Shown: positions 1-64,000 of the stretch, piece after piece
Layout: each line of letters starts with the position of its first letter
Position numbering within the stretch: position 1 is the stretch's first letter
Assembly (NCBI RefSeq): GCF_003234565.1
Contig: NZ_QKTU01000010.1
Coordinates: 1 to 64,000 of the forward strand
From: Curtobacterium sp. MCBD17_013
GTDB lineage: Bacteria; Actinomycetota; Actinomycetes; Actinomycetales; Microbacteriaceae
Reading direction: 5' to 3'
DNA length: 64,000 nt
Notes under the pieces: model-generated
What the model saw: only the letters and a program-made list of their open reading frames with translations
What the model was told of the DNA's origin: nothing
The model's database searches: none
Position numbers and translations under genes: made by a program

Positions 1-79
1 TGGCCCCGGCGGCGTCGTCGGCGTGGACCGGGGCGGCGGCGTCGGCTCCCTCCGCGGCCCCGGCCCCGGCCCCGGTCAT
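1..79 (-). CDS. rdgB: RdgB/HAM1-family XTP/dITP diphosphatase, N-terminal fragment (tentative)
   Basis: An ATG at 79-77 overlaps the rph stop codon in an ATGA arrangement, and an open frame runs off the left edge. Only 26 residues are visible, an Ala/Gly/Asp-rich stretch beginning [16 protein letters not shown], which is not diagnostic. The assignment rests on context: in actinobacteria rph is usually followed by rdgB, the house-cleaning pyrophosphatase that hydrolyses non-canonical purine NTPs. If so, this copy has a low-complexity N-terminal extension ahead of the conserved core. The coupled ATGA overlap suggests co-translation with rph. Truncated by the window. Confidence 0.5.
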
Positions 80-825
80 GCCGTCGCCGTCTCGGCGAGG
101 ACCGCACGCTGGATCGCCGCGAGCGAGGCCGTTCCGGCGAGCCCGAGGTCGAGCAGCGTGTCGAGCTCGGCCCGGTCGAACGGAGCGTGCTCGGCGGTGC
201 CCTGCACCTCGACGAAGGTCCCGGCACCCGTCGTGACGATGTTCATGTCGGTGTCCGCGCGCGAGTCCTCCTCGTACGCCAGGTCGAGCATCGGCACGCC
301 GCCGACGATCCCGACGGAGATCGCGGCGACGCTGTCCGTGAGCGGCGTCGCCTTCTTGCCGACGAACCCGCGCTCGCGGCCCCAGGCGATCGCGTCGGCG
401 AGGGCGACGTACGCGCCCGTGATGGACGCCGTCCTGGTCCCGCCGTCGGCCTGCAGGACGTCGCAGTCGAGCACGATGGTGTTCTCGCCGAGTCCCTTCA
501 TGTCGACGACGGCACGGAGCGACCGGCCGATCAGCCGCGAGATCTCGTGCGTCCGCCCGCCGACCTTGCCCTTGATCGACTCGCGCTGCATGCGCTCGTT
601 CGTGGAGCGCGGGAGCATCGAGTACTCCGCGGTCACCCACCCGGTGCCCTTGCCCGCCATCCAGCGCGGGACGCCGTTCGTGAAGGACGCCGTGCAGAGC
701 ACCTTGGTGCCGCCGAAGGCGATGAGCGCGCTGCCCTCCGCCTGGGCGCTCCAGCCGCGCTCGATGGTCACGGGACGGTGGTCGGTGGCGGTGCGTCCGT
801 CGATGCGGGTGCCGTCGTCGGTCAT
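76..825 (-). CDS. rph: Ribonuclease PH
   Basis: A 249-residue protein, normal length for RNase PH, a phosphorolytic 3'-5' exoribonuclease that trims tRNA 3' ends and forms a hexamer in the cytoplasm. Recognisable segments are the N-terminal [18 protein letters not shown], the [14 protein letters not shown] block, the basic [13 protein letters not shown] stretch of the tRNA-binding/assembly region, and [20 protein letters not shown] with acidic active-site residues. The ATG at 825 has GGAAGGA upstream and overlaps the murI stop (ATGA); the stop overlaps the next gene the same way. It is therefore the middle gene of a tightly coupled murI-rph-rdgB operon. A longer upstream in-frame extension runs through murI in another frame and was rejected. 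Confidence 0.96.
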
Positions 826-1679
826 GGTGTCCTTCCGGTGGTGGCTGGGATGCGTGGCAGGTCGATCGCGCCGGTCTCGAGATGACCGACGCGGGAGACC
901 TCCGGTCCGAGGAACCGGCGGGCGAGCCGGATGAAGCCGGCGCGGTCGGTCCCGGTGGTGTCGAACGCGTACGTCGGCGGCGTCGTCGCCGTCCGCTCGA
1001 TGCCGTGCTCGACGAGTCGACGGTAGACGTCGTTCGCGGTCTCCTCGGCGCTCGAGACGAGGGTGACGTCCGGACCCATGACGTACTGGATCGCGGCGGA
1101 CATGAGCGGGTAGTGGGTGCAGCCGAGCACGAGCGTGTCGACGTCGGCGGCGCGGATCGGCGCGAGGTACTGCTCGGCCACGGCGCGGAGCGCGGGCGAG
1201 GCGGTGTCCCCGGCCTCCACGAACTCGACGAACCGGGGACAGGCGGCGAGGGTCAGCGTGACGTCGGAGGCCGCCGCGAAGGCGTCCTCGTAGGACCGCG
1301 AACCGATGGTGCCGATCGTGCCGATGACGCCGATCCGGCGCGTCCGGCTCTGCTTGACCGCGGCGCGCACGGCTGGCTGGATCACCTCGACGACCGGGAT
1401 CCCGTAGGCCTGCTCGTAGCGCTCCCGGGCGTCCCGGAGCACGGCGGAGCTCGCCGTGTTGCAGGCGATGACGAGCGCCTTGACCCCTTGGTCCACCAGG
1501 TCGTCCATGACCTCGAGCGCGTACCGGCGGACGTCGGCGATCCGCTTCGGGCCGTACGGCGAGTGTGCGGTGTCCCCGACGTAGCGCATCGACTCGCGCG
1601 GCAGCTGGTCGATGATCGCGCGGGCGACGGTGAGGCCGCCGACACCGCTGTCGAAGACTCCGATGGGCGCGTCCGTCAC
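822..1679 (-). CDS. murI: Glutamate racemase
   Basis: A 285-residue racemase that makes D-glutamate for peptidoglycan stem peptides. The DSGVGGL motif (Asp10/Ser11) lies at the N-terminus, the first catalytic Cys is in [10 protein letters not shown] (Cys73), and the second is in [10 protein letters not shown] (Cys187, followed by His189). Both cysteines of the two-base mechanism are present, so it should be active. The GTG start has no ribosome-binding site but sits 7 nt after TACGCT, so the mRNA is probably leaderless. It is divergent from pncB and heads the murI-rph-rdgB operon. The 3' end overlaps rph by 4 nt. Confidence 0.96.
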
Positions 1680-1874
1680 GGCCCCCAGCGTACCCGCGCG
1701 GCTCGGCCGGGAGGCCCGACACCCGTCCGGCGGTCAGGTCCGCCCATCCCGCGGCCGCTCCGCCGCGCGGCCGCTCCGACGGCCCGCCGGTCCGGCGCGC
1801 GGCAGGTCGGCAGCACGACGGCAGCACGACGGCAGCACGACGGCAGCACGACGGCCCGGACTACGCTCGGGCGG
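1680..1874. promoter_or_regulatory. Divergent murI/pncB promoter region with repeats
   Basis: A 195-bp region between two divergent genes that both look leaderless: TACGCT lies 7 nt before the murI GTG on the minus strand, and TACGCT at 1862-1867 lies 7 nt before the pncB GTG. In between are one copy of the dispersed CCGGGAGGCCCG element (1707-1718), a 13-bp direct repeat CGCGGCCGCTCCG (1750-1762 and 1766-1778), and four exact head-to-tail copies of CAGCACGACGG (1811-1854) ending 7 bp before the pncB -10 hexamer. The tandem array occupies the -35 zone of pncB. Confidence 0.6.
1811..1854. repeat. Tandem repeat, 4 x 11 bp (CAGCACGACGG)
   Basis: Four perfect contiguous copies of CAGCACGACGG at 1811-1821, 1822-1832, 1833-1843 and 1844-1854. 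There are no spacers, so it is not a CRISPR. The 11-bp period is close to one helical turn, which would place any bound protein on the same DNA face in each copy. It lies immediately upstream of the pncB -10 hexamer. Confidence 0.85.
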
Positions 1875-3161
1875 GTGACCACGGCCCTCCTCACCGACCA
1901 GTACGAGCTCACGATGGTGGACGCCGCCCTCAAGGACGGCACCGCGGACCGCCGCTGCGTGTTCGAGGTGTTCGCACGGCGCCTGCCCGACGGCCGCCGG
2001 TACGGGGTGTCCGCGGGACTGGGACGGTTCCTCGCCCTGCTCGACGAGTTCCGCTTCGACGACGACGACATCGCGTTCCTCCGCGACCGACGCATCGTCG
2101 CCCCCGGCACCGCGGACTGGCTCGCGGGCTACCGGTTCCGTGGCGACGTCCGGGCGTACCGGGAAGGCGAGGTGTACTTCCCGAACTCGCCGATCCTCCA
2201 GATCGAGGGCACGTTCGCCGAGGCGGTCGTGCTCGAGACACTCGCGCTCAGCGTGCTCAACGCCGACTCGGCGGTCGCGTCCGCCGCGGCGCGCATGGTG
2301 TCGGCGGCCGACCGCCGCCCCCTCGCCGAGATGGGGTCGCGCCGGACCGGGGAACGCAGCGCGGTCGCCGCCGCCCGGGCGGCCTACGTGGCGGGGTTCG
2401 GGGCGACGAGCAACCTCGAGGCCGGCCGCGTCTTCGGCATCCCGACGATGGGCACGGCCGCACACGCCTTCACGCTCCTCCACGACTCCGAAGAAGCCGC
2501 GTTCCGCTCACAGCTCGCGGCACTCGGTGACGGCACGACCCTGCTCGTGGACACCTTCGACATCGAGCGCGCGGTCGAGACGGCGGTCCGACTGACCGAC
2601 GGACACCTCGGTGCGGTCCGCATCGACAGCGGCGACCTGCCGAGCGTCGTCGCGACCGTGCGCGCGCAGCTCGACCGTCTGGGAGCGACGTCGACGAAGA
2701 TCACGGTGACGAACGACCTCGACGAGTACACGATCGCCGCGCTCCGGGCAGCCCCCGTCGACTCGTACGGCGTCGGCACGAGCGTCGTGTCCGGCAGCGG
2801 TCACCCGGCGGCGGGCATGGTGTTCAAGCTCGTTGCACACGAGGACGCCTCGGGAGCGTGGGTGCCGGTCGCCAAGAAGTCCGCCGACAAGGCGACGGTC
2901 GGTGGTGCGAAGACCGCGGGGCGCCGGCTGCAGGACGGTGTCGCGGTCGCCGAGGTCCTGCGCGTGGGCGGTGCTCCCGCGGACGACGAACGGCCCCTGC
3001 TCGTGCCGGTCGTGACGCACGGCGAGGTCGACGACGCGTTCCTCGGCGTGCACGGGGTCGATGCTGCGCGCCGGCATCACCGCCGGGCGAAGGCCGAGCT
3101 CCCGGCGGACGCCGAACGGATCGGTCGCGGCGAACCGGCCGTCCCCACGCTGTACGCGTGA
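1875..3161 (+). CDS. pncB: Nicotinate phosphoribosyltransferase
   Basis: A 428-residue enzyme of the NAD salvage pathway (Preiss-Handler) that converts nicotinate and PRPP to nicotinate mononucleotide. It opens with TALLTDQYELTMVDAAL, typical of the family, and carries MGSRRTGERSA, GATSNLEAGRVFGIPTMGT (the segment preceding the active site), RIDSGDL and TNDLDEYTIAAL. Length and motif order match the actinobacterial form. The GTG start was chosen because it lies 7 nt downstream of TACGCT with no Shine-Dalgarno sequence and directly precedes the conserved N-terminus; upstream in-frame codons run back through murI. Its 3' end lies 12 bp from the convergent DUF3039 gene. Confidence 0.95.
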   Translation: MTTALLTDQYELTMVDAALKDGTADRRCVFEVFARRLPDGRRYGVSAGLGRFLALLDEFRFDDDDIAFLRDRRIVAPGTADWLAGYRFRGDVRAYREGEVYFPNSPILQIEGTFAEAVVLETLALSVLNADSAVASAAARMVSAADRRPLAEMGSRRTGERSAVAAARAAYVAGFGATSNLEAGRVFGIPTMGTAAHAFTLLHDSEEAAFRSQLAALGDGTTLLVDTFDIERAVETAVRLTDGHLGAVRIDSGDLPSVVATVRAQLDRLGATSTKITVTNDLDEYTIAALRAAPVDSYGVGTSVVSGSGHPAAGMVFKLVAHEDASGAWVPVAKKSADKATVGGAKTAGRRLQDGVAVAEVLRVGGAPADDERPLLVPVVTHGEVDDAFLGVHGVDAARRHHRRAKAELPADAERIGRGEPAVPTLYA

Positions 3162-3173
3162 GGACGGGACGGG

Positions 3174-3437
3174 CTACTCGTCGCGCATGCGCTCGTAGAT
3201 CTCCTTGCAGGTGGGGCAGACCGGGAACTTCTCCGGGTCACGTCCTGGCGTCCACTTCTTGCCACACAGCGCCTTGACGGGCTTGCCCGTCATCGCGGAC
3301 TCGAGGATCTTCTCCTTCTTCACGTAGTGCGAGAAGCGCTCGTGGTCCCCGGGCTCGACGCCCTCGTCCTCGAGGAGCTGCTCGAGCTCGCGGTCCATCA
3401 CGTCGAGGCCGCCACCACCCGGTTCCATCGTGCTCAT
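3174..3437 (-). CDS. DUF3039 domain protein, small Cys-rich
   Basis: An 87-residue acidic protein matching the actinobacterial DUF3039 family. The core reads ERFSHYVKKEKILESAM, followed by KALCGKKW and FPVCPTCKEIYERM. One Cys in LCGKKW and the CPTC pair, together with nearby His, suggest a small metal-binding site, probably zinc. Function is unknown; it is commonly found next to pncB. The ATG lies 6 nt after TACCCT, so the mRNA looks leaderless. It converges on pncB with a 12-bp gap and no obvious terminator between them. Confidence 0.85.
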   Translation of the reverse strand: MSTMEPGGGGLDVMDRELEQLLEDEGVEPGDHERFSHYVKKEKILESAMTGKPVKALCGKKWTPGRDPEKFPVCPTCKEIYERMRDE

Positions 3438-3487
3438 GGACCCAGGGTACGTCGCAGTCCGGTGGACCGGATGTGCGCTCCGCCCGA

Positions 3488-5059
3488 TCAGTTCCGCTGC
3501 GCCGCAGCGAGGATGTCCGGCCCGGAGCGCTCGAAGAGCCGGCCGCCGACGAACACGCCGATCACGAGCACCACGACCCCGATGGCGATGCCCGAGCCGA
3601 GCGTCGCGAGCGCCCAGGGGTGCGGACCGTCACGGAACGCGCGCACGGCGAACCATCCGGCGGGCAGGGTCAGCAGCACGGTCACGACGATCGTCGCGGA
3701 CTGCGCGGTGACGGCGAGCGCGCCCGTGGCCTGCGGCTGCCGGAACGGGTGGTCGCCCGGTCGGACCGCCGGGTACGGCAGGAGCGCGGACGCGATGCTC
3801 GACAGCCCGAGGCCCGTGAGCAGTGCGCACCCGGCCACGCCGAGCACCACCGGCAGCAGCGACGGGTCGCCGTAGAGCCAGACGGACACCACCGCGCCGA
3901 TCACCAGGGCGGGTACGCCGACGACGAGCACGGGCACGAGCCGACCGAGCCGGTCGCTCCACCCCGGTGCCCCCGACGCGACGTGGAGCCACACCGCGGT
4001 GTTGTCGTACGAGGCGTCGTTGTGGGGCAGGAACCCGGCGATGAGCGCCATGATCGGCAGCGGCACGAGCGCGGTCCAGTGCCACGGCATGCCCGCGACG
4101 CCGAGCGGCAGCACCACGATGGGCACGAACAGGAGCACGAGGTACGACGACCGGTAGCGCGGGTCGCGGCTCCAGTAGGTCAAGCTCCGCGCGGCCACGG
4201 CGCCGACCGGGTGCGCCGGGAGCTGGTCGAACCAGCCGAGCGTCCGGTACCGCCGAGTGCGACGACCCGCGTCGACGTGTTCCAGCAGCGTGCCGACGAG
4301 TGCCCACCACGCCCACCCGAGCACGCCGACGACGGCGAGGGCGACGACGAGCTGCCCCACGGCGGCCCCCACGTGCCCGGCCTCGGCGGACGCGGGGAAC
4401 GACCACGCCGCACCCCACGGGGTCCAACCGGCGGCCCCTGCCGCGTGTCGGACGCTCGCCGACACGGGGTCGTGTCGGGCCGCCATGACCACGAGCGAGA
4501 GCGCCGGCAGGCCGAGGACCACCACCACGAGTGCGACGAGCCAGCCGGCGTCGCGGGTGCGGTGCGCGGCGAACAGCCAGGCGCCGAGCGTCGCCGTCAC
4601 CCGTGCGAGGAGCGCGCAGGTGAGCACGACGAGGACCGCGGACAGCAGCGCGAGCAGTGTCGTGCCGACGCCCCGGCTCCAGGCGACCACCTGCGCCACG
4701 GCGACGACGGCCACGGCCACGGTCGGCACCCCGACGAGTCCGGCGACGCCGAGCCCGAGGGTGAGGTCGCGACGGCCGATGCCGAACGTGGCGAAGCGCC
4801 GTGGGTCGAGCTGGTCCCCCTCGCCGAGCGCGAACGGGACGAGCGTGAAGCCGAGCGCCACGAGTGCGCCGACCGGCACGACGAGGGCCGCGGCCGTGGA
4901 CGCGGTGTCATCGCGGAGCCCGGCCACGGCGGCAGCGGCGCATGCGGCTGCGACGAACGCGGCCAGCGCGGCGACCACCACGAGGACGGAGCGGGACGCG
5001 GACCGGCGGAGCGCGCCGCCCAGCGAGTCGAGTCTCAGTCGGAGGAGTTGTGCAACCAT
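3488..5059 (-). CDS. ABC transporter permease, multi-spanning membrane protein
   Basis: A 523-residue, strongly hydrophobic protein with roughly a dozen predicted membrane segments, for example VLVVVAALAAFVAAACAAAA near the N-terminus and VVVLVIGVFVGGRLF near the C-terminus. The Arg-rich central loop around RRTRRYRTLGWFDQL is probably cytoplasmic. No substrate-specific motif is recognised. It overlaps the preceding ATPase gene by 25 bp, so the two are translated together and presumably form one exporter; actinobacterial pairs of this type are annotated only as generic ABC-2-like systems. The ATG at 5059 begins the first amphipathic helix (MVAQLLRLRLDSLGG). Confidence 0.8.
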   Translation of the reverse strand: MVAQLLRLRLDSLGGALRRSASRSVLVVVAALAAFVAAACAAAAVAGLRDDTASTAAALVVPVGALVALGFTLVPFALGEGDQLDPRRFATFGIGRRDLTLGLGVAGLVGVPTVAVAVVAVAQVVAWSRGVGTTLLALLSAVLVVLTCALLARVTATLGAWLFAAHRTRDAGWLVALVVVVLGLPALSLVVMAARHDPVSASVRHAAGAAGWTPWGAAWSFPASAEAGHVGAAVGQLVVALAVVGVLGWAWWALVGTLLEHVDAGRRTRRYRTLGWFDQLPAHPVGAVAARSLTYWSRDPRYRSSYLVLLFVPIVVLPLGVAGMPWHWTALVPLPIMALIAGFLPHNDASYDNTAVWLHVASGAPGWSDRLGRLVPVLVVGVPALVIGAVVSVWLYGDPSLLPVVLGVAGCALLTGLGLSSIASALLPYPAVRPGDHPFRQPQATGALAVTAQSATIVVTVLLTLPAGWFAVRAFRDGPHPWALATLGSGIAIGVVVLVIGVFVGGRLFERSGPDILAAAQRN

Positions 5060-6387
5060 TCCATGCTCTCTCCGACGACCCGGCCACCGGCGAGTTCGAC
5101 GAACTTGTCCTCGAGGCTCTTGCGCCCGCGGACCTGGGCCATCGTGCCCGACGCGAGCACCTGCCCACCGACGATGATCGCGACCGAGTCGCACGTGCGC
5201 TGCACCAGTTCCATGGAGTGGCTCGACAGCACCACGGTGCCACCACCCGCGGCGTACCGGCGCAGGATGTCGGTGATCGTCACGGCACTGACCGGGTCGA
5301 CCGACTCGAACGGCTCGTCGAGCACGAGGAGCCGCGGCGAGTGGATCAGTGTCGCGGCGAGGGCGATCTTCTTCGCCATACCGACGGAGTAGTCCGCGAC
5401 CTGCCGACCGAGGGCCTCGCCGAGGTCGAACGCCTGCGCGAGGTCCGCGCTCCGCGAGCGTGCCGTGGCCCGGTCGAGGCCGTGCAGCGTCGCCGAGTAG
5501 AAGAGCAGCTGCGCGCCCGTCAGGCGATCGAACAGGCGGAGTCGGTCCGGGAGCACCCCCATCGCACGCTTCGCCGCGGTCGGGTCGGACCAGACGTCGT
5601 GGTCGAGGACCGTCACGCTGCCCGCGTCGGGGCGGAGGAGCCCGGTCAGCATCGAGAGCGTGGTCGTCTTGCCGGCACCGTTCGGACCGACGACGCCGAA
5701 CACCGAGCCCTTGCGGATCTCCAGGTCGATGTGGTCGGCGGCGACCGTCTGGCCGTACCGCTTGACGAGTCCGGAGGCCGCCAGGACGATCGGTTGCTGC
5801 GGCCGGGGCGAGGTGCGCTTCGTCACGGGTCGGGCGGCCCGCTTCTTGCCGGTCCGGGCGGTGCCGGGCGCGGCGGCCGTGGTGCGTTGTCCCCGGGCGT
5901 CCGGGGTGGCGTCGTCCTGCTCGGCCGGAACCGCGGGCGCCGTGGCCCCGACGGGCGGAGCGTCCGTGGACGTCACGACCGCATCGTCGTCACCGACAGC
6001 GGGAGGCAGGCCACCGACGTCCTCGAGCGGGAACTCCGACAGGTCCGCCGTCGCGTCCATGGTCGCGTAGGGCGAGGACTCGTCCGCAGCGGGGCCGGCG
6101 GCCGCGGTCGCCTCCTCGGCGCCACGGGCACCGCGGGCAGCGCCGGCGCGACCGCGCGGTGCACCCGGACGTGCAGCGCCGGAACGACCGGCACCCGTCC
6201 GCGGTGCCGCCGGTCGCTTGACCCGGGGCTTCGGCGTCGTGCTCTTCGGGACGGCGGCGGGCAGCGCGCCGCCCTCGCCGTCGGTCCGCTCGCCGTCGGT
6301 CACGTCGTCCCCCGTACCGCGCCGTTCGTCGACGCCATCCATGTTCCGGGTGGCAGCACCGACGGCGTCGTCCGCATCGTCGGTCAC
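5035..6387 (-). CDS. ABC transporter ATP-binding protein with long disordered N-terminus
   Basis: About 450 residues. The last ~240 form an ABC ATPase domain: Walker A GPNGAGKTTT, Walker B LLVLDEPFESVDP, and the switch histidine in VVLSSHSMELV. The signature loop reads YSVGMAKKIA rather than LSGGQ, a variant seen in drug/ABC-2-type ATPases. The first ~205 residues are low-complexity, rich in Ala, Pro, Asp and Arg (KRPAAPRTGAGRSGAARPG), and look disordered. The start is uncertain: the GTG at 6387 has GGTGGGAG just upstream, while the ATG at 6342 is an alternative. Paired with the downstream permease, which it overlaps. Confidence 0.82.
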   Translation of the reverse strand: MTDDADDAVGAATRNMDGVDERRGTGDDVTDGERTDGEGGALPAAVPKSTTPKPRVKRPAAPRTGAGRSGAARPGAPRGRAGAARGARGAEEATAAAGPAADESSPYATMDATADLSEFPLEDVGGLPPAVGDDDAVVTSTDAPPVGATAPAVPAEQDDATPDARGQRTTAAAPGTARTGKKRAARPVTKRTSPRPQQPIVLAASGLVKRYGQTVAADHIDLEIRKGSVFGVVGPNGAGKTTTLSMLTGLLRPDAGSVTVLDHDVWSDPTAAKRAMGVLPDRLRLFDRLTGAQLLFYSATLHGLDRATARSRSADLAQAFDLGEALGRQVADYSVGMAKKIALAATLIHSPRLLVLDEPFESVDPVSAVTITDILRRYAAGGGTVVLSSHSMELVQRTCDSVAIIVGGQVLASGTMAQVRGRKSLEDKFVELAGGRVVGESMEWLHNSSD

Positions 6388-6661
6388 AGCTCCCACCGCC
6401 CCACCGTACCAACGCCAGGGATGACGCGAGCCCGGCTCCGCACGATCACGAATCGGACACGAAATGCGCGGTGCCCGGCCGCTCCGCGCACGAGGGCGCC
6501 TAGGATTCACCGAGACACAACGGTGTGTTCACGAATCAGCAACCTGCCGCGCTCGTCCGTCCCCGGGGTACCGATGTTCTCGGGCATCTCAGAGACGTCT
6601 CGGGCAGGATCGATCAGCCCGACCGCGCAACGGCGCCCGGGCGGACCCCGAGGAGACCAGC
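6388..6661. promoter_or_regulatory. Intergenic promoter region ahead of the surface-polymer locus
   Basis: A 274-bp divergent region with lower GC than its surroundings. On the plus strand TAGGAT (6501-6506) is the best -10 candidate and would give a leader of about 150 nt to the nucleotidyltransferase. The leader holds a short hairpin (ACAC-AACG-GTGT, around 6518-6530) and two direct copies of TCTCGGGCA (6578-6586 and 6599-6607), 21 bp apart. A clear GAGGAG ribosome-binding site precedes the ATG at 6662. No open reading frame in this stretch looks coding. Confidence 0.45.
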
Positions 6662-7357
6662 ATGACCACGCAGATCGTGATCCTCGCCGCGGGTATGGGC
6701 AGCCGGCTCGGTCGCTCGCTCCCGAAGCCCCTCACCGAGCTGGCGGACGGCCGGACCATCATGCAGCAGCAGTTCGACAACATCCGCGCCGCGTTCGGGT
6801 CCTCCGCACGCGTCACGATCGTCGTCGGCTACAAGTCGGAGTACATCGTCGAGGCCTTCCCCGAGGCCTCCTTTGTCTACAACGAGTCCTACGACTCCAC
6901 GAACACCTCGAAGAGCCTCCTCCGTGCGCTCGGCGCGTCCGGCAAGGGCGGAGTCCTCTGGATGAACGGCGACGTCGTGTTCGACCCGCGTGCGCTCGTG
7001 CGCGCTGCGGACATGATGGACCAGGACCGCTCGTTCGTCAGCGTCAACACCGAGAAGGTCTCGGACGAAGAGGTCAAGTACACCGTCGACGCCGAGGGCT
7101 TCATCGACAAGCTCTCGAAGCGGGTCGTCGGTGGGCTCGGTGAGGCCGTCGGCATCAACTACGTCTCCTCGTCCGACAAGCAGGCGCTCATCCGTCAGCT
7201 CGGTCGCGTCGACGACCAGGAGTACTTCGAGGGCGGCATCGAGGCGGCCATCGCCGAGGACGGGCTACGCTGGTCGCCCGTAGACATCTCCGACCTCTAC
7301 GCGGTCGAGATCGACTTCGCCGAGGACCTCGAGCGCGCGAACGACCTGTTCGTCTGA
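6662..7357 (+). CDS. Nucleotidyltransferase, sugar-phosphate or phosphocholine type
   Basis: A 231-residue single-domain nucleotidyltransferase. The N-terminal signature VILAAGMGSRLGRSLPKPL binds the nucleotide triphosphate, and MNGDVVFDP supplies a metal-binding Asp; EIDFAEDLERA near the C-terminus is the typical second metal site. Length and motifs fit the LicC-like/phosphocholine cytidylyltransferase branch, but the activated substrate (sugar phosphate, glycerol phosphate or phosphocholine) cannot be told from sequence. It starts at an ATG preceded by GAGGAG and leads a three-gene run with the exporter genes that follow, so it probably makes an NDP-activated precursor for a surface polymer. 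Confidence 0.85.
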   Translation: MTTQIVILAAGMGSRLGRSLPKPLTELADGRTIMQQQFDNIRAAFGSSARVTIVVGYKSEYIVEAFPEASFVYNESYDSTNTSKSLLRALGASGKGGVLWMNGDVVFDPRALVRAADMMDQDRSFVSVNTEKVSDEEVKYTVDAEGFIDKLSKRVVGGLGEAVGINYVSSSDKQALIRQLGRVDDQEYFEGGIEAAIAEDGLRWSPVDISDLYAVEIDFAEDLERANDLFV

Positions 7358-7400
7358 TCCGTTCCGTCCGGGTCGCCTCGGCTCGATGCCGAGGGAACGC

Positions 7401-8219
7401 ATGACCACGACGAGTGCGCCGGTGACCACACCGACCGCCCCGGCGGCCTCACGGACCGCGAGCACCCGGTACCGTCACGCACTCTGGCTCCTGACGATGC
7501 GGGACCTCCGGGTCCGGTACTCGACCTCCGCGCTCGGGTACCTGTGGTCGATCCTCGATCCGCTCGTCATGTCGGGCATCTACTGGTTCGTCTTCACGCA
7601 GGTGTTCCACCGCGACGTCGGCGAGGAACCGTACATCGTGTTCCTGCTCACGGCCCTGCTGCCGTGGATGTGGTTCACCGGCGCCGTCTCCGACTCGACG
7701 CGGGCGTTCATCAAGGAGACCAAGCTCATCCGCTCGACGACGATCCCGCGGAGCATCTGGGTGGCGCGGGTCGATCTGTCGAAGGGCATCGAGTTCCTCT
7801 TCAGCATCCCGGTCCTCGCGCTGTTCGCCGTGGTCTCCGGAGCGCCCGTGCACTGGCAGATCGTCTGGTTCCCCGTCGCGATCGTCGAGCAGCTCGTGCT
7901 CGTCTACGGCATCGGCATGATCGTCGCCCCCCTCGTCGTGTTCTTCCGCGACCTCGAGCGCGCGACGAAGCTCGTCCTCCGCTTCGCCTTCTACGCGTCG
8001 CCGATCATCTACTCGCCCCTCAACCTGCCGAAGGCCCTGCACGGCTGGTCGTCGTTCAACCCGCTGACGGGCATCTTCAGCATGTACCGGTCGGGGTTCT
8101 TCCCCAACCAGTTCAACGAGCGGGCGATCGTGGTCGGCGCGGTCGTCACCCTCGTCGTGCTCGGCGTCGGCCTGCTCGTGTTCCGCGCGAGTGAGCGCCG
8201 CGTCCTGAAGGAGCTCTGA
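7401..8219 (+). CDS. ABC-2 type polysaccharide/teichoic acid exporter permease (TagG-like)
   Basis: A 272-residue integral membrane protein with six predicted helices. It begins with a short Thr/Pro/Ala-rich cytoplasmic tail, then the family block MRDLRVRYSTSALGYLWSILDPL, followed by hydrophobic segments such as IEFLFSIPVLALFAVVSG. This layout is characteristic of permeases that export lipid-linked polymers in Gram-positives. The ATG at 7401 was chosen over an in-frame ATG 15 bp upstream because GAGGGA lies at correct spacing before it. The stop overlaps the ATPase start (TGATG), so the two subunits are co-translated. Confidence 0.88.
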   Translation: MTTTSAPVTTPTAPAASRTASTRYRHALWLLTMRDLRVRYSTSALGYLWSILDPLVMSGIYWFVFTQVFHRDVGEEPYIVFLLTALLPWMWFTGAVSDSTRAFIKETKLIRSTTIPRSIWVARVDLSKGIEFLFSIPVLALFAVVSGAPVHWQIVWFPVAIVEQLVLVYGIGMIVAPLVVFFRDLERATKLVLRFAFYASPIIYSPLNLPKALHGWSSFNPLTGIFSMYRSGFFPNQFNERAIVVGAVVTLVVLGVGLLVFRASERRVLKEL

Positions 8220-8989
8220 TGACCGCACCCGTCGCCACCGTCGACGTCCGCACGACCCCGGTGATCGCGGTCGAGGACGCGGGCATCCGGTTCCGTCGCA
8301 ACCGCCGCTCGCACCGGAGCTTCAAGGACCTCTTCGCGGGGCGGAGCCGACGACGACGGCCCGACGAGTTCTGGGCCCTCCGACACGTCTCGTTCACGGT
8401 GCAGCCGGGCGAGTCGATCGGCGTGGTCGGGCGCAACGGCCAGGGCAAGTCGACGCTGCTCAAGCTCGTGGCGCAGGTGATGCTGCCCGACGAGGGCCGG
8501 GTCCACGTCGGCGCCGGGGTCGCGCCGCTCATCGAGATCACCGGTGGCTTCGTCGGCGACCTGACCGTGCGCGACAACGTCTTCCTCACCGCCGGCCTCC
8601 ACGGCATGTCGAAGGCCGAGATCCAGGCGGCCTTCGACGACATCATCGCCTTCGCCGAGATCGGTGACTTCGTCGACACCCCCTACAAGCACCTGTCGAG
8701 CGGCATGAAGGTCCGGATCGCGTTCGCGGTGATCGCACGCCTCGAGGAGCCGATCATCCTGGTCGACGAGGTCCTCGCCGTCGGCGACAGGGCGTTCCGC
8801 GAGAAGTGCTACCGCCGCATCGACGAGATGCTCGCCGGTGGTCGCACGCTGTTCTTCGTGTCCCACAACGACAAGGACCTGCGCCGCTTCTGCACGCGCG
8901 GCCTCTACCTGGACAAGGGAGCACTCGTGCTCGACGGCACGATCGACGAGGCGCTCGACCGCTACGCGGCGGACAGCGCCGGCGCCTGA
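8219..8989 (+). CDS. Polysaccharide/teichoic acid exporter ATPase (TagH/Wzt-like)
   Basis: A 256-residue ABC ATPase of the polysaccharide export class. Motifs: Walker A GVVGRNGQGKSTLLK, signature YKHLSSGMKVRIAFAV (the LSSGM variant typical of this class), Walker B IILVDEVLAVGD, and FFVSHNDKDL with the switch His. The feature RRHRSFKDLF-like (NRRSHRSFKDLFAGR) before the core domain is also typical. It lacks the extra C-terminal carbohydrate-binding domain of some Wzt proteins, ending shortly after LDRYAADSAGA. Translationally coupled to the permease (TGATG). It should power export of the polymer assembled by the enzymes encoded at 9.4-13.6 kb. Confidence 0.92.
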   Translation: MTAPVATVDVRTTPVIAVEDAGIRFRRNRRSHRSFKDLFAGRSRRRRPDEFWALRHVSFTVQPGESIGVVGRNGQGKSTLLKLVAQVMLPDEGRVHVGAGVAPLIEITGGFVGDLTVRDNVFLTAGLHGMSKAEIQAAFDDIIAFAEIGDFVDTPYKHLSSGMKVRIAFAVIARLEEPIILVDEVLAVGDRAFREKCYRRIDEMLAGGRTLFFVSHNDKDLRRFCTRGLYLDKGALVLDGTIDEALDRYAADSAGA

Positions 8990-9103
8990 CCCGCGCTCGC
9001 TCCCGCTCCACAACCGGAGCCGCACCGCCCCGCTCCACAACCCCCGTCGGCCCAAGGGTCCGCCCGGCCCCCACCGTCGGCCGCTCCCCCTAGCGTCGGC
9101 CCC

Positions 9104-9385
9104 ATGCTCCACACCGAGACCGCGTACCCCGTCCCCTTCCAGCTCGAACGATCCGACAGCCCGCACCGCTACGACCTCCGGAACCGGAGCGACGAACCAC
9201 TCGACGGCCTCACCCTCACGCATCTCGGCACCGGGTACGCTCCCCCGCTCCGCATCCGCCGGCTCGATCCCGGTCAGGCACTCGGCATCGCCGTGTTCGG
9301 TGGGGCGTCGGAGGACGCCGGCGTGGTCGTCGTCCGGTGGCGCCGGCCCGACCGGCAGGAGTACCTCTGGCGGGTCGCCCTGTGA
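9104..9385 (+). CDS. Hypothetical protein, 93 aa
   Basis: A small soluble-looking protein beginning MLHTETAYPVPFQLERS, with YDLRNRSDEPLDGL and RIRRLDPGQALGIAVFG in the middle. The pattern of alternating hydrophobic residues suggests a small beta-sandwich, but no family is recognised. It is expressed apart from the exporter: TAGCGT (9091-9096) lies 7 nt before the ATG with no ribosome-binding site, suggesting a leaderless transcript. The codon pattern is strongly GC3-biased like its neighbours, supporting a real gene. It sits between the exporter operon and the convergent polymerase operon, so a role with the surface polymer is possible but unproven. Confidence 0.6.
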   Translation: MLHTETAYPVPFQLERSDSPHRYDLRNRSDEPLDGLTLTHLGTGYAPPLRIRRLDPGQALGIAVFGGASEDAGVVVVRWRRPDRQEYLWRVAL

Positions 9386-9408
9386 GGGCGCCCGGGCCGG
9401 AGCGCAGG

Positions 9409-10683
9409 TCAGGCGGTCGGCGCCGGCGCGGTGGGCGTGTCACCGCGCGCGTCATCGGCACCGCGTTCGCGCGCGACCTCGTGCCAGCGGGCGAGCAACC
9501 GCTCGACCGCGGCGTGGAACCGCGCCGTCGCCGCTCCGGGCGTCGTGTCCCCGAAGTACCGGCCAACCCAGTACCGGAGCCGCTCGGTCTGCGAGGCGTC
9601 GTGCAGCGCCGCGTCGACCCGGTCGAGCACGGCGGGGGCGTCCTCGGCGTGGAGCCAGTCCGCAGCCGTCAGGTAGCCGCCCTCGTCGACCTCGGCGTCC
9701 GGATGGACGGGCCGCGTCACGATCAACGGGCGACCGACGGCGAGCCGGTCGTAGATCATCGCGCTGATGTCCGTGATCGCGACGTCGGCGTCGGCGAGCT
9801 GCCACCCGAGCACCGGACCGTCGTCGTACACGTGGTGAGCGGCCGGATCAGCGGCGTTCGCGGCGGTGATGGCGGCGACGATGCGCTGGTGGGCCTCCCG
9901 GTAGTCGGCGTCGCGGACGCCGCTGCGAGGGTGTGGCCGGTAGACCAGCCGGTGCTGGGGCGACGCGAGCACGCGCTCGGTGAGCGCGACGCCGTGCGTG
10001 GCGATGGAGCCGTACGCGGCTGCCGACCGGTCGCCCTCCCATGTCGGCGCGTAGAGCACCACGGTGCGACCGTCGGACGGGTACGGCACCGCGCCGGCGA
10101 AGTGATCGGCCTGCGGACGTCCGATGGCGATCGTCCGGCGATCGAGGTCGTAGTCCCACAGCGCCTTCGACAGCCGGTCGCGCGCGGCGTCCCCGGCGAT
10201 CAGGGCGTAGTCGTACGCCTTGAACTGGTTCGTCGTCATGTACATCTTGTCGCTCTCGCCGTGGTTGACGAAGACGTGCCACATGCGCCCGTACCGCATC
10301 ATCTGGAAGTTCCGGGCGTTCTGGTTGACGTACAGGACGATGCGGGGGCGCTGTTCGTCCACGAACCGCTCGAGGTCGACCACTTGCCGCGCGTACACGA
10401 CCGGCACGGGCGCCTCCTCGAGCAGACTCAGCATGGTGCCGGGCGACCGCGCGATGATCGCCACCGGGTGCTCCTTGGCGAGCTTGGCCAGCGGCGCGTA
10501 CCACTGCCGGATCTGGTACATGTTCACGGGTCCGTCGGCGAAGTACACGGCGATCTCGATCGAGCGGGGATCCGGGACGTCGACGGACGGGAGCCGTCGG
10601 TCGAGTTCGCGGCGGTTGCGGCGCGAGCGCACGAGGCGGGTGACCAGCCGGCGCGCGGTGCGGACGTCACGGAGGATCGGCAA
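9409..10683 (-). CDS. CDP-glycerol:glycerophosphate glycerophosphotransferase-like polymerase
   Basis: A 424-residue protein of the CDP-glycerol glycerophosphotransferase (TagB/TagF) superfamily. Recognisable pieces are HVFVNHGESDKMYMTTNQ (the His-Gly motif of the family), VVLYAPTWEGDRS, LVYRPHPRSG and DADVAITDISAMIYDRLAVGRPLIV, the C-terminal nucleotide-binding block. Such enzymes add polyol phosphates to teichoic-acid-like polymers at the membrane; the substrate here is inferred only from family. The TTG start at 10683 has a strong GGAAGGAGGG site. It is the last gene of a minus-strand operon (GT2, CDP-alcohol transferase, GT2, then this), 45 bp after the previous stop. Confidence 0.85.
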   Translation of the reverse strand: MPILRDVRTARRLVTRLVRSRRNRRELDRRLPSVDVPDPRSIEIAVYFADGPVNMYQIRQWYAPLAKLAKEHPVAIIARSPGTMLSLLEEAPVPVVYARQVVDLERFVDEQRPRIVLYVNQNARNFQMMRYGRMWHVFVNHGESDKMYMTTNQFKAYDYALIAGDAARDRLSKALWDYDLDRRTIAIGRPQADHFAGAVPYPSDGRTVVLYAPTWEGDRSAAAYGSIATHGVALTERVLASPQHRLVYRPHPRSGVRDADYREAHQRIVAAITAANAADPAAHHVYDDGPVLGWQLADADVAITDISAMIYDRLAVGRPLIVTRPVHPDAEVDEGGYLTAADWLHAEDAPAVLDRVDAALHDASQTERLRYWVGRYFGDTTPGAATARFHAAVERLLARWHEVARERGADDARGDTPTAPAPTA

Positions 10684-10728
10684 CGGTCCCTCCTTCCGGC
10701 CGTCCTGGGACGACCACTTCGATCTGGG

Positions 10729-11640
10729 CTAGACGACGGGCGGCCGACCGGCGGCGGTCATGCGCGCGATGGTGATGAGGCCGAGGGGTCGGCGGGGGCC
10801 GCAGTCGGTGGACCAGCCCTCGCGGAGACCGGCGAACCACACGAGCAGTCGTCGCGGGTGTCGACGCCACCGGATCAGCTGGACGAGGGCCCAGCTCGCC
10901 ACGTACACCGGCTGCAGCACCGCCGGCAGGTTCCGGCGGGCGAGCCACACCCGGTTCCGGGCGTTGAGCCGGTAGTACTCGCGGTGCCGAGCCGGGTCGA
11001 TCGCGGGGTGGTTCGCGACGAGGTCCCCCGCGTACCAGGCACGCCGACCGACGCCCCAGACGCGCCAGGCGAGCTCGATGCCCTCGTGCGCGTAGAAGTA
11101 CACGTCCCCCCAGCCGCCCGTGGCGCGGAACACCTCGAACGGCAACATCGTCGCGCCCTCCCACACGCTGAACACCGGACCGGACCGCCGCGGGTCGCCC
11201 TTGCGGATCCGGGGCACCCAGCGGCGGGGGTTGGATGCCCCGCTCGGGTCGACGACCCGCGGCTGGATGAGTCCGAGCGTCGGATCTCCCTCGAAGGCAC
11301 GCACGGCGTCCGCGAGGAACGACGGGGACGGGATCGCGGCGTCGTCGTCGAGGAAGAACACGTAGTCGCCCTCCACTACGGCTGCTCCGGCGTTCCGGCC
11401 CGCGGGGATCCCGACGTTCTCGGCGAGCGCGAGCGGTCGGACGCCCTCGGGCAGGCCGGTGGGGGTCCAGCCGTTGCCGACACACACGACGTCGAGCTCG
11501 ACGCGCTCCTGTGCGAGCACGGACTCGAGCCCGCGCCGGAGGTCGTCCGGACGCGTGCCCTGTGTGAGGCTCACCACCGCGACCCGTGGACGGTCACGAT
11601 GCGGCACCGCTCGGCGGCGCAGGGTCCCGGGCCCGGTCAC
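10729..11640 (-). CDS. Glycosyltransferase family 2
   Basis: A 303-residue GT-A fold glycosyltransferase. RPRVAVVSLTQGTRPDDLR opens the nucleotide-binding domain, GIPAGRNAGAAV and DYVFFLDDDAAIPSP carry the acidic metal-binding motif, and the acceptor side includes GWGDVYFYAHEGIELAWRV. C-terminal basic and hydrophobic stretches (VQLIRWRRHPRRLLVW) suggest membrane association. The start is the GTG at 11640, which overlaps the stop of the upstream CDP-alcohol transferase (GTGA); longer in-frame starts would lie inside that gene. It probably adds a sugar to the lipid-linked surface polymer or its linkage unit. Confidence 0.88.
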   Translation of the reverse strand: MTGPGTLRRRAVPHRDRPRVAVVSLTQGTRPDDLRRGLESVLAQERVELDVVCVGNGWTPTGLPEGVRPLALAENVGIPAGRNAGAAVVEGDYVFFLDDDAAIPSPSFLADAVRAFEGDPTLGLIQPRVVDPSGASNPRRWVPRIRKGDPRRSGPVFSVWEGATMLPFEVFRATGGWGDVYFYAHEGIELAWRVWGVGRRAWYAGDLVANHPAIDPARHREYYRLNARNRVWLARRNLPAVLQPVYVASWALVQLIRWRRHPRRLLVWFAGLREGWSTDCGPRRPLGLITIARMTAAGRPPVV

Positions 11641-12530
11641 GCCCGCACCCGCTTCGAGGCGATGATCGCGAGGAAGTGCCCGGCGAGCGCCAGGACCGAC
11701 AGCGGCAGGAGCGCCCCGACGAGGATCCGGTCCGCCAGCGGGTGCCCCATGACGAGCCCGAGGAGCGCGAACACGAACGCGAGGATGGTGAGCTCGACGG
11801 AGTGGTACAGCCGGTGGAACGGCAGGAACCGCGCGACCTGGCGGAGGGACGCGAGGCGACGGCCGCTCGGCACCGTCGTGTGGTCGCGGCGGTCGACCAG
11901 TCGATCCAGCCCCGCGTTCGCCCGCGCCACGTGCACCATGTCGTTGAGCGCCTTGTTGAGCACGATCACGAGCGCCAGTGCGAACCCGATCGTCGTCCAC
12001 GCGTAGTCGCCGCCGTGCACGGGCCAGGTCGCGGCTCGGACGCCGAGCGCAGCCGGGATCAGGCCCTCAGTCGTGTAGTGCCCGACCTTGTCGAGGAACA
12101 CCCCCGCGGGCGACCGGGTCCCCCGCCACCGGGCGACCTCACCGTCGGAGCAGTCGACGAGCATCTGGAGTTGTCCGAGCACGAGCGCGAGCGCGGCCCC
12201 GAGGAGTCCGGGCACGAGCAACGCGGCCGCCGTGCTCCAGCCGACGAGGATCATGACGCCCGTCACCTGGTTCGCGCTGATCCGGGTGCGCAGCAGGAAC
12301 CAGGTCAGGTACGGGGAGACGTCGCGCAGGTACAGCGACGCCGTCCAGTGTTCCGCATTCGCACGTGAGCGGACCTCGTCGGGCTGCGTCACCGCGCGGA
12401 GCTCGGCGATGGACCGCGGCCGGTCGTACGCGTGCTCGACGTGGTCGCCGAAGGGGCGGTCCTGGGGCAGCGACTCGTCGTCCGCTCCCGACTCGCCCGG
12501 GACGTGCTCGGGGATCTGGTCGTCGGTCAT
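11637..12530 (-). CDS. CDP-alcohol phosphatidyltransferase family membrane protein with variant catalytic motif
   Basis: A 297-residue membrane protein. After a ~60-residue polar N-terminus come about six helices. The CDP-alcohol phosphotransferase signature is present at residues 126-151 as D126-x2-D129-G-x2-A-R134-x8-G143-x3-D147-x3-H151, so the fourth, usually catalytic, Asp is His. The enzyme class transfers a phospho-alcohol from CDP-alcohol to an acceptor; the real substrate is unknown. A textbook GGGAGGTGAC site precedes the ATG. The start follows the upstream glycosyltransferase stop almost directly, and its stop overlaps the next gene's GTG. Central gene of the polymer operon. Confidence 0.88.
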   Translation of the reverse strand: MTDDQIPEHVPGESGADDESLPQDRPFGDHVEHAYDRPRSIAELRAVTQPDEVRSRANAEHWTASLYLRDVSPYLTWFLLRTRISANQVTGVMILVGWSTAAALLVPGLLGAALALVLGQLQMLVDCSDGEVARWRGTRSPAGVFLDKVGHYTTEGLIPAALGVRAATWPVHGGDYAWTTIGFALALVIVLNKALNDMVHVARANAGLDRLVDRRDHTTVPSGRRLASLRQVARFLPFHRLYHSVELTILAFVFALLGLVMGHPLADRILVGALLPLSVLALAGHFLAIIASKRVRA

Positions 12531-12531
12531 G

Positions 12532-13575
12532 TCACCTCCCGGTGTGGGTCGTGAGTTCGGAGGTGCGGGCGAGGAACCCGAGGACGAACCCGATCCCCCA
12601 CCCGATGTGGATGCACGGCAGCACGACGACGAGCCACGCCCGCGTCACCGGGTCACTGCGGCGTGCGACGACCGATGCACCGACCACCACGAACGCCAGG
12701 TACGCGCCCGGGACGACGAACCCGAGCATCGCCCAGGAGAGGGCCGACCGGAGGATCGCCCCGACGACGCCGACGATGCCGGCGATGACACCGCCGGACA
12801 CCGCCACGACCATGACCGGGGGGACGAAGTACCGCAGACCGTTGCCCGTCGGGAAGCGCCGTGCGAGCTCGCCGCGCCACAGACCGGTCGCCACGAACTG
12901 CCGCACGAGGCGACGCAGGCTCGGCCGGGGCCGGTACGTCACCACGAGTTCGGGGGTGAACCACACCGTCCCGCCCGTCATCCGCAGACGACGGTTCAGC
13001 TCCCAGTCCTGGCCGCGCTTGATGCCCTCGTCGAACAGACCGACCTCGACGAGCCGCTCGCGTCGGAACACGCCGAGGTACGCGGTCTCGGCCGGACCGG
13101 CCTGACCGCCCACGTGGTGCGGGGTGCCACCGAGCCCGACCCGGCTGCCGTACGCGAGCGCGACCGCGCGCTCGAACGGGGTGCGTCCCTCGGCCCGCAT
13201 GATGCCGCCGACGTTGTCGGCGCCGGACTCGAGCAGCACGCGGACCGCGACCCGCGTGTACTCCGGCGGCAGCACCGAGTGGGCGTCGACGCGGACGACG
13301 ACCGGGTGCACCGAATGCCGGATGGCGACGTTGAGCCCCGCGGGCGTGGAGCCGACCGGGTTCGGGACGGCGCGGATGCGGGGATCGGCGCGGCTCATCT
13401 CCTCGACCAGCTCGTTGGTGCCGTCGATGGAGGGGCCGAGCGCCAGGATGATCTCGATCGGTCCGTCGTAGTCCTGGTCGAGCAGGCTCCCGACCGCCGC
13501 ACGGACCTCGGTGACCTCGTTGAGGACCGGCATCACGTACGAGACCCCCGGCAGGGGCTGGCCGTCTGGCTGCAT
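12532..13575 (-). CDS. Glycosyltransferase family 2, succinoglycan-type with C-terminal membrane segments
   Basis: A 347-residue protein. The N-terminal GT2 domain begins VSYVMPVLNEVTEVRAAV, has HPVVVRVDAHSVLP as the acidic metal motif and KRGQDWELNRRLRMTGG as the ED-W/acceptor motif. The last ~110 residues contain three hydrophobic segments (VMVVAVSGGVIAGIVGVVGA and following), placing the enzyme at the membrane. The ATG at 13575 is favoured because the conserved fold starts close behind it; a GTG 45 bp upstream is possible. TAGGCT on the minus strand at 13653-13648 is a likely -10, giving a ~65-nt leader. First gene of the four-gene polymer operon. Confidence 0.86.
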   Translation of the reverse strand: MQPDGQPLPGVSYVMPVLNEVTEVRAAVGSLLDQDYDGPIEIILALGPSIDGTNELVEEMSRADPRIRAVPNPVGSTPAGLNVAIRHSVHPVVVRVDAHSVLPPEYTRVAVRVLLESGADNVGGIMRAEGRTPFERAVALAYGSRVGLGGTPHHVGGQAGPAETAYLGVFRRERLVEVGLFDEGIKRGQDWELNRRLRMTGGTVWFTPELVVTYRPRPSLRRLVRQFVATGLWRGELARRFPTGNGLRYFVPPVMVVAVSGGVIAGIVGVVGAILRSALSWAMLGFVVPGAYLAFVVVGASVVARRSDPVTRAWLVVVLPCIHIGWGIGFVLGFLARTSELTTHTGR

Positions 13576-13693
13576 TCGATCAGTACCTCGTGGTCCTCGC
13601 GGAACGGAGCCGTGGCCCACCGGGGACCGCCCCGTAGAGCGTGCACGAGCCTAGCAGCGCCGTCGACCGCGCCCCTGCGCCCGGCCGGGATGG

Positions 13694-13736
13694 CGGGAGG
13701 CCCGGCCCACCTCGTCGAGGTGGGCCGGGCCTCCCG
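13694..13736. terminator. 43-bp perfect palindrome, probable terminator of the HtrA-like gene
   Basis: Arms 13694-13713 and 13717-13736 are exactly complementary over 20 bp with a 3-nt loop. It starts and ends with CGGGAGGCCCG, the dispersed element described in the findings. It lies just after the stop of the HtrA-like gene on the minus strand and upstream of the glycosyltransferase operon. No T-tract follows, as is common in high-GC actinobacteria. Confidence 0.8.
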
Positions 13737-13751
13737 GTCGGCCGCCCGGCG

Positions 13752-15578
13752 TCAGCTGGCCTTGTAGGTGCCCAGCGTGACGTCGGCGGTGTGGCTCTGC
13801 CCGTTCCGGACGTACGTGACCGTGGTCTTCGCACCGCCCGCGAGGTACCGCACCTGTGCGGTGAGGTCGGTACCGTCGGTGACCTGGACACCACCGAGCG
13901 CCGTCACGACGTCGCCCTTCTGCAGCCCGGCCGACGCCGCGGCGCCACCGCTCGTCACCGACTTGATGACCGCGCCCACCTGCGTGGCGCTCGTGTCGTC
14001 GGTCGCGTCGCCGACCGTGGCGCCGAGGAGACCGTGGCTGGCGGAACCGCTGTCGATGATCTCGCCCGCGACGCGCTTGGCGAGGTTCGCCGGGATGGCG
14101 AAGCCGACACCGATGCTGCCCGACTGGGAGTCGGACGACGACGAGGAGCTGCCCGCGCTCGCGATCGCGACGTTGATCCCGATGAGACGCCCCTTGGAGT
14201 CGAGCAGCGCACCACCCGAGTTGCCCGGGTTGATCGCCGCGTCGGTCTGGATCACGGGCAGCGACACGACGTCCGACGTGGACGCGCTGCCGTTGTCGCC
14301 GTTGCCCCAGAAGTCGTACGGGCCCTGGCCGTTGTTGCCGCCGCCGTCGTTCGAGTCACCGGAACCGCTGCTCGGCGCGCTCGACGTGACCTGGATGCTC
14401 CGGTTCAGGGTCGAGACGATGCCGTCGGTGACGGTGTTCGACAGCCCGAGCGGCGCGCCGATCGCCACGGCGGTGTCGCCGACGTTGAGCTTCTCCGAGT
14501 TGGCGAAGTCCATCGGGGTCAGGCCGCTCGCGTCGATCTTGACGACCGCCAGGTCGACCGTGGGGTCGGTGCCGACGAGCGTGCCCTTGTAGATCTTGCC
14601 GTCCGAGGTCGTGACCTGGATCGTGCCCTTCGAGCTGTCGCCGTCGAGCGTCACCACGTGGGTGTTCGTGACGATGTAGCCGTCCTTGTCGAGCACGACG
14701 CCGGATCCGGTGCCGGCCTCGCCGCCCGCGGTCACGTTGATGGTGACGACCGAGGGCGTGGCCTTCGCCGCGACCGCGGTGACCACGGTCGCGGAGTTGT
14801 AGTCGTTCACCGTGAGGTGCCCGTTCGAGGTGGTGCCCGACGAGGTCGTCGTGGTCGTCCCGCCGTCGCGGTCGGCCACCGCCCATACGGTGGCCCCGCC
14901 CAGCCCGCCGATGACCGCGCCGATGACGAGCATCCCGATGAGCGGCAACGCGCCACGACGTCGGGCGTTGCGCGGCTGACCACTGTCGCCGCCCTCGAAG
15001 TACGTCCCGTTCCGCCGGTCGGCGCCGTCCACGTCGCCGAAGGCGCTCGTCGGCGCCTGCGAGGAACCCGGAGCGGTGGTCTGGTGCGCACCCGGTCCGT
15101 AGCCGATCGGGTGTCCGTACTGGTCGGTCGCTCCCTGGCCGCCGGCGGACGGAACGCCGTACGCCGAGCCGCCGTGCGACTGCCCGTAGGGCGACTGCTG
15201 GCCGTACTGGCCGCCCTCCTGGTGGCTCTGACCGTACTGACCGTACTGGCCGCTGTCCTGGCCCTGCTGGCCGTACTGGCCGCTGTCCTGCCCCTGCTGG
15301 CCGTACTGCCCCTGACCGTACTGCCCCTGCTGGCCGTACTGCCCCTGGCCGCCGCCGTACTGCCCGGAGTGGCCCTGATCGCCGTAGCGACCCTGCTCGC
15401 CCGAGGCGCCCTGGCCGCCCGCGTCGCGGGGGTAGGGGGCCGTGAAGCGATCGGTCTGCTGCGCGTCCTGCGCTCGACCGTCGGAGCCGTACCCCGGCAG
15501 TCGCTCGCCGTACCGCGGCTGGTCCGCGTCCCCCGTGTCGGCCCCGGTCGTGCGGGCCTCGTCGTCGTCGGCCGTCAT
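13752..15578 (-). CDS. HtrA/DegP-like trypsin-family serine protease with PDZ domain
   Basis: A 608-residue membrane-anchored protease. Residues 1-205 are cytoplasmic and low-complexity, with a YGQ-rich repeat stretch at about 64-136 (units such as GQYGQQGQDS). One membrane helix follows at about 210-235. The outer part is a chymotrypsin-fold domain with an intact triad: His307 in VTNTHVV, Asp342 in PTVDLAVVK and Ser454 in NPGNSGGALLD. A PDZ domain occupies about 515-605. It probably performs cell-envelope protein quality control. The ATG at 15578 has GGAG at good spacing (ACTGGAGCACGCCG). In mycobacteria htrA sits beside sigE and tatB, whereas here it is about 30 kb from tatB. Confidence 0.92.
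   Translation of the reverse strand: MTADDDEARTTGADTGDADQPRYGERLPGYGSDGRAQDAQQTDRFTAPYPRDAGGQGASGEQGRYGDQGHSGQYGGGQGQYGQQGQYGQGQYGQQGQDSGQYGQQGQDSGQYGQYGQSHQEGGQYGQQSPYGQSHGGSAYGVPSAGGQGATDQYGHPIGYGPGAHQTTAPGSSQAPTSAFGDVDGADRRNGTYFEGGDSGQPRNARRRGALPLIGMLVIGAVIGGLGGATVWAVADRDGGTTTTTSSGTTSNGHLTVNDYNSATVVTAVAAKATPSVVTINVTAGGEAGTGSGVVLDKDGYIVTNTHVVTLDGDSSKGTIQVTTSDGKIYKGTLVGTDPTVDLAVVKIDASGLTPMDFANSEKLNVGDTAVAIGAPLGLSNTVTDGIVSTLNRSIQVTSSAPSSGSGDSNDGGGNNGQGPYDFWGNGDNGSASTSDVVSLPVIQTDAAINPGNSGGALLDSKGRLIGINVAIASAGSSSSSSDSQSGSIGVGFAIPANLAKRVAGEIIDSGSASHGLLGATVGDATDDTSATQVGAVIKSVTSGGAAASAGLQKGDVVTALGGVQVTDGTDLTAQVRYLAGGAKTTVTYVRNGQSHTADVTLGTYKAS
15180..15400. repeat. In-frame YGQ-coding tandem repeats in the HtrA-like gene
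   Basis: Imperfect repeats of GGCCGTACTG/CTGCCC-type units encode about eleven YGQ or QYGQ blocks on the minus strand, including two near-identical 30-bp copies encoding DSGQYGQQGQ. The region is likely to vary in copy number between strains by slippage or recombination. Confidence 0.7.
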
Positions 15579-15868
15579 CGGCGTGCTCCAGTTCTCATCG
15601 CGGTCGGCTCGTCGGCGCCCCGCTCCATGGCGGCCGCTCGACGGTCGTCGTTCCCGGTCGGGGTGGTGTCGGTCATGCTCGGCGTGCTCCCTTCCAGCGC
15701 AGAGCAGTCTCGCCCACCCACCTGAACGGTCGTCCTGCCACCCCTGGCAGGACCCTAGGTCGAGCATAAGCACCACCTGAACGTCGTGGTCGTCACGCCC
15801 GGACACATCGGTCGCCGGGTGCGCCCCGGCCGTTAGGTTGGACCAACCAGCCCAGAGACGGGAGCAGC
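15579..15868. promoter_or_regulatory. Divergent HtrA/aminotransferase region with operator-like repeats
   Basis: A 290-bp region. Two exact direct copies of CCACCTGAACG lie at 15718-15728 and 15773-15783, 55 bp apart, and flank a perfect 9-bp inverted repeat (15732-15740 with 15745-15753, loop CCCC). On the minus strand TATGCT (15768-15763) is a good -10 for the HtrA-like gene, which would put the inverted repeat at the very start of a leader of about 180 nt. On the plus strand TAGGTT at about 15834-15839 could serve the aminotransferase. Repeats around a promoter of an envelope protease suggest regulation. Confidence 0.5.
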
Positions 15869-17074
15869 ATGCGAACCACCGGACCCTGGCTCCGCGCCGC
15901 CGAGGGAGCGATGCTGCTCGCCCCGGACGGACGACCCGCCCCGACCGTGCTCGCCGAGATGAGCGCGCTCGCGGCGGCCACCGGCGCCATCAACCTGGGC
16001 CAGGGGTTCCCGGACCAGGACGGGCCTGCCGCGGTGGTCGAGGCCGCGGCCGCCGCCGTGCTCGCCGGGGTCAACCAGTACCCGCCGGGCCGCGGCATCC
16101 CGGACCTCCGCGCCGCCATCGCCGAGCACCAGCGGCGGTTCCACGGGATCGACCTCGACCCGGAGCGCGAGGTCCTCGTGACGGCCGGGGCGACCGAGGC
16201 GCTCGCGGCCACCCTGCTCGCCCTCGTCGACACCGGGGACGAGGTCGTCACCTTCGAGCCGTTCTACGACGCGTACGGCGCACTCATCCGCCTCGCGGGC
16301 GGGACGCACGTCACCGTCCCCCTGGTCGCACCGGACTTCCTGCCCGACGAGGCCGCACTCCGCGCCGCGGTCACCGACCGGACCCGGGTGATCCTCGTCA
16401 ACACGCCGCACAACCCCACCGGTCGGGTCCTGCCGCGCGAGGTCCTCGCGACCATCGTGGAACTCGCCGAGCGGCACGACGCGGTGATCCTCACCGACGA
16501 GGTCTACGAGCACCTCACGTTCGGCGTCCCGCACGTCCCCATCGCGACCCTGCCCGGCGCCTGGGAACGCACCGTCACGGTCTCGAGCGCCGGCAAGACC
16601 TTCAGCACCACCGGGTGGAAGATCGGCTGGTTGAGCGGCCCGGCCGCGCTCGTGGAGGCGGCGCTCGCGGTCAAGCAGTTCCTCACCTTCGTGAACGGCG
16701 CGCCGTTCCAACCCGCGGTGGCGGTCGGCCTCCGGTTGCCGGACGCCGTGTTCCAGGGTGTGGCCGACGACCTGCGCGTCAAGCGCGACCTGCTGGCGGC
16801 CGGCCTCACCGCCGCCGGCTTCGACGTCATGCTGCCGGACGCCACGTACTTCGTCATCGCGGACGCGGCCCCCCTCGGCGCTCCGGACGCCCGCGCGCTC
16901 TGCCTGGACCTCCCGCGCCTCGCCGGGGTCGTCGGAGTTCCCGTGACCGCATTCGTCCGACCCGACCACGCGGCCGGCTACCGCTCCCTCGTCCGCTTCG
17001 CCTTCTGCAAGCGCCGCGAGGTGCTCGAGGAGGCCGCCGGCCGGCTCGCGGCACTCCGCGCTACCGCGGTGTGA
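15869..17074 (+). CDS. Pyridoxal-phosphate aminotransferase, class I/II (methionine/kynurenine type)
   Basis: A 401-residue fold-type I aminotransferase. INLGQGFPDQDGP near the N-terminus, GVNQYPPGRGIPDLR, VNTPHNPTGRVL, ILTDEVYEHL and the PLP-lysine motif SSAGKTFSTTGWKIGW (Lys243) identify the kynurenine-oxoglutarate/methionine aminotransferase branch. These enzymes transaminate methionine, glutamine or aromatic amino acids. The neighbouring convergent gene encodes a nitrilase-family amidase; in the glutaminase II (omega-amidase) route such a pair turns alpha-keto acid amides into dicarboxylates, so a joint role in methionine salvage/glutamine transamination is plausible. The ATG follows GGGAGCAGC. 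The two genes' 3' ends overlap by 14 bp. Confidence 0.88.
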   Translation: MRTTGPWLRAAEGAMLLAPDGRPAPTVLAEMSALAAATGAINLGQGFPDQDGPAAVVEAAAAAVLAGVNQYPPGRGIPDLRAAIAEHQRRFHGIDLDPEREVLVTAGATEALAATLLALVDTGDEVVTFEPFYDAYGALIRLAGGTHVTVPLVAPDFLPDEAALRAAVTDRTRVILVNTPHNPTGRVLPREVLATIVELAERHDAVILTDEVYEHLTFGVPHVPIATLPGAWERTVTVSSAGKTFSTTGWKIGWLSGPAALVEAALAVKQFLTFVNGAPFQPAVAVGLRLPDAVFQGVADDLRVKRDLLAAGLTAAGFDVMLPDATYFVIADAAPLGAPDARALCLDLPRLAGVVGVPVTAFVRPDHAAGYRSLVRFAFCKRREVLEEAAGRLAALRATAV

Positions 17075-17867
17075 CCGCGTAACGGCGCAACGCCAGCGAC
17101 GGGTTGACCGCCCGCACGCGTTCGACGGTCGCGGTCTCGATCGTCGCGGCCAGGAGGCCCGGATCCGCTCCGAGCCCGGCGACGACGACGCCCGACGGGT
17201 CGAGCACCACCGAGTGGCCGACGCCGACCGGGGGTGTCTGCCCGGCACCGACCACGTACACGGTGTTCTCGATCGCCCGAGCCGCCAGCAGCGTCCGCCA
17301 GTGGTGCTCCTTGCCCGGCCCCCGGACCCACTCCGCCGGCACGAGCAGGACGTCCGCGCCAGCGACCGCGAGCCGACGGCTGACCTCGGGGAACCGGAGG
17401 TCGTAACACGTCTCGACGCCGATCCGTACGCCGCCGCGCTCGAACACGGGCTCCTGCTCCGGATCCCCCGGCTCGATCCACTCCGACTCCCGAGCGCCGA
17501 ACGCGTCGTAGAGGTGCACCTTGCGGTAGGCGAGCACGACCTCACCGTCGGCGCCGACCGCCACGACCGTGTTGCGGAACCGGTCGGCGTCCGTACCGCG
17601 TTCGCTCATGCCCGCGACGATGGTGAGGCCCGTCCTCCTCGCGTGCTGCGCGAGCCCCGAGACGAACGGGCCGTCCAGCGGCTCTGCGGCATCGACGTAC
17701 GAACGGCCGAGCTCGGGCTCGAAGAACGAGCTGTACTCCGGTGCGACGAGGACGTCGGCACCACGGCCGGAGGCGCCGACCGCCGCCGCACCGATGGTCG
17801 CCACGTTCGCGGCGACGTCGGCGACCGGCGCGAACTGGGCGACGGCGATGGTCAGGGTGGCGGGCAC
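17061..17867 (-). CDS. Carbon-nitrogen hydrolase (nitrilase superfamily, omega-amidase-like)
   Basis: A 268-residue hydrolase with the Glu-Lys-Cys triad: Glu44 in VAPEYSSFF, Lys116 in YRKVHLYD and Cys154 in VETCYDLRFPE. This arrangement matches carbon-nitrogen hydrolases that cleave amides; the paired aminotransferase suggests a 2-oxoacid omega-amidase, but substrate is inferred. The start was placed at the GTG at 17867 because it lies exactly 7 nt after TACGCT, fitting the leaderless pattern of this genome; the GTG six bases upstream would leave only one base after the -10 hexamer. The C-terminal 14 bp overlap the convergent aminotransferase gene. Confidence 0.86.
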   Translation of the reverse strand: MPATLTIAVAQFAPVADVAANVATIGAAAVGASGRGADVLVAPEYSSFFEPELGRSYVDAAEPLDGPFVSGLAQHARRTGLTIVAGMSERGTDADRFRNTVVAVGADGEVVLAYRKVHLYDAFGARESEWIEPGDPEQEPVFERGGVRIGVETCYDLRFPEVSRRLAVAGADVLLVPAEWVRGPGKEHHWRTLLAARAIENTVYVVGAGQTPPVGVGHSVVLDPSGVVVAGLGADPGLLAATIETATVERVRAVNPSLALRRYAVTPR

Positions 17868-17977
17868 GGTCACGAGCGTAGACACCGGCCGGGAGGCACG
17901 CGACCCCACCGACGCGCCGTGTCTGCTCCGCCCTCGACCGGGAACGCACCAACGGGGAACACCGGAGCGGGAACGCA

Positions 17978-18007
17978 GAAGGCCCGGTCCTGACGGACCG
18001 GGCCTTC
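17978..18007 (-). terminator. Terminator hairpin downstream of tRNA-fMet
   Basis: A perfect 13-bp stem (17978-17990 with 17995-18007) and a 4-nt loop begin 7 nt after the mature 3' end of the tRNA on the minus strand. It has no T-rich tail. It also lies between the tRNA and the nitrilase promoter, so it would insulate that gene. Confidence 0.8.
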
Positions 18008-18013
18008 ATCTTG

Positions 18014-18087
18014 TTGCGGGGGCAGGATTTGAACCTACGACCTCTGGGTTATGAGCCCAGCGAGCTACCGAACTGCTCCACCCCGCG
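18014..18087 (-). tRNA. Initiator tRNA-fMet (anticodon CAT)
   Basis: A 74-nt cloverleaf on the minus strand. The acceptor CGCGGGG faces CCCCGCA, leaving the C1-A72 mismatch diagnostic of bacterial initiators. The anticodon stem is CTGGG/CCCAG around loop CTCATAA, giving the three consecutive G-C pairs next to the loop that initiator tRNAs need for P-site entry. The T arm GTAGG/CCTGC closes TTCAAAT. The discriminator is A, and CCA is not encoded in the genome. Flanked by a terminator hairpin on its 3' side. Confidence 0.97.
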
Positions 18088-18166
18088 GCACGGTTCAGAA
18101 GCCTAACACGACCGCGACGAGGACGCGAATCGGGGCCGACCGCGCACGCGAGGGCCCCGATCCGGA

Positions 18167-21100
18167 TCACTTGCTGGACGAACTCGTCGAGCTGCTCGAC
18201 CCCGTGGTCGCACCGTTCGACTCGGCCTGGAGCGCGTCCTGCACCGCCTGCTGCAGTCGCCTGTCGGCCTCGGCCGCCGCCACGAGGTCGTTGTCGGCGT
18301 AGGCCTGCTGACGGTCCTGGAGCGCCTGGCTCGCGTCCTGGAGCGCCTGCTGGAGGGCGGCGTTCGCGCTGACCGATCCCGCGCCGCTCGATCCACCGGA
18401 ACCGCTCGCGCCCGAGTCGGAACCCGTGTCGCTCGAGCCGGATCCGCTGGATCCGCTGGTACCCGAACCGGTACCGCTCGAGCCCGTCGACGCGCCCTGG
18501 TCACCCGCCGCGGCACCGGAGTTCCCACCGAACAGCGAGTTGAGCGCGTCGTTGAGGGTGTCCTCGAACGCGATCTTGTCCCCGAAGGCGACGAGGACCT
18601 TCTGCAGTAGTGGGTACGACGTGTTCGAGGTCGACTGCACGTACACCGGCTGGACGTACAGGAAGCCGCCGCCGATCGGCAGCGTCAGCAGGTTGCCGCG
18701 CTTGATCGTCGTGTCACCCCGCTTCAGGATGTTCAGCTCGGTGGAGACGTCGGTGTCCGCGTTGAACGACGACTGGACCTGACCCGGACCGGGCACGCTG
18801 TCGGTCTTCGGGATCGTCAGGAGCGACAGACGCCCGTACGCCTTCGAGCGCTTGCCCTTGCCGCGGCCGCCGGCGTCCGAGTCGACCGACAGGTACCCCG
18901 TCAGCACGTTCCGCGCGTTCGACCCCGACTGCTGCGGGATGTAGGTCGAGTAGAGCGTGTAGGCCGTCTGCTCCCCCGGGACCTTCATCGTGAGGTAGTA
19001 CGGGTCCTGCAGGTCGGCGCTCGAGGTCGTCGTGGTGGTGCCGAGTGCGCTGGTGACCCTCGACGTGGACGAACTCGACGAGCTCGACGACGGGTCCTGC
19101 GGCGTGACCCAGGCGTCGTCACCGGAGTAGAACGAGTTCGCGTTCGTGACGTGGTAGGTCCCGAGGATGGTCCGCTGCACCTTGAACAGGTCGGTCGGGT
19201 ACCGCACGTGGTCGAGCAGCTCGGCACTCATCGACGACATCGGCTGGACGGTCGCGGGGAAGATCTTCTTCCACGTCGTCAGCAGCGGGTCCTTCGCGTC
19301 CCAGGAGTACAGGGTGACCTTGCCCGTGTAGGCGTCCACCGTCGCCTTGACCGAGTTCCGGATGTAGTTCACCTGGTCGGTGTTGTACCCGGACGAGGTG
19401 GTGCCGTTGATGCTGTCCGACAGGCTCGCGCTCTGGGAGTACGGGTACGCGTCGGTCGTCGTGTAGCCGTCGACGATCCAGACGACCCGGTGGTTGACGA
19501 TCGCCGGGTAGACGTCCTTGTCGAGCGTCAGGTACGGCGCGACCTTCTGCACCCGCTGGAGCGGATCGCGGTCGTACAGGATCTGCGAATCCGCGTTCAC
19601 CGCGTTCGACAGCAGGATCTGCTCCGACCCGAACTTGGCCGCGTAGACGAGACGGTTGAACACGTTGCCGATGCTCGGTCCGCCGTTCGCCTGGTACGTG
19701 GTCGTCGCGTTGCTCGCCGCAGCGTCCTCGGCGCCCGAGGGGTAGTCGAGCTCGATCTTCTTCGTCCCCTTGGCCGCCCCGACGATCGAGTACGCGGGCG
19801 AGCTCTCGCCGAAGTACACGCGCGGCTGGTAGTCCCCGAGGTCGCCCGTCGAGGGGATGCCGGACTCGAGGAACACGGGCTTGCCGTCGCTCGTGCGCTG
19901 GTTGCCGTACGCGGCGACGACCCCGTACCCGTGTGTGTACACGAACGTGCGGTTGTACTGCGTCGCCGAGGAGCCGAGGCCCTCCACATCGATGTCGCGC
20001 ACGGCGATCACGGTGTCCTCGGAGGTGCCGTCGATGTCGTAGCGGTCGACGTCGAGGGTGGAGGGGAACTTGTAGTACTGGCGGTACTGCTGCAGCTGGC
20101 TGAACGACTCCGACACGATCGACGGGTCGATGATGCGGATGTTCGCCGTGGTCTGCGCGTCCGACGCGAGCGCTCCGGTCTGCGTGTCGGTCCTGGCGTC
20201 GTACGAACGCTCCTTCACTCCCGCGACGTCGTACGCGGACCGGGTCGCGTCGATGTTGCGCTGGATGAACGCCGACTCGTAGCTGCGCTCGCTCGGTGCC
20301 ACCTGCAGGCGCTGGACGACCCAGGGGTAGATCCCGCCGACGACGATGGCCGACACGAGCAGCAGCGCGGTGCCCACGACCGAGATCCGCCAACGGCCGA
20401 TGACCGCCGTCACGACGAACAGGAGCGCGACGACGGCGGCGATGCCCGCGAGGATCTCGCGCCCGGGGATGGTCGCGTTGACCTCGGTGTACTGCGCACC
20501 CGTGATGAGCGAGTTGTCCTTCGAGAGGGTCGCGTACTGGTCGAGCCAGAGGCTGACGGCCTGCAGGGCCACGTACAGGGCCGCGGTGACGGCCAACTGG
20601 ACCCGAGCGGTCCGCGAGATCCGGACCTCCCGACTGCCGAAGCGGAGCGCGCCGTACAGGTAGCTGGCGGCGACGGCGGCGAGTCCGGCGATGAGCACGA
20701 CAGCGGAGGCGAAGGCGACGAGCGCACGCCAGAACGGCAGGTCGAACACGTAGAACGCGATGTCGAGGTGGAACTGGGGGTCGACGCGGCCGAACGGCGT
20801 GCGGTTGAAGTAGGCGAGCACGAGGCTCCAGCGCGGCGCGGTCGCGAGGCCGGCGAACAGTCCGAGGACCGACGGCACGCCGAACATGACGGCGCGGCGG
20901 AGCGGTTCGATGACCTGCTGGTAGCGGTCGAGTTGCGCGTTGAGCTTGGCGTAGACCGGCCGGAACCGGTAGGCGACGGCGATGCTGACGTACACCGGCA
21001 CCGCCATGCCGAGGAAACCGGCGAAGAACATCGCGGTGCCGGCGAGCCACCGGGTGGTGAGCACGCGTTGGAACCCGAGCTGCGCGAACCAGAGGTAGTC

Positions 21101-21217
21101 GGTGTACAGGCTCGCGAAGACGAAGAACGCGATCACCAACGCCGCCAGCACGATGATCGTGACGACGATCGGGATCCGCGGCGAGCGCCGCCGGACAGCG
21201 GACGATGTGTTCGTCAC
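18167..21217 (-). CDS. UPF0182 family large membrane protein
   Basis: A 1016-residue protein of the UPF0182 family (COG1615), widespread in actinobacteria and cyanobacteria and without a known function. Seven hydrophobic segments fill about the first 320 residues, starting with IPIVVTIIVLAALVIAFFVF. A large extracytoplasmic region follows, with family blocks such as YQANGGPSIGNVFNRLVYAAKF and DPYYLTMKVPGEQTAYTLYSTYIP. The C-terminal ~120 residues are a Ser/Gly-rich linker and an Ala/Gln/Asp coiled-coil-like stretch (ALQQALQDASQALQDRQQAY). The GTG at 21217 is preceded by GGAG; TAGGAT about 55 bp upstream is a likely -10. Confidence 0.92.
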   Translation of the reverse strand: MTNTSSAVRRRSPRIPIVVTIIVLAALVIAFFVFASLYTDYLWFAQLGFQRVLTTRWLAGTAMFFAGFLGMAVPVYVSIAVAYRFRPVYAKLNAQLDRYQQVIEPLRRAVMFGVPSVLGLFAGLATAPRWSLVLAYFNRTPFGRVDPQFHLDIAFYVFDLPFWRALVAFASAVVLIAGLAAVAASYLYGALRFGSREVRISRTARVQLAVTAALYVALQAVSLWLDQYATLSKDNSLITGAQYTEVNATIPGREILAGIAAVVALLFVVTAVIGRWRISVVGTALLLVSAIVVGGIYPWVVQRLQVAPSERSYESAFIQRNIDATRSAYDVAGVKERSYDARTDTQTGALASDAQTTANIRIIDPSIVSESFSQLQQYRQYYKFPSTLDVDRYDIDGTSEDTVIAVRDIDVEGLGSSATQYNRTFVYTHGYGVVAAYGNQRTSDGKPVFLESGIPSTGDLGDYQPRVYFGESSPAYSIVGAAKGTKKIELDYPSGAEDAAASNATTTYQANGGPSIGNVFNRLVYAAKFGSEQILLSNAVNADSQILYDRDPLQRVQKVAPYLTLDKDVYPAIVNHRVVWIVDGYTTTDAYPYSQSASLSDSINGTTSSGYNTDQVNYIRNSVKATVDAYTGKVTLYSWDAKDPLLTTWKKIFPATVQPMSSMSAELLDHVRYPTDLFKVQRTILGTYHVTNANSFYSGDDAWVTPQDPSSSSSSSSTSRVTSALGTTTTTSSADLQDPYYLTMKVPGEQTAYTLYSTYIPQQSGSNARNVLTGYLSVDSDAGGRGKGKRSKAYGRLSLLTIPKTDSVPGPGQVQSSFNADTDVSTELNILKRGDTTIKRGNLLTLPIGGGFLYVQPVYVQSTSNTSYPLLQKVLVAFGDKIAFEDTLNDALNSLFGGNSGAAAGDQGASTGSSGTGSGTSGSSGSGSSDTGSDSGASGSGGSSGAGSVSANAALQQALQDASQALQDRQQAYADNDLVAAAEADRRLQQAVQDALQAESNGATTGSSSSTSSSSK

Positions 21218-21379
21218 CAGGTGAGCTCCAGACGTGTCGACACGACGGCGTCGCAGCCGTCGGGACCCTGATCCTATGGGTTCGGGCTGACGATCACGCT
21301 GGGCGGAGCGCAGGCTGTGGAGCGTCGGTGGAACCGCCCGGAGCCGCCCCGGCGTGCCATGGACGGCGGCAGACCCCGG

Positions 21380-22492
21380 TCAGGATCCGCAGCGCGCCAG
21401 GTGGGCGGTGCTCGCGCCACTCCGGACGACGGACAGGTCGTGCACGGCCTGCCGGAGCGTCGACACCGCGTAGACGTCGAGCCCGTCGGGGACGTGTCCG
21501 GCGACCTCGTCGCAGTTGCTCTCCGGGGCCAGGAACACCGTCGCGCCCGCCGAGCGCGCACCGTAGAGCTTCTGCCGGATCCCACCGATGGCACCGACGT
21601 CGCCGTCGACGTCGATCGTGCCCGTCCCGGCCACGTGGGCTCCGCCGTTGAGGTGCCCGGGCGTCAGCTTGTCGATGGTCCCGAGCGCGAACATCATGCC
21701 GGCGCTCGGGCCACCGACGTCCTGCAGGCGGATCTTCACCGAGAACGGGAAGTCGTAGTGCTGGCTGACGCCGATGCCCAGGAGCACCGCACCGTCGGAG
21801 GCCTTCGGTGTGATCGAGACGGTCCGGGTGGCACCGTCGCGACGGACCACGAGGGTGGCGGCCGTCCCGGCGCCGTTCGCGGTCACGCGCGCGCGGAGGG
21901 TGCTGGCGTCGCTGTCGTGCGTCAACGACCTCCCGTTGATCGACTCGATGACGTCGCCCTCGCGCAGGACGCCATCGGCCGCCGACCCGGGTTCGACCGC
22001 CGAGACGGTGAGCGTGGAGCCGACCGTGAACCCCTGGTGGACGAGGGCCGCCGCGACCGCCGCCTGCTGGGAGTCCGCCATGTCGGCGGCGTCCTGCTTG
22101 TTCACCTGCTCCGTGGTCTCGCCGGTCGGGTAGATCGCCTCGGCGGGGACGACGGCCTCGGACTTCGTGAACAGCGCGCGGATGACGCTGAGCCACGACG
22201 GGCGTTCGGTCTGGGTGCCCTCGACGCTCACGGTGAGCATGTCGAGTGCGCCCGCCGTGGGGTAGGTCGGGTGTCCCGACACCTGGATGAGCTGCACCCG
22301 CTTCGGCTTCGCCGCGGTGCCCTGCTGCTGCGTGCCGATGGTGTTGAACACGGGGCCCGGCAGTTCGATGACGTACGGGCTCGGCAGCACGGTGGCGAGG
22401 AGGGCGAGGACGACCGCGGCGACGACGAGCACCCAGCCGACGGTGCGAGCGCGGGAACGCGGGCGGGCAGGAGCCGGGGCGAAGAGGGTCAA
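21380..22492 (-). CDS. PDZ and Lon-like S16 serine protease, membrane-anchored (YlbL family)
   Basis: A 370-residue protein. One N-terminal helix (about 18-38, VGWVLVVAAVVLALLATVLP) anchors it with the rest outside. A PDZ domain spans about 155-230, and a C-terminal Lon-type proteolytic domain carries Ser263 in GGPSAGMMFAL and Lys308 in IGGIRQKLYGA, the Ser-Lys dyad. It lacks any ATPase domain. The TTG start is supported by GGAAGGA at correct spacing and by the lack of a nearby ATG or GTG. It is divergent from the zincin-2 gene, the same arrangement I recall for mycobacterial Rv3194c/Rv3195. Probably degrades or processes envelope proteins. Confidence 0.92.
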   Translation of the reverse strand: MTLFAPAPARPRSRARTVGWVLVVAAVVLALLATVLPSPYVIELPGPVFNTIGTQQQGTAAKPKRVQLIQVSGHPTYPTAGALDMLTVSVEGTQTERPSWLSVIRALFTKSEAVVPAEAIYPTGETTEQVNKQDAADMADSQQAAVAAALVHQGFTVGSTLTVSAVEPGSAADGVLREGDVIESINGRSLTHDSDASTLRARVTANGAGTAATLVVRRDGATRTVSITPKASDGAVLLGIGVSQHYDFPFSVKIRLQDVGGPSAGMMFALGTIDKLTPGHLNGGAHVAGTGTIDVDGDVGAIGGIRQKLYGARSAGATVFLAPESNCDEVAGHVPDGLDVYAVSTLRQAVHDLSVVRSGASTAHLARCGS

Positions 22493-22627
22493 CGAGGTCC
22501 TTCCGACGGGCCGGTGCTCCGCGCGTCCCGGTCACGGGAGCGCGTGTTCGCCCACGGCGCAGCGCGAACGGGCGTCCGAGGGGCACGTCCCAGGTCCGGG
22601 TGCAGGGCAGCGGTTAGCGTAGTGCGC

Positions 22628-23989
22628 ATGGCTGATGATCCGCAGCGGCAACCGGACGACGAGTTCCAGGAGATGCTGCGCCGCCTCCTCTCCGGCGGTG
22701 CCGACATCGATCCGTCCCAGCTCGCGGGCGCCGCGGGGCTCCCGAACGACCCGGCCTTCGTCGCCCGGCTGATGGGGCAGTTGCAGGACGCCGTCCGGGC
22801 CGGCGGCGACGGCATCGACTTCTCGGCTGCCACGGAGCGCGCGGTCGCGATCGCTCGCGAGGGCGGCCAGGGCGTCGACCCGGCGACGAGCGCCGCGTTG
22901 ACGCAGGCATTCCAGGTCGCCGCACTGTGGCTGGACGACGTCACCTCGGTCGCCGAGCTCACCGCGGCGCCGCGCCTCATGACACGCGAGCAGTGGGCGT
23001 CCGCGACGATGCCGGTCTGGAGCCAGATCGCCGAGCCCGTCGCGACGAGCATCGCCGACGCCCTCACCGAGGTCATCGACCAGCAGGCGCCCGAGGAGCT
23101 CCGGAGCATGCTCAGCGGTGCCGGTCGCATCATGCGGAGCGTCGGCGGCGCCCTGTTCGCGGTGCAGCTCGGACAGGTCGTCGGGCAGCTCGCGACCGAG
23201 GTCGTGTCCGGCGGCGACGTCGGGGTCCCGCTCCTCGACGACCAGCAGGCCGCCCTGGTGCCGCAGAACGTCGCCGCCTTCGCCGAGGGCCTCGACGTCC
23301 CCGTCGACGAGGTCCGGATCTACCTGGCGGTCCGCGAGCTCGCGCACGCGCGCCTGTTCCGCTCGGCGCGGTGGCTGCGCCTCCACCTCATCTCCTCGAT
23401 CACCGAGTTCGCACGTGGCATCCACGTCGACACCTCCGCGATCGAGGAACTCGCGAGCGGCTTCGACCCCTCGAACGCCGAGGAGCTGCGCGACGCCCTG
23501 TCGAGCGGCGCCCTCATCCCCCCGCGGACGCCCGAGCAGGACCAGGCGCTCGCGCGACTCGAGACCATGCTCGCGCTGATCGAGGGCTGGGTCGACGTCG
23601 TGACCGCGGCGGCGACCACGCGCCTGCCCCGGTCGGCCGCCATCGCCGAGATGGTGCGTCGACGTCGCGCCGCGGGCGGTCCCGCGGAGTCCGCGTTCGC
23701 CACGCTGGTCGGTCTCGAACTCCGGCCGCGGCGGCTACGCGAGGCCGCGGCGATGTGGCAGCGGGTCGTCGACGAGCTGGGCCCGGAGCAGCGCGACACG
23801 CTCTGGTCGCACCCGGACCTCGTCCCGACGTCCGCGGACATCGACGACCCCGACGCGCTCGTCGCGCGGCTGCGGGACCCGGGCACGGCCTCCGACGACA
23901 TCGACCGCGCGCTCGAGGACCTGCTCAACGACACGACGGACGACCGTCCGCACGAGTCGCCGGACGGCACGGCGCGCGACGACGACTAG
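22628..23989 (+). CDS. Zincin-2 (DUF2342) family putative metalloprotease
   Basis: A 453-residue soluble protein of the actinobacterial DUF2342/zincin-2 family (TIGR03624-like), often named coenzyme F420 biosynthesis-associated or zinc-dependent metalloprotease. It is mostly helical; conserved pieces include GTA-like core SVGGALFAVQLGQVVGQLA, YLAVRELAHARLF, and WVDVVTAAATTRLP. No HExxH motif is visible; the nearest candidate is RELAHARLF, so catalysis is unproven. The N-terminus (DDEFQEMLRRLLSGGADIDPSQL) and acidic C-terminus are probably flexible. The ATG lies 7 nt after TAGCGT with no ribosome-binding site, so the mRNA is probably leaderless. Confidence 0.85.
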   Translation: MADDPQRQPDDEFQEMLRRLLSGGADIDPSQLAGAAGLPNDPAFVARLMGQLQDAVRAGGDGIDFSAATERAVAIAREGGQGVDPATSAALTQAFQVAALWLDDVTSVAELTAAPRLMTREQWASATMPVWSQIAEPVATSIADALTEVIDQQAPEELRSMLSGAGRIMRSVGGALFAVQLGQVVGQLATEVVSGGDVGVPLLDDQQAALVPQNVAAFAEGLDVPVDEVRIYLAVRELAHARLFRSARWLRLHLISSITEFARGIHVDTSAIEELASGFDPSNAEELRDALSSGALIPPRTPEQDQALARLETMLALIEGWVDVVTAAATTRLPRSAAIAEMVRRRRAAGGPAESAFATLVGLELRPRRLREAAAMWQRVVDELGPEQRDTLWSHPDLVPTSADIDDPDALVARLRDPGTASDDIDRALEDLLNDTTDDRPHESPDGTARDDD

Positions 23990-24070
23990 CGCTCGTCCAC
24001 AGGTCCCGGTTCTCCACAGCTGCCGGGAGGTCCGGGAGCCGTCCGCCCCGGACCGGCGAGACTGCCGGAC

Positions 24071-25024
24071 ATGGGCATCCGCATCGATCCGTCGCTCGAG
24101 TTCGTCTGGCGCGACCTGCACACGGTGCAGATCGGGGTGGATCCGCCACGGGCTGTGGTCCCCGTCGCCTCCGTGGCGGAGGAGCGCTTCCTGACGTCCC
24201 TCCGGCGCGAGACGAGCCGTGAGGCCCTCCCCGCTCTCGCCGCCCAGGCCCGGTGCAGCCCGGCCGCGGCGGCCGGCGTGCTCGCGGCGGTCGCGCCCGT
24301 GCTGGTCGACCGGCCGGTCGCACGCCGACGGTGCGTCGAACTCCACGGATCCGGGCCGGTCGTCGACCTGCTGCAGGGGCACCTGCGCGGCGAGGGCGTG
24401 ACGGTGGCCCAGCCCGATCCTCCAGCGGGGGAACCGCATGGACCGGCGACCCCGGAGGCCGACCTGGCTCTGGCGGTCGCGGACCACGTCCTCGATCCCG
24501 CCCTGCGGTCGGCGTGGCTGCTCCGCGACCTCCCGCAGCTCACCGTCGTCGTCGGCGACGGGCGCGTCCGGGTCGGCCCCGTCGTCGAGCCGGACCGCGG
24601 TCCGTGCCTGCACTGCGTCGAGCTCGCGCGGGTGGACGAGGACGATCACTGGCCCACGCTCGCGACACAACTGTGGGGGCGACGCGCCGCGCCGCTGTCA
24701 CCCCACCGCGCGGCAGCGGTGGCCGCGATCGCGTGCCGCCTGGCGCTCGACCGGCTGGGCACCGGGACGGGCGCCGGACCGATCACGACCTCGGTCACCG
24801 ACGGCGAGGGCGAGGGCGTCGGCGACGGCGACGGCGACACGTCCGCTGACCGGGACGCCACCACCGGTCACGCGGCTGGCGTGCAGGTGTTCGTCGACCG
24901 CGAGACGCTCGCGGTCACGAGCCGGACGGTGCTGCCGCATCCACGGTGCGCGTGCCGAGCGCTGCCAGGAAACGACTCGGCTGACGGTCTCCTCCGCGCC
25001 CCGATCCCCGCCGCGCCCACGTGA
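24071..25024 (+). CDS. ThiF/E1-like protein of unknown function with paired cysteines
   Basis: A 317-residue protein that resembles degenerate ThiF/cyclodehydratase-like (TOMM-type) proteins. CLHC at residues 179-182 (RGPCLHCVELARV) and CAC at 293-295 (HPRCACRALPG) look like the two halves of the structural zinc site of E1-like enzymes. No GxGxxG nucleotide-binding loop or catalytic Cys of an active E1 is evident; LHGSGPVVDLL is the only related segment. An acidic Gly-rich insert (EGEGVGDGDGD) interrupts residues 246-257. The ATG lies 7 nt after GAGACT. Its last 110 bp overlap the convergent uvrD2-like gene. Function unknown; the position next to uvrD2 matches an uncharacterised mycobacterial gene. 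Confidence 0.65.
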   Translation: MGIRIDPSLEFVWRDLHTVQIGVDPPRAVVPVASVAEERFLTSLRRETSREALPALAAQARCSPAAAAGVLAAVAPVLVDRPVARRRCVELHGSGPVVDLLQGHLRGEGVTVAQPDPPAGEPHGPATPEADLALAVADHVLDPALRSAWLLRDLPQLTVVVGDGRVRVGPVVEPDRGPCLHCVELARVDEDDHWPTLATQLWGRRAAPLSPHRAAAVAAIACRLALDRLGTGTGAGPITTSVTDGEGEGVGDGDGDTSADRDATTGHAAGVQVFVDRETLAVTSRTVLPHPRCACRALPGNDSADGLLRAPIPAAPT

Positions 25025-26630
25025 CCGTCAACGAGGCCCGCGCCCGCGTGACCCCGACGTAGAACAGGCGGCGCTCCTCGTCGACCTCGGCGTCCGTCGT
25101 CGCGTACGAGATCGGCAAGAGGCCCTCCGACGCCCCGACGATCGTCACGTGCGGCCACTCGAGCCCCTTCGCCGAGTGGAGGGTGGAGAGCGTGACGGCC
25201 TCGACCTCGGGTTCGTGATGGGTCGCCTCGCGGTCGACGAGGTCCGCCGCGAAGCGCTGGAGGGTGGTGCCGGGCGCGGCCTGCTCAGCGAGGCCCATGA
25301 TCGCCTGGAGCGCCTCCCACCGGTCGCGCACCGCACCCGCACCGGCGGCATCGGGCGGCGACGCGGCCCAGCCGAGGGACCGCAGGACGTCGGACACGGT
25401 CTTCGTCACCGGCTCGTCCGTGATGCTCATCGCCGCCCCCCGGAGGAGCAGCACGGCCTGGCGCACCTCCGGCCGGTCGAAGAACCGTGGGCCGCCCTGC
25501 ACGCGCGTCGGGACACCCGCGCGCCCGAGTGCCGCCTCGAGCGCCGCGGACTGCGCTCCGATGCGGAACAGCACGGCGCACTCCGACGGCCGCGCCCCGC
25601 CGGCGATGCGATCGGCGACGCGGCGGGCGACCTCGCGCGCCTCGGCCGCGTCGTCGGCGACCGGGACGACCTCCGGTGGGCGCCCCGGCTCGTCCGTGCG
25701 GGCCTCCAGGTCGAGCGCCCCCGGCTGCCCGCGCATGAGCGTGTTCGCGACGTGGACGACCTCGGTCGTCGACCGATAGTTCCGCTCGAGGCGGACGACC
25801 GAGGCGCGGGGGAAGTCGGTGCCGAAACCGAGGAGGTACCGGCTCGACGCACCCGCGAACGAGTAGATCGTCTGCGAGGCGTCCCCGACGACGCACACGT
25901 CGTCGCGGTCACCGAGCCACGCTCGGAGCAGGTCGTGCTGCACCGGGGAGACGTCCTGGTACTCGTCGACGACGAAGAAGCGGTACTGCTGCCGGACGTA
26001 CGACGCGACCCGCGGTTCCGACTCGACCATGCCGAGCGTCGCGAGCAGGACGTCCTCGAAGTCGAGCTGCCGACGATCGTCCTTGAGGTCCTCGTACGCA
26101 CGCATGAGGTCGACGACCCGGCGCGGCGTCGTCCCGGTCGGGATCGCGCGATCGGCCGCGGCGGCCTCGTACTCCTCGAGTGTCAGGCGTTGCACCTTCC
26201 GCCACTCGACCTCGGCGGCCAGGTCGCGGAGGGCAGCGGTGTCCACACCCATGCCGATCGTGTCGGCCGCGTGCGCGATGAGGCGGCCCTTCGACTCGAC
26301 GATGCGCGGCGCCGGACCCCCGATGGTGTCGGGCCAGAAGTAGCTCAGCTGGGACATGGCGGCCGCGTGGAAGGTGCGGGCGGCGACCTGACCGGCGCCG
26401 AGTGCTCGGAGGCGCGCGCGGAGCTCGCCGGCCGCGCGGGTCGTGAAGGTCAGCGCGAGCACGTGGCTCGGCGCGTACGTCCCCGTCGCCACGCCGTACG
26501 CGATGCGGTGTGTGATCGCACGGGTCTTGCCGGTCCCGGCACCCGCCAGGACGGCCACCGGTCCGAGCAGGCGCCGTGCGACGGTCCGTTGCTCCGGGTC
26601 GAGCGCCTCGAGCAGGCGTTCGGGGTCCAT
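24915..26630 (-). CDS. uvrD2: UvrD2-like superfamily 1 DNA helicase, lacking HRDC domain
   Basis: A 571-residue SF1A helicase. Walker A is LAGAGTGKTRA (about 28-38), motif Ia is LTFTTRAAGEL, motif II is FFVVDEYQDVSP, motif III is GDASQTIYSFAGA, motif IV LERNYRSTTEV, motif V TLHSAKGLEWPHVTIVG and motif VI FYVGVTRARASL. The protein ends about 45 residues after motif VI, so the HRDC and tetracysteine region of mycobacterial UvrD2 is absent. It should unwind DNA in repair with 3'-5' polarity. The ATG at 26630 has AGAGGGGAG upstream. Its 3' end overlaps the convergent ThiF-like gene by 110 bp, and nudC ends 72 bp upstream. Confidence 0.92.
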   Translation of the reverse strand: MDPERLLEALDPEQRTVARRLLGPVAVLAGAGTGKTRAITHRIAYGVATGTYAPSHVLALTFTTRAAGELRARLRALGAGQVAARTFHAAAMSQLSYFWPDTIGGPAPRIVESKGRLIAHAADTIGMGVDTAALRDLAAEVEWRKVQRLTLEEYEAAAADRAIPTGTTPRRVVDLMRAYEDLKDDRRQLDFEDVLLATLGMVESEPRVASYVRQQYRFFVVDEYQDVSPVQHDLLRAWLGDRDDVCVVGDASQTIYSFAGASSRYLLGFGTDFPRASVVRLERNYRSTTEVVHVANTLMRGQPGALDLEARTDEPGRPPEVVPVADDAAEAREVARRVADRIAGGARPSECAVLFRIGAQSAALEAALGRAGVPTRVQGGPRFFDRPEVRQAVLLLRGAAMSITDEPVTKTVSDVLRSLGWAASPPDAAGAGAVRDRWEALQAIMGLAEQAAPGTTLQRFAADLVDREATHHEPEVEAVTLSTLHSAKGLEWPHVTIVGASEGLLPISYATTDAEVDEERRLFYVGVTRARASLTVTWARRGSGRGGDRQPSRFLAALGTRTVDAAAPSGS

Positions 26631-26701
26631 GGGCGATCTCCCCTCTCGTGCGGTTCGGTCCGGCTCGTCAGCGGGACGCCGGGACGCCGGGCCGATCGAC
26701 G

Positions 26702-27637
26702 TCAGGGGACGTCGAGTTCGGCTCCGTACCAGTCCTCGATGATGGCGCGAGCGATCGAGGTCCGACCGGGCAGGTGGACCGAGCGTCCGGCGACCGCCGC
26801 GAGGTCCGCACGCGAGAACCAGCGGACGTCCATGATCTCGACACCGTCGGGCCGGATCGTCGAGGCGTCCCCGCCCACGGCGCGAGCGCGGAACCCGAGC
26901 ATGAGCGACGCGGGGAACGGCCACGGCTGGGATCCGAGGTAGACCGGGTCCTCCACGTGGACGCCCGACTCCTCGAAGACCTCGCGGCGCACGGCGTCCT
27001 CGAGGCTCTCGCCCGGTTCGACGAAGCCCGCGAGGAGCGAGTACCGGCCGGGCTCCCAGGCGGCGTTCGAGCCGAGCAGCAGGCGGTCCTCGCCGTCGGT
27101 GACGCCCACGATGATCGCCGGGTCCGTCCGGGGGAAGTGCTCATGGCCCTCCGGGTCGCGCCGCACCCACCCGCCACGCTCGGTCGTCGTGGCGCTGCCG
27201 GTCCTCGGCGAGAACCCGTGCACCGCGTGCCAGTTCGCCATGGCCACGGCCTCGACCGCGATGCCGGAGTCACGGGCCGAGAGCTCGGTGCCGAACATCC
27301 GGAGGTTCTCCCACGCCGTGTCGTCCGGCTCGATGGCGGCGGCAGTGGCGTCGTCGACGAAGGCCGCGACGAACCGGGTACCGCGCGGTGCGTCCGGGGC
27401 GTCCGCGAGCGCGCGCCCCAGGTACAGCAGCGTGGTGCCCTCGGGGATCGCGGCCGCGTCGACGAACCGCAGGACACCGTCCGGCTCCCGCAGCAACGCG
27501 GCGCGGCGGACGGGCAGGAACCGCGTCTCGCGGTCGGCTCGGAGCCGCCGCTCGAGGTCCGGTGTCTCCCGGTACTCGCCGTCGCGGTCGAGCTCGTTCC
27601 GGGCGAGCGGCAGACGATCGACGAACTCCTGCGACAC
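26702..27637 (-). CDS. nudC: NAD(+)/NADH diphosphatase, Nudix family, zinc-ribbon cysteines lost
   Basis: A 311-residue NudC-type hydrolase that cleaves NAD(H) and may decap NAD-capped RNA. The Nudix box GFVEPGESLEDAVRREVFEESG lies at about 204-225, written here in two parts (GFVEPGE and REVFEESG), and the family tag SQPWPFPAS follows at 236-244. In most NudC proteins the region before it has four zinc-binding cysteines; here the equivalents are GFSPRTG (Ser143, Thr146) and VRRDPEGHEHFPR (Asp161), with no Cys at all. The surrounding HGF, GGW and HFPRTDPA signposts remain. GTG start with GAGGA upstream; divergent from the phosphotransferase-like gene. Confidence 0.93.
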   Translation of the reverse strand: MSQEFVDRLPLARNELDRDGEYRETPDLERRLRADRETRFLPVRRAALLREPDGVLRFVDAAAIPEGTTLLYLGRALADAPDAPRGTRFVAAFVDDATAAAIEPDDTAWENLRMFGTELSARDSGIAVEAVAMANWHAVHGFSPRTGSATTTERGGWVRRDPEGHEHFPRTDPAIIVGVTDGEDRLLLGSNAAWEPGRYSLLAGFVEPGESLEDAVRREVFEESGVHVEDPVYLGSQPWPFPASLMLGFRARAVGGDASTIRPDGVEIMDVRWFSRADLAAVAGRSVHLPGRTSIARAIIEDWYGAELDVP

Positions 27638-27784
27638 GATGCGGTCCTCTCTGCGATGCGCCCGGGCGGACGCCGAGACGGTGGGACGCCAGGCGGGACC
27701 GCCGCGTCGAGTGCGCGGCGATGATCGTCCGGGAGACAGCGTGGCGTCGGTTCGACACCAGGGCACCGACCTACCCTTGAGGAC

Positions 27785-28786
27785 ATGGCGGGTTCCCACT
27801 TCACTCTAGCGGCGTTGGCCACCACGGCCGTTCCGGGGCTCGTGGTCACCGGCACCCGGACGCTCGGTTCCGCGCAGGCCGGGGACTACGACTCGGCGGT
27901 CCTCCGTGACGCCGAGGGCGAGCAGCTCGTCATCCGACGTCCACGCAGCCAGCGAGCCGAGGGGCGTCAGTCGGCCGACCTCGTCGCCATCCGTGCGCTG
28001 AGCACCGGGATCCGGACGCGCCTCCCGTTCGCGGTGCCGGAGTACCGCGGACAGGCGCCCATCGGCCAGACCCGTGCGATCGTGACCACCTACGTGGACG
28101 GCACGCACGTCGACCTCGGCGCGCTCGTCGAGCGACCCGATCTGGCGACCGCGCTGGGCGGCGCGATCGCCGCGGTCCACGCGCTCCCCACGAGCTTCGT
28201 GACGGACGCGGGACTGCCGTCGCTGACACCGTTCGAGATCCTCCGCTCGGCGGTGTCGGTGATGGACCGGGCCGTCGCCACCGGGCTCGTGCCGGCGGCG
28301 CTCACGGAACGGTGGGAGGGCGCCGCGCGCGACCAACAGCTGTGGCAGTTCACCCCGACGGTGGTGCACGGCGGTCTCGCCGCGGATCGGGTGCTCGTCG
28401 TGGGCGACCACGTCAGCGGCGTCCTCGGCTGGGGCGAGCTCCGGCTGGGCGACCCGGCACGAGATCTCGCCTGGGTCCTCAGCGCACGGAACGCGTCCGC
28501 CTTCGAGACGGTCATGCACGCCTACACAGCCGGCGGCGGCGCCCGGGACCGGCAGGTGCCGCAACGGGCGCGGCTCTACCACGAGCTCGAGACCGCCCAG
28601 TGGCTCCTGCACGGCGTCCAGGTGAAGAGCACCGAGGTCGTGGACGACGCGGTCGCGATGATGCACCGCCTCGTCGACGTGGTGCACTCGCCCCTCGCCC
28701 AGCCGCTCCAGGCCGCGTCGCCGGACACGATGGAGATCACCGAGGTGGAGCAGCTGCTGTCGTCGACGGAGCGCCGGCACGCCTGA
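27785..28786 (+). CDS. Phosphotransferase (APH)-fold protein, probable pseudokinase
   Basis: A 333-residue protein of the aminoglycoside/macrolide phosphotransferase fold. The N-lobe retains QLVIRRPRSQRA (nucleotide Lys region replaced by Arg) and the hinge AIVTTYVDGTHVD. The catalytic loop reads VVHGGLAADR (195-202) where active kinases have HGDxxxxN, so the catalytic Asp is Gly and the metal-binding Asn is Arg. The second metal site, normally IDW, reads VLGWGELRLGDPARDLAW with Gly215, though GDPxxDLA is kept. It is therefore unlikely to be a drug-resistance kinase. The ATG lies 7 nt after TACCCT. It sits between nudC and the adnAB genes. Confidence 0.8.
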   Translation: MAGSHFTLAALATTAVPGLVVTGTRTLGSAQAGDYDSAVLRDAEGEQLVIRRPRSQRAEGRQSADLVAIRALSTGIRTRLPFAVPEYRGQAPIGQTRAIVTTYVDGTHVDLGALVERPDLATALGGAIAAVHALPTSFVTDAGLPSLTPFEILRSAVSVMDRAVATGLVPAALTERWEGAARDQQLWQFTPTVVHGGLAADRVLVVGDHVSGVLGWGELRLGDPARDLAWVLSARNASAFETVMHAYTAGGGARDRQVPQRARLYHELETAQWLLHGVQVKSTEVVDDAVAMMHRLVDVVHSPLAQPLQAASPDTMEITEVEQLLSSTERRHA

Positions 28787-28789
28787 CGA

Positions 28790-31700
28790 TCAGCCGATCG
28801 CACGCACCCACGCGCGCTCCAGACCGGCTCGGTCGAGCAGTTCCGCTGGACGCACCTCGAGGTCGTCCGCGACGAAGTAGAAGACCGCGTCGACGTCCTC
28901 GACCGGCCGTCCGGTGAACTCCGCGTACGCCACGCGGTAGAGCGCGAGTTGGAGCTGCCGCCGCTCCAGGTCCTCGGCCCCGGACGGCGCGCGCCCCGTC
29001 TTCCAGTCGACGATCTCGATCCGCCCGTCGATCTCGTACACGGCGTCGAGCTTGCACACGACGCTGTGCCCCAGGAACGGGATGTGGATCTCGCGCTCCA
29101 CCTCGACCGGGGTGCGGTCGGCCCAGCGGGACCGTGCGAACGTGGCCTGGAACTCGGCGAGCCGCCGGGCGTCGTCGTCGGACGGGGCAGCGGCCGTGCC
29201 GCCGTGCTCGTCGACGTCGGCGTCGAGCTCGCCGTCCCAGGCGTCGAGGGTCTCGAGCGACCCCGACGGCCGGGCCCGGCGCTCGACCCACTGGTGGAAC
29301 AGGGTCCCGAGGCGGGTCGCCCGGTAGGGCCGCTCCGGCATCGGGCGACGGAGCCGCTCCGCGACCGCGGCGGGTTCCGTCAGGTAGTCCTTGAACCCCG
29401 AGGCCGGGATCCGGTGGGGCACGGTCACGACGTGCCGGTCGCGGTGAGCGGCGCGTCGCTCGGCGAGCAGGAGGTCGAGGTCGGCCGCGTACCGTCCGGC
29501 GGCACCCGGGTGCGCTGCCCGCACCCGGTCGGCGGCCGCCAGGACACGCGCGCCCCGTTCGCCGAACGGCAGGTGGGGCCACGGCATGGTCGCGCCGGAG
29601 TCGGCGAGCGGGTTCTCGTCGAACTCGGTCCCCGCCGGGATCGCGTCCGGATCCACGACACCGGCGGCGACGAGGTCGGCGAGGTAGCGACTCGGCTCCG
29701 TCGGGCGCACGCCGGTCCCCCAGTACGAGCCGGTCACGAGCAGCGCCTGCCGTGCGCGGGTCAGCGCCACGTAGGTGAGCCGGCGCTCCTCGTCGAGGTT
29801 GCTGCGCCCGACGGCCTCCTTGAAGGTCGCGATCGCGTCCGCGACCGCCTTCTGGGTCTCGGCACCCCGCCAGGCGAGATGCGGGAGCTCGTCGGCGTCG
29901 CCGCGGAACTCGTACGGCAGCCGCCCGAAGCCGAGCCAGCCGGTCGAGCCCTCCTGCGGACGGGCCGGCAGCGCGCCCTCCACCATCCGCGGGACCGCGA
30001 CGGCGTCCCACTCGAGCCCCTTCGCCCCGTGGATGGTCAGGATCTGGACGGTGCCGGGTTCCGGCTCCTCGCTCCGCGGCCCCATGTCGTCGCGGCGCGC
30101 GGCCGCGTCGAGCCAGCCGATGAACGAGCCGAGATCGGCTCGGTCGTCCGTCGCCACGAACCCGGCGAGTTCGTCGAGGAAGGCGTCGAGGTGGTCGGAC
30201 GCGCCCTGCTCGTGCGCCGCGACCTCGACGTCGAGCCGCATCTCCTGCACCACGAGCGTGACGAAGTCGACCAGGTCACCGCCGGCGCGGGCGCGGAGCG
30301 CCGAGAGGGCGGCACCGAGCGCCCGCATCCGGAGTCGCCCCTCGGCGCTGATGTCGGCGGTCGCCCCGTGCTCGTCGGGTGCGGTCGCGACGAAGTCGAG
30401 GGCGTCGACGAGCGACCCGTGCTCGCCGGCCGCGACCGAGCCCCGGAACGCGTCCGCGACCGCGGGGTCGAGACGCGCGTGCGTGTGGTCGCGCTCGAAC
30501 AGCCACCGGCCGACGCGCTGCAGGGCGACGACGTCGGCGGGACCGATGCGCCAGCGTGCGCCCGTGAGCAGGCGGATGAGCTCGTTGCCGGCGGACGGGT
30601 CGTGCAGCACCCGCAGGCAGGCCACGAGGTCGACGATCTCCGGCCGCTGGAGCAGGCCGCCGGTGCCGAGCACGCGGTAGGGCACCTCGCGGTGGCCCAG
30701 CGCCGCGGTGAAGGCCGCGAGGTCCTTCCGGGCCCGGAGCAGCAGTGCCATCGACGTGCCGGGTCGCGCCGCCCGCCGGGCGGCGAACCAGTCAGCGACC
30801 GCAGCGGCTTCCTCCGGCAGGGTCTCGGGGAACCGTGCCTCGACCGTGCCGACCTCCGCACCCGGTCGGGGGCTGAGTTCCTCGACGCGGACGCGCGCGG
30901 CCTCGGTGAGCGGCGCCACGAGGGCGTTCGCCCCGACGAGCACCGACACGGGGTTCCGCCAGCTCGTCGAGAGCGCGTACGTCCTGGGCGACGCGTCGTC
31001 CGCGCCGAAGTCCCGGGGGAACCGTGCCAGGTTGGCCGCGCTCGCCCCGCGGAACCCGTAGATGGACTGGTGCGGGTCACCCACGGCCATGACGGGGTGC
31101 CCGCGGAACAGCCGCGCGAGGAACCGCGTCTGGACGACCGACGTGTCCTGGTACTCGTCCAGGAGCACGACCCGGTAGCGGGCGCGCAGGTCGTCCGCGA
31201 CGCGCGGTGCCGCCTCGGCCGCGGCGAGGGCGAGGGCGATCTGGTCGGAGAACTCGACGAAGCCCCGCTCGGTCTTCTGGCGTCGGAACGTCTCGACCAG
31301 CTCCACCAGCGGCGCGAGTCCGCCGACGGCCGGCACCGTCCCGACCAGCGCGGCCGACGGCTTGCCCCGGGTGGCGGGGAGTTCGAGCAGCGCGGTGAAC
31401 TGCTCCGCGAAGCGACGGAGCCGGTCCGGGTCGACCAGGTGCTCGCTCATCGCGCCGTTGAGGGCGACGAGCGCCGCGGTGACGGTGTCGACGTTCCGGC
31501 CCAGACCCGCCAGGCGGTCGTCCTGGGCGGCGACCACGACGCGTCGCGCGAGCTGCCAGGCCGACGGCTCCGTGAGGACCTGCGACTCGCCGTCACGCCC
31601 GACGAGCAGGGCGTTCTCGCGGAACACCGCGTTCGCGAAGGCGTTGTAGGTGGAGACCGTCGGGGCCTCGAAGGCGTCGGCGGGCTCGATCAGCCCGGCG

Positions 31701-32080
31701 CCCTCGAGCGCGGCGATCCGGTCGTTGATCCGCACGCCGAGCTCACCGGCGGCTTTGCGGGTGAAGGTCAGGCCGAGCACCTCGTCCGGGCGCACCGCGC
31801 CGTTCGCGAGCAGCCACACGACCCGGGAGGCCATGGTCTCGGTCTTCCCGCTCCCCGCGCCCGCCACGACGAGCGCCGGCGCGAGCGGCGACTCGATCAC
31901 GGCGCGCTGCTGGTCGGTGGGGCGAGGCCGCCCGAGGGCGTCGGCGATCGCGTCCGCCGAGTACCGCGCCGCGGGGCGGGCCGCCGCGTGCATCGCAGCC
32001 GACGGGGCCGCCGCGTCCGCCGATGCCGTCGGCGCGACCTCGGCGTGCCGGTCCTGCTCCGCGGCGGGGGCGCCCGTCAC
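28790..32080 (-). CDS. adnB: AdnB-like helicase-nuclease (UvrD/RecB type)
   Basis: A 1096-residue subunit of the mycobacterial-type AdnAB double-strand-break resection machine. The N-terminal SF1A motor has Walker A VAGAGSGKTET (about 72-82), motif II VVLLDEYQDTS, AVGDPHQSIYGFRGAS and VALTRARQALLV. The C-terminal ~150 residues form a RecB-family nuclease with GTLFHQWVERR, CKLDAVYEIDG and EIVDWKTGRAP, followed by QLALYRVAYAEF, so the metal-binding Asp and Lys are intact. Both activities look functional. The GTG start overlaps the adnA stop (GTGA); the Ala/Pro-rich first 35 residues are not conserved. About 1.1 kb per subunit-half matches known AdnB length. Confidence 0.9.
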   Translation of the reverse strand: MTGAPAAEQDRHAEVAPTASADAAAPSAAMHAAARPAARYSADAIADALGRPRPTDQQRAVIESPLAPALVVAGAGSGKTETMASRVVWLLANGAVRPDEVLGLTFTRKAAGELGVRINDRIAALEGAGLIEPADAFEAPTVSTYNAFANAVFRENALLVGRDGESQVLTEPSAWQLARRVVVAAQDDRLAGLGRNVDTVTAALVALNGAMSEHLVDPDRLRRFAEQFTALLELPATRGKPSAALVGTVPAVGGLAPLVELVETFRRQKTERGFVEFSDQIALALAAAEAAPRVADDLRARYRVVLLDEYQDTSVVQTRFLARLFRGHPVMAVGDPHQSIYGFRGASAANLARFPRDFGADDASPRTYALSTSWRNPVSVLVGANALVAPLTEAARVRVEELSPRPGAEVGTVEARFPETLPEEAAAVADWFAARRAARPGTSMALLLRARKDLAAFTAALGHREVPYRVLGTGGLLQRPEIVDLVACLRVLHDPSAGNELIRLLTGARWRIGPADVVALQRVGRWLFERDHTHARLDPAVADAFRGSVAAGEHGSLVDALDFVATAPDEHGATADISAEGRLRMRALGAALSALRARAGGDLVDFVTLVVQEMRLDVEVAAHEQGASDHLDAFLDELAGFVATDDRADLGSFIGWLDAAARRDDMGPRSEEPEPGTVQILTIHGAKGLEWDAVAVPRMVEGALPARPQEGSTGWLGFGRLPYEFRGDADELPHLAWRGAETQKAVADAIATFKEAVGRSNLDEERRLTYVALTRARQALLVTGSYWGTGVRPTEPSRYLADLVAAGVVDPDAIPAGTEFDENPLADSGATMPWPHLPFGERGARVLAAADRVRAAHPGAAGRYAADLDLLLAERRAAHRDRHVVTVPHRIPASGFKDYLTEPAAVAERLRRPMPERPYRATRLGTLFHQWVERRARPSGSLETLDAWDGELDADVDEHGGTAAAPSDDDARRLAEFQATFARSRWADRTPVEVEREIHIPFLGHSVVCKLDAVYEIDGRIEIVDWKTGRAPSGAEDLERRQLQLALYRVAYAEFTGRPVEDVDAVFYFVADDLEVRPAELLDRAGLERAWVRAIG

Positions 32081-35000
32081 CAGGTGACCTCCCCGACGAC
32101 GTGGATCCGGCACTCGACACCGGTCCGGGCGCGCTCGCAGTGGTCGTCGACGTGGGCGACGAACACGCGTCCGGCCATGCCCTCGGCGACCGTGTGCAGG
32201 CGCTGCCGGTAGGACGCGCGGGCGTCGTCGTCGAACGCGGGCTGGACCCGTTCCGTGAACGCGTGCCCACCCTGCCCGCTCGCGACGAACACGAGCCGTG
32301 CGTCCGACACGGGGACGTCGGCCGGGAGGCCCTCCACCGCCCCGTCGGCGAGCGCGAGCTGGTACGCACCCAGCTGTGCGTGCTCCGGCATGGCGGACTT
32401 GCCCGGCATCGTCGTCCCCGTCTTCAGGTCGACGACGCTGACGGTGCCGTCGGGCGCTTCCTCGATCCGGTCGATGCTGCCGCGGAGGCGAGCGGGGCCG
32501 GTCACCAGCACGAACGACGCCTCGGCACCGAGGACGCGACGGCCGGCGGCGGCAGCGGTGCGGAGGTAGTCGCTGAGACCCTCGATCATCCGCCGCGTCC
32601 GAGCGCGTTCCCGCTCGGCGATCCAGTCGGACTCGAACACGAGCTCGGACCACCGGTCCTCGACGCTGCGCCAGAGCGACTCGACGTCGACGTCGGTCGC
32701 GTGCTCCATGGCGTCGTGGACGATCGTCCCGATGCCCATGGCCGGGCTCGGTGCGCCACCGCCGAAGGACTGGGCGAACCAGTGCAGCGGGCACTCCTCG
32801 AAGGTCCCGATGCGCGACGGCGACACGGCGACGGTCGGGGGCACGGCCACCCCGCCGTCCTCCGGCACCACCGGTTCCGCCGTCAGGTCGACGAGGGGTC
32901 GGTCGGTGCTCGGCTCGGCGATGCCGTACCACTCGTCCGGATCGGCCCCGGGGACGCCCTCCGCCGCCAGGCGTGCCAGGGCCGATGCGGCTTCCGGATC
33001 GCCGGTGGTCACGACCCGTCGGCGCAGGGACCCGGCCATGCCCCGGAGCGAGAGCGGGTGGGGGTTCGGCGTGCGGTCGGGTGGCACCGGGACGAGCCGG
33101 AGGAAGGGGCTCGGAGCCTCGTCGTCGTTGGCGATGCTGCCGAGCACCACCTGTGTCGTCGCGCGGGACACCGCCCTGGCGAACAGCCGCAGCTCGTCGG
33201 CGACCACGGCGGCGCGCTCGTCGGTCGGTGTGCGCTCGATCCCGGCGGCGGCCCGGACGAGGCCGTCGGGGTCGAGCAAGCTGCCACGGACGCGGGTGTT
33301 CGGCCACACGCCGTCCTGGAGTCCGAGCACCACCACGACGTCGCACTCCACCCCGATGGTCGCGAGCGGCGTCACCACGCGGACCCGGCCGGCGGTCCGG
33401 TCGGGTCCGATCGTGTCCTCGGGCAGGTCGGCGCCGAGCAGGTCGTCCACGAACACACGCGCCGGGGCGTCCGGTGTGCGTTCGACGAACCGCTTCGCCG
33501 CCGTGAACAGACCGACCACCGCGTCGAGATGCCGGTCCGCCTCGGCCGCGCCGACACCGCCGGCGGCCGACTGCCCGCCCCACGTGCGGGCGAGTCCGCT
33601 GCGCTCCCACAGCCCCCAGAGCAGTTCCTCGATGCTGGCGCCCCCGGCGGCATCGCGGCGCGCCCGCTCGAGGCTCGCCGCGAGGCGTCCGGCTCGGCGC
33701 GCGAAGCCCGCGTCGATCGTCGTGAAGCGGTCCGGGCCGGAGAGCGCCTCGACCAGCAGGTCGTCCGCCGGGCGCGTGCCCCCGGCGGCGAGCTCCTCGC
33801 GGCGCAGGGCGAGCCGCAGCCGCCGTACCGCGAGGGCGTCGAGGCCGCCCAGCGGCCCGGACACGAACGCGGTGGCGAGGGCGGGGTCGAGCGCGCGGAC
33901 CCCGAGGGCGACCGCCGCCGCGTCGATGAGCGCCCGAGCGGCGACGTCGTCCCGCGGGCGCGCCGGAGCACTCGCGGCGGTGGCGGGGACCTCGGCAACG
34001 GCCAGGGCGCGGACGAGGTCCGGCACGGCTGCCCCGCTCCGCGTGACGACGACCATGCGCTCCCACGGCACGCCGTCGAACAGGTGGTGTTCCCGCAACC
34101 GACGGGCGACGGCGGCCACGAGGCCGGCGCGGCTCGGGGCCTCCAGGTGCACCACGGCGTCGGCCCGGTCGTCCGCACCCGCGGCGGCCGCCACCCGCTG
34201 CCGCCCCGCGGCCGCCGCACCGATCCGGGCGGTGACGGCGCTCACGAGCGCCCGGATCGCGGGCGGGTGTCGGTGGACGGTGTCGAGCACGACCTCGTGC
34301 ACGACCGGCACGCCGAGCCGGACCGCCAGGCGGCCGAGCACGTCGGGCTCGGCGCCGCGGAACGCGCTCGAGGCGATGTCCGGATCGCCGAAGGCGACGA
34401 TCCGCACGCCCCGTCGGGCGAGCGCACCGAGGAACGCGACCTCGCCCTCCACGAGTTCCTGGGCGTCGTCGACGAGGACGTGGCGGAGCGCGGCGACCGC
34501 GGGCGGCACCTCGCCCCGCGCCACGGCCGCGGTGGCGAACGCCACGAGTTCCGCCGCGTCGAGCGCGGTCTCGCGGTACGCCGTGACCGCCGCGCGGTAC
34601 TCGTCGACGAGGTCCCCGACGGCCGCCCACTCCGGGCGCCCGTGGTCGCCTGCGAGTTCGCGCATGTCGTCGGGCTCGATGCCGGCGGCGACCGTGCGCA
34701 TCATGACGTCGCGCAGCGCGGTCCGGAAGCCGGCACGTTCGCGGACGGCAGGGGTGATCGGATCGGGCCAGGCCGGGCCGGTGCCGTCGACGGCGTGCCC
34801 GGCGATGAGGTCGGCGAGGACCGCGTCCTGTTCCCCACCGGTCAGCAACGTCGGGGCCTCCTGCCCGACGAGCGCTGCGGCGTGCGTGACGACCTGGAAG
34901 GCGAGCGAGTTCACGGTCCGGGCGAGCGCGCCGGGCACCACGCGGTCCGCGGCCGCCGCCAGGCGGTCCCGCAGGGCGGTGGCGGCCGGACGCGACGACG

Positions 35001-35280
35001 TCAGGGTCAGGATGCTCGTGTACCCGTCGGCGCTGACGCCCCCGGGCTCGGACAGCAGGTGGGCGACGAGCTGCGCGAGCACCGTGGTCTTGCCCGTGCC
35101 CGGCGCACCGATCACGGCGGCGCACGTGTCGTGCGGCAGCGCGAGCACGGACCGCTGCGCGGGGTCCAGGAGGACCGGGGCGACGACCACCGCGGCACCC
35201 GCCCGCCCGCGACCGGTCAGCCCGGCGTCGCGCAGGACGGCACGGCGGGGCGCACTGGTCGTCGAGGTCGCGGTCGGCAC
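32077..35280 (-). CDS. adnA: AdnA-like helicase-nuclease subunit
   Basis: A 1067-residue partner of AdnB. The motor domain keeps Walker A VIGAPGTGKTTVLAQ (56-70), but motif II reads VLVDDAQELVEG rather than DExx and motif III is FGDPDIASSAFRG, indicating a weaker motor, as in other AdnA/AddB-like subunits. The C-terminal nuclease has SRIGTFEECPLHWFAQ, GTIVHDAMEHA, RGSIDRIEE and VSVVDLKTGTTMP, then LGAYQLAL, with metal-binding residues present. Cys residues in EECPLHW and near the C-terminus (DDHCERA, VECRIHV) might bind a metal but do not form a clear Fe-S signature. The GTG lies 6 nt after TAGCGT: probably leaderless. Confidence 0.9.
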   Translation of the reverse strand: MPTATSTTSAPRRAVLRDAGLTGRGRAGAAVVVAPVLLDPAQRSVLALPHDTCAAVIGAPGTGKTTVLAQLVAHLLSEPGGVSADGYTSILTLTSSRPAATALRDRLAAAADRVVPGALARTVNSLAFQVVTHAAALVGQEAPTLLTGGEQDAVLADLIAGHAVDGTGPAWPDPITPAVRERAGFRTALRDVMMRTVAAGIEPDDMRELAGDHGRPEWAAVGDLVDEYRAAVTAYRETALDAAELVAFATAAVARGEVPPAVAALRHVLVDDAQELVEGEVAFLGALARRGVRIVAFGDPDIASSAFRGAEPDVLGRLAVRLGVPVVHEVVLDTVHRHPPAIRALVSAVTARIGAAAAGRQRVAAAAGADDRADAVVHLEAPSRAGLVAAVARRLREHHLFDGVPWERMVVVTRSGAAVPDLVRALAVAEVPATAASAPARPRDDVAARALIDAAAVALGVRALDPALATAFVSGPLGGLDALAVRRLRLALRREELAAGGTRPADDLLVEALSGPDRFTTIDAGFARRAGRLAASLERARRDAAGGASIEELLWGLWERSGLARTWGGQSAAGGVGAAEADRHLDAVVGLFTAAKRFVERTPDAPARVFVDDLLGADLPEDTIGPDRTAGRVRVVTPLATIGVECDVVVVLGLQDGVWPNTRVRGSLLDPDGLVRAAAGIERTPTDERAAVVADELRLFARAVSRATTQVVLGSIANDDEAPSPFLRLVPVPPDRTPNPHPLSLRGMAGSLRRRVVTTGDPEAASALARLAAEGVPGADPDEWYGIAEPSTDRPLVDLTAEPVVPEDGGVAVPPTVAVSPSRIGTFEECPLHWFAQSFGGGAPSPAMGIGTIVHDAMEHATDVDVESLWRSVEDRWSELVFESDWIAERERARTRRMIEGLSDYLRTAAAAGRRVLGAEASFVLVTGPARLRGSIDRIEEAPDGTVSVVDLKTGTTMPGKSAMPEHAQLGAYQLALADGAVEGLPADVPVSDARLVFVASGQGGHAFTERVQPAFDDDARASYRQRLHTVAEGMAGRVFVAHVDDHCERARTGVECRIHVVGEVTW

Positions 35281-35383
35281 GCCGTCACGCTACCGAGGGC
35301 CGCCGACACCACCGGGACGGCGCGCATGTGCGCTGTGGGTGAACGCCGGAGCCCGCCCCTGGGCCCTCGGATACGCTGTGCTC

Positions 35384-35608
35384 GTGGACATCAAGATCGG
35401 CATCACCAACAGCCCGCGTGAGATCGCCTTCGAGACCAAGCAGACGGCCGCCGACATCGAGCAGGCCGTGTCGGCCGCGCTCTCCTCGGGCGCCACGCAC
35501 CTGTCGCTCCAGGACGACAAGGGCCGACGGTTCATCGTCCCGGTCGCGTCCCTCGCGTACGTCGAGGTCGGCTCCGAGGAGTCGCGCCGCATCGGTTTCG
35601 TCGCCTGA
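35384..35608 (+). CDS. DUF3107 family small protein
   Basis: A 74-residue protein (VDIKIGITNSPREIAFETKQ at the start, PVASLAYVEVG near the end) of the actinobacterial DUF3107 family, similar to mycobacterial Rv3208A (TB9.4). It is predicted to be a small alpha/beta protein; function unknown. The GTG lies 6 nt after TACGCT (35372-35377), so it is probably leaderless and expressed divergently from adnA. The next gene starts 13 bp downstream and is likely co-transcribed. Confidence 0.9.
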   Translation: MDIKIGITNSPREIAFETKQTAADIEQAVSAALSSGATHLSLQDDKGRRFIVPVASLAYVEVGSEESRRIGFVA

Positions 35609-35621
35609 CCCCTCGGTCCAC

Positions 35622-35924
35622 ATGGAACTCCTCTTCGCCGTGCTCGGCGGGATCCTGACCGGCCTGTTCGCGCAGATCGTCGTGCCGTGGCACGTGACGC
35701 GGGGCGTGTTCCTCGCCCCCGCCGTGGGCGGGGCCGTCGCGGCCGTGCTGTGGGAGGCCCTCACCTGGGCCGGGTGGTCGTACGGCGAACCCTGGATCTG
35801 GGTGGTCACGCTCGTGGTCGCCGGTGTCGTCGCGCTGGTGACGGCGTGGTCGGTCGGGCGCCGGCGGGAGCGCGCGGACGCCGCGTTCTTCGAGCGCCTC
35901 CGCACCGTCGGTACCGCTTCCTGA
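35622..35924 (+). CDS. Small membrane protein, 100 aa
   Basis: A 100-residue protein with three predicted helices: MELLFAVLGGILTGLFAQIV, GVFLAPAVGGAVAAVLWEAL and WVVTLVVAGVVALVTAWSVG. It ends with a basic cytoplasmic tail (GRRRERADAAFFERLR). No family name is recognised, although similar short proteins accompany DUF3107 genes in Microbacteriaceae. It starts 13 bp after DUF3107, without a strong ribosome-binding site, so it probably depends on that transcript. Function unknown. Confidence 0.72.
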   Translation: MELLFAVLGGILTGLFAQIVVPWHVTRGVFLAPAVGGAVAAVLWEALTWAGWSYGEPWIWVVTLVVAGVVALVTAWSVGRRRERADAAFFERLRTVGTAS

Positions 35925-35932
35925 CGCATCCG

Positions 35933-36020
35933 CCGGGAGGCCCGGTCGGCCGGGAGCACCACGGTCCGGAGCGGAGACCCGGACCGGGTCCGGGATCCGC
36001 ACCGGGTCCGGTCACCCGGT
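35933..36020. terminator. GC-rich palindromic region between convergent genes
   Basis: Contains the dispersed element CCGGGAGGCCCG (35933-35944) and a palindrome CCCGGACCGGGTCCGGG with a further CCGGGTCCGG copy. It lies between the small membrane protein and the convergent ferritin-like gene, a place for a bidirectional terminator. No T-tract is seen. Confidence 0.5.
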
Positions 36021-36025
36021 TCGGC

Positions 36026-36739
36026 TCAGGCGGTCAGCCCGAGGGCGTCCATCCGCCGGGTGTGGGCCGCGATGAGTTCGGTGAACACCGGCTCGAGGCG
36101 CTCCTCGTCCTCACGGGCGTGCGAGGCGAGCGCCGACCGCGCCACGAGCAGCGTGTCACCGACGAGGCGCCGCCCCCACATGGCGAGGCGCGAGGCCACG
36201 AGCGGGTCGCGGGCGATGTCCGCCGTCAGTTCCTCGACGACCGCGGGCTCCTCGCGCGCGTCGAACACCCCACGCAAGCGGTTCCGGACGTCCGTCGGCA
36301 GCGACCGGGCGAGGTTCGCGAACAGGTCGTTGAGGATCCCGGCCGTCACGTAACCGGTGAGGATCGACTCCGCCCAGTCCGCACCGGCCGTCCGTCTGAG
36401 GAACGCGTCGATGGCCTCGCGGTGGGGCTCCATGAGTTCCGCCGGCTCGTGTCCGGACCGTTCGATCTCGGCCACGATGGCGCGGTGCCGATCGAGCGCG
36501 GTCGTGGCGAGCACGCCCGTGACGAGGCGCCCCGACATGGTCGGCGCCGAGGCACCGGCGCGCCCCATGGCCTCGTACAACGACAGCTGCAGGTACGCGG
36601 CCTGGCCCAGGTAGACGGTCAGTTCGGGCGAGACGTCGTCGAGTTGGAGCCGCTCGACGGACGCGGCCGCGCGGGGGTTCCGCGACGCCAGCCAGCTCGC
36701 CGCGAGACGCGCGCGTCTCCGGTTCCACCACGACACCAC
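36026..36739 (-). CDS. Ferritin-like fold protein (Rv3210c-like, MiaE-related)
   Basis: A 237-residue helical protein of the ferritin-like fold family found beside rhlE-type helicases in actinobacteria. Helices include LGQAAYLQLSLYEAM, RHRAIVAEIERSG, WAESILTGYVTAGILNDLF and ARPLVASRLAMWG-like DPLVASRLAMWGRR. Candidate metal ligands are Glu and His within these helices, but a full di-iron EXXH set is not obvious. The GTG at 36739 was chosen because TATGCT sits exactly 6 nt upstream (leaderless pattern); a further GTG follows directly. Divergent from the DEAD-box helicase. Function unknown. Confidence 0.78.
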   Translation of the reverse strand: MVSWWNRRRARLAASWLASRNPRAAASVERLQLDDVSPELTVYLGQAAYLQLSLYEAMGRAGASAPTMSGRLVTGVLATTALDRHRAIVAEIERSGHEPAELMEPHREAIDAFLRRTAGADWAESILTGYVTAGILNDLFANLARSLPTDVRNRLRGVFDAREEPAVVEELTADIARDPLVASRLAMWGRRLVGDTLLVARSALASHAREDEERLEPVFTELIAAHTRRMDALGLTA

Positions 36740-36858
36740 CGGACCAGCATAGGGGCCGCGCCCGAGCCCCATCCCCAGTCCGCCAGCGTCCCGAACTGCG
36801 GAAATGCGCAGAACGGTAGACTGAGCGGACTCCCCGACAACGAACAGGGTTGAACTCT

Positions 36859-38400
36859 TTGACTTTCTCAGATCTCGACATCGAGCAGGACATCGTCGAC
36901 GCGCTCGCGGCCAAGGGCATCACGGAGCCCTTCCCGATCCAGCAGCAGACGATCCCGCTCGCACTCACCGGCCAGGACATCATCGGCCAGGCCAAGACCG
37001 GAACGGGCAAGACGCTCGGCTTCGGCCTCCCCCTCATCCAACGGCTCGGGCACGACCCCGAGCCGGGCGTCAAGGCGCTCGTCGTGGTCCCGACCCGCGA
37101 GCTCGCCGTCCAGGTGTTCGAGGACCTCGAGCTCGCCGCGTCGAACCGTCCGGTCAAACTGGCCGCGATCTACGGCGGCAAGGCGTACGAGGGCCAGATC
37201 GAACAGCTCAAGGACGGCGCGCAGATCGTCGTCGGCACGCCGGGTCGCCTCATCGACCTCCACCGGCAGCGGGTGCTCGACCTCGGCCACGTGCAGGAGA
37301 TCGTCCTCGACGAGGCCGACAAGATGCTCGACCTCGGGTTCCTGTCGGACATCGAGCGCATCTTCCAGTCGGTCCCGGCGGTGCGCCACACCATGCTGTT
37401 CTCGGCGACCATGCCGGCCCCGATCGTGGCGCTGGCCCGGCGGTTCATGTCGAAGCCGATCCACATCCGCGCTTCCGACCCGGACGAGGGCCTGACCCAG
37501 GCGAACATCAAGCACCTCATCTACCGGGCGCACGCGCTCGACAAGGACGAGGTCATCGCCCGGATCCTCCAGGCCGACGGGCGCGGCAAGACCGTCGTCT
37601 TCACGCGGACCAAGCGCGCCGCGGCCCGGCTGATGGAAGAGCTCCAGGACCGCGGGTTCAACGCCGCGGCGGTGCACGGCGACCTGAACCAGGAGCAGCG
37701 GGAGCGCGCGATGGCCGCGTTCAAGGCCGGCAAGAGGGACGTGCTCATCGCCACCGACGTGGCAGCGCGCGGCATCGACGTCGACGACGTGACCCACGTC
37801 ATCAACCACACGATCCCGGACGACCCGGACACCTACCTGCACCGGGCCGGGCGGACCGGCCGCGCGGGCAAGACCGGCATCGCGGTGACGTTCGTCGACT
37901 GGGACGACCTCCACAAGTGGTCGCTCATCAACAAGGCGCTCGACTTCGGGCAGCCGGAGCCGACCGAGACCTACTCGTCCAGTCCGCACCTGTACACCGA
38001 CCTCGACATCCCGGCCGGCACCAAGGGCCGTCTGCCCGGTTCGTCCCCGCACGCGGCCGCGCCGGCCAAGCAGCGGTCCGAGGGCGGCCGTTCCGAGGGC
38101 GGCCGGTCCGAGGGCGGCCGGTCCGGGTCCGGGTCCCGCTCGCGCACCCGGTCGGGAGGCCCGACCACGACGAGTGCGCCCGCCGCGGGCTCCGACGCGG
38201 TCGGCGCGGAGCCGGAGGCGGCGGAGACCACCGCCGGCACGACCGGTCCCGAGGGCAGCTCGCCGCGGCGTCGGCGTCGCCGCCGTCGTGGTGGCAGTGG
38301 TCAGGCCGGGTCGACGGCCGCCGATGCGGCGGCCACCGGCGGCGAGTCCGCGGGGTCTGCGGCGAGTTCGTCCGCGGCGAGCGGTCCGGCTGCCGAGTAG
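36859..38400 (+). CDS. DEAD-box RNA helicase, RhlE-like
   Basis: A 513-residue ATP-dependent RNA helicase. The Q motif region is EPFPIQQQTIPLAL, Walker A AKTGTGKT, motif Ia PTRELAVQVFEDL, motif II VLDEADKM, motif III FSATMPAP, motif V ATDVAARGIDVDDV and motif VI HRAGRTGRAG. The C-terminal ~120 residues are low-complexity and basic, with SEGGRSEGGRSEGGRS repeats and an RRRRRRRRGG patch, probably binding RNA. The TTG at 36859 is preceded by AGGG at 9-nt spacing; a TTG 9 bp upstream is possible. TAGACT (36817-36822) is a likely -10, leaving a ~30-nt leader. Probably acts in ribosome assembly or mRNA turnover, often cold-induced. Confidence 0.93.
   Translation: MTFSDLDIEQDIVDALAAKGITEPFPIQQQTIPLALTGQDIIGQAKTGTGKTLGFGLPLIQRLGHDPEPGVKALVVVPTRELAVQVFEDLELAASNRPVKLAAIYGGKAYEGQIEQLKDGAQIVVGTPGRLIDLHRQRVLDLGHVQEIVLDEADKMLDLGFLSDIERIFQSVPAVRHTMLFSATMPAPIVALARRFMSKPIHIRASDPDEGLTQANIKHLIYRAHALDKDEVIARILQADGRGKTVVFTRTKRAAARLMEELQDRGFNAAAVHGDLNQEQRERAMAAFKAGKRDVLIATDVAARGIDVDDVTHVINHTIPDDPDTYLHRAGRTGRAGKTGIAVTFVDWDDLHKWSLINKALDFGQPEPTETYSSSPHLYTDLDIPAGTKGRLPGSSPHAAAPAKQRSEGGRSEGGRSEGGRSGSGSRSRTRSGGPTTTSAPAAGSDAVGAEPEAAETTAGTTGPEGSSPRRRRRRRRGGSGQAGSTAADAAATGGESAGSAASSSAASGPAAE
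38073..38132. repeat. In-frame 15-bp repeats in the helicase tail
   Basis: Four tandem, slightly diverged copies of a GGTCCGAGGGCGGCC-type unit encode the SEGGR repeats of the DEAD-box protein. Expected to be a site of length variation. Confidence 0.7.
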
Positions 38401-38406
38401 TCCGCA

Positions 38407-38436
38407 CACGGTGGTCGTCCGGCGACGACCACCGTG
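38407..38436 (+). terminator. Terminator hairpin of the DEAD-box helicase
   Basis: A perfect 13-bp stem (38407-38419 with 38424-38436) and a CGGC tetraloop start 7 nt after the helicase stop codon. No T-tract. Confidence 0.85.
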
Positions 38437-38451
38437 ACGGGTCTCGTCGAC

Positions 38452-38479
38452 GCGCGTCCAGCCTCCCGGCCGGACGCGC
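38452..38479 (-). terminator. Terminator hairpin of the PHP gene
   Basis: An 8-bp stem GCGCGTCC/GGACGCGC (38452-38459 with 38472-38479) lies just past the stop of the convergent PHP-domain gene on the minus strand. Each convergent gene here has its own hairpin. Confidence 0.6.
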
Positions 38480-38487
38480 TTCGCTCG

Positions 38488-39363
38488 TCAGACGGTGAGT
38501 CGGGATCCCTCGCCGACGACCGGTTCGGAACCGGTCGCGGACGCGACGATGGTTCGGAACGCGCGCTCGGCGGTGCGGTGCTCGCCGAGCCGGTTCGGCT
38601 TGCCGGTGCCGTGGTAGTCACTCGAGCCGGTCACGAACAGCCCGTAGCGGTCCGCCCAGTCGAGCAGGACGCGCTTACCGTGCGTCAGGTTCTCGCGGTG
38701 GTCGACCTCGAGCCCGCCGAGTCCGGCCTCGACGAGATCCTCGAGCGCTCGCTCGTCGAGCACGATCCCCCGGGTCGACGCCGCCGGGTGCGCGATCACG
38801 GGGACCCCGCCCGCGGCACGGATGAGCTCGACGCCGGCCAGCGGCGACGGCGCCTCGTGGGGCTCGTAGTAGCCCGCGGCGGGGTGCAGGATGCCGCGGA
38901 ACGCCGCGCTGCGGTCGGCCTCGAGCCCGGCGGCCACGAGTGCGTCCGCGATGTGGGGCCGGCCGATCGTGGCACCCGGGCTCGCCTGCGCGATGACGTC
39001 CTGCCACGACACCGGGTGGTCGCGGGCGATCCGCTCGACCATGCGCATCGCACGATCGACGCGGCCCTCGCGGATCCGCTGCGTCTCGGCGACGAGTCCG
39101 GGGTGGGTGGGATCGACGAGGTACCCGAGGACGTGCACGCTCCGGTAGCCGATCCGCGTGCTGAGTTCGAGCCCGGGCAGGAGCGTCATCGGGAGCGTCC
39201 GGGCCGTCGCGATGGCCTCGTCCCACCCGGCCGTGGTGTCGTGGTCCGTCAGCGCCAACGCGTCGAGGCCCGCGGACGATGCCGCACGCACCAGGTCGGC
39301 AGGCCGCTCGGTGCCGTCCGAGACGCTCGAGTGCGTGTGCAGGTCGATGAAGGGATCGGGCAC
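38488..39363 (-). CDS. PHP-domain metal-dependent phosphoesterase (TrpH/RNase AM-like)
   Basis: A 291-residue PHP-domain hydrolase. Metal-binding motifs appear in order: DLHTHSSVSDGTE at the N-terminus, ALTDHDTTAGW, LLPGLELST, GRPHIADALV, VIAHPAAST, and TGSSDYHGTG near the C-terminus. This set matches TrpH-type proteins, which hydrolyse 3',5'-nucleoside bisphosphates or trim RNA 5' ends. It should be an active trinuclear-metal enzyme; the precise substrate is not settled by sequence. The GTG lies 6 nt after TAGCAT, consistent with a leaderless mRNA. Divergent from the aminopeptidase. Confidence 0.9.
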   Translation of the reverse strand: MPDPFIDLHTHSSVSDGTERPADLVRAASSAGLDALALTDHDTTAGWDEAIATARTLPMTLLPGLELSTRIGYRSVHVLGYLVDPTHPGLVAETQRIREGRVDRAMRMVERIARDHPVSWQDVIAQASPGATIGRPHIADALVAAGLEADRSAAFRGILHPAAGYYEPHEAPSPLAGVELIRAAGGVPVIAHPAASTRGIVLDERALEDLVEAGLGGLEVDHRENLTHGKRVLLDWADRYGLFVTGSSDYHGTGKPNRLGEHRTAERAFRTIVASATGSEPVVGEGSRLTV

Positions 39364-39456
39364 CCGGCCATGCTAGCCGTGGACTCCCCGGTGCCCTGGC
39401 GATCGACGCCCACGGCGCCCGGGTCGGTGCGCGACGCATGGTGGGATGATGTGAGC

Positions 39457-40935
39457 ATGGCCGAGCCGACTCCCCGCGCGACGAGCAACCGATCGACGAC
39501 CCCCGGGTCCTCGACCTTCAAGGACCACATCGCGTCCAACTGGGCGGAACACGACCGCGCACTGCCCGACGCACGCGAGCAGGCATCGTTCGCTGCCGAG
39601 CGCCGGGCACGGCTCTCGGCGCTGCACCCGGGCCGGACCCTCGTGGTCCCCGCCGGCCAGGCGAAGGTGCGCTCGAACGACTGCGACTACCCGTTCCGAC
39701 CGCACTCCGCGTTCGCCCACCTGACGGGCTGGGGCACGGACGCGGTCGTCGGGTCGGTCCTCGTCCTGACGCCGAGGGCCGACGGCCACGACGCGACCCT
39801 GTACTTCCGAGCGAGTGCGGGCCGGGACTCCGAGGAGTTCTACGCGAACCCCGAGATCGGCGAGTTCTGGGTCGGACCGCGCCCGTCGCTCGAGGCGGTC
39901 GCGGCGGACCTCGGCATCGCGACGCGCGATCTCGGCGCATTCGCCGACGTGGCGGACCGGCTCGACACCCACGCGCTCCTCGTCCGGGACGCCGACCCCG
40001 CGTTCACCGAGGCGCTCGACGGCCGGCTCGGGGTCGCGGTGGGCGGGATCGACGCCACGAGCGACACGCCCGCGACGGACGACGTGCTCGCCCGCGACCT
40101 CAGCGAGATGCGTCTCGTCAAGGACCCGTACGAGGTGAACGAGCTGCGTCGTGCCGTCACCGCGACCAAGCACGGGTTCGACGACGTCATCGCGGACTTC
40201 GACACGGTCCTGGCACACCCCCGCGGCGAGCGCATCGTCGAGGGCACGTTCAACCGTCGCGCCCGGGCGGACGGCAACACCGTCGGGTACGACACCATCG
40301 CCGCGGCGGGCTCCCACGCCTGCATCCTGCACTGGACCCGGAACGACGGTGCCGTCGCGCCGGGCGACCTCATCCTCATCGACGCCGGGGTCGAGGTCGA
40401 GAGCCTCTACACAGCCGACATCACGCGGACGTTGCCGGTCTCCGGGCGCTTCACGGAGGTGCAGCGCCTGGTCTACGACGCGGTGCTCGAAGCCGCGGAC
40501 GCCGCGTTCGCCATCGTGCGCCCGGGCATCACCTTCCACGACGTCCACGCGACCGCCATGCGCGTCATCGCCGAGCGGACCGCCGAGTGGGGCTTCCTCC
40601 CGGTGAGCGCCGAGGAGTCCCTGCGCCCGGAGGCCCAGTACCACCGCCGCTACATGGTGCACGGCACGAGCCACCACCTGGGGCTCGACGTGCACGACTG
40701 CGCGAAGGCCCGTCGCGAGCTCTACCTCGACGGCATGGTCGAGGCCGGCATGGTGTTCACGATCGAGCCGGGCCTGTACTTCCAGGAGGACGACCTGACC
40801 GTCCCCGAGGAGTTCCGCGGCATCGGCGTCCGCATCGAGGACGACATCCTGGTCACCGAGGACGGCGCGGAGAACCTGTCCGTCGGCATCCCCCGCACCG
40901 CCTCGGACGTCGAGGCCTGGGTCGCGAGCCGCTGA
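39457..40935 (+). CDS. pepP: Xaa-Pro aminopeptidase (aminopeptidase P, M24B)
   Basis: A 492-residue metallopeptidase removing N-terminal residues before proline. The N-terminal domain has FRPHSAFAHLTGWG and the creatinase-like C-terminal domain supplies five metal ligands: two Asp in LILIDAGVEVESLYTADITRT, His in HGTSHHLGLDVHD, Glu in VFTIEPGLYF and Glu in GVRIEDDILVT. All are intact. The first ~25 residues (Thr/Ser/Pro-rich) are probably disordered. The ATG lies 6 nt after GATGAT, a G-variant of the TANNNT hexamer; the GTG two codons upstream is an alternative start. Confidence 0.93.
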   Translation: MAEPTPRATSNRSTTPGSSTFKDHIASNWAEHDRALPDAREQASFAAERRARLSALHPGRTLVVPAGQAKVRSNDCDYPFRPHSAFAHLTGWGTDAVVGSVLVLTPRADGHDATLYFRASAGRDSEEFYANPEIGEFWVGPRPSLEAVAADLGIATRDLGAFADVADRLDTHALLVRDADPAFTEALDGRLGVAVGGIDATSDTPATDDVLARDLSEMRLVKDPYEVNELRRAVTATKHGFDDVIADFDTVLAHPRGERIVEGTFNRRARADGNTVGYDTIAAAGSHACILHWTRNDGAVAPGDLILIDAGVEVESLYTADITRTLPVSGRFTEVQRLVYDAVLEAADAAFAIVRPGITFHDVHATAMRVIAERTAEWGFLPVSAEESLRPEAQYHRRYMVHGTSHHLGLDVHDCAKARRELYLDGMVEAGMVFTIEPGLYFQEDDLTVPEEFRGIGVRIEDDILVTEDGAENLSVGIPRTASDVEAWVASR

Positions 40936-40965
40936 GGCCAGAGGTCGACCGATACCCTGCTGCCC

Positions 40966-41451
40966 GTGAGCACCCCCGAGACGCGCCCGTTCACGATCGC
41001 GCCGGAGCACTTCGACGCCCCTGACGCCGTTCGCCTGCGCGCCGCCCAGCGCATCGAGATCGACGGCACGTACGGGCGCGACACCGAGCCCGGCGAGAAG
41101 CCCACGGCCGAGTCCATCGCGGTGTTCTTCGTCGCCCGCGACACCCACGGCGCGCCGCTCGGCTGCGGCGGACTGCGGGTGGTCGAGGACGGCGTCGTCG
41201 AGATCAAGCGCATGTACGTGCGGTCCGAGGCGCGCGGCACCGGGGTCGCCGCGGCGCTCCTCGCCCAGCTCGAGGTCGCCGCACGGACCCTGGGGGCTCC
41301 GGCGCTCGTCCTCGAGACCGGGACGGAGCAGCGTCGGGCGATCCACTTCTACGAGCGCGAGGGCTTCACCCGCATCGCGAACTTCGGCCCGTACGTCGGC
41401 GCTCCGTTGTCGGTCTGCTACGCCAAGGTGCTGACGGCCCCCGAGGCGTGA
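40966..41451 (+). CDS. GNAT family N-acetyltransferase
   Basis: A 161-residue GNAT acetyltransferase. The acetyl-CoA loop is VRSEARGTGVAAALLAQLE (an R-x-x-G-x-G/A pattern), preceded by VVEIKRMYV and followed by ALVLETGTEQRRAIHFYERE with the Tyr general-acid region. The acceptor amine is unknown. The GTG lies 7 nt after TACCCT (40953-40958), fitting a leaderless mRNA, even though the previous gene ends only 30 bp upstream on the same strand. Convergent with the YflT-like gene, 42 bp away. Confidence 0.88.
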   Translation: MSTPETRPFTIAPEHFDAPDAVRLRAAQRIEIDGTYGRDTEPGEKPTAESIAVFFVARDTHGAPLGCGGLRVVEDGVVEIKRMYVRSEARGTGVAAALLAQLEVAARTLGAPALVLETGTEQRRAIHFYEREGFTRIANFGPYVGAPLSVCYAKVLTAPEA

Positions 41452-41493
41452 CCGACTGACCCGCGTGCGGCTGGCCCCGCGCCGTCCACGTGC

Positions 41494-42435
41494 TCAGTCG
41501 GCCTGGTCGTCCCGCCGGCCGCCCTGGTGGCCGCGGTCCTCGGCGCCCTCGTGGTCGCCCGAGTCGTCAGATGCCGGCTGCGCGGGCGTCGGCGTCGGCG
41601 TCGGGCTGACCCGTTCCCCGTAGCGCGGCGGCTCGTCCACCGGTGCCTGGGGGCCCGGCTGGCCGGGGCGGGCCTCCTGTCCGGACGGCCGCTCGGCCCG
41701 GACGGCGCCCGGTTGCCCCTCCTGCCCGTACGGCGGCTGCTGCTGCTGTCCGGACGGCTGCTGCTGCTGCTGTCCGTACGGTGGCTGCTGTTGCTGTCCG
41801 TACGGTGACTGCTGTTGCTGCCCGTACGGCGGCTGCTGCTGCTGCCCGTACGGCGGCTGCTGCTGCCCGTACGGAGCCTGGCCGTGCCCACCCTGGGGCG
41901 GTCGGCCGGGGTACTGCGGCCCGCCGAACTGCTGGGGCCCCGCCGCCCAACCGCCCTGCTGCTGACCGAGCAGCTGCCGGGCCCGCATCGTGAGCTGGGG
42001 GTCGACGATGATCTGGTAGTTCATGGCGAGGACCTGGTGCACGCTCGTGAAGTCGCGCTGCCGCCGCGTCACCGAGAAGCTCACGACCCCGTAGAGCATG
42101 CCGAACGCGGCGCCGATGAGCGCGGCGGCCCAGAACGACCCGCCCGGCGCTCCGGAGAACAGCGTCAGCACGATCCCGAAGAAGAACCCGAGCCACAACC
42201 CGCTGAGTGCACCGGCGAGCGCCGCGCGTCCGTAGGTCAGCTTGCCCGTGACCCGCTCGACGGTCTTGAGGTCGTTGCCGACGATCGACACCTGTCGGAC
42301 GGGGAAGTCCGCCGCGGCGAGCTGGGCCACGACGCGCTGGGCCTCGGGGTACGTCTGGTACGTGCCCAGGACGTCGCCGCGCGGTGGGGTGGGGAACGCG
42401 GCGCCGGGACGACCGAACGGGCTCTGAGTACTCAC
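41494..42435 (-). CDS. YflT/general stress protein 17M-like membrane protein with PYGQQQ repeats
   Basis: A 313-residue protein. Residues ~20-55 (VLGTYQTYPEAQRVVAQL ... VRQVSIVG) form the ferredoxin-like YflT domain of bacterial general stress proteins. Two membrane helices follow (LAGALSGLWLGFFFGIVLTL and FWAAALIGAAFGMLYGVVS). The C-terminal half is disordered, with about seven PYGQQQQP repeats, then Pro/Thr and acidic stretches. The GTG at 42435 has GGTGGAAG at 9-nt spacing; an ATG three codons upstream is too close to that site. It corresponds in order to mycobacterial Rv1234. Probably an envelope stress protein. Confidence 0.78.
   Translation of the reverse strand: MSTQSPFGRPGAAFPTPPRGDVLGTYQTYPEAQRVVAQLAAADFPVRQVSIVGNDLKTVERVTGKLTYGRAALAGALSGLWLGFFFGIVLTLFSGAPGGSFWAAALIGAAFGMLYGVVSFSVTRRQRDFTSVHQVLAMNYQIIVDPQLTMRARQLLGQQQGGWAAGPQQFGGPQYPGRPPQGGHGQAPYGQQQPPYGQQQQPPYGQQQQSPYGQQQQPPYGQQQQQPSGQQQQPPYGQEGQPGAVRAERPSGQEARPGQPGPQAPVDEPPRYGERVSPTPTPTPAQPASDDSGDHEGAEDRGHQGGRRDDQAD
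41705..41895. repeat. In-frame PYGQQQ-coding repeats
   Basis: About seven tandem 21-27 bp units of the form GTACGGCGGCTGCTGCTG on the plus strand (PYGQQQQP on the minus strand). Unit lengths differ by multiples of 3 through extra CTG codons, indicating slippage that keeps the frame. Confidence 0.75.
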
Positions 42436-42503
42436 ACAGGGCATCTTCCACCAGCACCCTTGGCGCCCGACGTGAACCAGGTGCGAGCGACTACGCTGGA
42501 CGG

Positions 42504-43832
42504 GTGAGCGCCACGAAGGTCTTCGTCGCCCGCCTGGCCGGGTGCTCCGTCTTCGACCCCGCGGGCGATCGCGTGGGCCGCGTCCGTGACGTCCTCGTCG
42601 TCTACCGCCGAGCGGATCCGCCCCGGGTGGTCGGGCTCATCGTCGAGGTCCCCGGCAAGCGCCGCATCTTCGTCTCGATCGGCCGGATCACCTCGATCGG
42701 CGCCGGACAGGTCATCACGACCGGGCTCGTCAACATGCGTCGCTTCGAGCAGCGCGGGGGCGAGGTCCGGGTCATCGCCGAGATGCTCGGTCGCCGGGTG
42801 CTCGTGACGCGGGACCGCGTCCGCGCCACGATCGAGGACGTCGCGATCGAGGACCGCGGCCAGGGTGACTGGGAGGTCGCGCAGCTCTTCCTCCGCAAGC
42901 CGAAGACGACCCCTTCGCCGTTCGGCAAGGGCCCGACGACGTTCGCGTCCTGGAACGAGGTCACCGAGGAGGACACGCTCCCCGGCGAGTCCCAGTCGGC
43001 CGAGCACGTCATCGCCGCCTACTCCGACCTGCTGCCGGCCGACCTCGCCTCGACACTGCTCGACCTCCCCGCCGAGCGCCGACTCGAGGTCGCGGGCGAA
43101 CTCCCCGACGACCGTCTCGCCGACGTGCTCGAGGAGATGCCGGACCAGGAGCAGATCGCCATCCTCTCGGGCCTCGAGGACGCCCGCGCGGCCGACGTCC
43201 TCGACCAGATGCAGCCGGACGACGCGGCGGACGTCCTCGCGCAGATGCCGGACGAGCGGAGCGAGGCCCTGCTCGAGCTCATGGAGCCGGAAGAGGCCTC
43301 CGACGTCCGCATGCTCCTCGAGTACGCGCCGGACACCGCCGGCGGGCTCATGACGACGGAACCGGTGATCGTCTCGGCCGACGCGACCGTCGCCGAGGGT
43401 CTGGCACTCATCCGCCGACACGAGCTCGCTCCCGCGCTCGGCGCCGCGGTGTGCGTCACCCTGCCGCCGTACGAGCCGCCCACCGGACGGTTCCTCGGCT
43501 TCGTCCACTTCCAGCGCATGCTGCGCTACCCGCCGAACGAGCGCCTCGGCACGCTCGTCGACACCCAGCTCGAGCCCGTCCGCGTCGACGCCAGCGCGGC
43601 CGAGGTCACGCGGATCATGGCCACCTACAACCTCGTGTCCGTCCCGGTCGTCGACGACGCCCACCGTCTCGTCGGGGTGGTGACGATCGACGACGTCCTC
43701 GACCACGTCCTGCCGGATGACTGGCGAAGTCAGGACGGGCCCTCCGGCCCGGCCTCCAGACCACGGCAACGCACGCGCAGGACCCCGGTGACAGCCGGAA
43801 GGAGGACCACAGGTGGCACGAGCACGAGATGA
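42504..43832 (+). CDS. MgtE N-domain/CBS protein without membrane domain
   Basis: A 442-residue soluble protein. An N-terminal PRC-barrel-like part (VFVARLAGCSVFDPAGDRVGRV) is followed at about 155-265 by a superhelical MgtE_N domain (LPADLASTLLDLPAERRLEV, EMPDQEQIAILSGL, QMQPDDAADVLAQMPDE) and a CBS pair at about 275-405 (LMTTEPVIVSADATVAEG; LVGVVTIDDVLDHVLPDD). MgtE transporters continue with five membrane helices; here the protein ends in a basic Arg/Thr tail instead. It therefore looks like a Mg2+-sensing regulator rather than a channel. GTG 6 nt after TACGCT (42492-42497). Overlaps the DUF1003 gene by 20 bp. Confidence 0.88.
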   Translation: MSATKVFVARLAGCSVFDPAGDRVGRVRDVLVVYRRADPPRVVGLIVEVPGKRRIFVSIGRITSIGAGQVITTGLVNMRRFEQRGGEVRVIAEMLGRRVLVTRDRVRATIEDVAIEDRGQGDWEVAQLFLRKPKTTPSPFGKGPTTFASWNEVTEEDTLPGESQSAEHVIAAYSDLLPADLASTLLDLPAERRLEVAGELPDDRLADVLEEMPDQEQIAILSGLEDARAADVLDQMQPDDAADVLAQMPDERSEALLELMEPEEASDVRMLLEYAPDTAGGLMTTEPVIVSADATVAEGLALIRRHELAPALGAAVCVTLPPYEPPTGRFLGFVHFQRMLRYPPNERLGTLVDTQLEPVRVDASAAEVTRIMATYNLVSVPVVDDAHRLVGVVTIDDVLDHVLPDDWRSQDGPSGPASRPRQRTRRTPVTAGRRTTGGTSTR

Positions 43833-44430
43833 CGACCGTCGCCGCACCGACCGCAACGAGCTCCGCCTCGACTCGCCGAAGGGCATGCGGACGCGGGTGC
43901 TGCCGAGCCGACACCGCGGCCGAGGGGACGCCTTCGGCCGACTGACCGAGGCGATCGCACGCGGCATGGGCACGCCGTGGTTCCTCGTCGGGCTCACGCT
44001 GTTCGTCGTGGTCTGGATGGGCTGGAACACGCTCACCCCGGCGGCTTGGCAGTTCGACTCCGCAGCGATCGGGTTCACCGCGCTGACGCTCGTGCTCTCA
44101 CTGCAGGCGTCGTACGCGGCACCCCTCATCCTGCTGGCGCAGAACCGGCAGGACGACCGCGACCGCGTGCAGTTCGAGCAGGACCGGCAGCGCGCCGAGC
44201 GGAACCTCGCGGACACCGAGTACCTCGCCCGCGAGGTCGTCGCGCTGCGCCTGGCCGTCCGGGACATGGCGTCGAAGGACTTCATCCGCTCCGAGCTCCG
44301 GTCGCTCCTCGAGGAACTGGATCGTCGCGACGAGGCAGCGGCCGCCGCGGCCGCAGCGGCGGCGTCCGACGCCGCCGACGCCGCCGCGAAGGCCGGACAG
44401 GAGACGGCGGCGAGCGGTCTGCATGGCTGA
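43813..44430 (+). CDS. DUF1003 membrane protein
   Basis: A 205-residue protein with a basic N-terminus, two close membrane helices (about 53-73, TPWFLVGLTLFVVVWMGWN, and 85-108, AIGFTALTLVLSLQASYAAP) and a charged helical C-terminus (DRDRVQFEQDRQRAERNLAD) likely to form a coiled coil. This is the DUF1003 layout, function unknown. GTG start with GGAAGGAGG upstream, inside the 3' end of the MgtE-like gene; its own stop overlaps the mrp start by 8 bp. The fixed pairing with the MgtE-N protein suggests that the two act together, perhaps in Mg2+ handling. Confidence 0.9.
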   Translation: MARARDDDRRRTDRNELRLDSPKGMRTRVLPSRHRGRGDAFGRLTEAIARGMGTPWFLVGLTLFVVVWMGWNTLTPAAWQFDSAAIGFTALTLVLSLQASYAAPLILLAQNRQDDRDRVQFEQDRQRAERNLADTEYLAREVVALRLAVRDMASKDFIRSELRSLLEELDRRDEAAAAAAAAAASDAADAAAKAGQETAASGLHG

Positions 44431-45604
44431 GGTCGCGCCTCCCGGTCGACCCGCGACGACCGGTGACGTCGCGCTCGCGGGTGCCGTCGTGGCCGCGCTC
44501 GGTCGTGTGCTCGACCCGGAGATCCGCAGGCCGGTGACCGAACTCGACATGGTCCGGAGTGTCGACGCCGAGCCGGGAGGCACGGTGCGGGTCGACCTGC
44601 AGCTCACGATCGTGGGGTGCCCGGCCGCCGACACCATCGAGCGCGACGTCCGCGCGGCCGCCGCGAGCGTGCCCGGCGTGGCCGACGTCGTCGTCGACCT
44701 GTCCGTGATGTCCCCGGCCCAGCGGTCGGCCCTGACGGAGCGGCTGCGCGCGGGGCGCCCGCGCGGGGTGCAGTTCACCCCCGAGACCCTCACCCGCGTC
44801 GTCGCCGTGACGAGCGGCAAGGGCGGCGTCGGCAAGTCGACCGTCACCGTGAACCTCGCGGTGGCGCTCGCCCGCCGCGGGTTGCGCGTCGGCGTCCTCG
44901 ACGCGGACGTGCACGGGTTCAGCGTGCCGGGCCTCCTCGGGCTCACCGACGAGCGTGGGCGGGCGCCGCGGCCGACGCGGGTCGACAGCATGATCCTGCC
45001 GCCGGTGGCCCACGACGTGAAGGTCGTCTCGATCGGGATGTTCGTCGACGACGCCTCGACGGCCGTGGCCTGGCGGGGGCCGATGCTCCACCGCACGATC
45101 ACCCAGTTCCTCACCGACGTGTGGTTCGGCGACCTCGACGTCCTCCTCCTCGACCTGCCGCCCGGCACCGGTGACGTCGCGATCTCGGTCGGGCAGCTGC
45201 TGCCCCACGCCGAGGTCCTCGTCGTCACCACACCGCAGGCGGCGGCGGCGGACGTCGCCGAGCGGAGCGGCGTCGTGGCGCGCCAGACCGGTCAGCGGGT
45301 CGTCGGTGTCGTCGAGAACATGGCCGGCCTCGTGCAGCCGGACGGCAGCGTCCTCGAGCTCTTCGGGTCGGGCGGCGGTGCCGAGACCGCCCGACGGCTG
45401 TCCGTCGGGCAGGACGAGCCCGTGCCGGTGCTCGGGAGCGTGCCGCTGTCGGTGGCGCTGCGCGAGGGCGGGGACGCCGGTGTCCCGGTCGTCGCGGCAC
45501 ACCCCGAGGACCCCGCTGCCGTGGCGCTCACCGCCGTCGCGGACCGTCTCGTCGGGATGGGCCGCGGTCTGGCGGGCCGGAAGCTCGGGCTCGGCGTGCG
45601 GTGA
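44423..45604 (+). CDS. mrp: Mrp/ApbC-family P-loop ATPase (Fe-S carrier type), without CxxC
   Basis: A 393-residue protein. Residues ~15-95 form a MIP18/DUF59-like domain (ALGRVLDPEIRRPVTELDM, TIVGCPAADTIERDV). The ATPase domain has the deviant Walker A TSGKGGVGKSTVTVNLA, DADVHGFSVPGLLG and LLLDLPPGTGDVAISV. Mrp proteins often carry a CxxC after VVGVVENM for Fe-S binding; here that loop reads VVENMAGLVQPDGSVLELFG with no Cys. Either another residue binds the cluster or the protein has a different job. Third gene of the MgtE-DUF1003-mrp run, tightly overlapping. Convergent with tatB. Confidence 0.9.
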   Translation: MAEVAPPGRPATTGDVALAGAVVAALGRVLDPEIRRPVTELDMVRSVDAEPGGTVRVDLQLTIVGCPAADTIERDVRAAAASVPGVADVVVDLSVMSPAQRSALTERLRAGRPRGVQFTPETLTRVVAVTSGKGGVGKSTVTVNLAVALARRGLRVGVLDADVHGFSVPGLLGLTDERGRAPRPTRVDSMILPPVAHDVKVVSIGMFVDDASTAVAWRGPMLHRTITQFLTDVWFGDLDVLLLDLPPGTGDVAISVGQLLPHAEVLVVTTPQAAAADVAERSGVVARQTGQRVVGVVENMAGLVQPDGSVLELFGSGGGAETARRLSVGQDEPVPVLGSVPLSVALREGGDAGVPVVAAHPEDPAAVALTAVADRLVGMGRGLAGRKLGLGVR

Positions 45605-45630
45605 CCCGCTCGTCGGGGCGTCGGCGCGGT

Positions 45631-45692
45631 CGCACCGCTGGATTCCGGTCGAACACCGGGATCACGCGGTTCGACCGGAAGCGAGCGGTGCG
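45631..45692. terminator. Bidirectional terminator between mrp and tatB
   Basis: A long inverted repeat: inner arms TTCCGGTCGAAC (45643-45654) and GTTCGACCGGAA (45669-45680) are perfect over 12 bp with a 14-nt loop, extended by outer arms CGCACCGCT (45631-45639) and AGCGGTGCG (45684-45692) after a 3-nt internal loop. It lies between two convergent stop codons, so it can serve both genes. Confidence 0.85.
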
Positions 45693-45714
45693 TCCCGGCG
45701 TCGGGAGGCTCGGG

Positions 45715-46074
45715 TCAGGTCGCTTCGCCGTCGTACGGCGCCGCCTCGCCCGCCTCGAGGGTCTCGACGGGCGCGGTCGCCCGGACCGCCGGCGGGGTGA
45801 TCGGCTGCGGCGTCTCGCCCACGGAGTCGGCCAACAGCGCGTCACGGATGATGCGCCGGGGGTCGTACTGTCGCGGGTCGAGCTTCTGCCACTCGATGTC
45901 GTCGAAGTCCGGCCCCATCTCGTCCCGCATGCGGGTCTTCGCGGTGTCGGCCAGGCCGCGGAGCATCTTGACGAACTGCGCGAGCTTCTGCGCGTACATC
46001 GGGAGTCGCTGCGGGCCCAACAGGAACACGGCAATGATCCCGATGACGAGGATCTTGTCGAACGAGATGGACAC
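45715..46074 (-). CDS. tatB: Sec-independent protein translocase TatB
   Basis: A 119-residue Tat component. One N-terminal membrane helix (FDKILVIGIIAVFLLGPQRLP, with the conserved Gly-Pro hinge split as FLLGPQRL) is followed by an amphipathic helix (AQKLAQFVKMLRGLADTAKTRM) and an acidic, flexible tail with YDPRRIIRDALL. It recognises twin-arginine preproteins with TatC. The GTG lies 6 nt after TACCCT, so it is probably leaderless. In mycobacteria tatB follows sigE-rseA-htrA; those genes are absent here and the O-methyltransferase gene is the direct divergent neighbour. Confidence 0.92.
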   Translation of the reverse strand: MSISFDKILVIGIIAVFLLGPQRLPMYAQKLAQFVKMLRGLADTAKTRMRDEMGPDFDDIEWQKLDPRQYDPRRIIRDALLADSVGETPQPITPPAVRATAPVETLEAGEAAPYDGEAT

Positions 46075-46136
46075 GGGAGAAGGGTAACGCCTCCGGCGGT
46101 CAGGTCACCCGTAGAGTTGATGGCCGAGGAGTGTGC

Positions 46137-46769
46137 GTGTCAGAGAAAGAGTCGAACTGGAAGTTCGCGGAGGACATCGTCGCGGAGCCCGAGGTCGTGG
46201 CCCGTGCGCGGGAACACTCCCTCGAGCTCGGCGTCGAAGCGGTGTCCCCCGCCGTCGGCGCCCAGATGAGCGTCATCGCGGCGGCGTCCCGCGCCACGGG
46301 CATCATCGAGATCGGGACGGGGCTCGGCGTCTCGGGGCTGTACCTGCTCGCGGGTGCCCCTGACGCCACGCTCACGACCATCGACGTCGAGGTGGACCAC
46401 CAGCAGTACGCGCGCGACGCGTTCCTGCACGCCGGTGCCGTGCCGAGCCGCGTGCGCCTCATCCCCGGTCGCGCCGCCCAGGTGCTCCCCCGCATGAACG
46501 AGGCCTCGTACGACGTCGTCGTCGTCGACGCGGACCCGGAGAACGTCATCGAGTACGTCGAGCACGGGCTGCGGCTCGCGCGGATCGGCGGGACCGTCCT
46601 CGTCCCCCACGCCCTCTGGCGCGGCCGGGTCGCCGATCCCACCAAGCGCGACCGTGCCGCCACGGACTTCCGCACGCTGCTCACCGAGGTCTCGACGTCG
46701 GGGGCGGTCCGGAGCGCGCTCTCGCCCGCCGGTGACGGTCTGCTCCAGATGACGAAGGTCACCAGCTGA
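46137..46769 (+). CDS. O-methyltransferase (Rv1220c-like, caffeoyl-CoA OMT family)
   Basis: A 210-residue SAM-dependent methyltransferase. Motif I is GIIEIGTGLGVSGLYLL, the acidic residue is in TTIDVEVDHQQYAR, and VVVVDADPENVIEYV carries the metal-binding Asp region of family 3 O-methyltransferases. The acceptor is unknown. The GTG at 46137 has GAGGAG five bases upstream; a GTG two codons earlier is too close. TAGAGT at 46112-46117 is a likely -10. Its TGA directly abuts the TCA (reverse stop) of the convergent AAA ATPase gene, leaving no intergenic base. Confidence 0.88.
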   Translation: MSEKESNWKFAEDIVAEPEVVARAREHSLELGVEAVSPAVGAQMSVIAAASRATGIIEIGTGLGVSGLYLLAGAPDATLTTIDVEVDHQQYARDAFLHAGAVPSRVRLIPGRAAQVLPRMNEASYDVVVVDADPENVIEYVEHGLRLARIGGTVLVPHALWRGRVADPTKRDRAATDFRTLLTEVSTSGAVRSALSPAGDGLLQMTKVTS

Positions 46770-47492
46770 TCAGAGCAGGTGCCGCAAGTACCGCTCCGGC
46801 GCGTCCAGGTAGGCGCGCCAGTTCCTGACCAGCTCGAGGTCCTCCCAGGCGGACGGCCGGATGCCCCACTCGCCCACCTCGTGCACCTTCGCACCGGGGA
46901 ACGACGCCAGGATCGGCGAGTGCGTCGACAGCACGATCTGCGCCCGCGGATCCGTCAGGACGTCCTGCATGAGCCGCATGAGCTCGAGACACCCCTGGAA
47001 CGACAGCGCCGACTCGGGCTCGTCGAGCAGCCAGAGACCCGGCCAGGTGGACCGGTCGGCGACGAAGTCGAGGAACGCCTCGCCGTGGCTCCGCTCGTGG
47101 AACACCGGTTCGGGCCGTCCGCCCGGGTGCTGCTCCAGGTAGGTGAAGAACCCGTACATCGTCTCCGCGCGCAGGAACGTGCCGTTGCGCTCCGCGCCGG
47201 GGTCCCGGACGAGCCGCAGGTGGTCGCCGAGTGTCGACTCGGACGCACGCGTGCGGTGCACCGCTCCGGTCGACCCGCCCTCGGCGTTCAGTCCGAAGGC
47301 GATGGCGAGCCCCTCGACGATCGTCGACTTGCCCGCGCCGTTGTCGCCGACGAGGACCGTGCACCGATCGAGGTCGAGCCCGGACTCGAGGACCTGCGCG
47401 ACCGGTGCGAGGGTCGCGGGCCACACGCCGCGGGGCATGGGGTCCCCCCCGCGCTCCTCGATGCGACGGACGGGCAGGCGCGAGGCGGGCAT
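46770..47492 (-). CDS. AAA-family ATPase (SMC/OLD-like, single domain)
   Basis: A 240-residue ATPase with Walker A VLVGDNGAGKSTIVEGLA, the Q-loop region, signature-like ESALSFQG following Walker B LWLLDEPESALS, and the switch region IVLSTHSPILASFPGA. It resembles compact SMC/ABC-type ATPases such as those related to RecF or OLD; no nuclease (TOPRIM) domain is present. The final part (IRPSAWEDLELVRNWRAYLD) is typical of this small family, often annotated only as AAA family ATPase. ATG with AGGA upstream. No associated antitoxin or nuclease gene is adjacent, so a defence role is not supported here. Confidence 0.82.
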   Translation of the reverse strand: MPASRLPVRRIEERGGDPMPRGVWPATLAPVAQVLESGLDLDRCTVLVGDNGAGKSTIVEGLAIAFGLNAEGGSTGAVHRTRASESTLGDHLRLVRDPGAERNGTFLRAETMYGFFTYLEQHPGGRPEPVFHERSHGEAFLDFVADRSTWPGLWLLDEPESALSFQGCLELMRLMQDVLTDPRAQIVLSTHSPILASFPGAKVHEVGEWGIRPSAWEDLELVRNWRAYLDAPERYLRHLL

Positions 47493-47510
47493 GCGCTCAT
47501 CCTGCCCGAT

Positions 47511-47694
47511 CCGGGAGGCCCGCTGACCGCCGTCCGGGGAGGCGCGGCGACGGCGATCCGAGCGGCCCGGCGACGGCGATCCGAGCGGCGCGGCGCGGCG
47601 ATCCGGGCGGCCCGGCGACGGCCGCTCCGGCGGCGGAGACGACGAACCGCCCGGGTCCGAGGACCCGAGCGGTTCGTGTGGTGCGTCGTGACGA
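47511..47694. repeat. Intergenic region with 22-bp direct repeats and a terminator
   Basis: About 200 bp between the AAA ATPase and DUF3117 genes. It holds one CCGGGAGGCCCG element (47511-47522), two identical 22-bp copies (47545-47566 and 47568-47589, unit CGGCGACGGCGATCCGAGCG plus GC) and a diverged third copy to about 47625. The hairpin at 47643-47676 (GAACCGC ... GCGGTTC with inner CGGGT/ACCCG) follows the DUF3117 stop on the minus strand and is a probable terminator. Confidence 0.65.
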
Positions 47695-47865
47695 CTACAC
47701 CGAGACGACCTCGGCGAGTGCGTCGTGGAGTTCCTTCGCCTCGGCATCGTTGACCGAGACGACCAGACGGCCTCCACCCTCGAGCGGAACCCGCACGATG
47801 ATGAGTCGACCCTCCTTAACAGCCTCCATCGGCCCGTCACCGGTCCTCGGCTTCATGGCTGCCAT
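47695..47865 (-). CDS. DUF3117 family protein, 56 aa
   Basis: A very conserved small actinobacterial protein: MAAMKPRTGDGPMEAVKEGR followed by LIIVRVPLEGGGRLVVSVN and EAKELHDALAEVV. Predicted to be a small beta-rich domain; function unknown (mycobacterial Rv1211 is the likely counterpart). The ATG at 47865 has AGGGGA at 7-nt spacing; upstream in-frame codons to 47934 are not conserved. GATAAT about 40 bp upstream on the minus strand is a good -10. High conservation plus short length suggests an abundant housekeeping protein. Confidence 0.93.
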   Translation of the reverse strand: MAAMKPRTGDGPMEAVKEGRLIIVRVPLEGGGRLVVSVNDAEAKELHDALAEVVSV

Positions 47866-47971
47866 CAGATGTCCCCTTTCGTGCAGTACATGCCCGTCCA
47901 TTATCCGGCACGGAGGGCCGATCTGCGAAACCATCCAGCTCGACGTACCCCGAACCGCCCCGGGAGCCGGA

Positions 47972-49216
47972 TCACGGCGGCGTCCAGTCGTACCCGTTGA
48001 TCCACCAGCAGGAGTACATCCACGCCACCTGCAGCGCGATCGAGACGGCCACCACGGCGACGCGGTACGTCACCCATCGCGGGCGGGCGACGATCGCGAG
48101 CATCGGGAAGAGCGGCATGAGGATGCGCCAGGTGCTCGACTGCGGGAAGAACACCGCGAGCAGGTACACGAAGTACGACGCCGACCAGATCCGCAGCTCC
48201 GGCCCGATCGCCCGGGCGGGCGGCATGAGGAGGAACCCGGCGAACCCCGCGAGCACGAGCACGAGCAGGACGCCGCCCGCGGGCTCGTGGAACCACCAGT
48301 CGAACCCCTGGATCCACGGCGCGAACGGGACGAGTTCGTGTCGGCCGATGTAGGACTGCCGCCAAGCGAGCTCGGTGTCCGTGTACGCCTTCGGCACCCC
48401 GGTGACCGCCCACGCGATCGTCGGCCACGCCAGCCCGACGAGCCCCGCGACCACGGCCACGACCGCCGCCGGGATCGCGGCGCGCAGCGACAGGGGGTCC
48501 GCGGCACTGCGGCGCACGAACCGCAGCACGAGGTAGCCGACCATCATGAGGGCGATCGCCAGGCCGGTCGGCCGGGTGGACCCGAGGACGACCACGACGG
48601 GCAGCATCCACCAGAACCGGCGCGTGACGAGCAGCCACAACGCGAGCGTCAGGAGGAACACCCCCATCGACTCCGCGTAGGCCACCTGGAACATCGTGGA
48701 CACGGGGGCCACGCAGAACAGCACCGTCGCGAAGGTCGCCGTGCCCTCGGGCAGGAACCGGCCGACGAGACGCCGGAAGAGCAGGGCCGCCGCCCATCCG
48801 AACAGCACCGAGACCGTCACCGCGACGACCGCGTACCCCGCCCCGGTCGCCTCCATGAGGCCGCGGACGAGGAACGGGTAGGCGGGCATGAAGGCCCAGG
48901 CGTTCTCCGTCACGGCGCCGTCGGTCCCGATCGGCAGTGTCGCGGGGTACCCCGTCTGGGCGATGAGGGCGTACCAACGGCCGTCCCAGATCGTCGCGAA
49001 GTCGAGGTAGCGCGGCGACGCCAGCGTGAACGAGTTCTGGGTCTGGACGCGCGCGAACGCGGCCAGCAGCCCGAAGGTCACGATCCGCGCGAGGACGTAC
49101 ACGATGGTGACGCGGAACCACCACGGCACCATCCGGTACTGCACGAGCAGCCGGACCCGGACCGGCCGTCGCGGGCGCTCCCGCTCCGGCCTCGCGGTCG
49201 TCAGGCCGTCAGCCAC
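47972..49216 (-). CDS. Membrane mannosyltransferase-like protein (PIG-V/GT-C type)
   Basis: A 414-residue protein with about ten membrane helices and a GT-C layout. After helix 1 (VTIVYVLARIVTFGLLAAF) comes the loop FATIWDGRWYALIAQTGYP; the WDGxWY element resembles PIG-V-type mannosyltransferases that use polyprenyl-phosphate-mannose at the outer membrane face. It may mannosylate a lipid or protein of the envelope; substrate is not known. The GTG at 49216 overlaps the dapE stop, which suggests coupling; an ATG at 49132 would give a shorter protein starting MVPWWFRV and is equally consistent with topology. Confidence 0.75.
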   Translation of the reverse strand: MADGLTTARPERERPRRPVRVRLLVQYRMVPWWFRVTIVYVLARIVTFGLLAAFARVQTQNSFTLASPRYLDFATIWDGRWYALIAQTGYPATLPIGTDGAVTENAWAFMPAYPFLVRGLMEATGAGYAVVAVTVSVLFGWAAALLFRRLVGRFLPEGTATFATVLFCVAPVSTMFQVAYAESMGVFLLTLALWLLVTRRFWWMLPVVVVLGSTRPTGLAIALMMVGYLVLRFVRRSAADPLSLRAAIPAAVVAVVAGLVGLAWPTIAWAVTGVPKAYTDTELAWRQSYIGRHELVPFAPWIQGFDWWFHEPAGGVLLVLVLAGFAGFLLMPPARAIGPELRIWSASYFVYLLAVFFPQSSTWRILMPLFPMLAIVARPRWVTYRVAVVAVSIALQVAWMYSCWWINGYDWTPP

Positions 49217-50283
49217 CGCCGGAGGCCCTCCTCGACCGCGGTGATCTGCGCGACCGGCACGCGCTCCTCGTCGTGGTGGGCGAGCGCCGGGTCCCCGGGG
49301 CCGTAGTTGACGGCGGGCACGCCGAGCGCCGAGAAGCGGGCGACGTCCGTCCACCCGTACTTCGGCTTCGGGGCGGCGCCCCCGACCGCGGCGACGAACT
49401 CCTGCGCGAGCGGCGCGTCGAGCCCGGGGCGCGCACCGGCCGCGAGGTCGACGATGGTGACGTCGTACCCGTCGAACAGTTCGGTGACGTGCGCCACGGC
49501 CTCGTCCGCGGAGCGGGAGGGTGCGAAGCGGTAGTTGACGTGGAGCATGACCTCGTCGGGGATCACGTTGCCCGCGATGCCGCCGGTGATCCCGACGGCG
49601 TTGAGGCCCTCGCGGTACTCGAGACCGTCGACCTCGACCGTGCGCGGCTCGTAGGCGGCGAGACGGTCGAGGGCCCCGGCGATCTTGTGGATGGCGTTGT
49701 CACCGATCCAGGAGCGGGCACTGTGCGACCGCTGGCCGTACGCGCGGACCTCGGCGCGGAGGTTCCCGTTGCACCCGCCCTCGATCTGGGCGTTCGACGG
49801 TTCGCCGAGGATCGCGAAGTCCCCGGCGAGCAGCTCGGGCCGCGTGCGAGCGAGGCGCCCGAGGCCGTTCAGGGCGTCGCTCACCTCCTCGTGGTCGTAC
49901 CAGACCCACGTGACGTCCACGGTGGGGTCGACGAGGTCGTGCGCGAGCTTGAGCTGGACGGCACACCCGCCCTTCATGTCGACGGTGCCGCGGCCCCACA
50001 GGACCTCGGCGTCCGCTTCGGTGCGGGTCTGGGTCGGCAGGTTGGCGTTGAGCGGCACGGTGTCGATGTGACCGGCGATGACGACCCGGCGATCACGGCC
50101 GAGCCGCGTCCGCGCCACGATCGCGTCGCCGTCGCGCACGACCTCGAGGTGGTGGAGCGGCGTGAGCACGGCCTCGATGGCGTCCGCCAGTCCGCCCTCG
50201 TTCCCCGACACGGACTCGACGTCGCAGATCGCGCGCGTGATGTCGATGGACGAAGCGGTCAGGTCCAGCGTGGCGACGGGCAT
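49201..50283 (-). CDS. dapE: Succinyl-diaminopimelate desuccinylase
   Basis: A 360-residue M20 metallohydrolase making LL-diaminopimelate for lysine and peptidoglycan. Motifs: VVIAGHIDTVPLNA (metal His/Asp), GRGTVDMKGGCAV (bridging Asp), TWVWYDHEEVSD (catalytic Glu pair), ILGEPSNAQIEGGCNG and a C-terminal NYGPGDPALAHHDEE with the last metal His. Length and motif order fit actinobacterial DapE. The ATG lies 6 nt after TAGGCT, so a leaderless mRNA is likely. Divergent from dapD across 148 bp. Confidence 0.95.
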   Translation of the reverse strand: MPVATLDLTASSIDITRAICDVESVSGNEGGLADAIEAVLTPLHHLEVVRDGDAIVARTRLGRDRRVVIAGHIDTVPLNANLPTQTRTEADAEVLWGRGTVDMKGGCAVQLKLAHDLVDPTVDVTWVWYDHEEVSDALNGLGRLARTRPELLAGDFAILGEPSNAQIEGGCNGNLRAEVRAYGQRSHSARSWIGDNAIHKIAGALDRLAAYEPRTVEVDGLEYREGLNAVGITGGIAGNVIPDEVMLHVNYRFAPSRSADEAVAHVTELFDGYDVTIVDLAAGARPGLDAPLAQEFVAAVGGAAPKPKYGWTDVARFSALGVPAVNYGPGDPALAHHDEERVPVAQITAVEEGLRRWLTA

Positions 50284-50431
50284 GGGGGCAGCCTAGCGGG
50301 GCCGCCCCGGCACCCGACCGGGAGGCCCGCGACCGCCCGCGCGGACACGCAGGACGAGCGGCTGAGGGGGGCCGGGCCTCCCGTCCGGACGGTCTGCGGA
50401 CGGACGGAGGGGCGCCGCTACCCTGGTGCCC
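50284..50431. promoter_or_regulatory. Divergent dapE/dapD promoter region with inverted element pair
   Basis: Both genes look leaderless: TAGGCT (minus, 50295-50290) for dapE and TACCCT (50419-50424) for dapD. Between them an inverted pair of the dispersed element, CGGGAGGCCCG at 50319-50329 and CGGGCCTCCCG at 50373-50383, is placed almost symmetrically, each arm about 25-40 bp from a -10 hexamer. This position suits an operator or a stem-forming boundary between the two transcription units. Confidence 0.55.
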
Positions 50432-51445
50432 GTGACCGAATCGAGCAGCAGCACCGACGCCCAGCAGCGTGACCCGGACGCCGTCGGCGACGACCGGGTG
50501 CCGACACACGCGTGGGGGCACGGTCTCGCGACGATCGCCGCGGACGGCACGGTCCTCGACACGTGGTTCCCGGCGCCGCGGCTCGGCCGACGGCCCGAGG
50601 GCACGGACGGTGCCGTTCCCGCCGACCTCACCGAGGCCGCCGGCGACGACCCGCGCCGCGGCGTCCGGCTCACGGTGACGACCGTCGAGATCACCCTCGA
50701 CGCCGCGCCCGCCTCGACCCCGGATGCGTACCTCCGGCTCCACCTGCTCAGCCACCTGCTCGTGCGGCCGAACACGATCGCGCTCGACGGCGTGTTCGCG
50801 CACCTGCCGAGCGTGGTCTGGACGAACGCGGGTCCGGTCGCCGCCGACGACTTCCCGCGACTCCGACCGGCACTGCAGCGGGCCGGGATCGTCGCGCACG
50901 CGATCGACAAGTTCCCCCGGCTCCTCGACTACGTCGTGCCCGACCGCGTCCGCATCGCGGACGCCGCACGCGTCCGGCTCGGCGCGCACCTGGCGCCGGG
51001 CACGACCGTCATGCACGAGGGCTTCGTCAACTTCAACGCGGGCACCCTCGGCGACGCCATGGTCGAGGGCCGCATCTCGCAGGGCGTCGTGGTGGGGAAC
51101 GGCAGCGACATCGGTGGTGGCGCCTCCATCATGGGGACGCTCTCCGGCGGCGGCACCCAGCGCGTGCGCATCGGGGACCGCGCGCTCCTCGGCGCGAACG
51201 CAGGGCTCGGGATCTCGCTCGGGGACGACTCCGTCGTCGAGGCGGGCCTGTACGTCACGGCGGGCACGAAGGTCACGCTCGTCGGCGCGGCCCCCGCCCC
51301 CGACGGCACCCCCCGGACCGTGAAGGCCGTCGAGCTGTCCGGCGCGCCGAACGTGCTGTTCCGCCGCAACTCGCGGACCGGCGCCGTGGAGGCCCTGCCC
51401 CGGTCCGGCACGGGCATCCAGCTCAACGCGGCGCTGCACGCCTGA
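50432..51445 (+). CDS. dapD: 2,3,4,5-Tetrahydropyridine-2,6-dicarboxylate N-succinyltransferase
   Basis: A 337-residue succinyltransferase of the actinobacterial DapD type. The C-terminal left-handed parallel beta-helix shows hexapeptide-repeat runs such as [20 protein letters not shown] and [20 protein letters not shown], with [21 protein letters not shown] before it. It succinylates the tetrahydrodipicolinate ring-open form in lysine/DAP synthesis. The GTG at 50432 is 7 nt after TACCCT; a GTG at 50426 is only 1 nt after it and was rejected. Forms a pathway set with dapE and dapC in this window. Confidence 0.94.
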
Positions 51446-51448
51446 CGG

Positions 51449-51503
51449 GCGGCCGGTCCGGCCGGCGCCGGGCCGGCCGGTCCGCTCCCGTTCCGTACGG
51501 GAA
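51449..51503 (+). terminator. Near-palindromic terminator region after dapD
   Basis: A GGCCGGTCCGGCCGG ... CCGGCCGGTCC near-palindrome, followed by CCCGT-TCCGT-ACGGG, lies between the convergent ends of dapD and citrate synthase. Confidence 0.55.
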
Positions 51504-51552
51504 CAGCCGCGGGGGCAGCCGCGGGGATCAGCCGCGGGGGTCAGCCGCGGGG
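51504..51552. repeat. Four copies of CAGCCGCGGGG at the citrate synthase 3' end
   Basis: Copies at 51504-51514, 51516-51526, 51529-51539 and 51542-51552, with 1-2 bp between them. The last copy contains the citrate synthase stop codon on the minus strand, so repeat changes could extend or cut the protein's C-terminus. Confidence 0.75.
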
Positions 51553-52887
51553 CGGCAGGTCGCGCTCGGCGTGGCCGAGGTACAGCTGCTGCGGCCGACC
51601 GATCTTGTTCTGCGGGTCGGTGTTGAGCTCGCGCCACTGGGCGATCCACCCGGGCAGCCGGCCGATCGCGAACAGCACGGTGAACATCCGCGGCGAGAAC
51701 CCCATCGCCTTGTAGATGACGCCCGTGTAGAAGTCGACGTTCGGGTACAGCTTCCGCGACACGAAGTACTCGTCCGCGAGCGCGATGCCCTCGAGCTCCA
51801 TGGCGATGTCGAGCAGGTCGTCCTGCACCCCGAGTGCCTCGAGGACCTCGTGGGCGGACTCCTTGACGAGCTTGGCCCGGGGGTCGTAGTTCTTGTAGAC
51901 CCGGTGCCCGAAGCCCATGAGCTTGACGCCGTGTTCCTTGTTCTTCACACGCTCGACGAACCGCGACACCGGCTCGCCCGAGTCACGGATCTTCGCGAGC
52001 ATCTCGAGCACGGCCTCGTTCGCACCACCGTGCAGCGGACCGTAGAGGGCGTTGATCCCCGCCGAGATCGACGCGAACATGTTCGCCTTCGTCGAGCCGA
52101 CGAGTCGCACGGTGGACGTCGACGCGTTCTGCTCGTGGTCCTCGTGCAGGATGAGGAGCCGCTCGAGCGCCTTCGACAGGACCGGGTTGACCTCGAACGG
52201 CTCGGCCATCGTGCCGAAGTTGAGCCGCAGGAAGTTGTCGACGAAGCTCAGCTGGTTGTCCGGGTACAGGAACGCCTGCCCGATGCTCTTCTTGTGCGCG
52301 TAGGCCGCGATCACGGGGAGCTTGGCGAGCAGGCGGACGGTCTGCAGCTCGACCTTCTCGGGGTCGTCGACGTCCATGTCGTCCTCGTAGTAGGTCGACA
52401 GGGCGCTCACCGCGCTCGACAGGACGGACATCGGGTGCGCCGAGTGCGGCAGGGCGTCGAAGAGCCGCCGGAGGTCCTCGTGCAGCAGCGTGTGCCGCCG
52501 GATGCGGTCGTCGAACGCCGCGAGTTCGTCCGCCGTGGGGAGCTCGCCGTAGATGAGGAGCCAAGCGACCTCGAGGTACGTGCAGTTCGCCGCGATCTGC
52601 TCGATCGGGTACCCGCGGTACCGGAGGATCCCCTGCTCGCCGTCGATGTAGGTGATCGAGCTCTTCGTCGCGCTCGTGTTCACGAAGCCGTAGTCGAGCG
52701 TCGTGAAGCCGGTCTGTTTCGTCAACGTCGCGATGTCGATGGCCGACGCACCGTCCGTGCTGCGCAGGATCGGGAACTCGGCGGTACCTCCCGGGTAGTG
52801 GAGGACCGCGGTGGGTGCCGCCTCGTCCGGGGTGCCGGTCGAGGGCAGTGTGGCCGCCTTCTGAGCGTCATTGGCAGTGTCAGTCAC
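51541..52887 (-). CDS. gltA: Citrate synthase
   Basis: A 448-residue type II-like citrate synthase, catalysing entry of acetyl-CoA into the TCA cycle. Catalytic residues: His in NALYGPLHGGANEAVLEML, His in MGFGHRVYKNYDPRAK and Asp in YPNVDFYTGVIYKAMGF. NSTxxRLV-like NASTSTVRLVGSTKANMF is also typical. The Thr/Pro-rich first 25 residues are not conserved. The GTG lies 6 nt after TAGGCT, implying a leaderless mRNA. It sits between dapD and dapC, separating two lysine-pathway genes. Confidence 0.96.
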   Translation of the reverse strand: MTDTANDAQKAATLPSTGTPDEAAPTAVLHYPGGTAEFPILRSTDGASAIDIATLTKQTGFTTLDYGFVNTSATKSSITYIDGEQGILRYRGYPIEQIAANCTYLEVAWLLIYGELPTADELAAFDDRIRRHTLLHEDLRRLFDALPHSAHPMSVLSSAVSALSTYYEDDMDVDDPEKVELQTVRLLAKLPVIAAYAHKKSIGQAFLYPDNQLSFVDNFLRLNFGTMAEPFEVNPVLSKALERLLILHEDHEQNASTSTVRLVGSTKANMFASISAGINALYGPLHGGANEAVLEMLAKIRDSGEPVSRFVERVKNKEHGVKLMGFGHRVYKNYDPRAKLVKESAHEVLEALGVQDDLLDIAMELEGIALADEYFVSRKLYPNVDFYTGVIYKAMGFSPRMFTVLFAIGRLPGWIAQWRELNTDPQNKIGRPQQLYLGHAERDLPPRG

Positions 52888-52942
52888 GACGACAGCCTAA
52901 ACCGACGACCGTGGCGCACGCGCACGGGAGGCCCGGCGCCCG

Positions 52943-54091
52943 TCAGCGCGGAACCGGCGACTCCGCCGCGTGGTCGGCGACCGGACCGGTCCCGGACGAC
53001 CGCAACCGCACGACCGCGGCATCGATGCGCTCGTCGGTCGAGGTGAGGGCGATGCGCACGTGCGAACCACCAGCACTGCCGTAGAACGTGCCCGGTGCGA
53101 CGAGGATCCCGAGTTCCGCGAGCGCCGCGACCGTGGCCCAGGCGTCCTCGCCGCGCGTCGCCCAGAGGTACAGCCCGGCCTCGCTGCGGTCGATCCGGTA
53201 GCCCGCCGCCACGAGTGCCGACGCCAGGCGGTCGCGCCGTCCCGCGTACCGCGCCTTCTGCTCGCGGACGTGGGCGTCGTCGGCGAGCGCGACGATCATC
53301 GCCTGCTGCACCGGCGCCGGGGGCATCATGCCGGTGTGCTTGCGGACGGCCAGGACCTCGGCCAGCACCCGCGCGTCACCCGCCACGAAGCCGGCGCGGT
53401 AGCCGGCGAGGTTCGACTGCTTGCTCAGCGAGTACACGCTGAGCACGCCGTCGTGCGTGTCACCGACCACGCGGGGGTCGAGGATGCTCGGCGTCGGGGT
53501 GTCGTCGTACGGCGGCTCCCACCCGAGCTCCGCGTAGCACTCGTCGCCCGCGATGACCGCGCCGAGGGCACGGGCTCGCTCGACCGCGACCCGGAGCTCC
53601 TCGATCGACAGCACGCGGCCGTCGGGGTTGCCCGGCGAGTTGAGCCAGACGAGCTTCGTCGACGCCGGCCAGGACGCGGGGTCGTCGGCGGCCAACGCCT
53701 CGGCGCCGACGAGGGCCGCGCCGAGCTCGTAGGTCGGGTAGGCGGCCTCGGGGAACACGACCGTGTCACCGGGGCCGATGCCGAGCCACAGCGCGAGTCC
53801 GGCGATGAACTCCTTCGACCCGATCGTCGGCAGGACCTCGTCCGTCGTCAGGGTGATCCCCTGGCGTCGGCCGTACCAGGCGACGATGGACTCGCGCAGC
53901 GCGGGTGTCCCGGCCACCTGCGGGTAGGCATGGGCGTCCGTGGCGTCAGCGAGAGCGCGACGGACGAGCTCGGGCGTCGGGTCCACGGGCGACCCGACGC
54001 TCAGGTCGACGATGCCGTCCGGGTGGCCGCTCGCGCGATCCTTCGCGGCGGCGAGCTGGTCCCAGGGGAAGTCCGGCAGGTCGAGCGGCAC
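52943..54091 (-). CDS. dapC: Succinyldiaminopimelate transaminase (DapC-type aminotransferase)
   Basis: A 382-residue fold-type I aminotransferase with IVDLSVGSPVDPTPELVRRAL, VFPEAAYPTYELGA, LNSPGNPDGRVL, VIAGDECYAELGW and the PLP-Lys motif VYSLSKQSNLAGYRAGF. It matches the actinobacterial DapC (mycobacterial Rv1178 type) found beside ferredoxin, which transaminates N-succinyl-2-amino-6-ketopimelate. The GTG start comes 3 bp after the ferredoxin stop, so the two are co-transcribed. Acceptance of other substrates cannot be excluded. Confidence 0.9.
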   Translation of the reverse strand: MPLDLPDFPWDQLAAAKDRASGHPDGIVDLSVGSPVDPTPELVRRALADATDAHAYPQVAGTPALRESIVAWYGRRQGITLTTDEVLPTIGSKEFIAGLALWLGIGPGDTVVFPEAAYPTYELGAALVGAEALAADDPASWPASTKLVWLNSPGNPDGRVLSIEELRVAVERARALGAVIAGDECYAELGWEPPYDDTPTPSILDPRVVGDTHDGVLSVYSLSKQSNLAGYRAGFVAGDARVLAEVLAVRKHTGMMPPAPVQQAMIVALADDAHVREQKARYAGRRDRLASALVAAGYRIDRSEAGLYLWATRGEDAWATVAALAELGILVAPGTFYGSAGGSHVRIALTSTDERIDAAVVRLRSSGTGPVADHAAESPVPR

Positions 54092-54094
54092 GGG

Positions 54095-54412
54095 TCAGCC
54101 CCGCGGCGGCTCGGCGAGCACGACCGGGTGGTCCTGGTGGATCACACCGACCTTGGCGGCGCCGCCCGGCGACCCGATCTCCTGGAAGAACTCGACGTTC
54201 GCCTTGTAGTAGTCCGCCCACTCCTCGGGGAGGTCGTCCTCGTAGTAGATGGCCTCCACCGGGCACACCGGCTCACACGCACCGCAGTCGACGCACTCGT
54301 CGGGGTGGATGTAGAGCGAGCGGTCGCCCTCGTAGATGCAGTCGACCGGGCACTCGTCGATGCAGGCGCGGTCCTTGACGTCCACACAGGGCTGGGCGAT
54401 CACGTACGTCAC
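54095..54412 (-). CDS. fdxA: 7Fe ferredoxin (3Fe-4S/4Fe-4S)
   Basis: A 105-residue ferredoxin. CVDVKDRACIDECPVDCIYEG supplies one cluster (the second Cys of a standard CxxC triplet is displaced as in 3Fe-4S sites), and CVDCGACEPVCPVEAIYYE supplies the [4Fe-4S] cluster. The C-terminal extension (EEWADYYKANVEFFQEIG) is typical of actinobacterial FdxA/FdxC. It donates electrons to unidentified redox partners. The GTG start has only weak upstream complementarity. First gene of a ferredoxin-dapC unit, as in mycobacteria. Confidence 0.93.
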   Translation of the reverse strand: MTYVIAQPCVDVKDRACIDECPVDCIYEGDRSLYIHPDECVDCGACEPVCPVEAIYYEDDLPEEWADYYKANVEFFQEIGSPGGAAKVGVIHQDHPVVLAEPPRG

Positions 54413-54449
54413 GGTTCTTCGGTGTCCCTTCGAGGCGGCAGCGTCGAGT

Positions 54450-55712
54450 CTACTCCGGGCGGGTGAGCGTCCCCGCCGTCGGCGCCGTGGCGTCGACGGT
54501 GGCCGGACCGCGCTCTCGGCCGTCGGCGGGAACCGTGCCCGCCGGCGGAGCGCCGCGAGGGGGCAACGACGGCCACGCGAGCACGAGCATCGCGATCACG
54601 GCCGGCCCGAACGTCCACACGTACCCGGCCGTGTTCGCGAGGACGAGCGGCGAACTCGTCCCGCCGACCGCCACGAGCACCTGGGTGACGAGCAGGACCC
54701 CGAGCGCCGCCGCCGTCACCATCCACCGGGAGCGGAAGACGAGCCGGACGCCGAGCAGCAGGCACGCGACGAGCAGCGTCGTGATCACCATGCCGACCGG
54801 GAGGCTCCCCAGGGTCTGCTGGTGGGTGATCGTGCCGAGGCCGCCGACCACGGCCCCCGCTGCGAGCGCGGCGACGACGAGCAGTGACTGCACCCCCCGG
54901 CCGTGCTCGGCGAACGTCTGCGCCGCCGGCGCTGCGGGTGGCGCGTCGTGCCGGAAGCCCTCGCGCGCGGGCGCCTCGAGCCGTGCGCCGTGCGGCATGA
55001 CGTACGTCAGGCGCTCGGGCTGCTCGGGGTCGAGGGGATCGACCGTGAGCTGGCTCCGGTACTGCTCGAGCGCGGCACGCACCCGGGGGCGCACCGGCAG
55101 CACGTCGACGACGAGGTCGGCCTGACCGCTGTCGGCGTCGACGATGATCGAGAACGGGACGTCCTCGGCACGGGCGGCGTACCGGGCAGCCGCATGCACC
55201 CGCACGTGGTCCGGGTGTCCGTACCCGCCGTCGTCCGCGTAGCTGACCACGGCATCGGCACCCGTCGAGCGGATCGCCGCGCGGACGTCGTCGACGACCT
55301 CCCCGAGGTCCGCCGCGGTGAGCGAGTCGGCCGGCGCGTCCTCGGCGGCCGTCGCCCGCCCGTCCGCGGCCCACCGCATGCCGGAGTCGCTGTACCGACG
55401 CGGCGGCAGGTCCGTGGGACGGGCGCCGGGGCCGCCGAGCCACAGGTGCCGAGGCCCGCCGAGCGCGGCGAGCGCGGCCGCGATCTCGGTCTCGCGGTGC
55501 GCGGCGACCCGGGGCGCGTCGCCGAAGAGCGGCGCGAGCGCCGGCGTGAGCATCTCGCCGCGTTCACCCCGCGTCGCGGTGAGCACCGTCACGTCGGCAC
55601 CGAGTTCGACCAGGGTCGCGATCGTGCCCCCGGTCGCCAACGTCTCGTCGTCGGGGTGGGCGTGGACGAACAGGACACGCTCGGGGCGCGTCGCCGGGGT
55701 GGGCGTGGACAT
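54450..55712 (-). CDS. MshB-like PIG-L deacetylase fused to a C-terminal membrane domain
   Basis: A 420-residue protein with two parts. Residues ~10-285 are a PIG-L/LmbE deacetylase: VLFVHAHPDDETLATGG (metal His/Asp), VTVLTATRGERGEM, and YADDGGYGHPDHVRVH (second metal His and catalytic region), matching MshB, which deacetylates GlcNAc-inositol in mycothiol synthesis. Residues ~300-390 contain four membrane helices (SLLVVAALAAGAVVGGLGTI, VGMVITTLLVACLLLGVRLV, AALGVLLVTQVLVAVGG, WTFGPAVIAMLVLAWP). In mycobacteria mshB (Rv1170) is followed by a separate membrane gene (Rv1171), so this looks like a fusion. ATG 8 nt after TACCCT. Confidence 0.87.
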   Translation of the reverse strand: MSTPTPATRPERVLFVHAHPDDETLATGGTIATLVELGADVTVLTATRGERGEMLTPALAPLFGDAPRVAAHRETEIAAALAALGGPRHLWLGGPGARPTDLPPRRYSDSGMRWAADGRATAAEDAPADSLTAADLGEVVDDVRAAIRSTGADAVVSYADDGGYGHPDHVRVHAAARYAARAEDVPFSIIVDADSGQADLVVDVLPVRPRVRAALEQYRSQLTVDPLDPEQPERLTYVMPHGARLEAPAREGFRHDAPPAAPAAQTFAEHGRGVQSLLVVAALAAGAVVGGLGTITHQQTLGSLPVGMVITTLLVACLLLGVRLVFRSRWMVTAAALGVLLVTQVLVAVGGTSSPLVLANTAGYVWTFGPAVIAMLVLAWPSLPPRGAPPAGTVPADGRERGPATVDATAPTAGTLTRPE

Positions 55713-55774
55713 CGCCACCCAGGGTACGGGATCGGCTGGGATCGGCTCGGTGGCGGAGCGCCGCCGGACGGCGG

Positions 55775-56362
55775 TCAGCGCGGGGTGACGATGTACGTCG
55801 CGGTCACGCCGTCGTGGCCGGTCGAGAAGGCGAGCACCACGCGGTACCGGTCGCTCCGGAAGAGGCCGAACGCGCTGCGGGCGTCGCTCCGCACGGCACC
55901 GTCCGCGAAGCCGTCCGCGGTGAGCCGAGCGTGTGCCGTCGTGAACTCCGCGACCGAGGCGACGCGGACCTGCACCACCCAGCCCGACCCGGCGGGTCCG
56001 CTCCCCCCGCCGAGGACCGTGCCGTCGACGAGCGGGACGGCGTGGGTCGGGAACCCGGCGGGGACCGCACCGTCGGTCGTCACCGCCGCGCCCCGCAGGG
56101 CGGCGTCGAGCGCGCCGTCGATGCCGCCGGCCACCTGCCGCATCCCGCGCTGGATCGAACCGCCCGTGACGCCCTGGAGGCCCGACCGGACGCCCGACGC
56201 CACCGACGACGCGACCGCCGTCCCGACCCCCGAGACGCGGTCGGTGATCCCGGCGCAACCCGTCAGCCCGACGGCGAGGACCGCCAGGACCGCGGCCGTC
56301 GGCACGACCCGCGGTCGCGCCGCACGGCGATGCGCCCGGCCGGAACGCGGCGTGCGCGACAT
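55775..56362 (-). CDS. Putative lipoprotein, function unknown
   Basis: A 195-residue exported protein. The Arg-rich N-terminus and hydrophobic stretch PTAAVLAVLAVGLTGC form a lipoprotein signal with lipobox LTGC (Cys36), so it should be anchored on the outer face of the membrane. A Gly/Ser/Val-rich helix segment follows, then a beta-rich C-terminus (GWVVQVRVASVAEFTTAHARL ... RYRVVLAFSTGHDG, quoted in parts). No family recognised. The ATG overlaps the stop of the upstream M20 amidohydrolase (TGATG), so the two are co-translated. Confidence 0.75.
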   Translation of the reverse strand: MSRTPRSGRAHRRAARPRVVPTAAVLAVLAVGLTGCAGITDRVSGVGTAVASSVASGVRSGLQGVTGGSIQRGMRQVAGGIDGALDAALRGAAVTTDGAVPAGFPTHAVPLVDGTVLGGGSGPAGSGWVVQVRVASVAEFTTAHARLTADGFADGAVRSDARSAFGLFRSDRYRVVLAFSTGHDGVTATYIVTPR

Positions 56363-57555
56363 CAGGCGAGCCAGGCCCGGGTCGCCGCGACGAAGGCGCC
56401 CACCCCGACCGGGATCGACGCCTCGGCGAGCGGGGCGAAGAACGGCGAGTGGTTCGTCGGGACCTCGGCGCCGTCGGCGAACAGCGCCGGGTCCGTCGTG
56501 CCCGTGAACCAGTACACGATGGGGGCCTCGGCCGCCGTCGCGAGGTCGCCGACGTCCTCGCTCGCCATGCCGAGCACCGAGTCACCGGCCACGAGCGACG
56601 GCACGACCCCCTCGAGGGCGGCCAGCACGCGCCCGGCGGCGTCGGCGTCGTTCACGAGGACGTTCGCGCCGGGCCGCACCCGGACGAGCGGCTCGTCGAG
56701 GCCGCCCGCCGCCGATTCCGCCGCGACGATCCGGCGCACCGCCTGCTCGACCTGGTGCCGGGTGTCGTCGGTCTGGGCACGCGTGCTCACCTCGATCGTC
56801 ACCTCGTCGGGGATGATGTTGGCGCGGGTGCCACCGTGGATGCTGCCGACGGTGACGACCGCGGCCTGCCGGGGACCGACCTCCCGGGCGACGACCGACT
56901 GCAGCCGTACGACCGCCGACGCGGCGGCGACCACCGGGTCACGGGTCGTCTGCGGCGCGGAGCCGTGGCCGCCCCGGCCGCGGAACGTGATCGTGAACCG
57001 GTCGCTCGCGGCCATCACCGGCCCGGACCCGACCGTCACCCGTCCGACCGGCTCGGGCGCGGTGTGCTGCCCGAGCACGACGTCGGGGCGGGGGACGCGA
57101 CCGACCAGGTCGTCGTCGACCATCGCGCGGGCACCGCCGATGACCTCCTCGGCCGGCTGGAACACCGCGACGACGGTCCCCGCCCACGAGTCCCGCGTCG
57201 CGATGAGCCGCTCGAGCGCACCGAGCAGCCAGGTCATGTGCAGGTCGTGACCGCAGGCGTGCATCGTGCGGGTCTCGGAGCCGTCCTCGTCGACGGCGGT
57301 GTGGACGCTCGCGTACGCCAGGCCCGTTCGCTCCTCGACCGGCAGGCCGTCCATGTCGGCGCGGAGCCACACCACCGGGCCGGCAGCGTTCTCGAGGACC
57401 GCGACCACGCCCGTGCCACCGACCCCCGTGGTCGGTTCGAGGCCGAGCGATCGGAGATGGTCCGCGACGACACCGGCGGTCCGGTGCTCGGCGAACGCGA
57501 GCTCGGGGTGCGCGTGCAGGTCGCGGTAGATGTCGAACAGCGGGAGCGTCGTCAC
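56362..57555 (-). CDS. M20 family amidohydrolase (peptidase M20D)
   Basis: A 397-residue amidohydrolase of the IAA-amino acid hydrolase/hippurate hydrolase group. Metal-binding motifs: RTMHACGHDLHMTWL, VFQPAEEVIGGA, VLGQHTAPEP and C-terminal TNHSPFFAPL with the final His. The dimerisation domain is in the middle (RGRGGHGSAPQTTRDPV). It probably cleaves N-acyl amino acids; substrate unknown. The GTG lies 6 nt after TACGGT (minus strand), pointing to a leaderless mRNA; upstream in-frame residues are not conserved. Translationally coupled to the lipoprotein gene. Confidence 0.9.
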   Translation of the reverse strand: MTTLPLFDIYRDLHAHPELAFAEHRTAGVVADHLRSLGLEPTTGVGGTGVVAVLENAAGPVVWLRADMDGLPVEERTGLAYASVHTAVDEDGSETRTMHACGHDLHMTWLLGALERLIATRDSWAGTVVAVFQPAEEVIGGARAMVDDDLVGRVPRPDVVLGQHTAPEPVGRVTVGSGPVMAASDRFTITFRGRGGHGSAPQTTRDPVVAAASAVVRLQSVVAREVGPRQAAVVTVGSIHGGTRANIIPDEVTIEVSTRAQTDDTRHQVEQAVRRIVAAESAAGGLDEPLVRVRPGANVLVNDADAAGRVLAALEGVVPSLVAGDSVLGMASEDVGDLATAAEAPIVYWFTGTTDPALFADGAEVPTNHSPFFAPLAEASIPVGVGAFVAATRAWLA

Positions 57556-57605
57556 CCGACAACCGTAACCGGCTGCCGTCGACGCGACGGGCATCTCGTC
57601 CGGGA

Positions 57606-57650
57606 ACGACGACGCCCGCCGGCTCCGGAGGGGCCGACGGGCGTCGTCGT
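57606..57650 (-). terminator. Terminator hairpin after typA
   Basis: A 13-bp perfect stem (57606-57618 with 57638-57650) that can extend inward (CCGGC/GCCG) lies 19 bp past the typA stop and upstream of the amidohydrolase promoter. Confidence 0.8.
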
Positions 57651-57668
57651 GTGCGGAGGGACCGCGGC

Positions 57669-59591
57669 TCAGGCGTCCTGGCGCTTGAGGCGCGCCGTGG
57701 CCCGGGCCCGGGACTGGGCGTCGAGCTCGACCTTGCGGATCCGGACGGCGTCGGGGGTGACCTCGACGCACTCGTCCTCGCGCGCGAACTCGAGGCACTC
57801 CTCGAGCGAGAGCTGCCGGGACGGCGTCATCGACTCGAACGTGTCGGCCGTGGACGACCGCATGTTCGTGAGCTTCTTCTCCTTGGTGATGTTGACGTCC
57901 ATGTCGTCGGCGCGCGAGTTCTCGCCGATGACCATGCCCTCGTAGACCTCCTCGGTCGGGTTGACGAAGAACGTCATCCGCTCCTGGAGGTTCGTGATCG
58001 CGAACGGGGTCACGACGCCGGCGCGGTCGGAGACGATCGAGCCGTTGACGCGCGTCTGGATGGGGCCGGCCCACTCGCCGTACCCGTGCGAGATCGCGTT
58101 CGCGATGCCCGTGCCGCGGGTCTCGGTGAGGAAGGCGGTGCGGAAGCCGATGAGCCCACGCGACGGGACGATGAACTCCATGCGCACCCAGCCCGTGCCG
58201 TGGTTCGTCATGTTCTCCATGCGACCCTTGCGCGCGGCCATGAGCTGCGTGATCGCGCCGAGGTACTCCTCGGGCGTGTCGATCGTCATGTGCTCGTACG
58301 GCTCCTGGAGCTTGCCGTTCTCGTCACGCCGGGTGACGACCTGCGGCTTGCCGACCGTGAGCTCGTAGCCCTCGCGCCGCATCTGCTCGACGAGGATCGC
58401 CAGGGCGAGCTCGCCGCGGCCCTGGACCTCCCACGCGTCGGGACGGCCAATGTCGACGACCCGGAGCGAGACGTTGCCGACGAGCTCGCGGTCGAGGCGG
58501 TCCTTGACCATGCGCGCGGTGAGCTTGTGCCCCTTGACCTTCCCGACGAGCGGGCTCGTGTTCGTGCCGATCGTCATGGAGATCGCGGGATCGTCGACCG
58601 TGATGGTCGGCAGCGGGCGGACGTCCTCGGGGTCGGTCAAGGTCTCGCCGATGGTGATGGTGTCGAACCCGGCGACGGCGACGATGTCACCCGGGCCGGC
58701 CGACTCGGCGGGGAACCGGTCGAGCGCCTTCGTGATGAGGAGCTCCGTGATGCGGGCGTTCACGACCGAGCCGTCGTGCTTGACCCACGCGACGGTCTGC
58801 CCCTTCTTCATGGTGCCGTGGAAGATGCGGAGCAGCGCGAGACGACCGAGGAACGGCGAGGCGTCGAGGTTCGTGACGTGCGCCTGCAGCGGGTGGGTGT
58901 CGTCGAACGTCGGCGCCGGGACGTGCTGGAGGATCGCCTCGAACAGCGGCTCGAGGTCGTCGTTGTCGGGCAGGGTGCCGTCGGCGGGCTTGTTGCGGCT
59001 CGCGGCACCGTTCCGGCCGGACGCGTAGACGACCGGGACGTCGAGGATGGCGTCGAGGTCGAGGTCGTCGACCTCGTCCGAGAGGTCCGACGCCAGCCCG
59101 AGCAGGAGGTCCTGGGACTCGGCGACGACCTCGTCGATGCGCGAGTCGGGACGGTCCGTCTTGTTGACCAGCAGGATCACGGGGAGCTTCGCCGCGAGCG
59201 CCTTGCGGAGCACGAAGCGCGTCTGGGGCAGCGGGCCCTCGGACGCGTCCACGAGCAGGACGACGCCGTCGACCATCGAGAGGCCGCGCTCGACCTCGCC
59301 ACCGAAGTCGGCGTGGCCCGGGGTGTCGATCACGTTGATCGTGATGCGTCCGCCGTCGTTGAACTCGGCCGCGTGGATCCCGTTGTAGAGCACCGAGGTG
59401 TTCTTCGCGAGGATGGTGATGCCCTTCTCGCGCTCGAGGTCGTTCGAGTCCATCATCCGGTCCTCGCCCTCGAAGTGGGCGTCGAACGAGTTGGTCTGCG
59501 TGAGCATGGCATCGACCAGGGTGGTCTTGCCGTGATCGACGTGTGCCACGATGGCGACGTTGCGCAGGTCGGACCGGGTGGCGAGCGCCAT
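57669..59591 (-). CDS. typA: Translational GTPase TypA/BipA
   Basis: A 640-residue ribosome-binding GTPase. The G domain has AHVDHGKTTLVDAML (G1), REKGITILAKNTSV (G2), VIDTPGHADFGGEVER (G3), LVNKTDRPDSR (G4) and ASGRNG (G5 region). EF-G-like domains III and V and the BipA-specific C-terminal domain follow (GFRTAFLTETRGTGI; LTNMRSSTADTFESMTPSRQ, given in part). It assists ribosome assembly and growth under cold or stress. ATG with AAGGAAG upstream. Mycobacterial Rv1165 is the counterpart. Divergent from the CPBP protease gene. Confidence 0.97.
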   Translation of the reverse strand: MALATRSDLRNVAIVAHVDHGKTTLVDAMLTQTNSFDAHFEGEDRMMDSNDLEREKGITILAKNTSVLYNGIHAAEFNDGGRITINVIDTPGHADFGGEVERGLSMVDGVVLLVDASEGPLPQTRFVLRKALAAKLPVILLVNKTDRPDSRIDEVVAESQDLLLGLASDLSDEVDDLDLDAILDVPVVYASGRNGAASRNKPADGTLPDNDDLEPLFEAILQHVPAPTFDDTHPLQAHVTNLDASPFLGRLALLRIFHGTMKKGQTVAWVKHDGSVVNARITELLITKALDRFPAESAGPGDIVAVAGFDTITIGETLTDPEDVRPLPTITVDDPAISMTIGTNTSPLVGKVKGHKLTARMVKDRLDRELVGNVSLRVVDIGRPDAWEVQGRGELALAILVEQMRREGYELTVGKPQVVTRRDENGKLQEPYEHMTIDTPEEYLGAITQLMAARKGRMENMTNHGTGWVRMEFIVPSRGLIGFRTAFLTETRGTGIANAISHGYGEWAGPIQTRVNGSIVSDRAGVVTPFAITNLQERMTFFVNPTEEVYEGMVIGENSRADDMDVNITKEKKLTNMRSSTADTFESMTPSRQLSLEECLEFAREDECVEVTPDAVRIRKVELDAQSRARATARLKRQDA

Positions 59592-59677
59592 ACAGGACTT
59601 CCTTAGAGCGTGAGGGAGAGGATCGGGCAGAATGCCCGGCGTCCGAGTCTACCGGGCGCGGACGACCCGGAGGGACC

Positions 59678-60478
59678 TTGGACGAGGACGTCGACACGCC
59701 CACCGCGAACACCGCTCCGCCGACGTCCCGCGGCCGGCTCGCCGCCGAGGTCGTCATCGTCCTCGCCCTGTCACTCGGGGCGAGCGCCGTGTACTCGATC
59801 GTCGAGATCGTCGACGACCTGACGAAGACCACGGCGCTGGCGTCGCAGACGACGACGCTGAACACGTCGCAGGACGACCGCTCGCTCTTCGACCTGCTCG
59901 ACCAGCTCATCGGCGTCGCCGTGGACCTGGCGCCGGTCGCGCTCGTCGCGTTCCTGCTCTGGCGGAGCGCGCGACCACACCTGGCGCGGCTGGGGATCGA
60001 CCGCTTCCGCCCGCGTGCGGACCTCGGGGGCGCCGCAGGTCTGGCCCTGCTCATCGGCGTCCCGGGGCTCGGCCTGTACTTCGCCGGACGGGCGCTCGGC
60101 ATCACGGTCGACGTCGTGCCCACCGCGCTCGGCACGTACTGGTGGACGGTCCCGGTGCTCCTGCTGTCGGCGATCCGCTCCGGCCTGCAAGAGGAGGTGA
60201 TCGTCGTCGGTTACCTGTACGAGCGCCTCGGCCGGCTCGGGTGGGGCCGCTGGACGGTGATCACGTCGACGGCGGTCCTCCGCGGCAGCTACCACCTGTA
60301 CCAGGGCTTCGGCGCGTTCGTCGGCAACGCCGTGATGGGCATCGTGTTCGGCTGGGTGTACACGCGGTGGGGGCGGCTCCTGCCGCTCGTGATCACGCAC
60401 TGCCTGCTCGACGCCGCGGTGTTCGTCGGCTACCCGTACGTCGCGTCGGCGTTCCCACACCTCTTCGGTGCGCACTGA
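59678..60478 (+). CDS. CPBP-family intramembrane metalloprotease (CAAX protease-like)
   Basis: A 266-residue membrane protein with about six helices. The C-terminal CPBP domain has motif 1 QEEVIVVGYLYERLGR (the two Glu present, but without the usual Arg of EExxxR), motif 2 RGSYHLYQGFGAFVGNA (metal His), GIVFGWVYTRWGRLLPLVI and motif 3 THCLLDAAVF (His and Asp). It may be an immunity-like or peptide-processing protease; no bacteriocin gene lies nearby. TTG start at 59678 supported by GGAGGGACC directly upstream and no ATG before the first helix. Confidence 0.82.
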   Translation: MDEDVDTPTANTAPPTSRGRLAAEVVIVLALSLGASAVYSIVEIVDDLTKTTALASQTTTLNTSQDDRSLFDLLDQLIGVAVDLAPVALVAFLLWRSARPHLARLGIDRFRPRADLGGAAGLALLIGVPGLGLYFAGRALGITVDVVPTALGTYWWTVPVLLLSAIRSGLQEEVIVVGYLYERLGRLGWGRWTVITSTAVLRGSYHLYQGFGAFVGNAVMGIVFGWVYTRWGRLLPLVITHCLLDAAVFVGYPYVASAFPHLFGAH

Positions 60479-60610
60479 CCGCTCCGTCGATCGGTTCGGC
60501 GCCCACCGACCGCGCATCGGATCGGCCGAGACACCGGCGACGGCCCCAGATCGAGGGGGTTTCGCAGGTCAGCGGTCCAGTGAGCGCCCGAGGACGCCTA
60601 CCGTGGAGGC

Positions 60611-61090
60611 ATGGCGATCCCCGGCGTCGGCGAGCTGGCTCCCGACTTCACCCTCCCCGGCACGCTCCTGCGCCGCGGAGAGCGGACCGACGACGCCTAC
60701 TCGCTGCGCGCGCAGATCGGCCGGACCGTCGTGCTCGCCTTCTACCCCGGGGACGCGACGCCCGTGTGCACGGCGCAGATGTGCAGCTACGAGCGTGACC
60801 TCGACGAGTTCCTGGAGCTCGGGGCCATCGTCTGGGGGGTCAGTCGCCAGGGACTCGACTCGCACGAGTCGTTCGCCCGCGGGGCTTCGCTGTCGTTCCC
60901 GCTGCTCGCCGACACCGCGGGCGAGGTCGTCCGTGCGTACGGTGTCCGAGCCCCGGGCGTCGGTGTCCGGCGCTCGGTGTTCGTGATCGGCCCGGACGGG
61001 GTCGTGCGGTGGCGCCACGTCGGCCTCGTCGGCATGCGGTTCCCGAAGGCCTCGACCATCCGCGAGCACGTCGAGGCGCTCGTCGCCTGA
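60611..61090 (+). CDS. Peroxiredoxin (AhpC/TSA, BCP-like)
   Basis: A 159-residue thioredoxin-fold peroxidase. The active-site motif YPGDATPVCTAQMCSY holds Thr50, peroxidatic Cys53 and a resolving Cys58 five residues later, the atypical 2-Cys arrangement of bacterioferritin-comigratory proteins. It reduces peroxides with a thiol donor (thioredoxin, or mycothiol/mycoredoxin in actinobacteria). FVIGPDGVVRWRHVG closes the fold. ATG preceded by TACCGT-GGAGGC, which can serve either as a -10 for a leaderless mRNA or as a ribosome-binding site in a longer one. Confidence 0.92.
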   Translation: MAIPGVGELAPDFTLPGTLLRRGERTDDAYSLRAQIGRTVVLAFYPGDATPVCTAQMCSYERDLDEFLELGAIVWGVSRQGLDSHESFARGASLSFPLLADTAGEVVRAYGVRAPGVGVRRSVFVIGPDGVVRWRHVGLVGMRFPKASTIREHVEALVA

Positions 61091-61212
61091 GGGCCAGGAC
61101 CGGAACCCGCGACCCCCGTTCCGGCGCCCACCGCTCCGCCGGGGCGGCACCGCCGACGCGCGGTGTTCCACTGGACACGGCGCGCCCGGGATGACGTCTT
61201 CGACCGGGGGGC

Positions 61213-61242
61213 TTGACACCCGAACGGGGGGTACCCGTTAAT
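61213..61242 (+). promoter_or_regulatory. Consensus sigma-70 type promoter of the candidate RNA
   Basis: A perfect TTGACA -35 (61213-61218), 18 bp of spacing and GTTAAT (61237-61242) as -10. It is the only perfect -35/-10 arrangement noticed in the window, where most genes have just TANNNT near the start codon. Transcription should begin near 61249. Confidence 0.7.
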
Positions 61243-61248
61243 TGGTAT

Positions 61249-61557
61249 CGGAGAGTCATCCTCCTTCAGGACTGTCTCCCCGGGGAATCGGGTCTTTCTC
61301 CGGTTCGCGGTGCGTGTCACGCCCGCTCGGCAGAATGTCCCCGGGGAGACCTCTCCCCACTCAGGGACCCGCACCGCATGCTCCACCGCAACACGCAGCA
61401 CTGCAAGGAGGAATCCGCAGACCGCTGCGGCCCCCGCCGACGGGTACGGCAGGAACCGCAGCTGTCGGCTCCGTTCCCACGACGACCACGGGTAGGTCGT
61501 CCGGGAGCGTCCGGCGCAGCACCGGCGATGACGACGGGTACGTCATCGCCGGTGCAG
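61249..61557 (+). ncRNA. Candidate structured small RNA, about 310 nt, unassigned
   Basis: Bounded by a consensus promoter and by a 15-bp terminator stem. Internal complementarity: 61259-61266 pairs with 61405-61412 (ATCCTCCTT-type strand with AAGGAGGA, 8 bp), closing a domain in which 61274-61286 (GTCTCCCCGGGGA) pairs perfectly over 13 bp with 61338-61350; a small hairpin (GCGT/ACGC) lies at the tip. A CCGCAG-ACCG-CTGCGG hairpin (61415-61430) follows, which places the AAGGAGG sequence in the closing helix. No start codon fits that Shine-Dalgarno-like site. Size and long rod shape recall Ms1/6S-like RNAs, but no sequence match can be claimed. Confidence 0.5.
61519..61555 (+). terminator. 15-bp perfect terminator hairpin
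   Basis: GCACCGGCGATGACG (61519-61533) and its exact complement (61541-61555) around a 7-nt loop ACGGGTA. It is the end of the candidate RNA and lies 32 bp before the PH-domain gene start, so it isolates the two units. Confidence 0.8.
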
Positions 61558-61586
61558 CGGCCACTCGTGTCTGCGACCATGGGAGC

Positions 61587-62189
61587 GTGAGCGTGCCGCA
61601 CGACGACCCCGTCCCGTTCCGGCTCGTCGCGCCCGGGATGCGCCGCTTCGCCGTCGCCCTCTGGATCGTCGCCATCGCCCTCGTGCCCATCGGGCTCATC
61701 ACCGACGGCCCCCGCGCACTGCTGCTCGTCCCCGCCCCGTCCGCGTTCACGGCGTGGTTCGCCTGGACCGCTCTCTGGCGTCCCCGCGTGCTCGCGACCG
61801 CCGACGGCGTCGTGGTCGTCGACGTCCGTCGCACGACGCGGATCGCGTGGGGCCGTGTGCTCGAGGTCCGATCACGGTTCGGCCTGGAGGTCGTCACGAG
61901 CGAGGGTGACCGCCGCACGTGGATCGCCCCGCGGCCCACCGCGCGTCTCCGCCTGACCCCCGTCGCACCGCTCGGACCGGGAGGCCCGGCGCAGGCCGCG
62001 GAGACCACCCTCACCGTCGCCGAGGCGGCGGACCGCCTCCGGGCCTTCGTCCCGTCCCCGGCGCCCCTCGAGGGCCCGCCGCCCGCCGAGGTCACGCCCG
62101 CTCGGATCGAGCACCGCGTGCACGGCTGGAGCGTGGTGGCGCTCATCGCGCTCGGCCTGCTCGGGTCGATGGCTGGCGCGCGCATCTGA
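61587..62189 (+). CDS. PH-domain membrane protein (bPH type)
   Basis: A 200-residue protein. VSVPHDDPVPFRLVAPGMRR is followed by two membrane helices (FAVALWIVAIALVPIGLIT and ALLLVPAPSAFTAWFAWTAL), then a bacterial PH-like beta-domain (RVLATADGVVVVDVRRTTRIAWGRVLEVR, in parts) and a C-terminal hydrophobic segment (WSVVALIALGLLGSMAGA). Function unknown; such proteins are common in actinobacteria. The GTG at 61587 lies 6 nt after GACCAT, a G-variant of the -10 hexamer used leaderlessly here. A GTG two codons later is possible. Confidence 0.75.
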   Translation: MSVPHDDPVPFRLVAPGMRRFAVALWIVAIALVPIGLITDGPRALLLVPAPSAFTAWFAWTALWRPRVLATADGVVVVDVRRTTRIAWGRVLEVRSRFGLEVVTSEGDRRTWIAPRPTARLRLTPVAPLGPGGPAQAAETTLTVAEAADRLRAFVPSPAPLEGPPPAEVTPARIEHRVHGWSVVALIALGLLGSMAGARI

Positions 62190-62191
62190 AC

Positions 62192-62257
62192 CGGGCCTCC
62201 CGGTCCGGCCCGGTGCGCCACCGGAACCGGCCGGGGAGGCCCGACCAGGGCCTCCCG
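62192..62257. terminator. Bidirectional terminator built from CGGGAGGCCCG elements
   Basis: GGGCCTCCC (62193-62201) pairs with GGGAGGCCC (62234-62242), with further pairing inside (CCGGTG/CACCGG). A third copy, GGGCCTCCCG, lies at 62248-62257. It sits between the convergent PH-domain and transporter genes, so it can end both transcripts. Confidence 0.75.

Positions 62258-64000
<1,743 letters not shown>

Follow-up and report, generated by a model that had tools for sequence, protein, structure and literature searches.

The locus and its fused gene

The window, by which we mean the whole stretch of 64,000 nucleotides of Curtobacterium sp. MCBD17_013 DNA that was analysed, contains a reverse-strand gene (product P0001) that joins a PIG-L/LmbE deacetylase domain to four membrane helices and is followed by genes for a ferredoxin (fdxA), a succinyldiaminopimelate transaminase (dapC) and a citrate synthase (Table 1). 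An earlier, sequence-only reading had described one frame of 420 residues holding a PIG-L deacetylase and four C-terminal helices, and this description is confirmed by the translation, by the PF02585 match, by the hydrophobic segments and by an AlphaFold2 model (mean pLDDT 87.9, with 34 sequences as input). The protein upstream of the fusion carries a lipobox-like LTGC near its start, and similar genes occur at several relatives' loci.

Table 1. Features of the fusion gene and its surroundings, in window positions
Feature	Positions	Strand	Remarks
Citrate synthase gene, next after dapC	51541..52887	-	same gene order in many relatives
dapC, succinyldiaminopimelate transaminase	52943..54091	-	3 nt behind fdxA; TIGR03539 554.7 bits, over cut-off
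fdxA, actinobacterial ferredoxin	54095..54412	-	37 nt behind fusion gene; NF045480 192.7 bits, over cut-off
Fusion gene (P0001)	54450..55712	-	420 aa plus stop, ATG start
Four-helix membrane domain (DUF6113-related), residues 272-379	54576..54899	-	AlphaFold2 helices; profile match to Streptomyces-type genes
Linker, residues 262-271	54900..54929	-	mean pLDDT 68 over residues 261-270 (AlphaFold2)
PIG-L/LmbE (MshB-like) deacetylase domain, residues ~8-261	54930..55691	-	PF02585; aligned to Rv1170 MshB
GGYGHPDH motif, residues 162-169	55206..55229	-	Y164, H166, H169 = MshB Tyr142, His144, His147
AHPDDE motif, residues 18-23	55644..55661	-	H19, D22 putative metal ligands (MshB H13, D16) and D21 putative general base (MshB D15), from homology
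195-aa putative lipoprotein	55775..56362	-	62 nt before fusion gene; no Pfam or NCBIfam match

It is scarcely credible that the fused frame is an artefact, whether of translation ending before the helices (an objection that the sequence-only reading had raised against itself) or of a sequencing error, and we found no support for such an explanation. The 420-codon frame has zero internal stops, and both halves look coding, because GC3 is 0.92 for residues 1-262 and 0.95 for residues 263-400. Nor is the fusion an artefact of assembly, since the identical arrangement is found in L010 and L011 (same genus) and in three Curtobacterium records (L267-L269), two sets that may overlap, and the architecture recurs in many other Microbacteriaceae of many genera, the fusion form being common to L009-L036 in our scan of the family. 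The closest named relatives among the matches listed are Curtobacterium strains, at 76-78% identity.

The enzyme half resembles MshB

Pfam places the enzyme half in the PIG-L family (PF02585, residues 14-179, 81.7 bits against a gathering cut-off of 28.2), and the HxDD and H metal and base residues of the PIG-L/LmbE superfamily are all present (H19, D21, D22 and H169). In structural comparison, the top match to model residues 8-261 is Rv1170 MshB (VIA Z 27.6 and 27.4 to two chains; at Z 27.6, rmsd 2.2, 230 residues aligned and 36% identity), with the next family following at Z 20.8, and MshB also comes first among solved structures by sequence search. The metal, catalytic and substrate residues of MshB given in a review of LmbE-like enzymes are H13, D15, D16, R68, D95, Y142, H144, D146 and H147 (PMC4101496). 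Counted on the sequence alignment, each has its equivalent in P0001 (H19, D21, D22, R73, D109, Y164, H166, D168 and H169, respectively), and all of these are invariant in both family alignments (A4, A5) except Y164, which is conserved at 90% or above.

P0001 scores 126.1 bits over positions 1-154 of the 284 of the NCBI model for MshB (TIGR03445, cut-off 224.35 bits), and for this reason we use the name MshB-like and make no assignment to that family; with the Mca model (TIGR03446, cut-off 277.15 bits) it scores 80.8 bits. Its likeness to MshB (Rv1170; PDB 1Q74, 1Q7T, 4EWL) lies in the fold, in all the catalytic and substrate residues checked and in the pathway context, and its differences lie in the sub-cut-off score, a diverged C-terminal part and the four added membrane helices. 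At some named loci, in Blastococcus and Saccharopolyspora, mshB likewise has fdxA and dapC close by.

Mycothiol genes in the genome

The sequence-only reading had placed the enzyme at the second step of mycothiol synthesis or a related sugar deacetylation and had looked to the rest of the pathway for support. Further mycothiol genes are indeed present: MshC (534.2 bits) and MshD (212.0 bits) exceed the NCBI cut-offs, as does Mca (362.8 bits), which is encoded at a locus other than that of the fusion gene (C2:114696-115553), and an MshA-like gene reaches 313.4 bits, under its cut-off of 462.5. Three PIG-L genes are found in all. The third, L002:478-2331 (C23:80083), is one 617-residue frame with a putative methyltransferase-like part and has no match to the MshB model, and the window's fusion gene is the only MshB candidate in the genome. 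mshA-D and mca are also listed in a Clavibacter genome paper (PMC5358740).

Catalytic residues follow MshC across the family

We surveyed 150 genomes of the Microbacteriaceae, taking E<1e-20 to P0001 as a strong PIG-L match (decayed copies included). Strong PIG-L matches occur in 89/150 and MshC (449 bits or more) in 88/150. The two occur together in 82 genomes, MshC by itself in 6 and the PIG-L match by itself in 7, and 55 genomes lack both (Fisher p 4e-26, kinship ignored). One genome scored as MshC-negative (G015, 0.93 Mb) has two matches to the MshC model, the better at 300.6 bits, and may be positive despite this scoring; recounted accordingly, the table becomes 83/6/6/55. Its free-standing PIG-L gene retains AHPDDE and lacks the GGYGHPDH and DSGM motifs, and its convergent neighbour, an MshA-like gene, has its end some 20 nt away (L265:1250-3219). 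Five of the six MshC-only genomes (G020, G054, G088, G124 and G136) have neither a full-length MshA match nor an MshB-like PIG-L, and MshC may have another use in them. The sixth, G053, is an exception to the co-occurrence, with MshC and a full-length MshA-like match and without a PIG-L of the P0001 kind.

The state of the catalytic residues follows the same division. In fused genes the catalytic set, including the equivalent of Tyr142, is intact at 38/41 MshC-positive loci vs 0/13 MshC-negative loci (p 5e-10, kinship ignored; G144, which is cut by a contig end and not decayed, is left out of the count). The catalytic state of the enzyme half thus tracks MshC, which bears out its proposed connection with mycothiol. 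Two of the three MshC-positive exceptions (G141 and G078, of one genus) have intact free-standing copies elsewhere (L091, L096), for which the simplest reading is duplication followed by complementary decay, leaving a live free copy and a dead fused one; the third, G070, is without a full-length MshA match. Free-standing PIG-L genes have intact motifs in 23 of 24 cases. On a weak marker tree of helix domain and FdxA, a kinship-corrected test of co-occurrence yielded just three supported independent pairs (~1.8 agreeing, 0 disagreeing), too few for significance.

Four genomes (G010, G023, G081 and G092) that a two-motif test had left as candidates for active enzymes were rejected, Tyr142 being changed in all four; G010, G081 and G092 keep the fusion with Tyr142 replaced by Phe and lack both MshC and a full-length MshA. 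At ten loci in family genomes without MshC (L071, L074, L078, L100, L101, L115 and L126-L129), a decayed PIG-L half is still fused in frame to a helix domain that is conserved. These halves are possible pseudoenzymes, with the matches at L078, L128 and L129 being weak and the weak 'decayed' halves scoring 7.7 (G025), 11.3 (G063) and 15.5 bits (G129).

Two other assignments of the enzyme can be weighed against these data. Mca belongs to the same superfamily, shares its motifs and is encoded in the same genome, and in C. glutamicum Mca is reported to deacetylate weakly, with some mycothiol still being formed when mshB is mutated (PMC4267739). That Mca performs the deacetylation and leaves the fused PIG-L to another job is nevertheless very unlikely, as Mca forms a separate clade (100/100 in a tree of 110 deacetylase domains) and the residues of the fused enzyme are changed where MshC is missing. 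Mca also differs from P0001 in having no helix domain, and its gene at C2:114696 adjoins a putative greA-like frame.

The second assignment has a eukaryotic model, as eukaryotic PIG-L also combines its PIG-L domain with a membrane segment. The fusion might likewise deacetylate a lipid-linked substrate at the membrane, for example GlcNAc-phosphatidylinositol, and not be a mycothiol enzyme. We consider this improbable: the predicted membrane anchoring speaks for it, as does the superfamily shared with PIG-L, which acts on GlcNAc-PI (PMC4101496), but the genomic context of P0001 is mycothiol, intact catalytic residues follow MshC, helix-free members of the family are the sole such PIG-L in many MshC-positive genomes, and MshB is the closest structure.

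The helix domain and its relatives

Hydrophobic segments of P0001 at residues 277-295, 308-326, 331-349 and 361-379 coincide with AlphaFold2 helices at 272-296, 306-326, 329-350 and 361-379; structural matches in the PDB barely span this part. The mean number of K+R per loop is 1.22 before helix 1, then 0.47, 2.16 and 0.25, and 1.94 after helix 4 (32 rows), and on these charges both ends of the domain are predicted to be inside the cell.

The domain has no Pfam match up to E 1, and with DUF6113 (PF19608, gathering score 27 bits) neither P0001 nor its helix part gives a match, while two free-standing Microbacteriaceae relatives reach 20.6 and 21.3 bits; NCBIfam gives no match for any of six sequences, either free-standing helix genes or the helix regions of larger ones. 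Profile-profile comparison sets the domain against two groups of genomes that we label mycobacterial-type and Streptomyces-type. The Microbacteriaceae profile matches the Streptomyces-type gene at E 7e-12, the mycobacterial-type gene matches the Streptomyces-type at E 3e-8, and the Microbacteriaceae and mycobacterial types, compared directly, match weakly (E 8e-4, probability 25%). DUF6113 is matched at 208 bits by one Streptomyces-type gene and at 25.8 bits, just below the cut-off, by one of mycobacterial type. These profiles suggest that the Microbacteriaceae helix domain is related to DUF6113, with the Streptomyces type as its link to the mycobacterial type. In mycobacteria, the membrane gene neighbouring mshB (Rv1170) is presumably Rv1171. 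The DUF6113 proteins behind mshB at Streptomyces-type loci share with it the multiple helices and the position, and differ in being separate proteins, the P0001 domain being fused in frame and having no Pfam match.

Fused and split forms beyond the family

Both split and fused forms are found across actinobacteria, where the sequence-only reading had proposed to look for them. In a scan of the phylum, 30 MshB loci scored best; at 27 of these a separate same-strand multi-helix frame lies behind mshB, and none was seen at L066-L068 in the flanks covered. Outside the family we considered 20 loci chosen for long frames and 12 from a scan of the order: fusions with both motifs occur at 21 loci in four other Micrococcales groups (f2, f76, f79 and f86), one further fusion is split between frames (G663), the deacetylase and helix genes stand side by side at 8 loci of group f81, and L218 and L222 have no deacetylase beside the helix gene. 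MshC exceeds its cut-off in all 30 of the outside-family genomes in which the helix gene has a PIG-L as fusion partner or neighbour. Among the best 80 named loci, some of which are truncated by the end of a contig, the fused form occurs at 15 (Curtobacterium, Agrococcus, Rathayibacter, Rhodoluna, Brevibacterium, Kocuria, Arthrobacter castelli and MAGs), 44 have a separate multi-helix frame behind (Streptomyces, Nocardioides, Blastococcus and others; 4 of the 44 are doubtful, with a long frame) and 21 have neither. Four records titled as a 'Bifidobacterium breve' MAG or a 'Spirochaetaceae' MAG (L318, L339, L342 and L332) have MshB-like genes that resemble those of other actinobacteria, and we suspect that these titles are wrong for the content.

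In the tree of deacetylase domains, from which the free-standing L265 was dropped as its full motif was not found, 22 of the 23 free-standing Microbacteriaceae enzymes form a clade with two Agrococcus fusions (98/95), nested within the fused ones. A single origin of the fusion was tried on this tree and rejected (AU p 4e-6, log-likelihood lower by 195.5), and supported branches force at least 6 changes between fusion and separation.

The helix module stays with fdxA

A profile of the helix family matches 139 of the 150 family genomes, and its presence is unrelated to the pathway: 80/88 MshC-positive vs 59/62 MshC-negative genomes have it (Fisher p 0.53). Its constant neighbour is fdxA, which lies directly behind the helix gene at 135/139 loci (same strand, start within 400 nt, median 34 nt), one of the remaining loci ending at a contig edge and three being without an fdxA match. 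The place of the helix locus ahead of fdxA does not depend on a live deacetylase: of the 139 loci, 42 have a fused deacetylase with both main motifs, 13 a decayed or contig-cut fused remnant and 84 no in-frame deacetylase, and in most MshC-negative loci the deacetylase half is decayed or absent. All 12 of the further helix-only loci examined in the family, from two genera, belong to genomes without MshC. At one locus (L107, G029) a PIG-L gene lies directly before fdxA in a genome without a helix-domain match, and a former fusion may have lost its helix half there.

These results divide the functional link that the sequence-only reading drew between the two families. An MshB-like enzyme is fused to a membrane family that elsewhere stands behind mshB, and that part of the proposal stands; the tie of the helix family to mycothiol does not, and the argument from fusion to function is weakened, since the family is kept without the pathway and fdxA is its constant neighbour. 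Because relatives without mycothiol genes keep the helix piece, the deacetylase and the helix piece appear to be joined without mutual dependence. It could still be argued that the helix domain has a mycothiol-specific task, such as holding the entire pathway at the membrane or transporting mycothiol or its precursors, and is fused for that reason; the multi-helix frame behind mshB at most top loci of the phylum and the presence of the fusion in several groups favour this. We think it unlikely, given how widely MshC-negative genomes retain the helix family, its place directly before fdxA and the decay or absence of the deacetylase half in most MshC-negative loci.

Interpretation

The gene, its domains, the conservation of its motifs, its synteny and its distribution are established at the level of sequence. 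In our view the fusion is most likely a membrane-anchored GlcNAc-Ins deacetylase (the MshB step) combined with a separate DUF6113-related module that nearly always precedes fdxA and is independent of mycothiol; it is a variant built of known parts. The score below NCBI's MshB cut-off and the exceptions G053, G010, G081, G092 and G015 speak against this reading. We infer the substrate and activity of the protein, as we do its topology and membrane location. The N-terminal zinc hydrolase domain would face the cytoplasm, where D21 would activate a metal-bound water and Y164 stabilise the oxyanion; the loss of acetate would turn GlcNAc-Ins into GlcN-Ins, on which MshC acts. Anchoring in the membrane would fall to the C-terminal four-helix domain, whose two ends would lie inside the cell. 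Over the history of the Micrococcales, mshB and the helix module would have been fused and separated several times, with decay of the deacetylase half in genomes that have a free-standing copy or lack mycothiol genes.

A more speculative proposal, to which we give a minor share of our confidence, is that nearly all Microbacteriaceae keep the DUF6113-related helix protein as a partner of FdxA at the membrane, with MshB as a passenger that is repeatedly fused and released. In lineages free of mycothiol, a dead deacetylase half would have persisted for some time as a cytoplasmic domain without catalysis, perhaps one that still binds a ligand or FdxA. If true, mycothiol would be made in fused species next to a membrane site linked to ferredoxin.

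In the open-licence literature we found no paper treating Rv1170 and Rv1171 together, none on DUF6113 and none joining a PIG-L deacetylase, a transmembrane part and mycothiol, nor did we find the fusion named in the titles or abstract openings of the papers listed. The membrane-anchored deacetylase that we favour supplies a likely identity for MshB in the Microbacteriaceae, where the database cut-off fails to name one, and it means that the deacetylase step of mycothiol synthesis is probably membrane-anchored in several Micrococcales groups. It also offers a warning for the transfer of function from fusions, as the partner domain outlasts the pathway and the enzyme half decays. With the partner domain kept far beyond the pathway in this way, the role of the DUF6113-related module should therefore be sought with fdxA and not with mycothiol.
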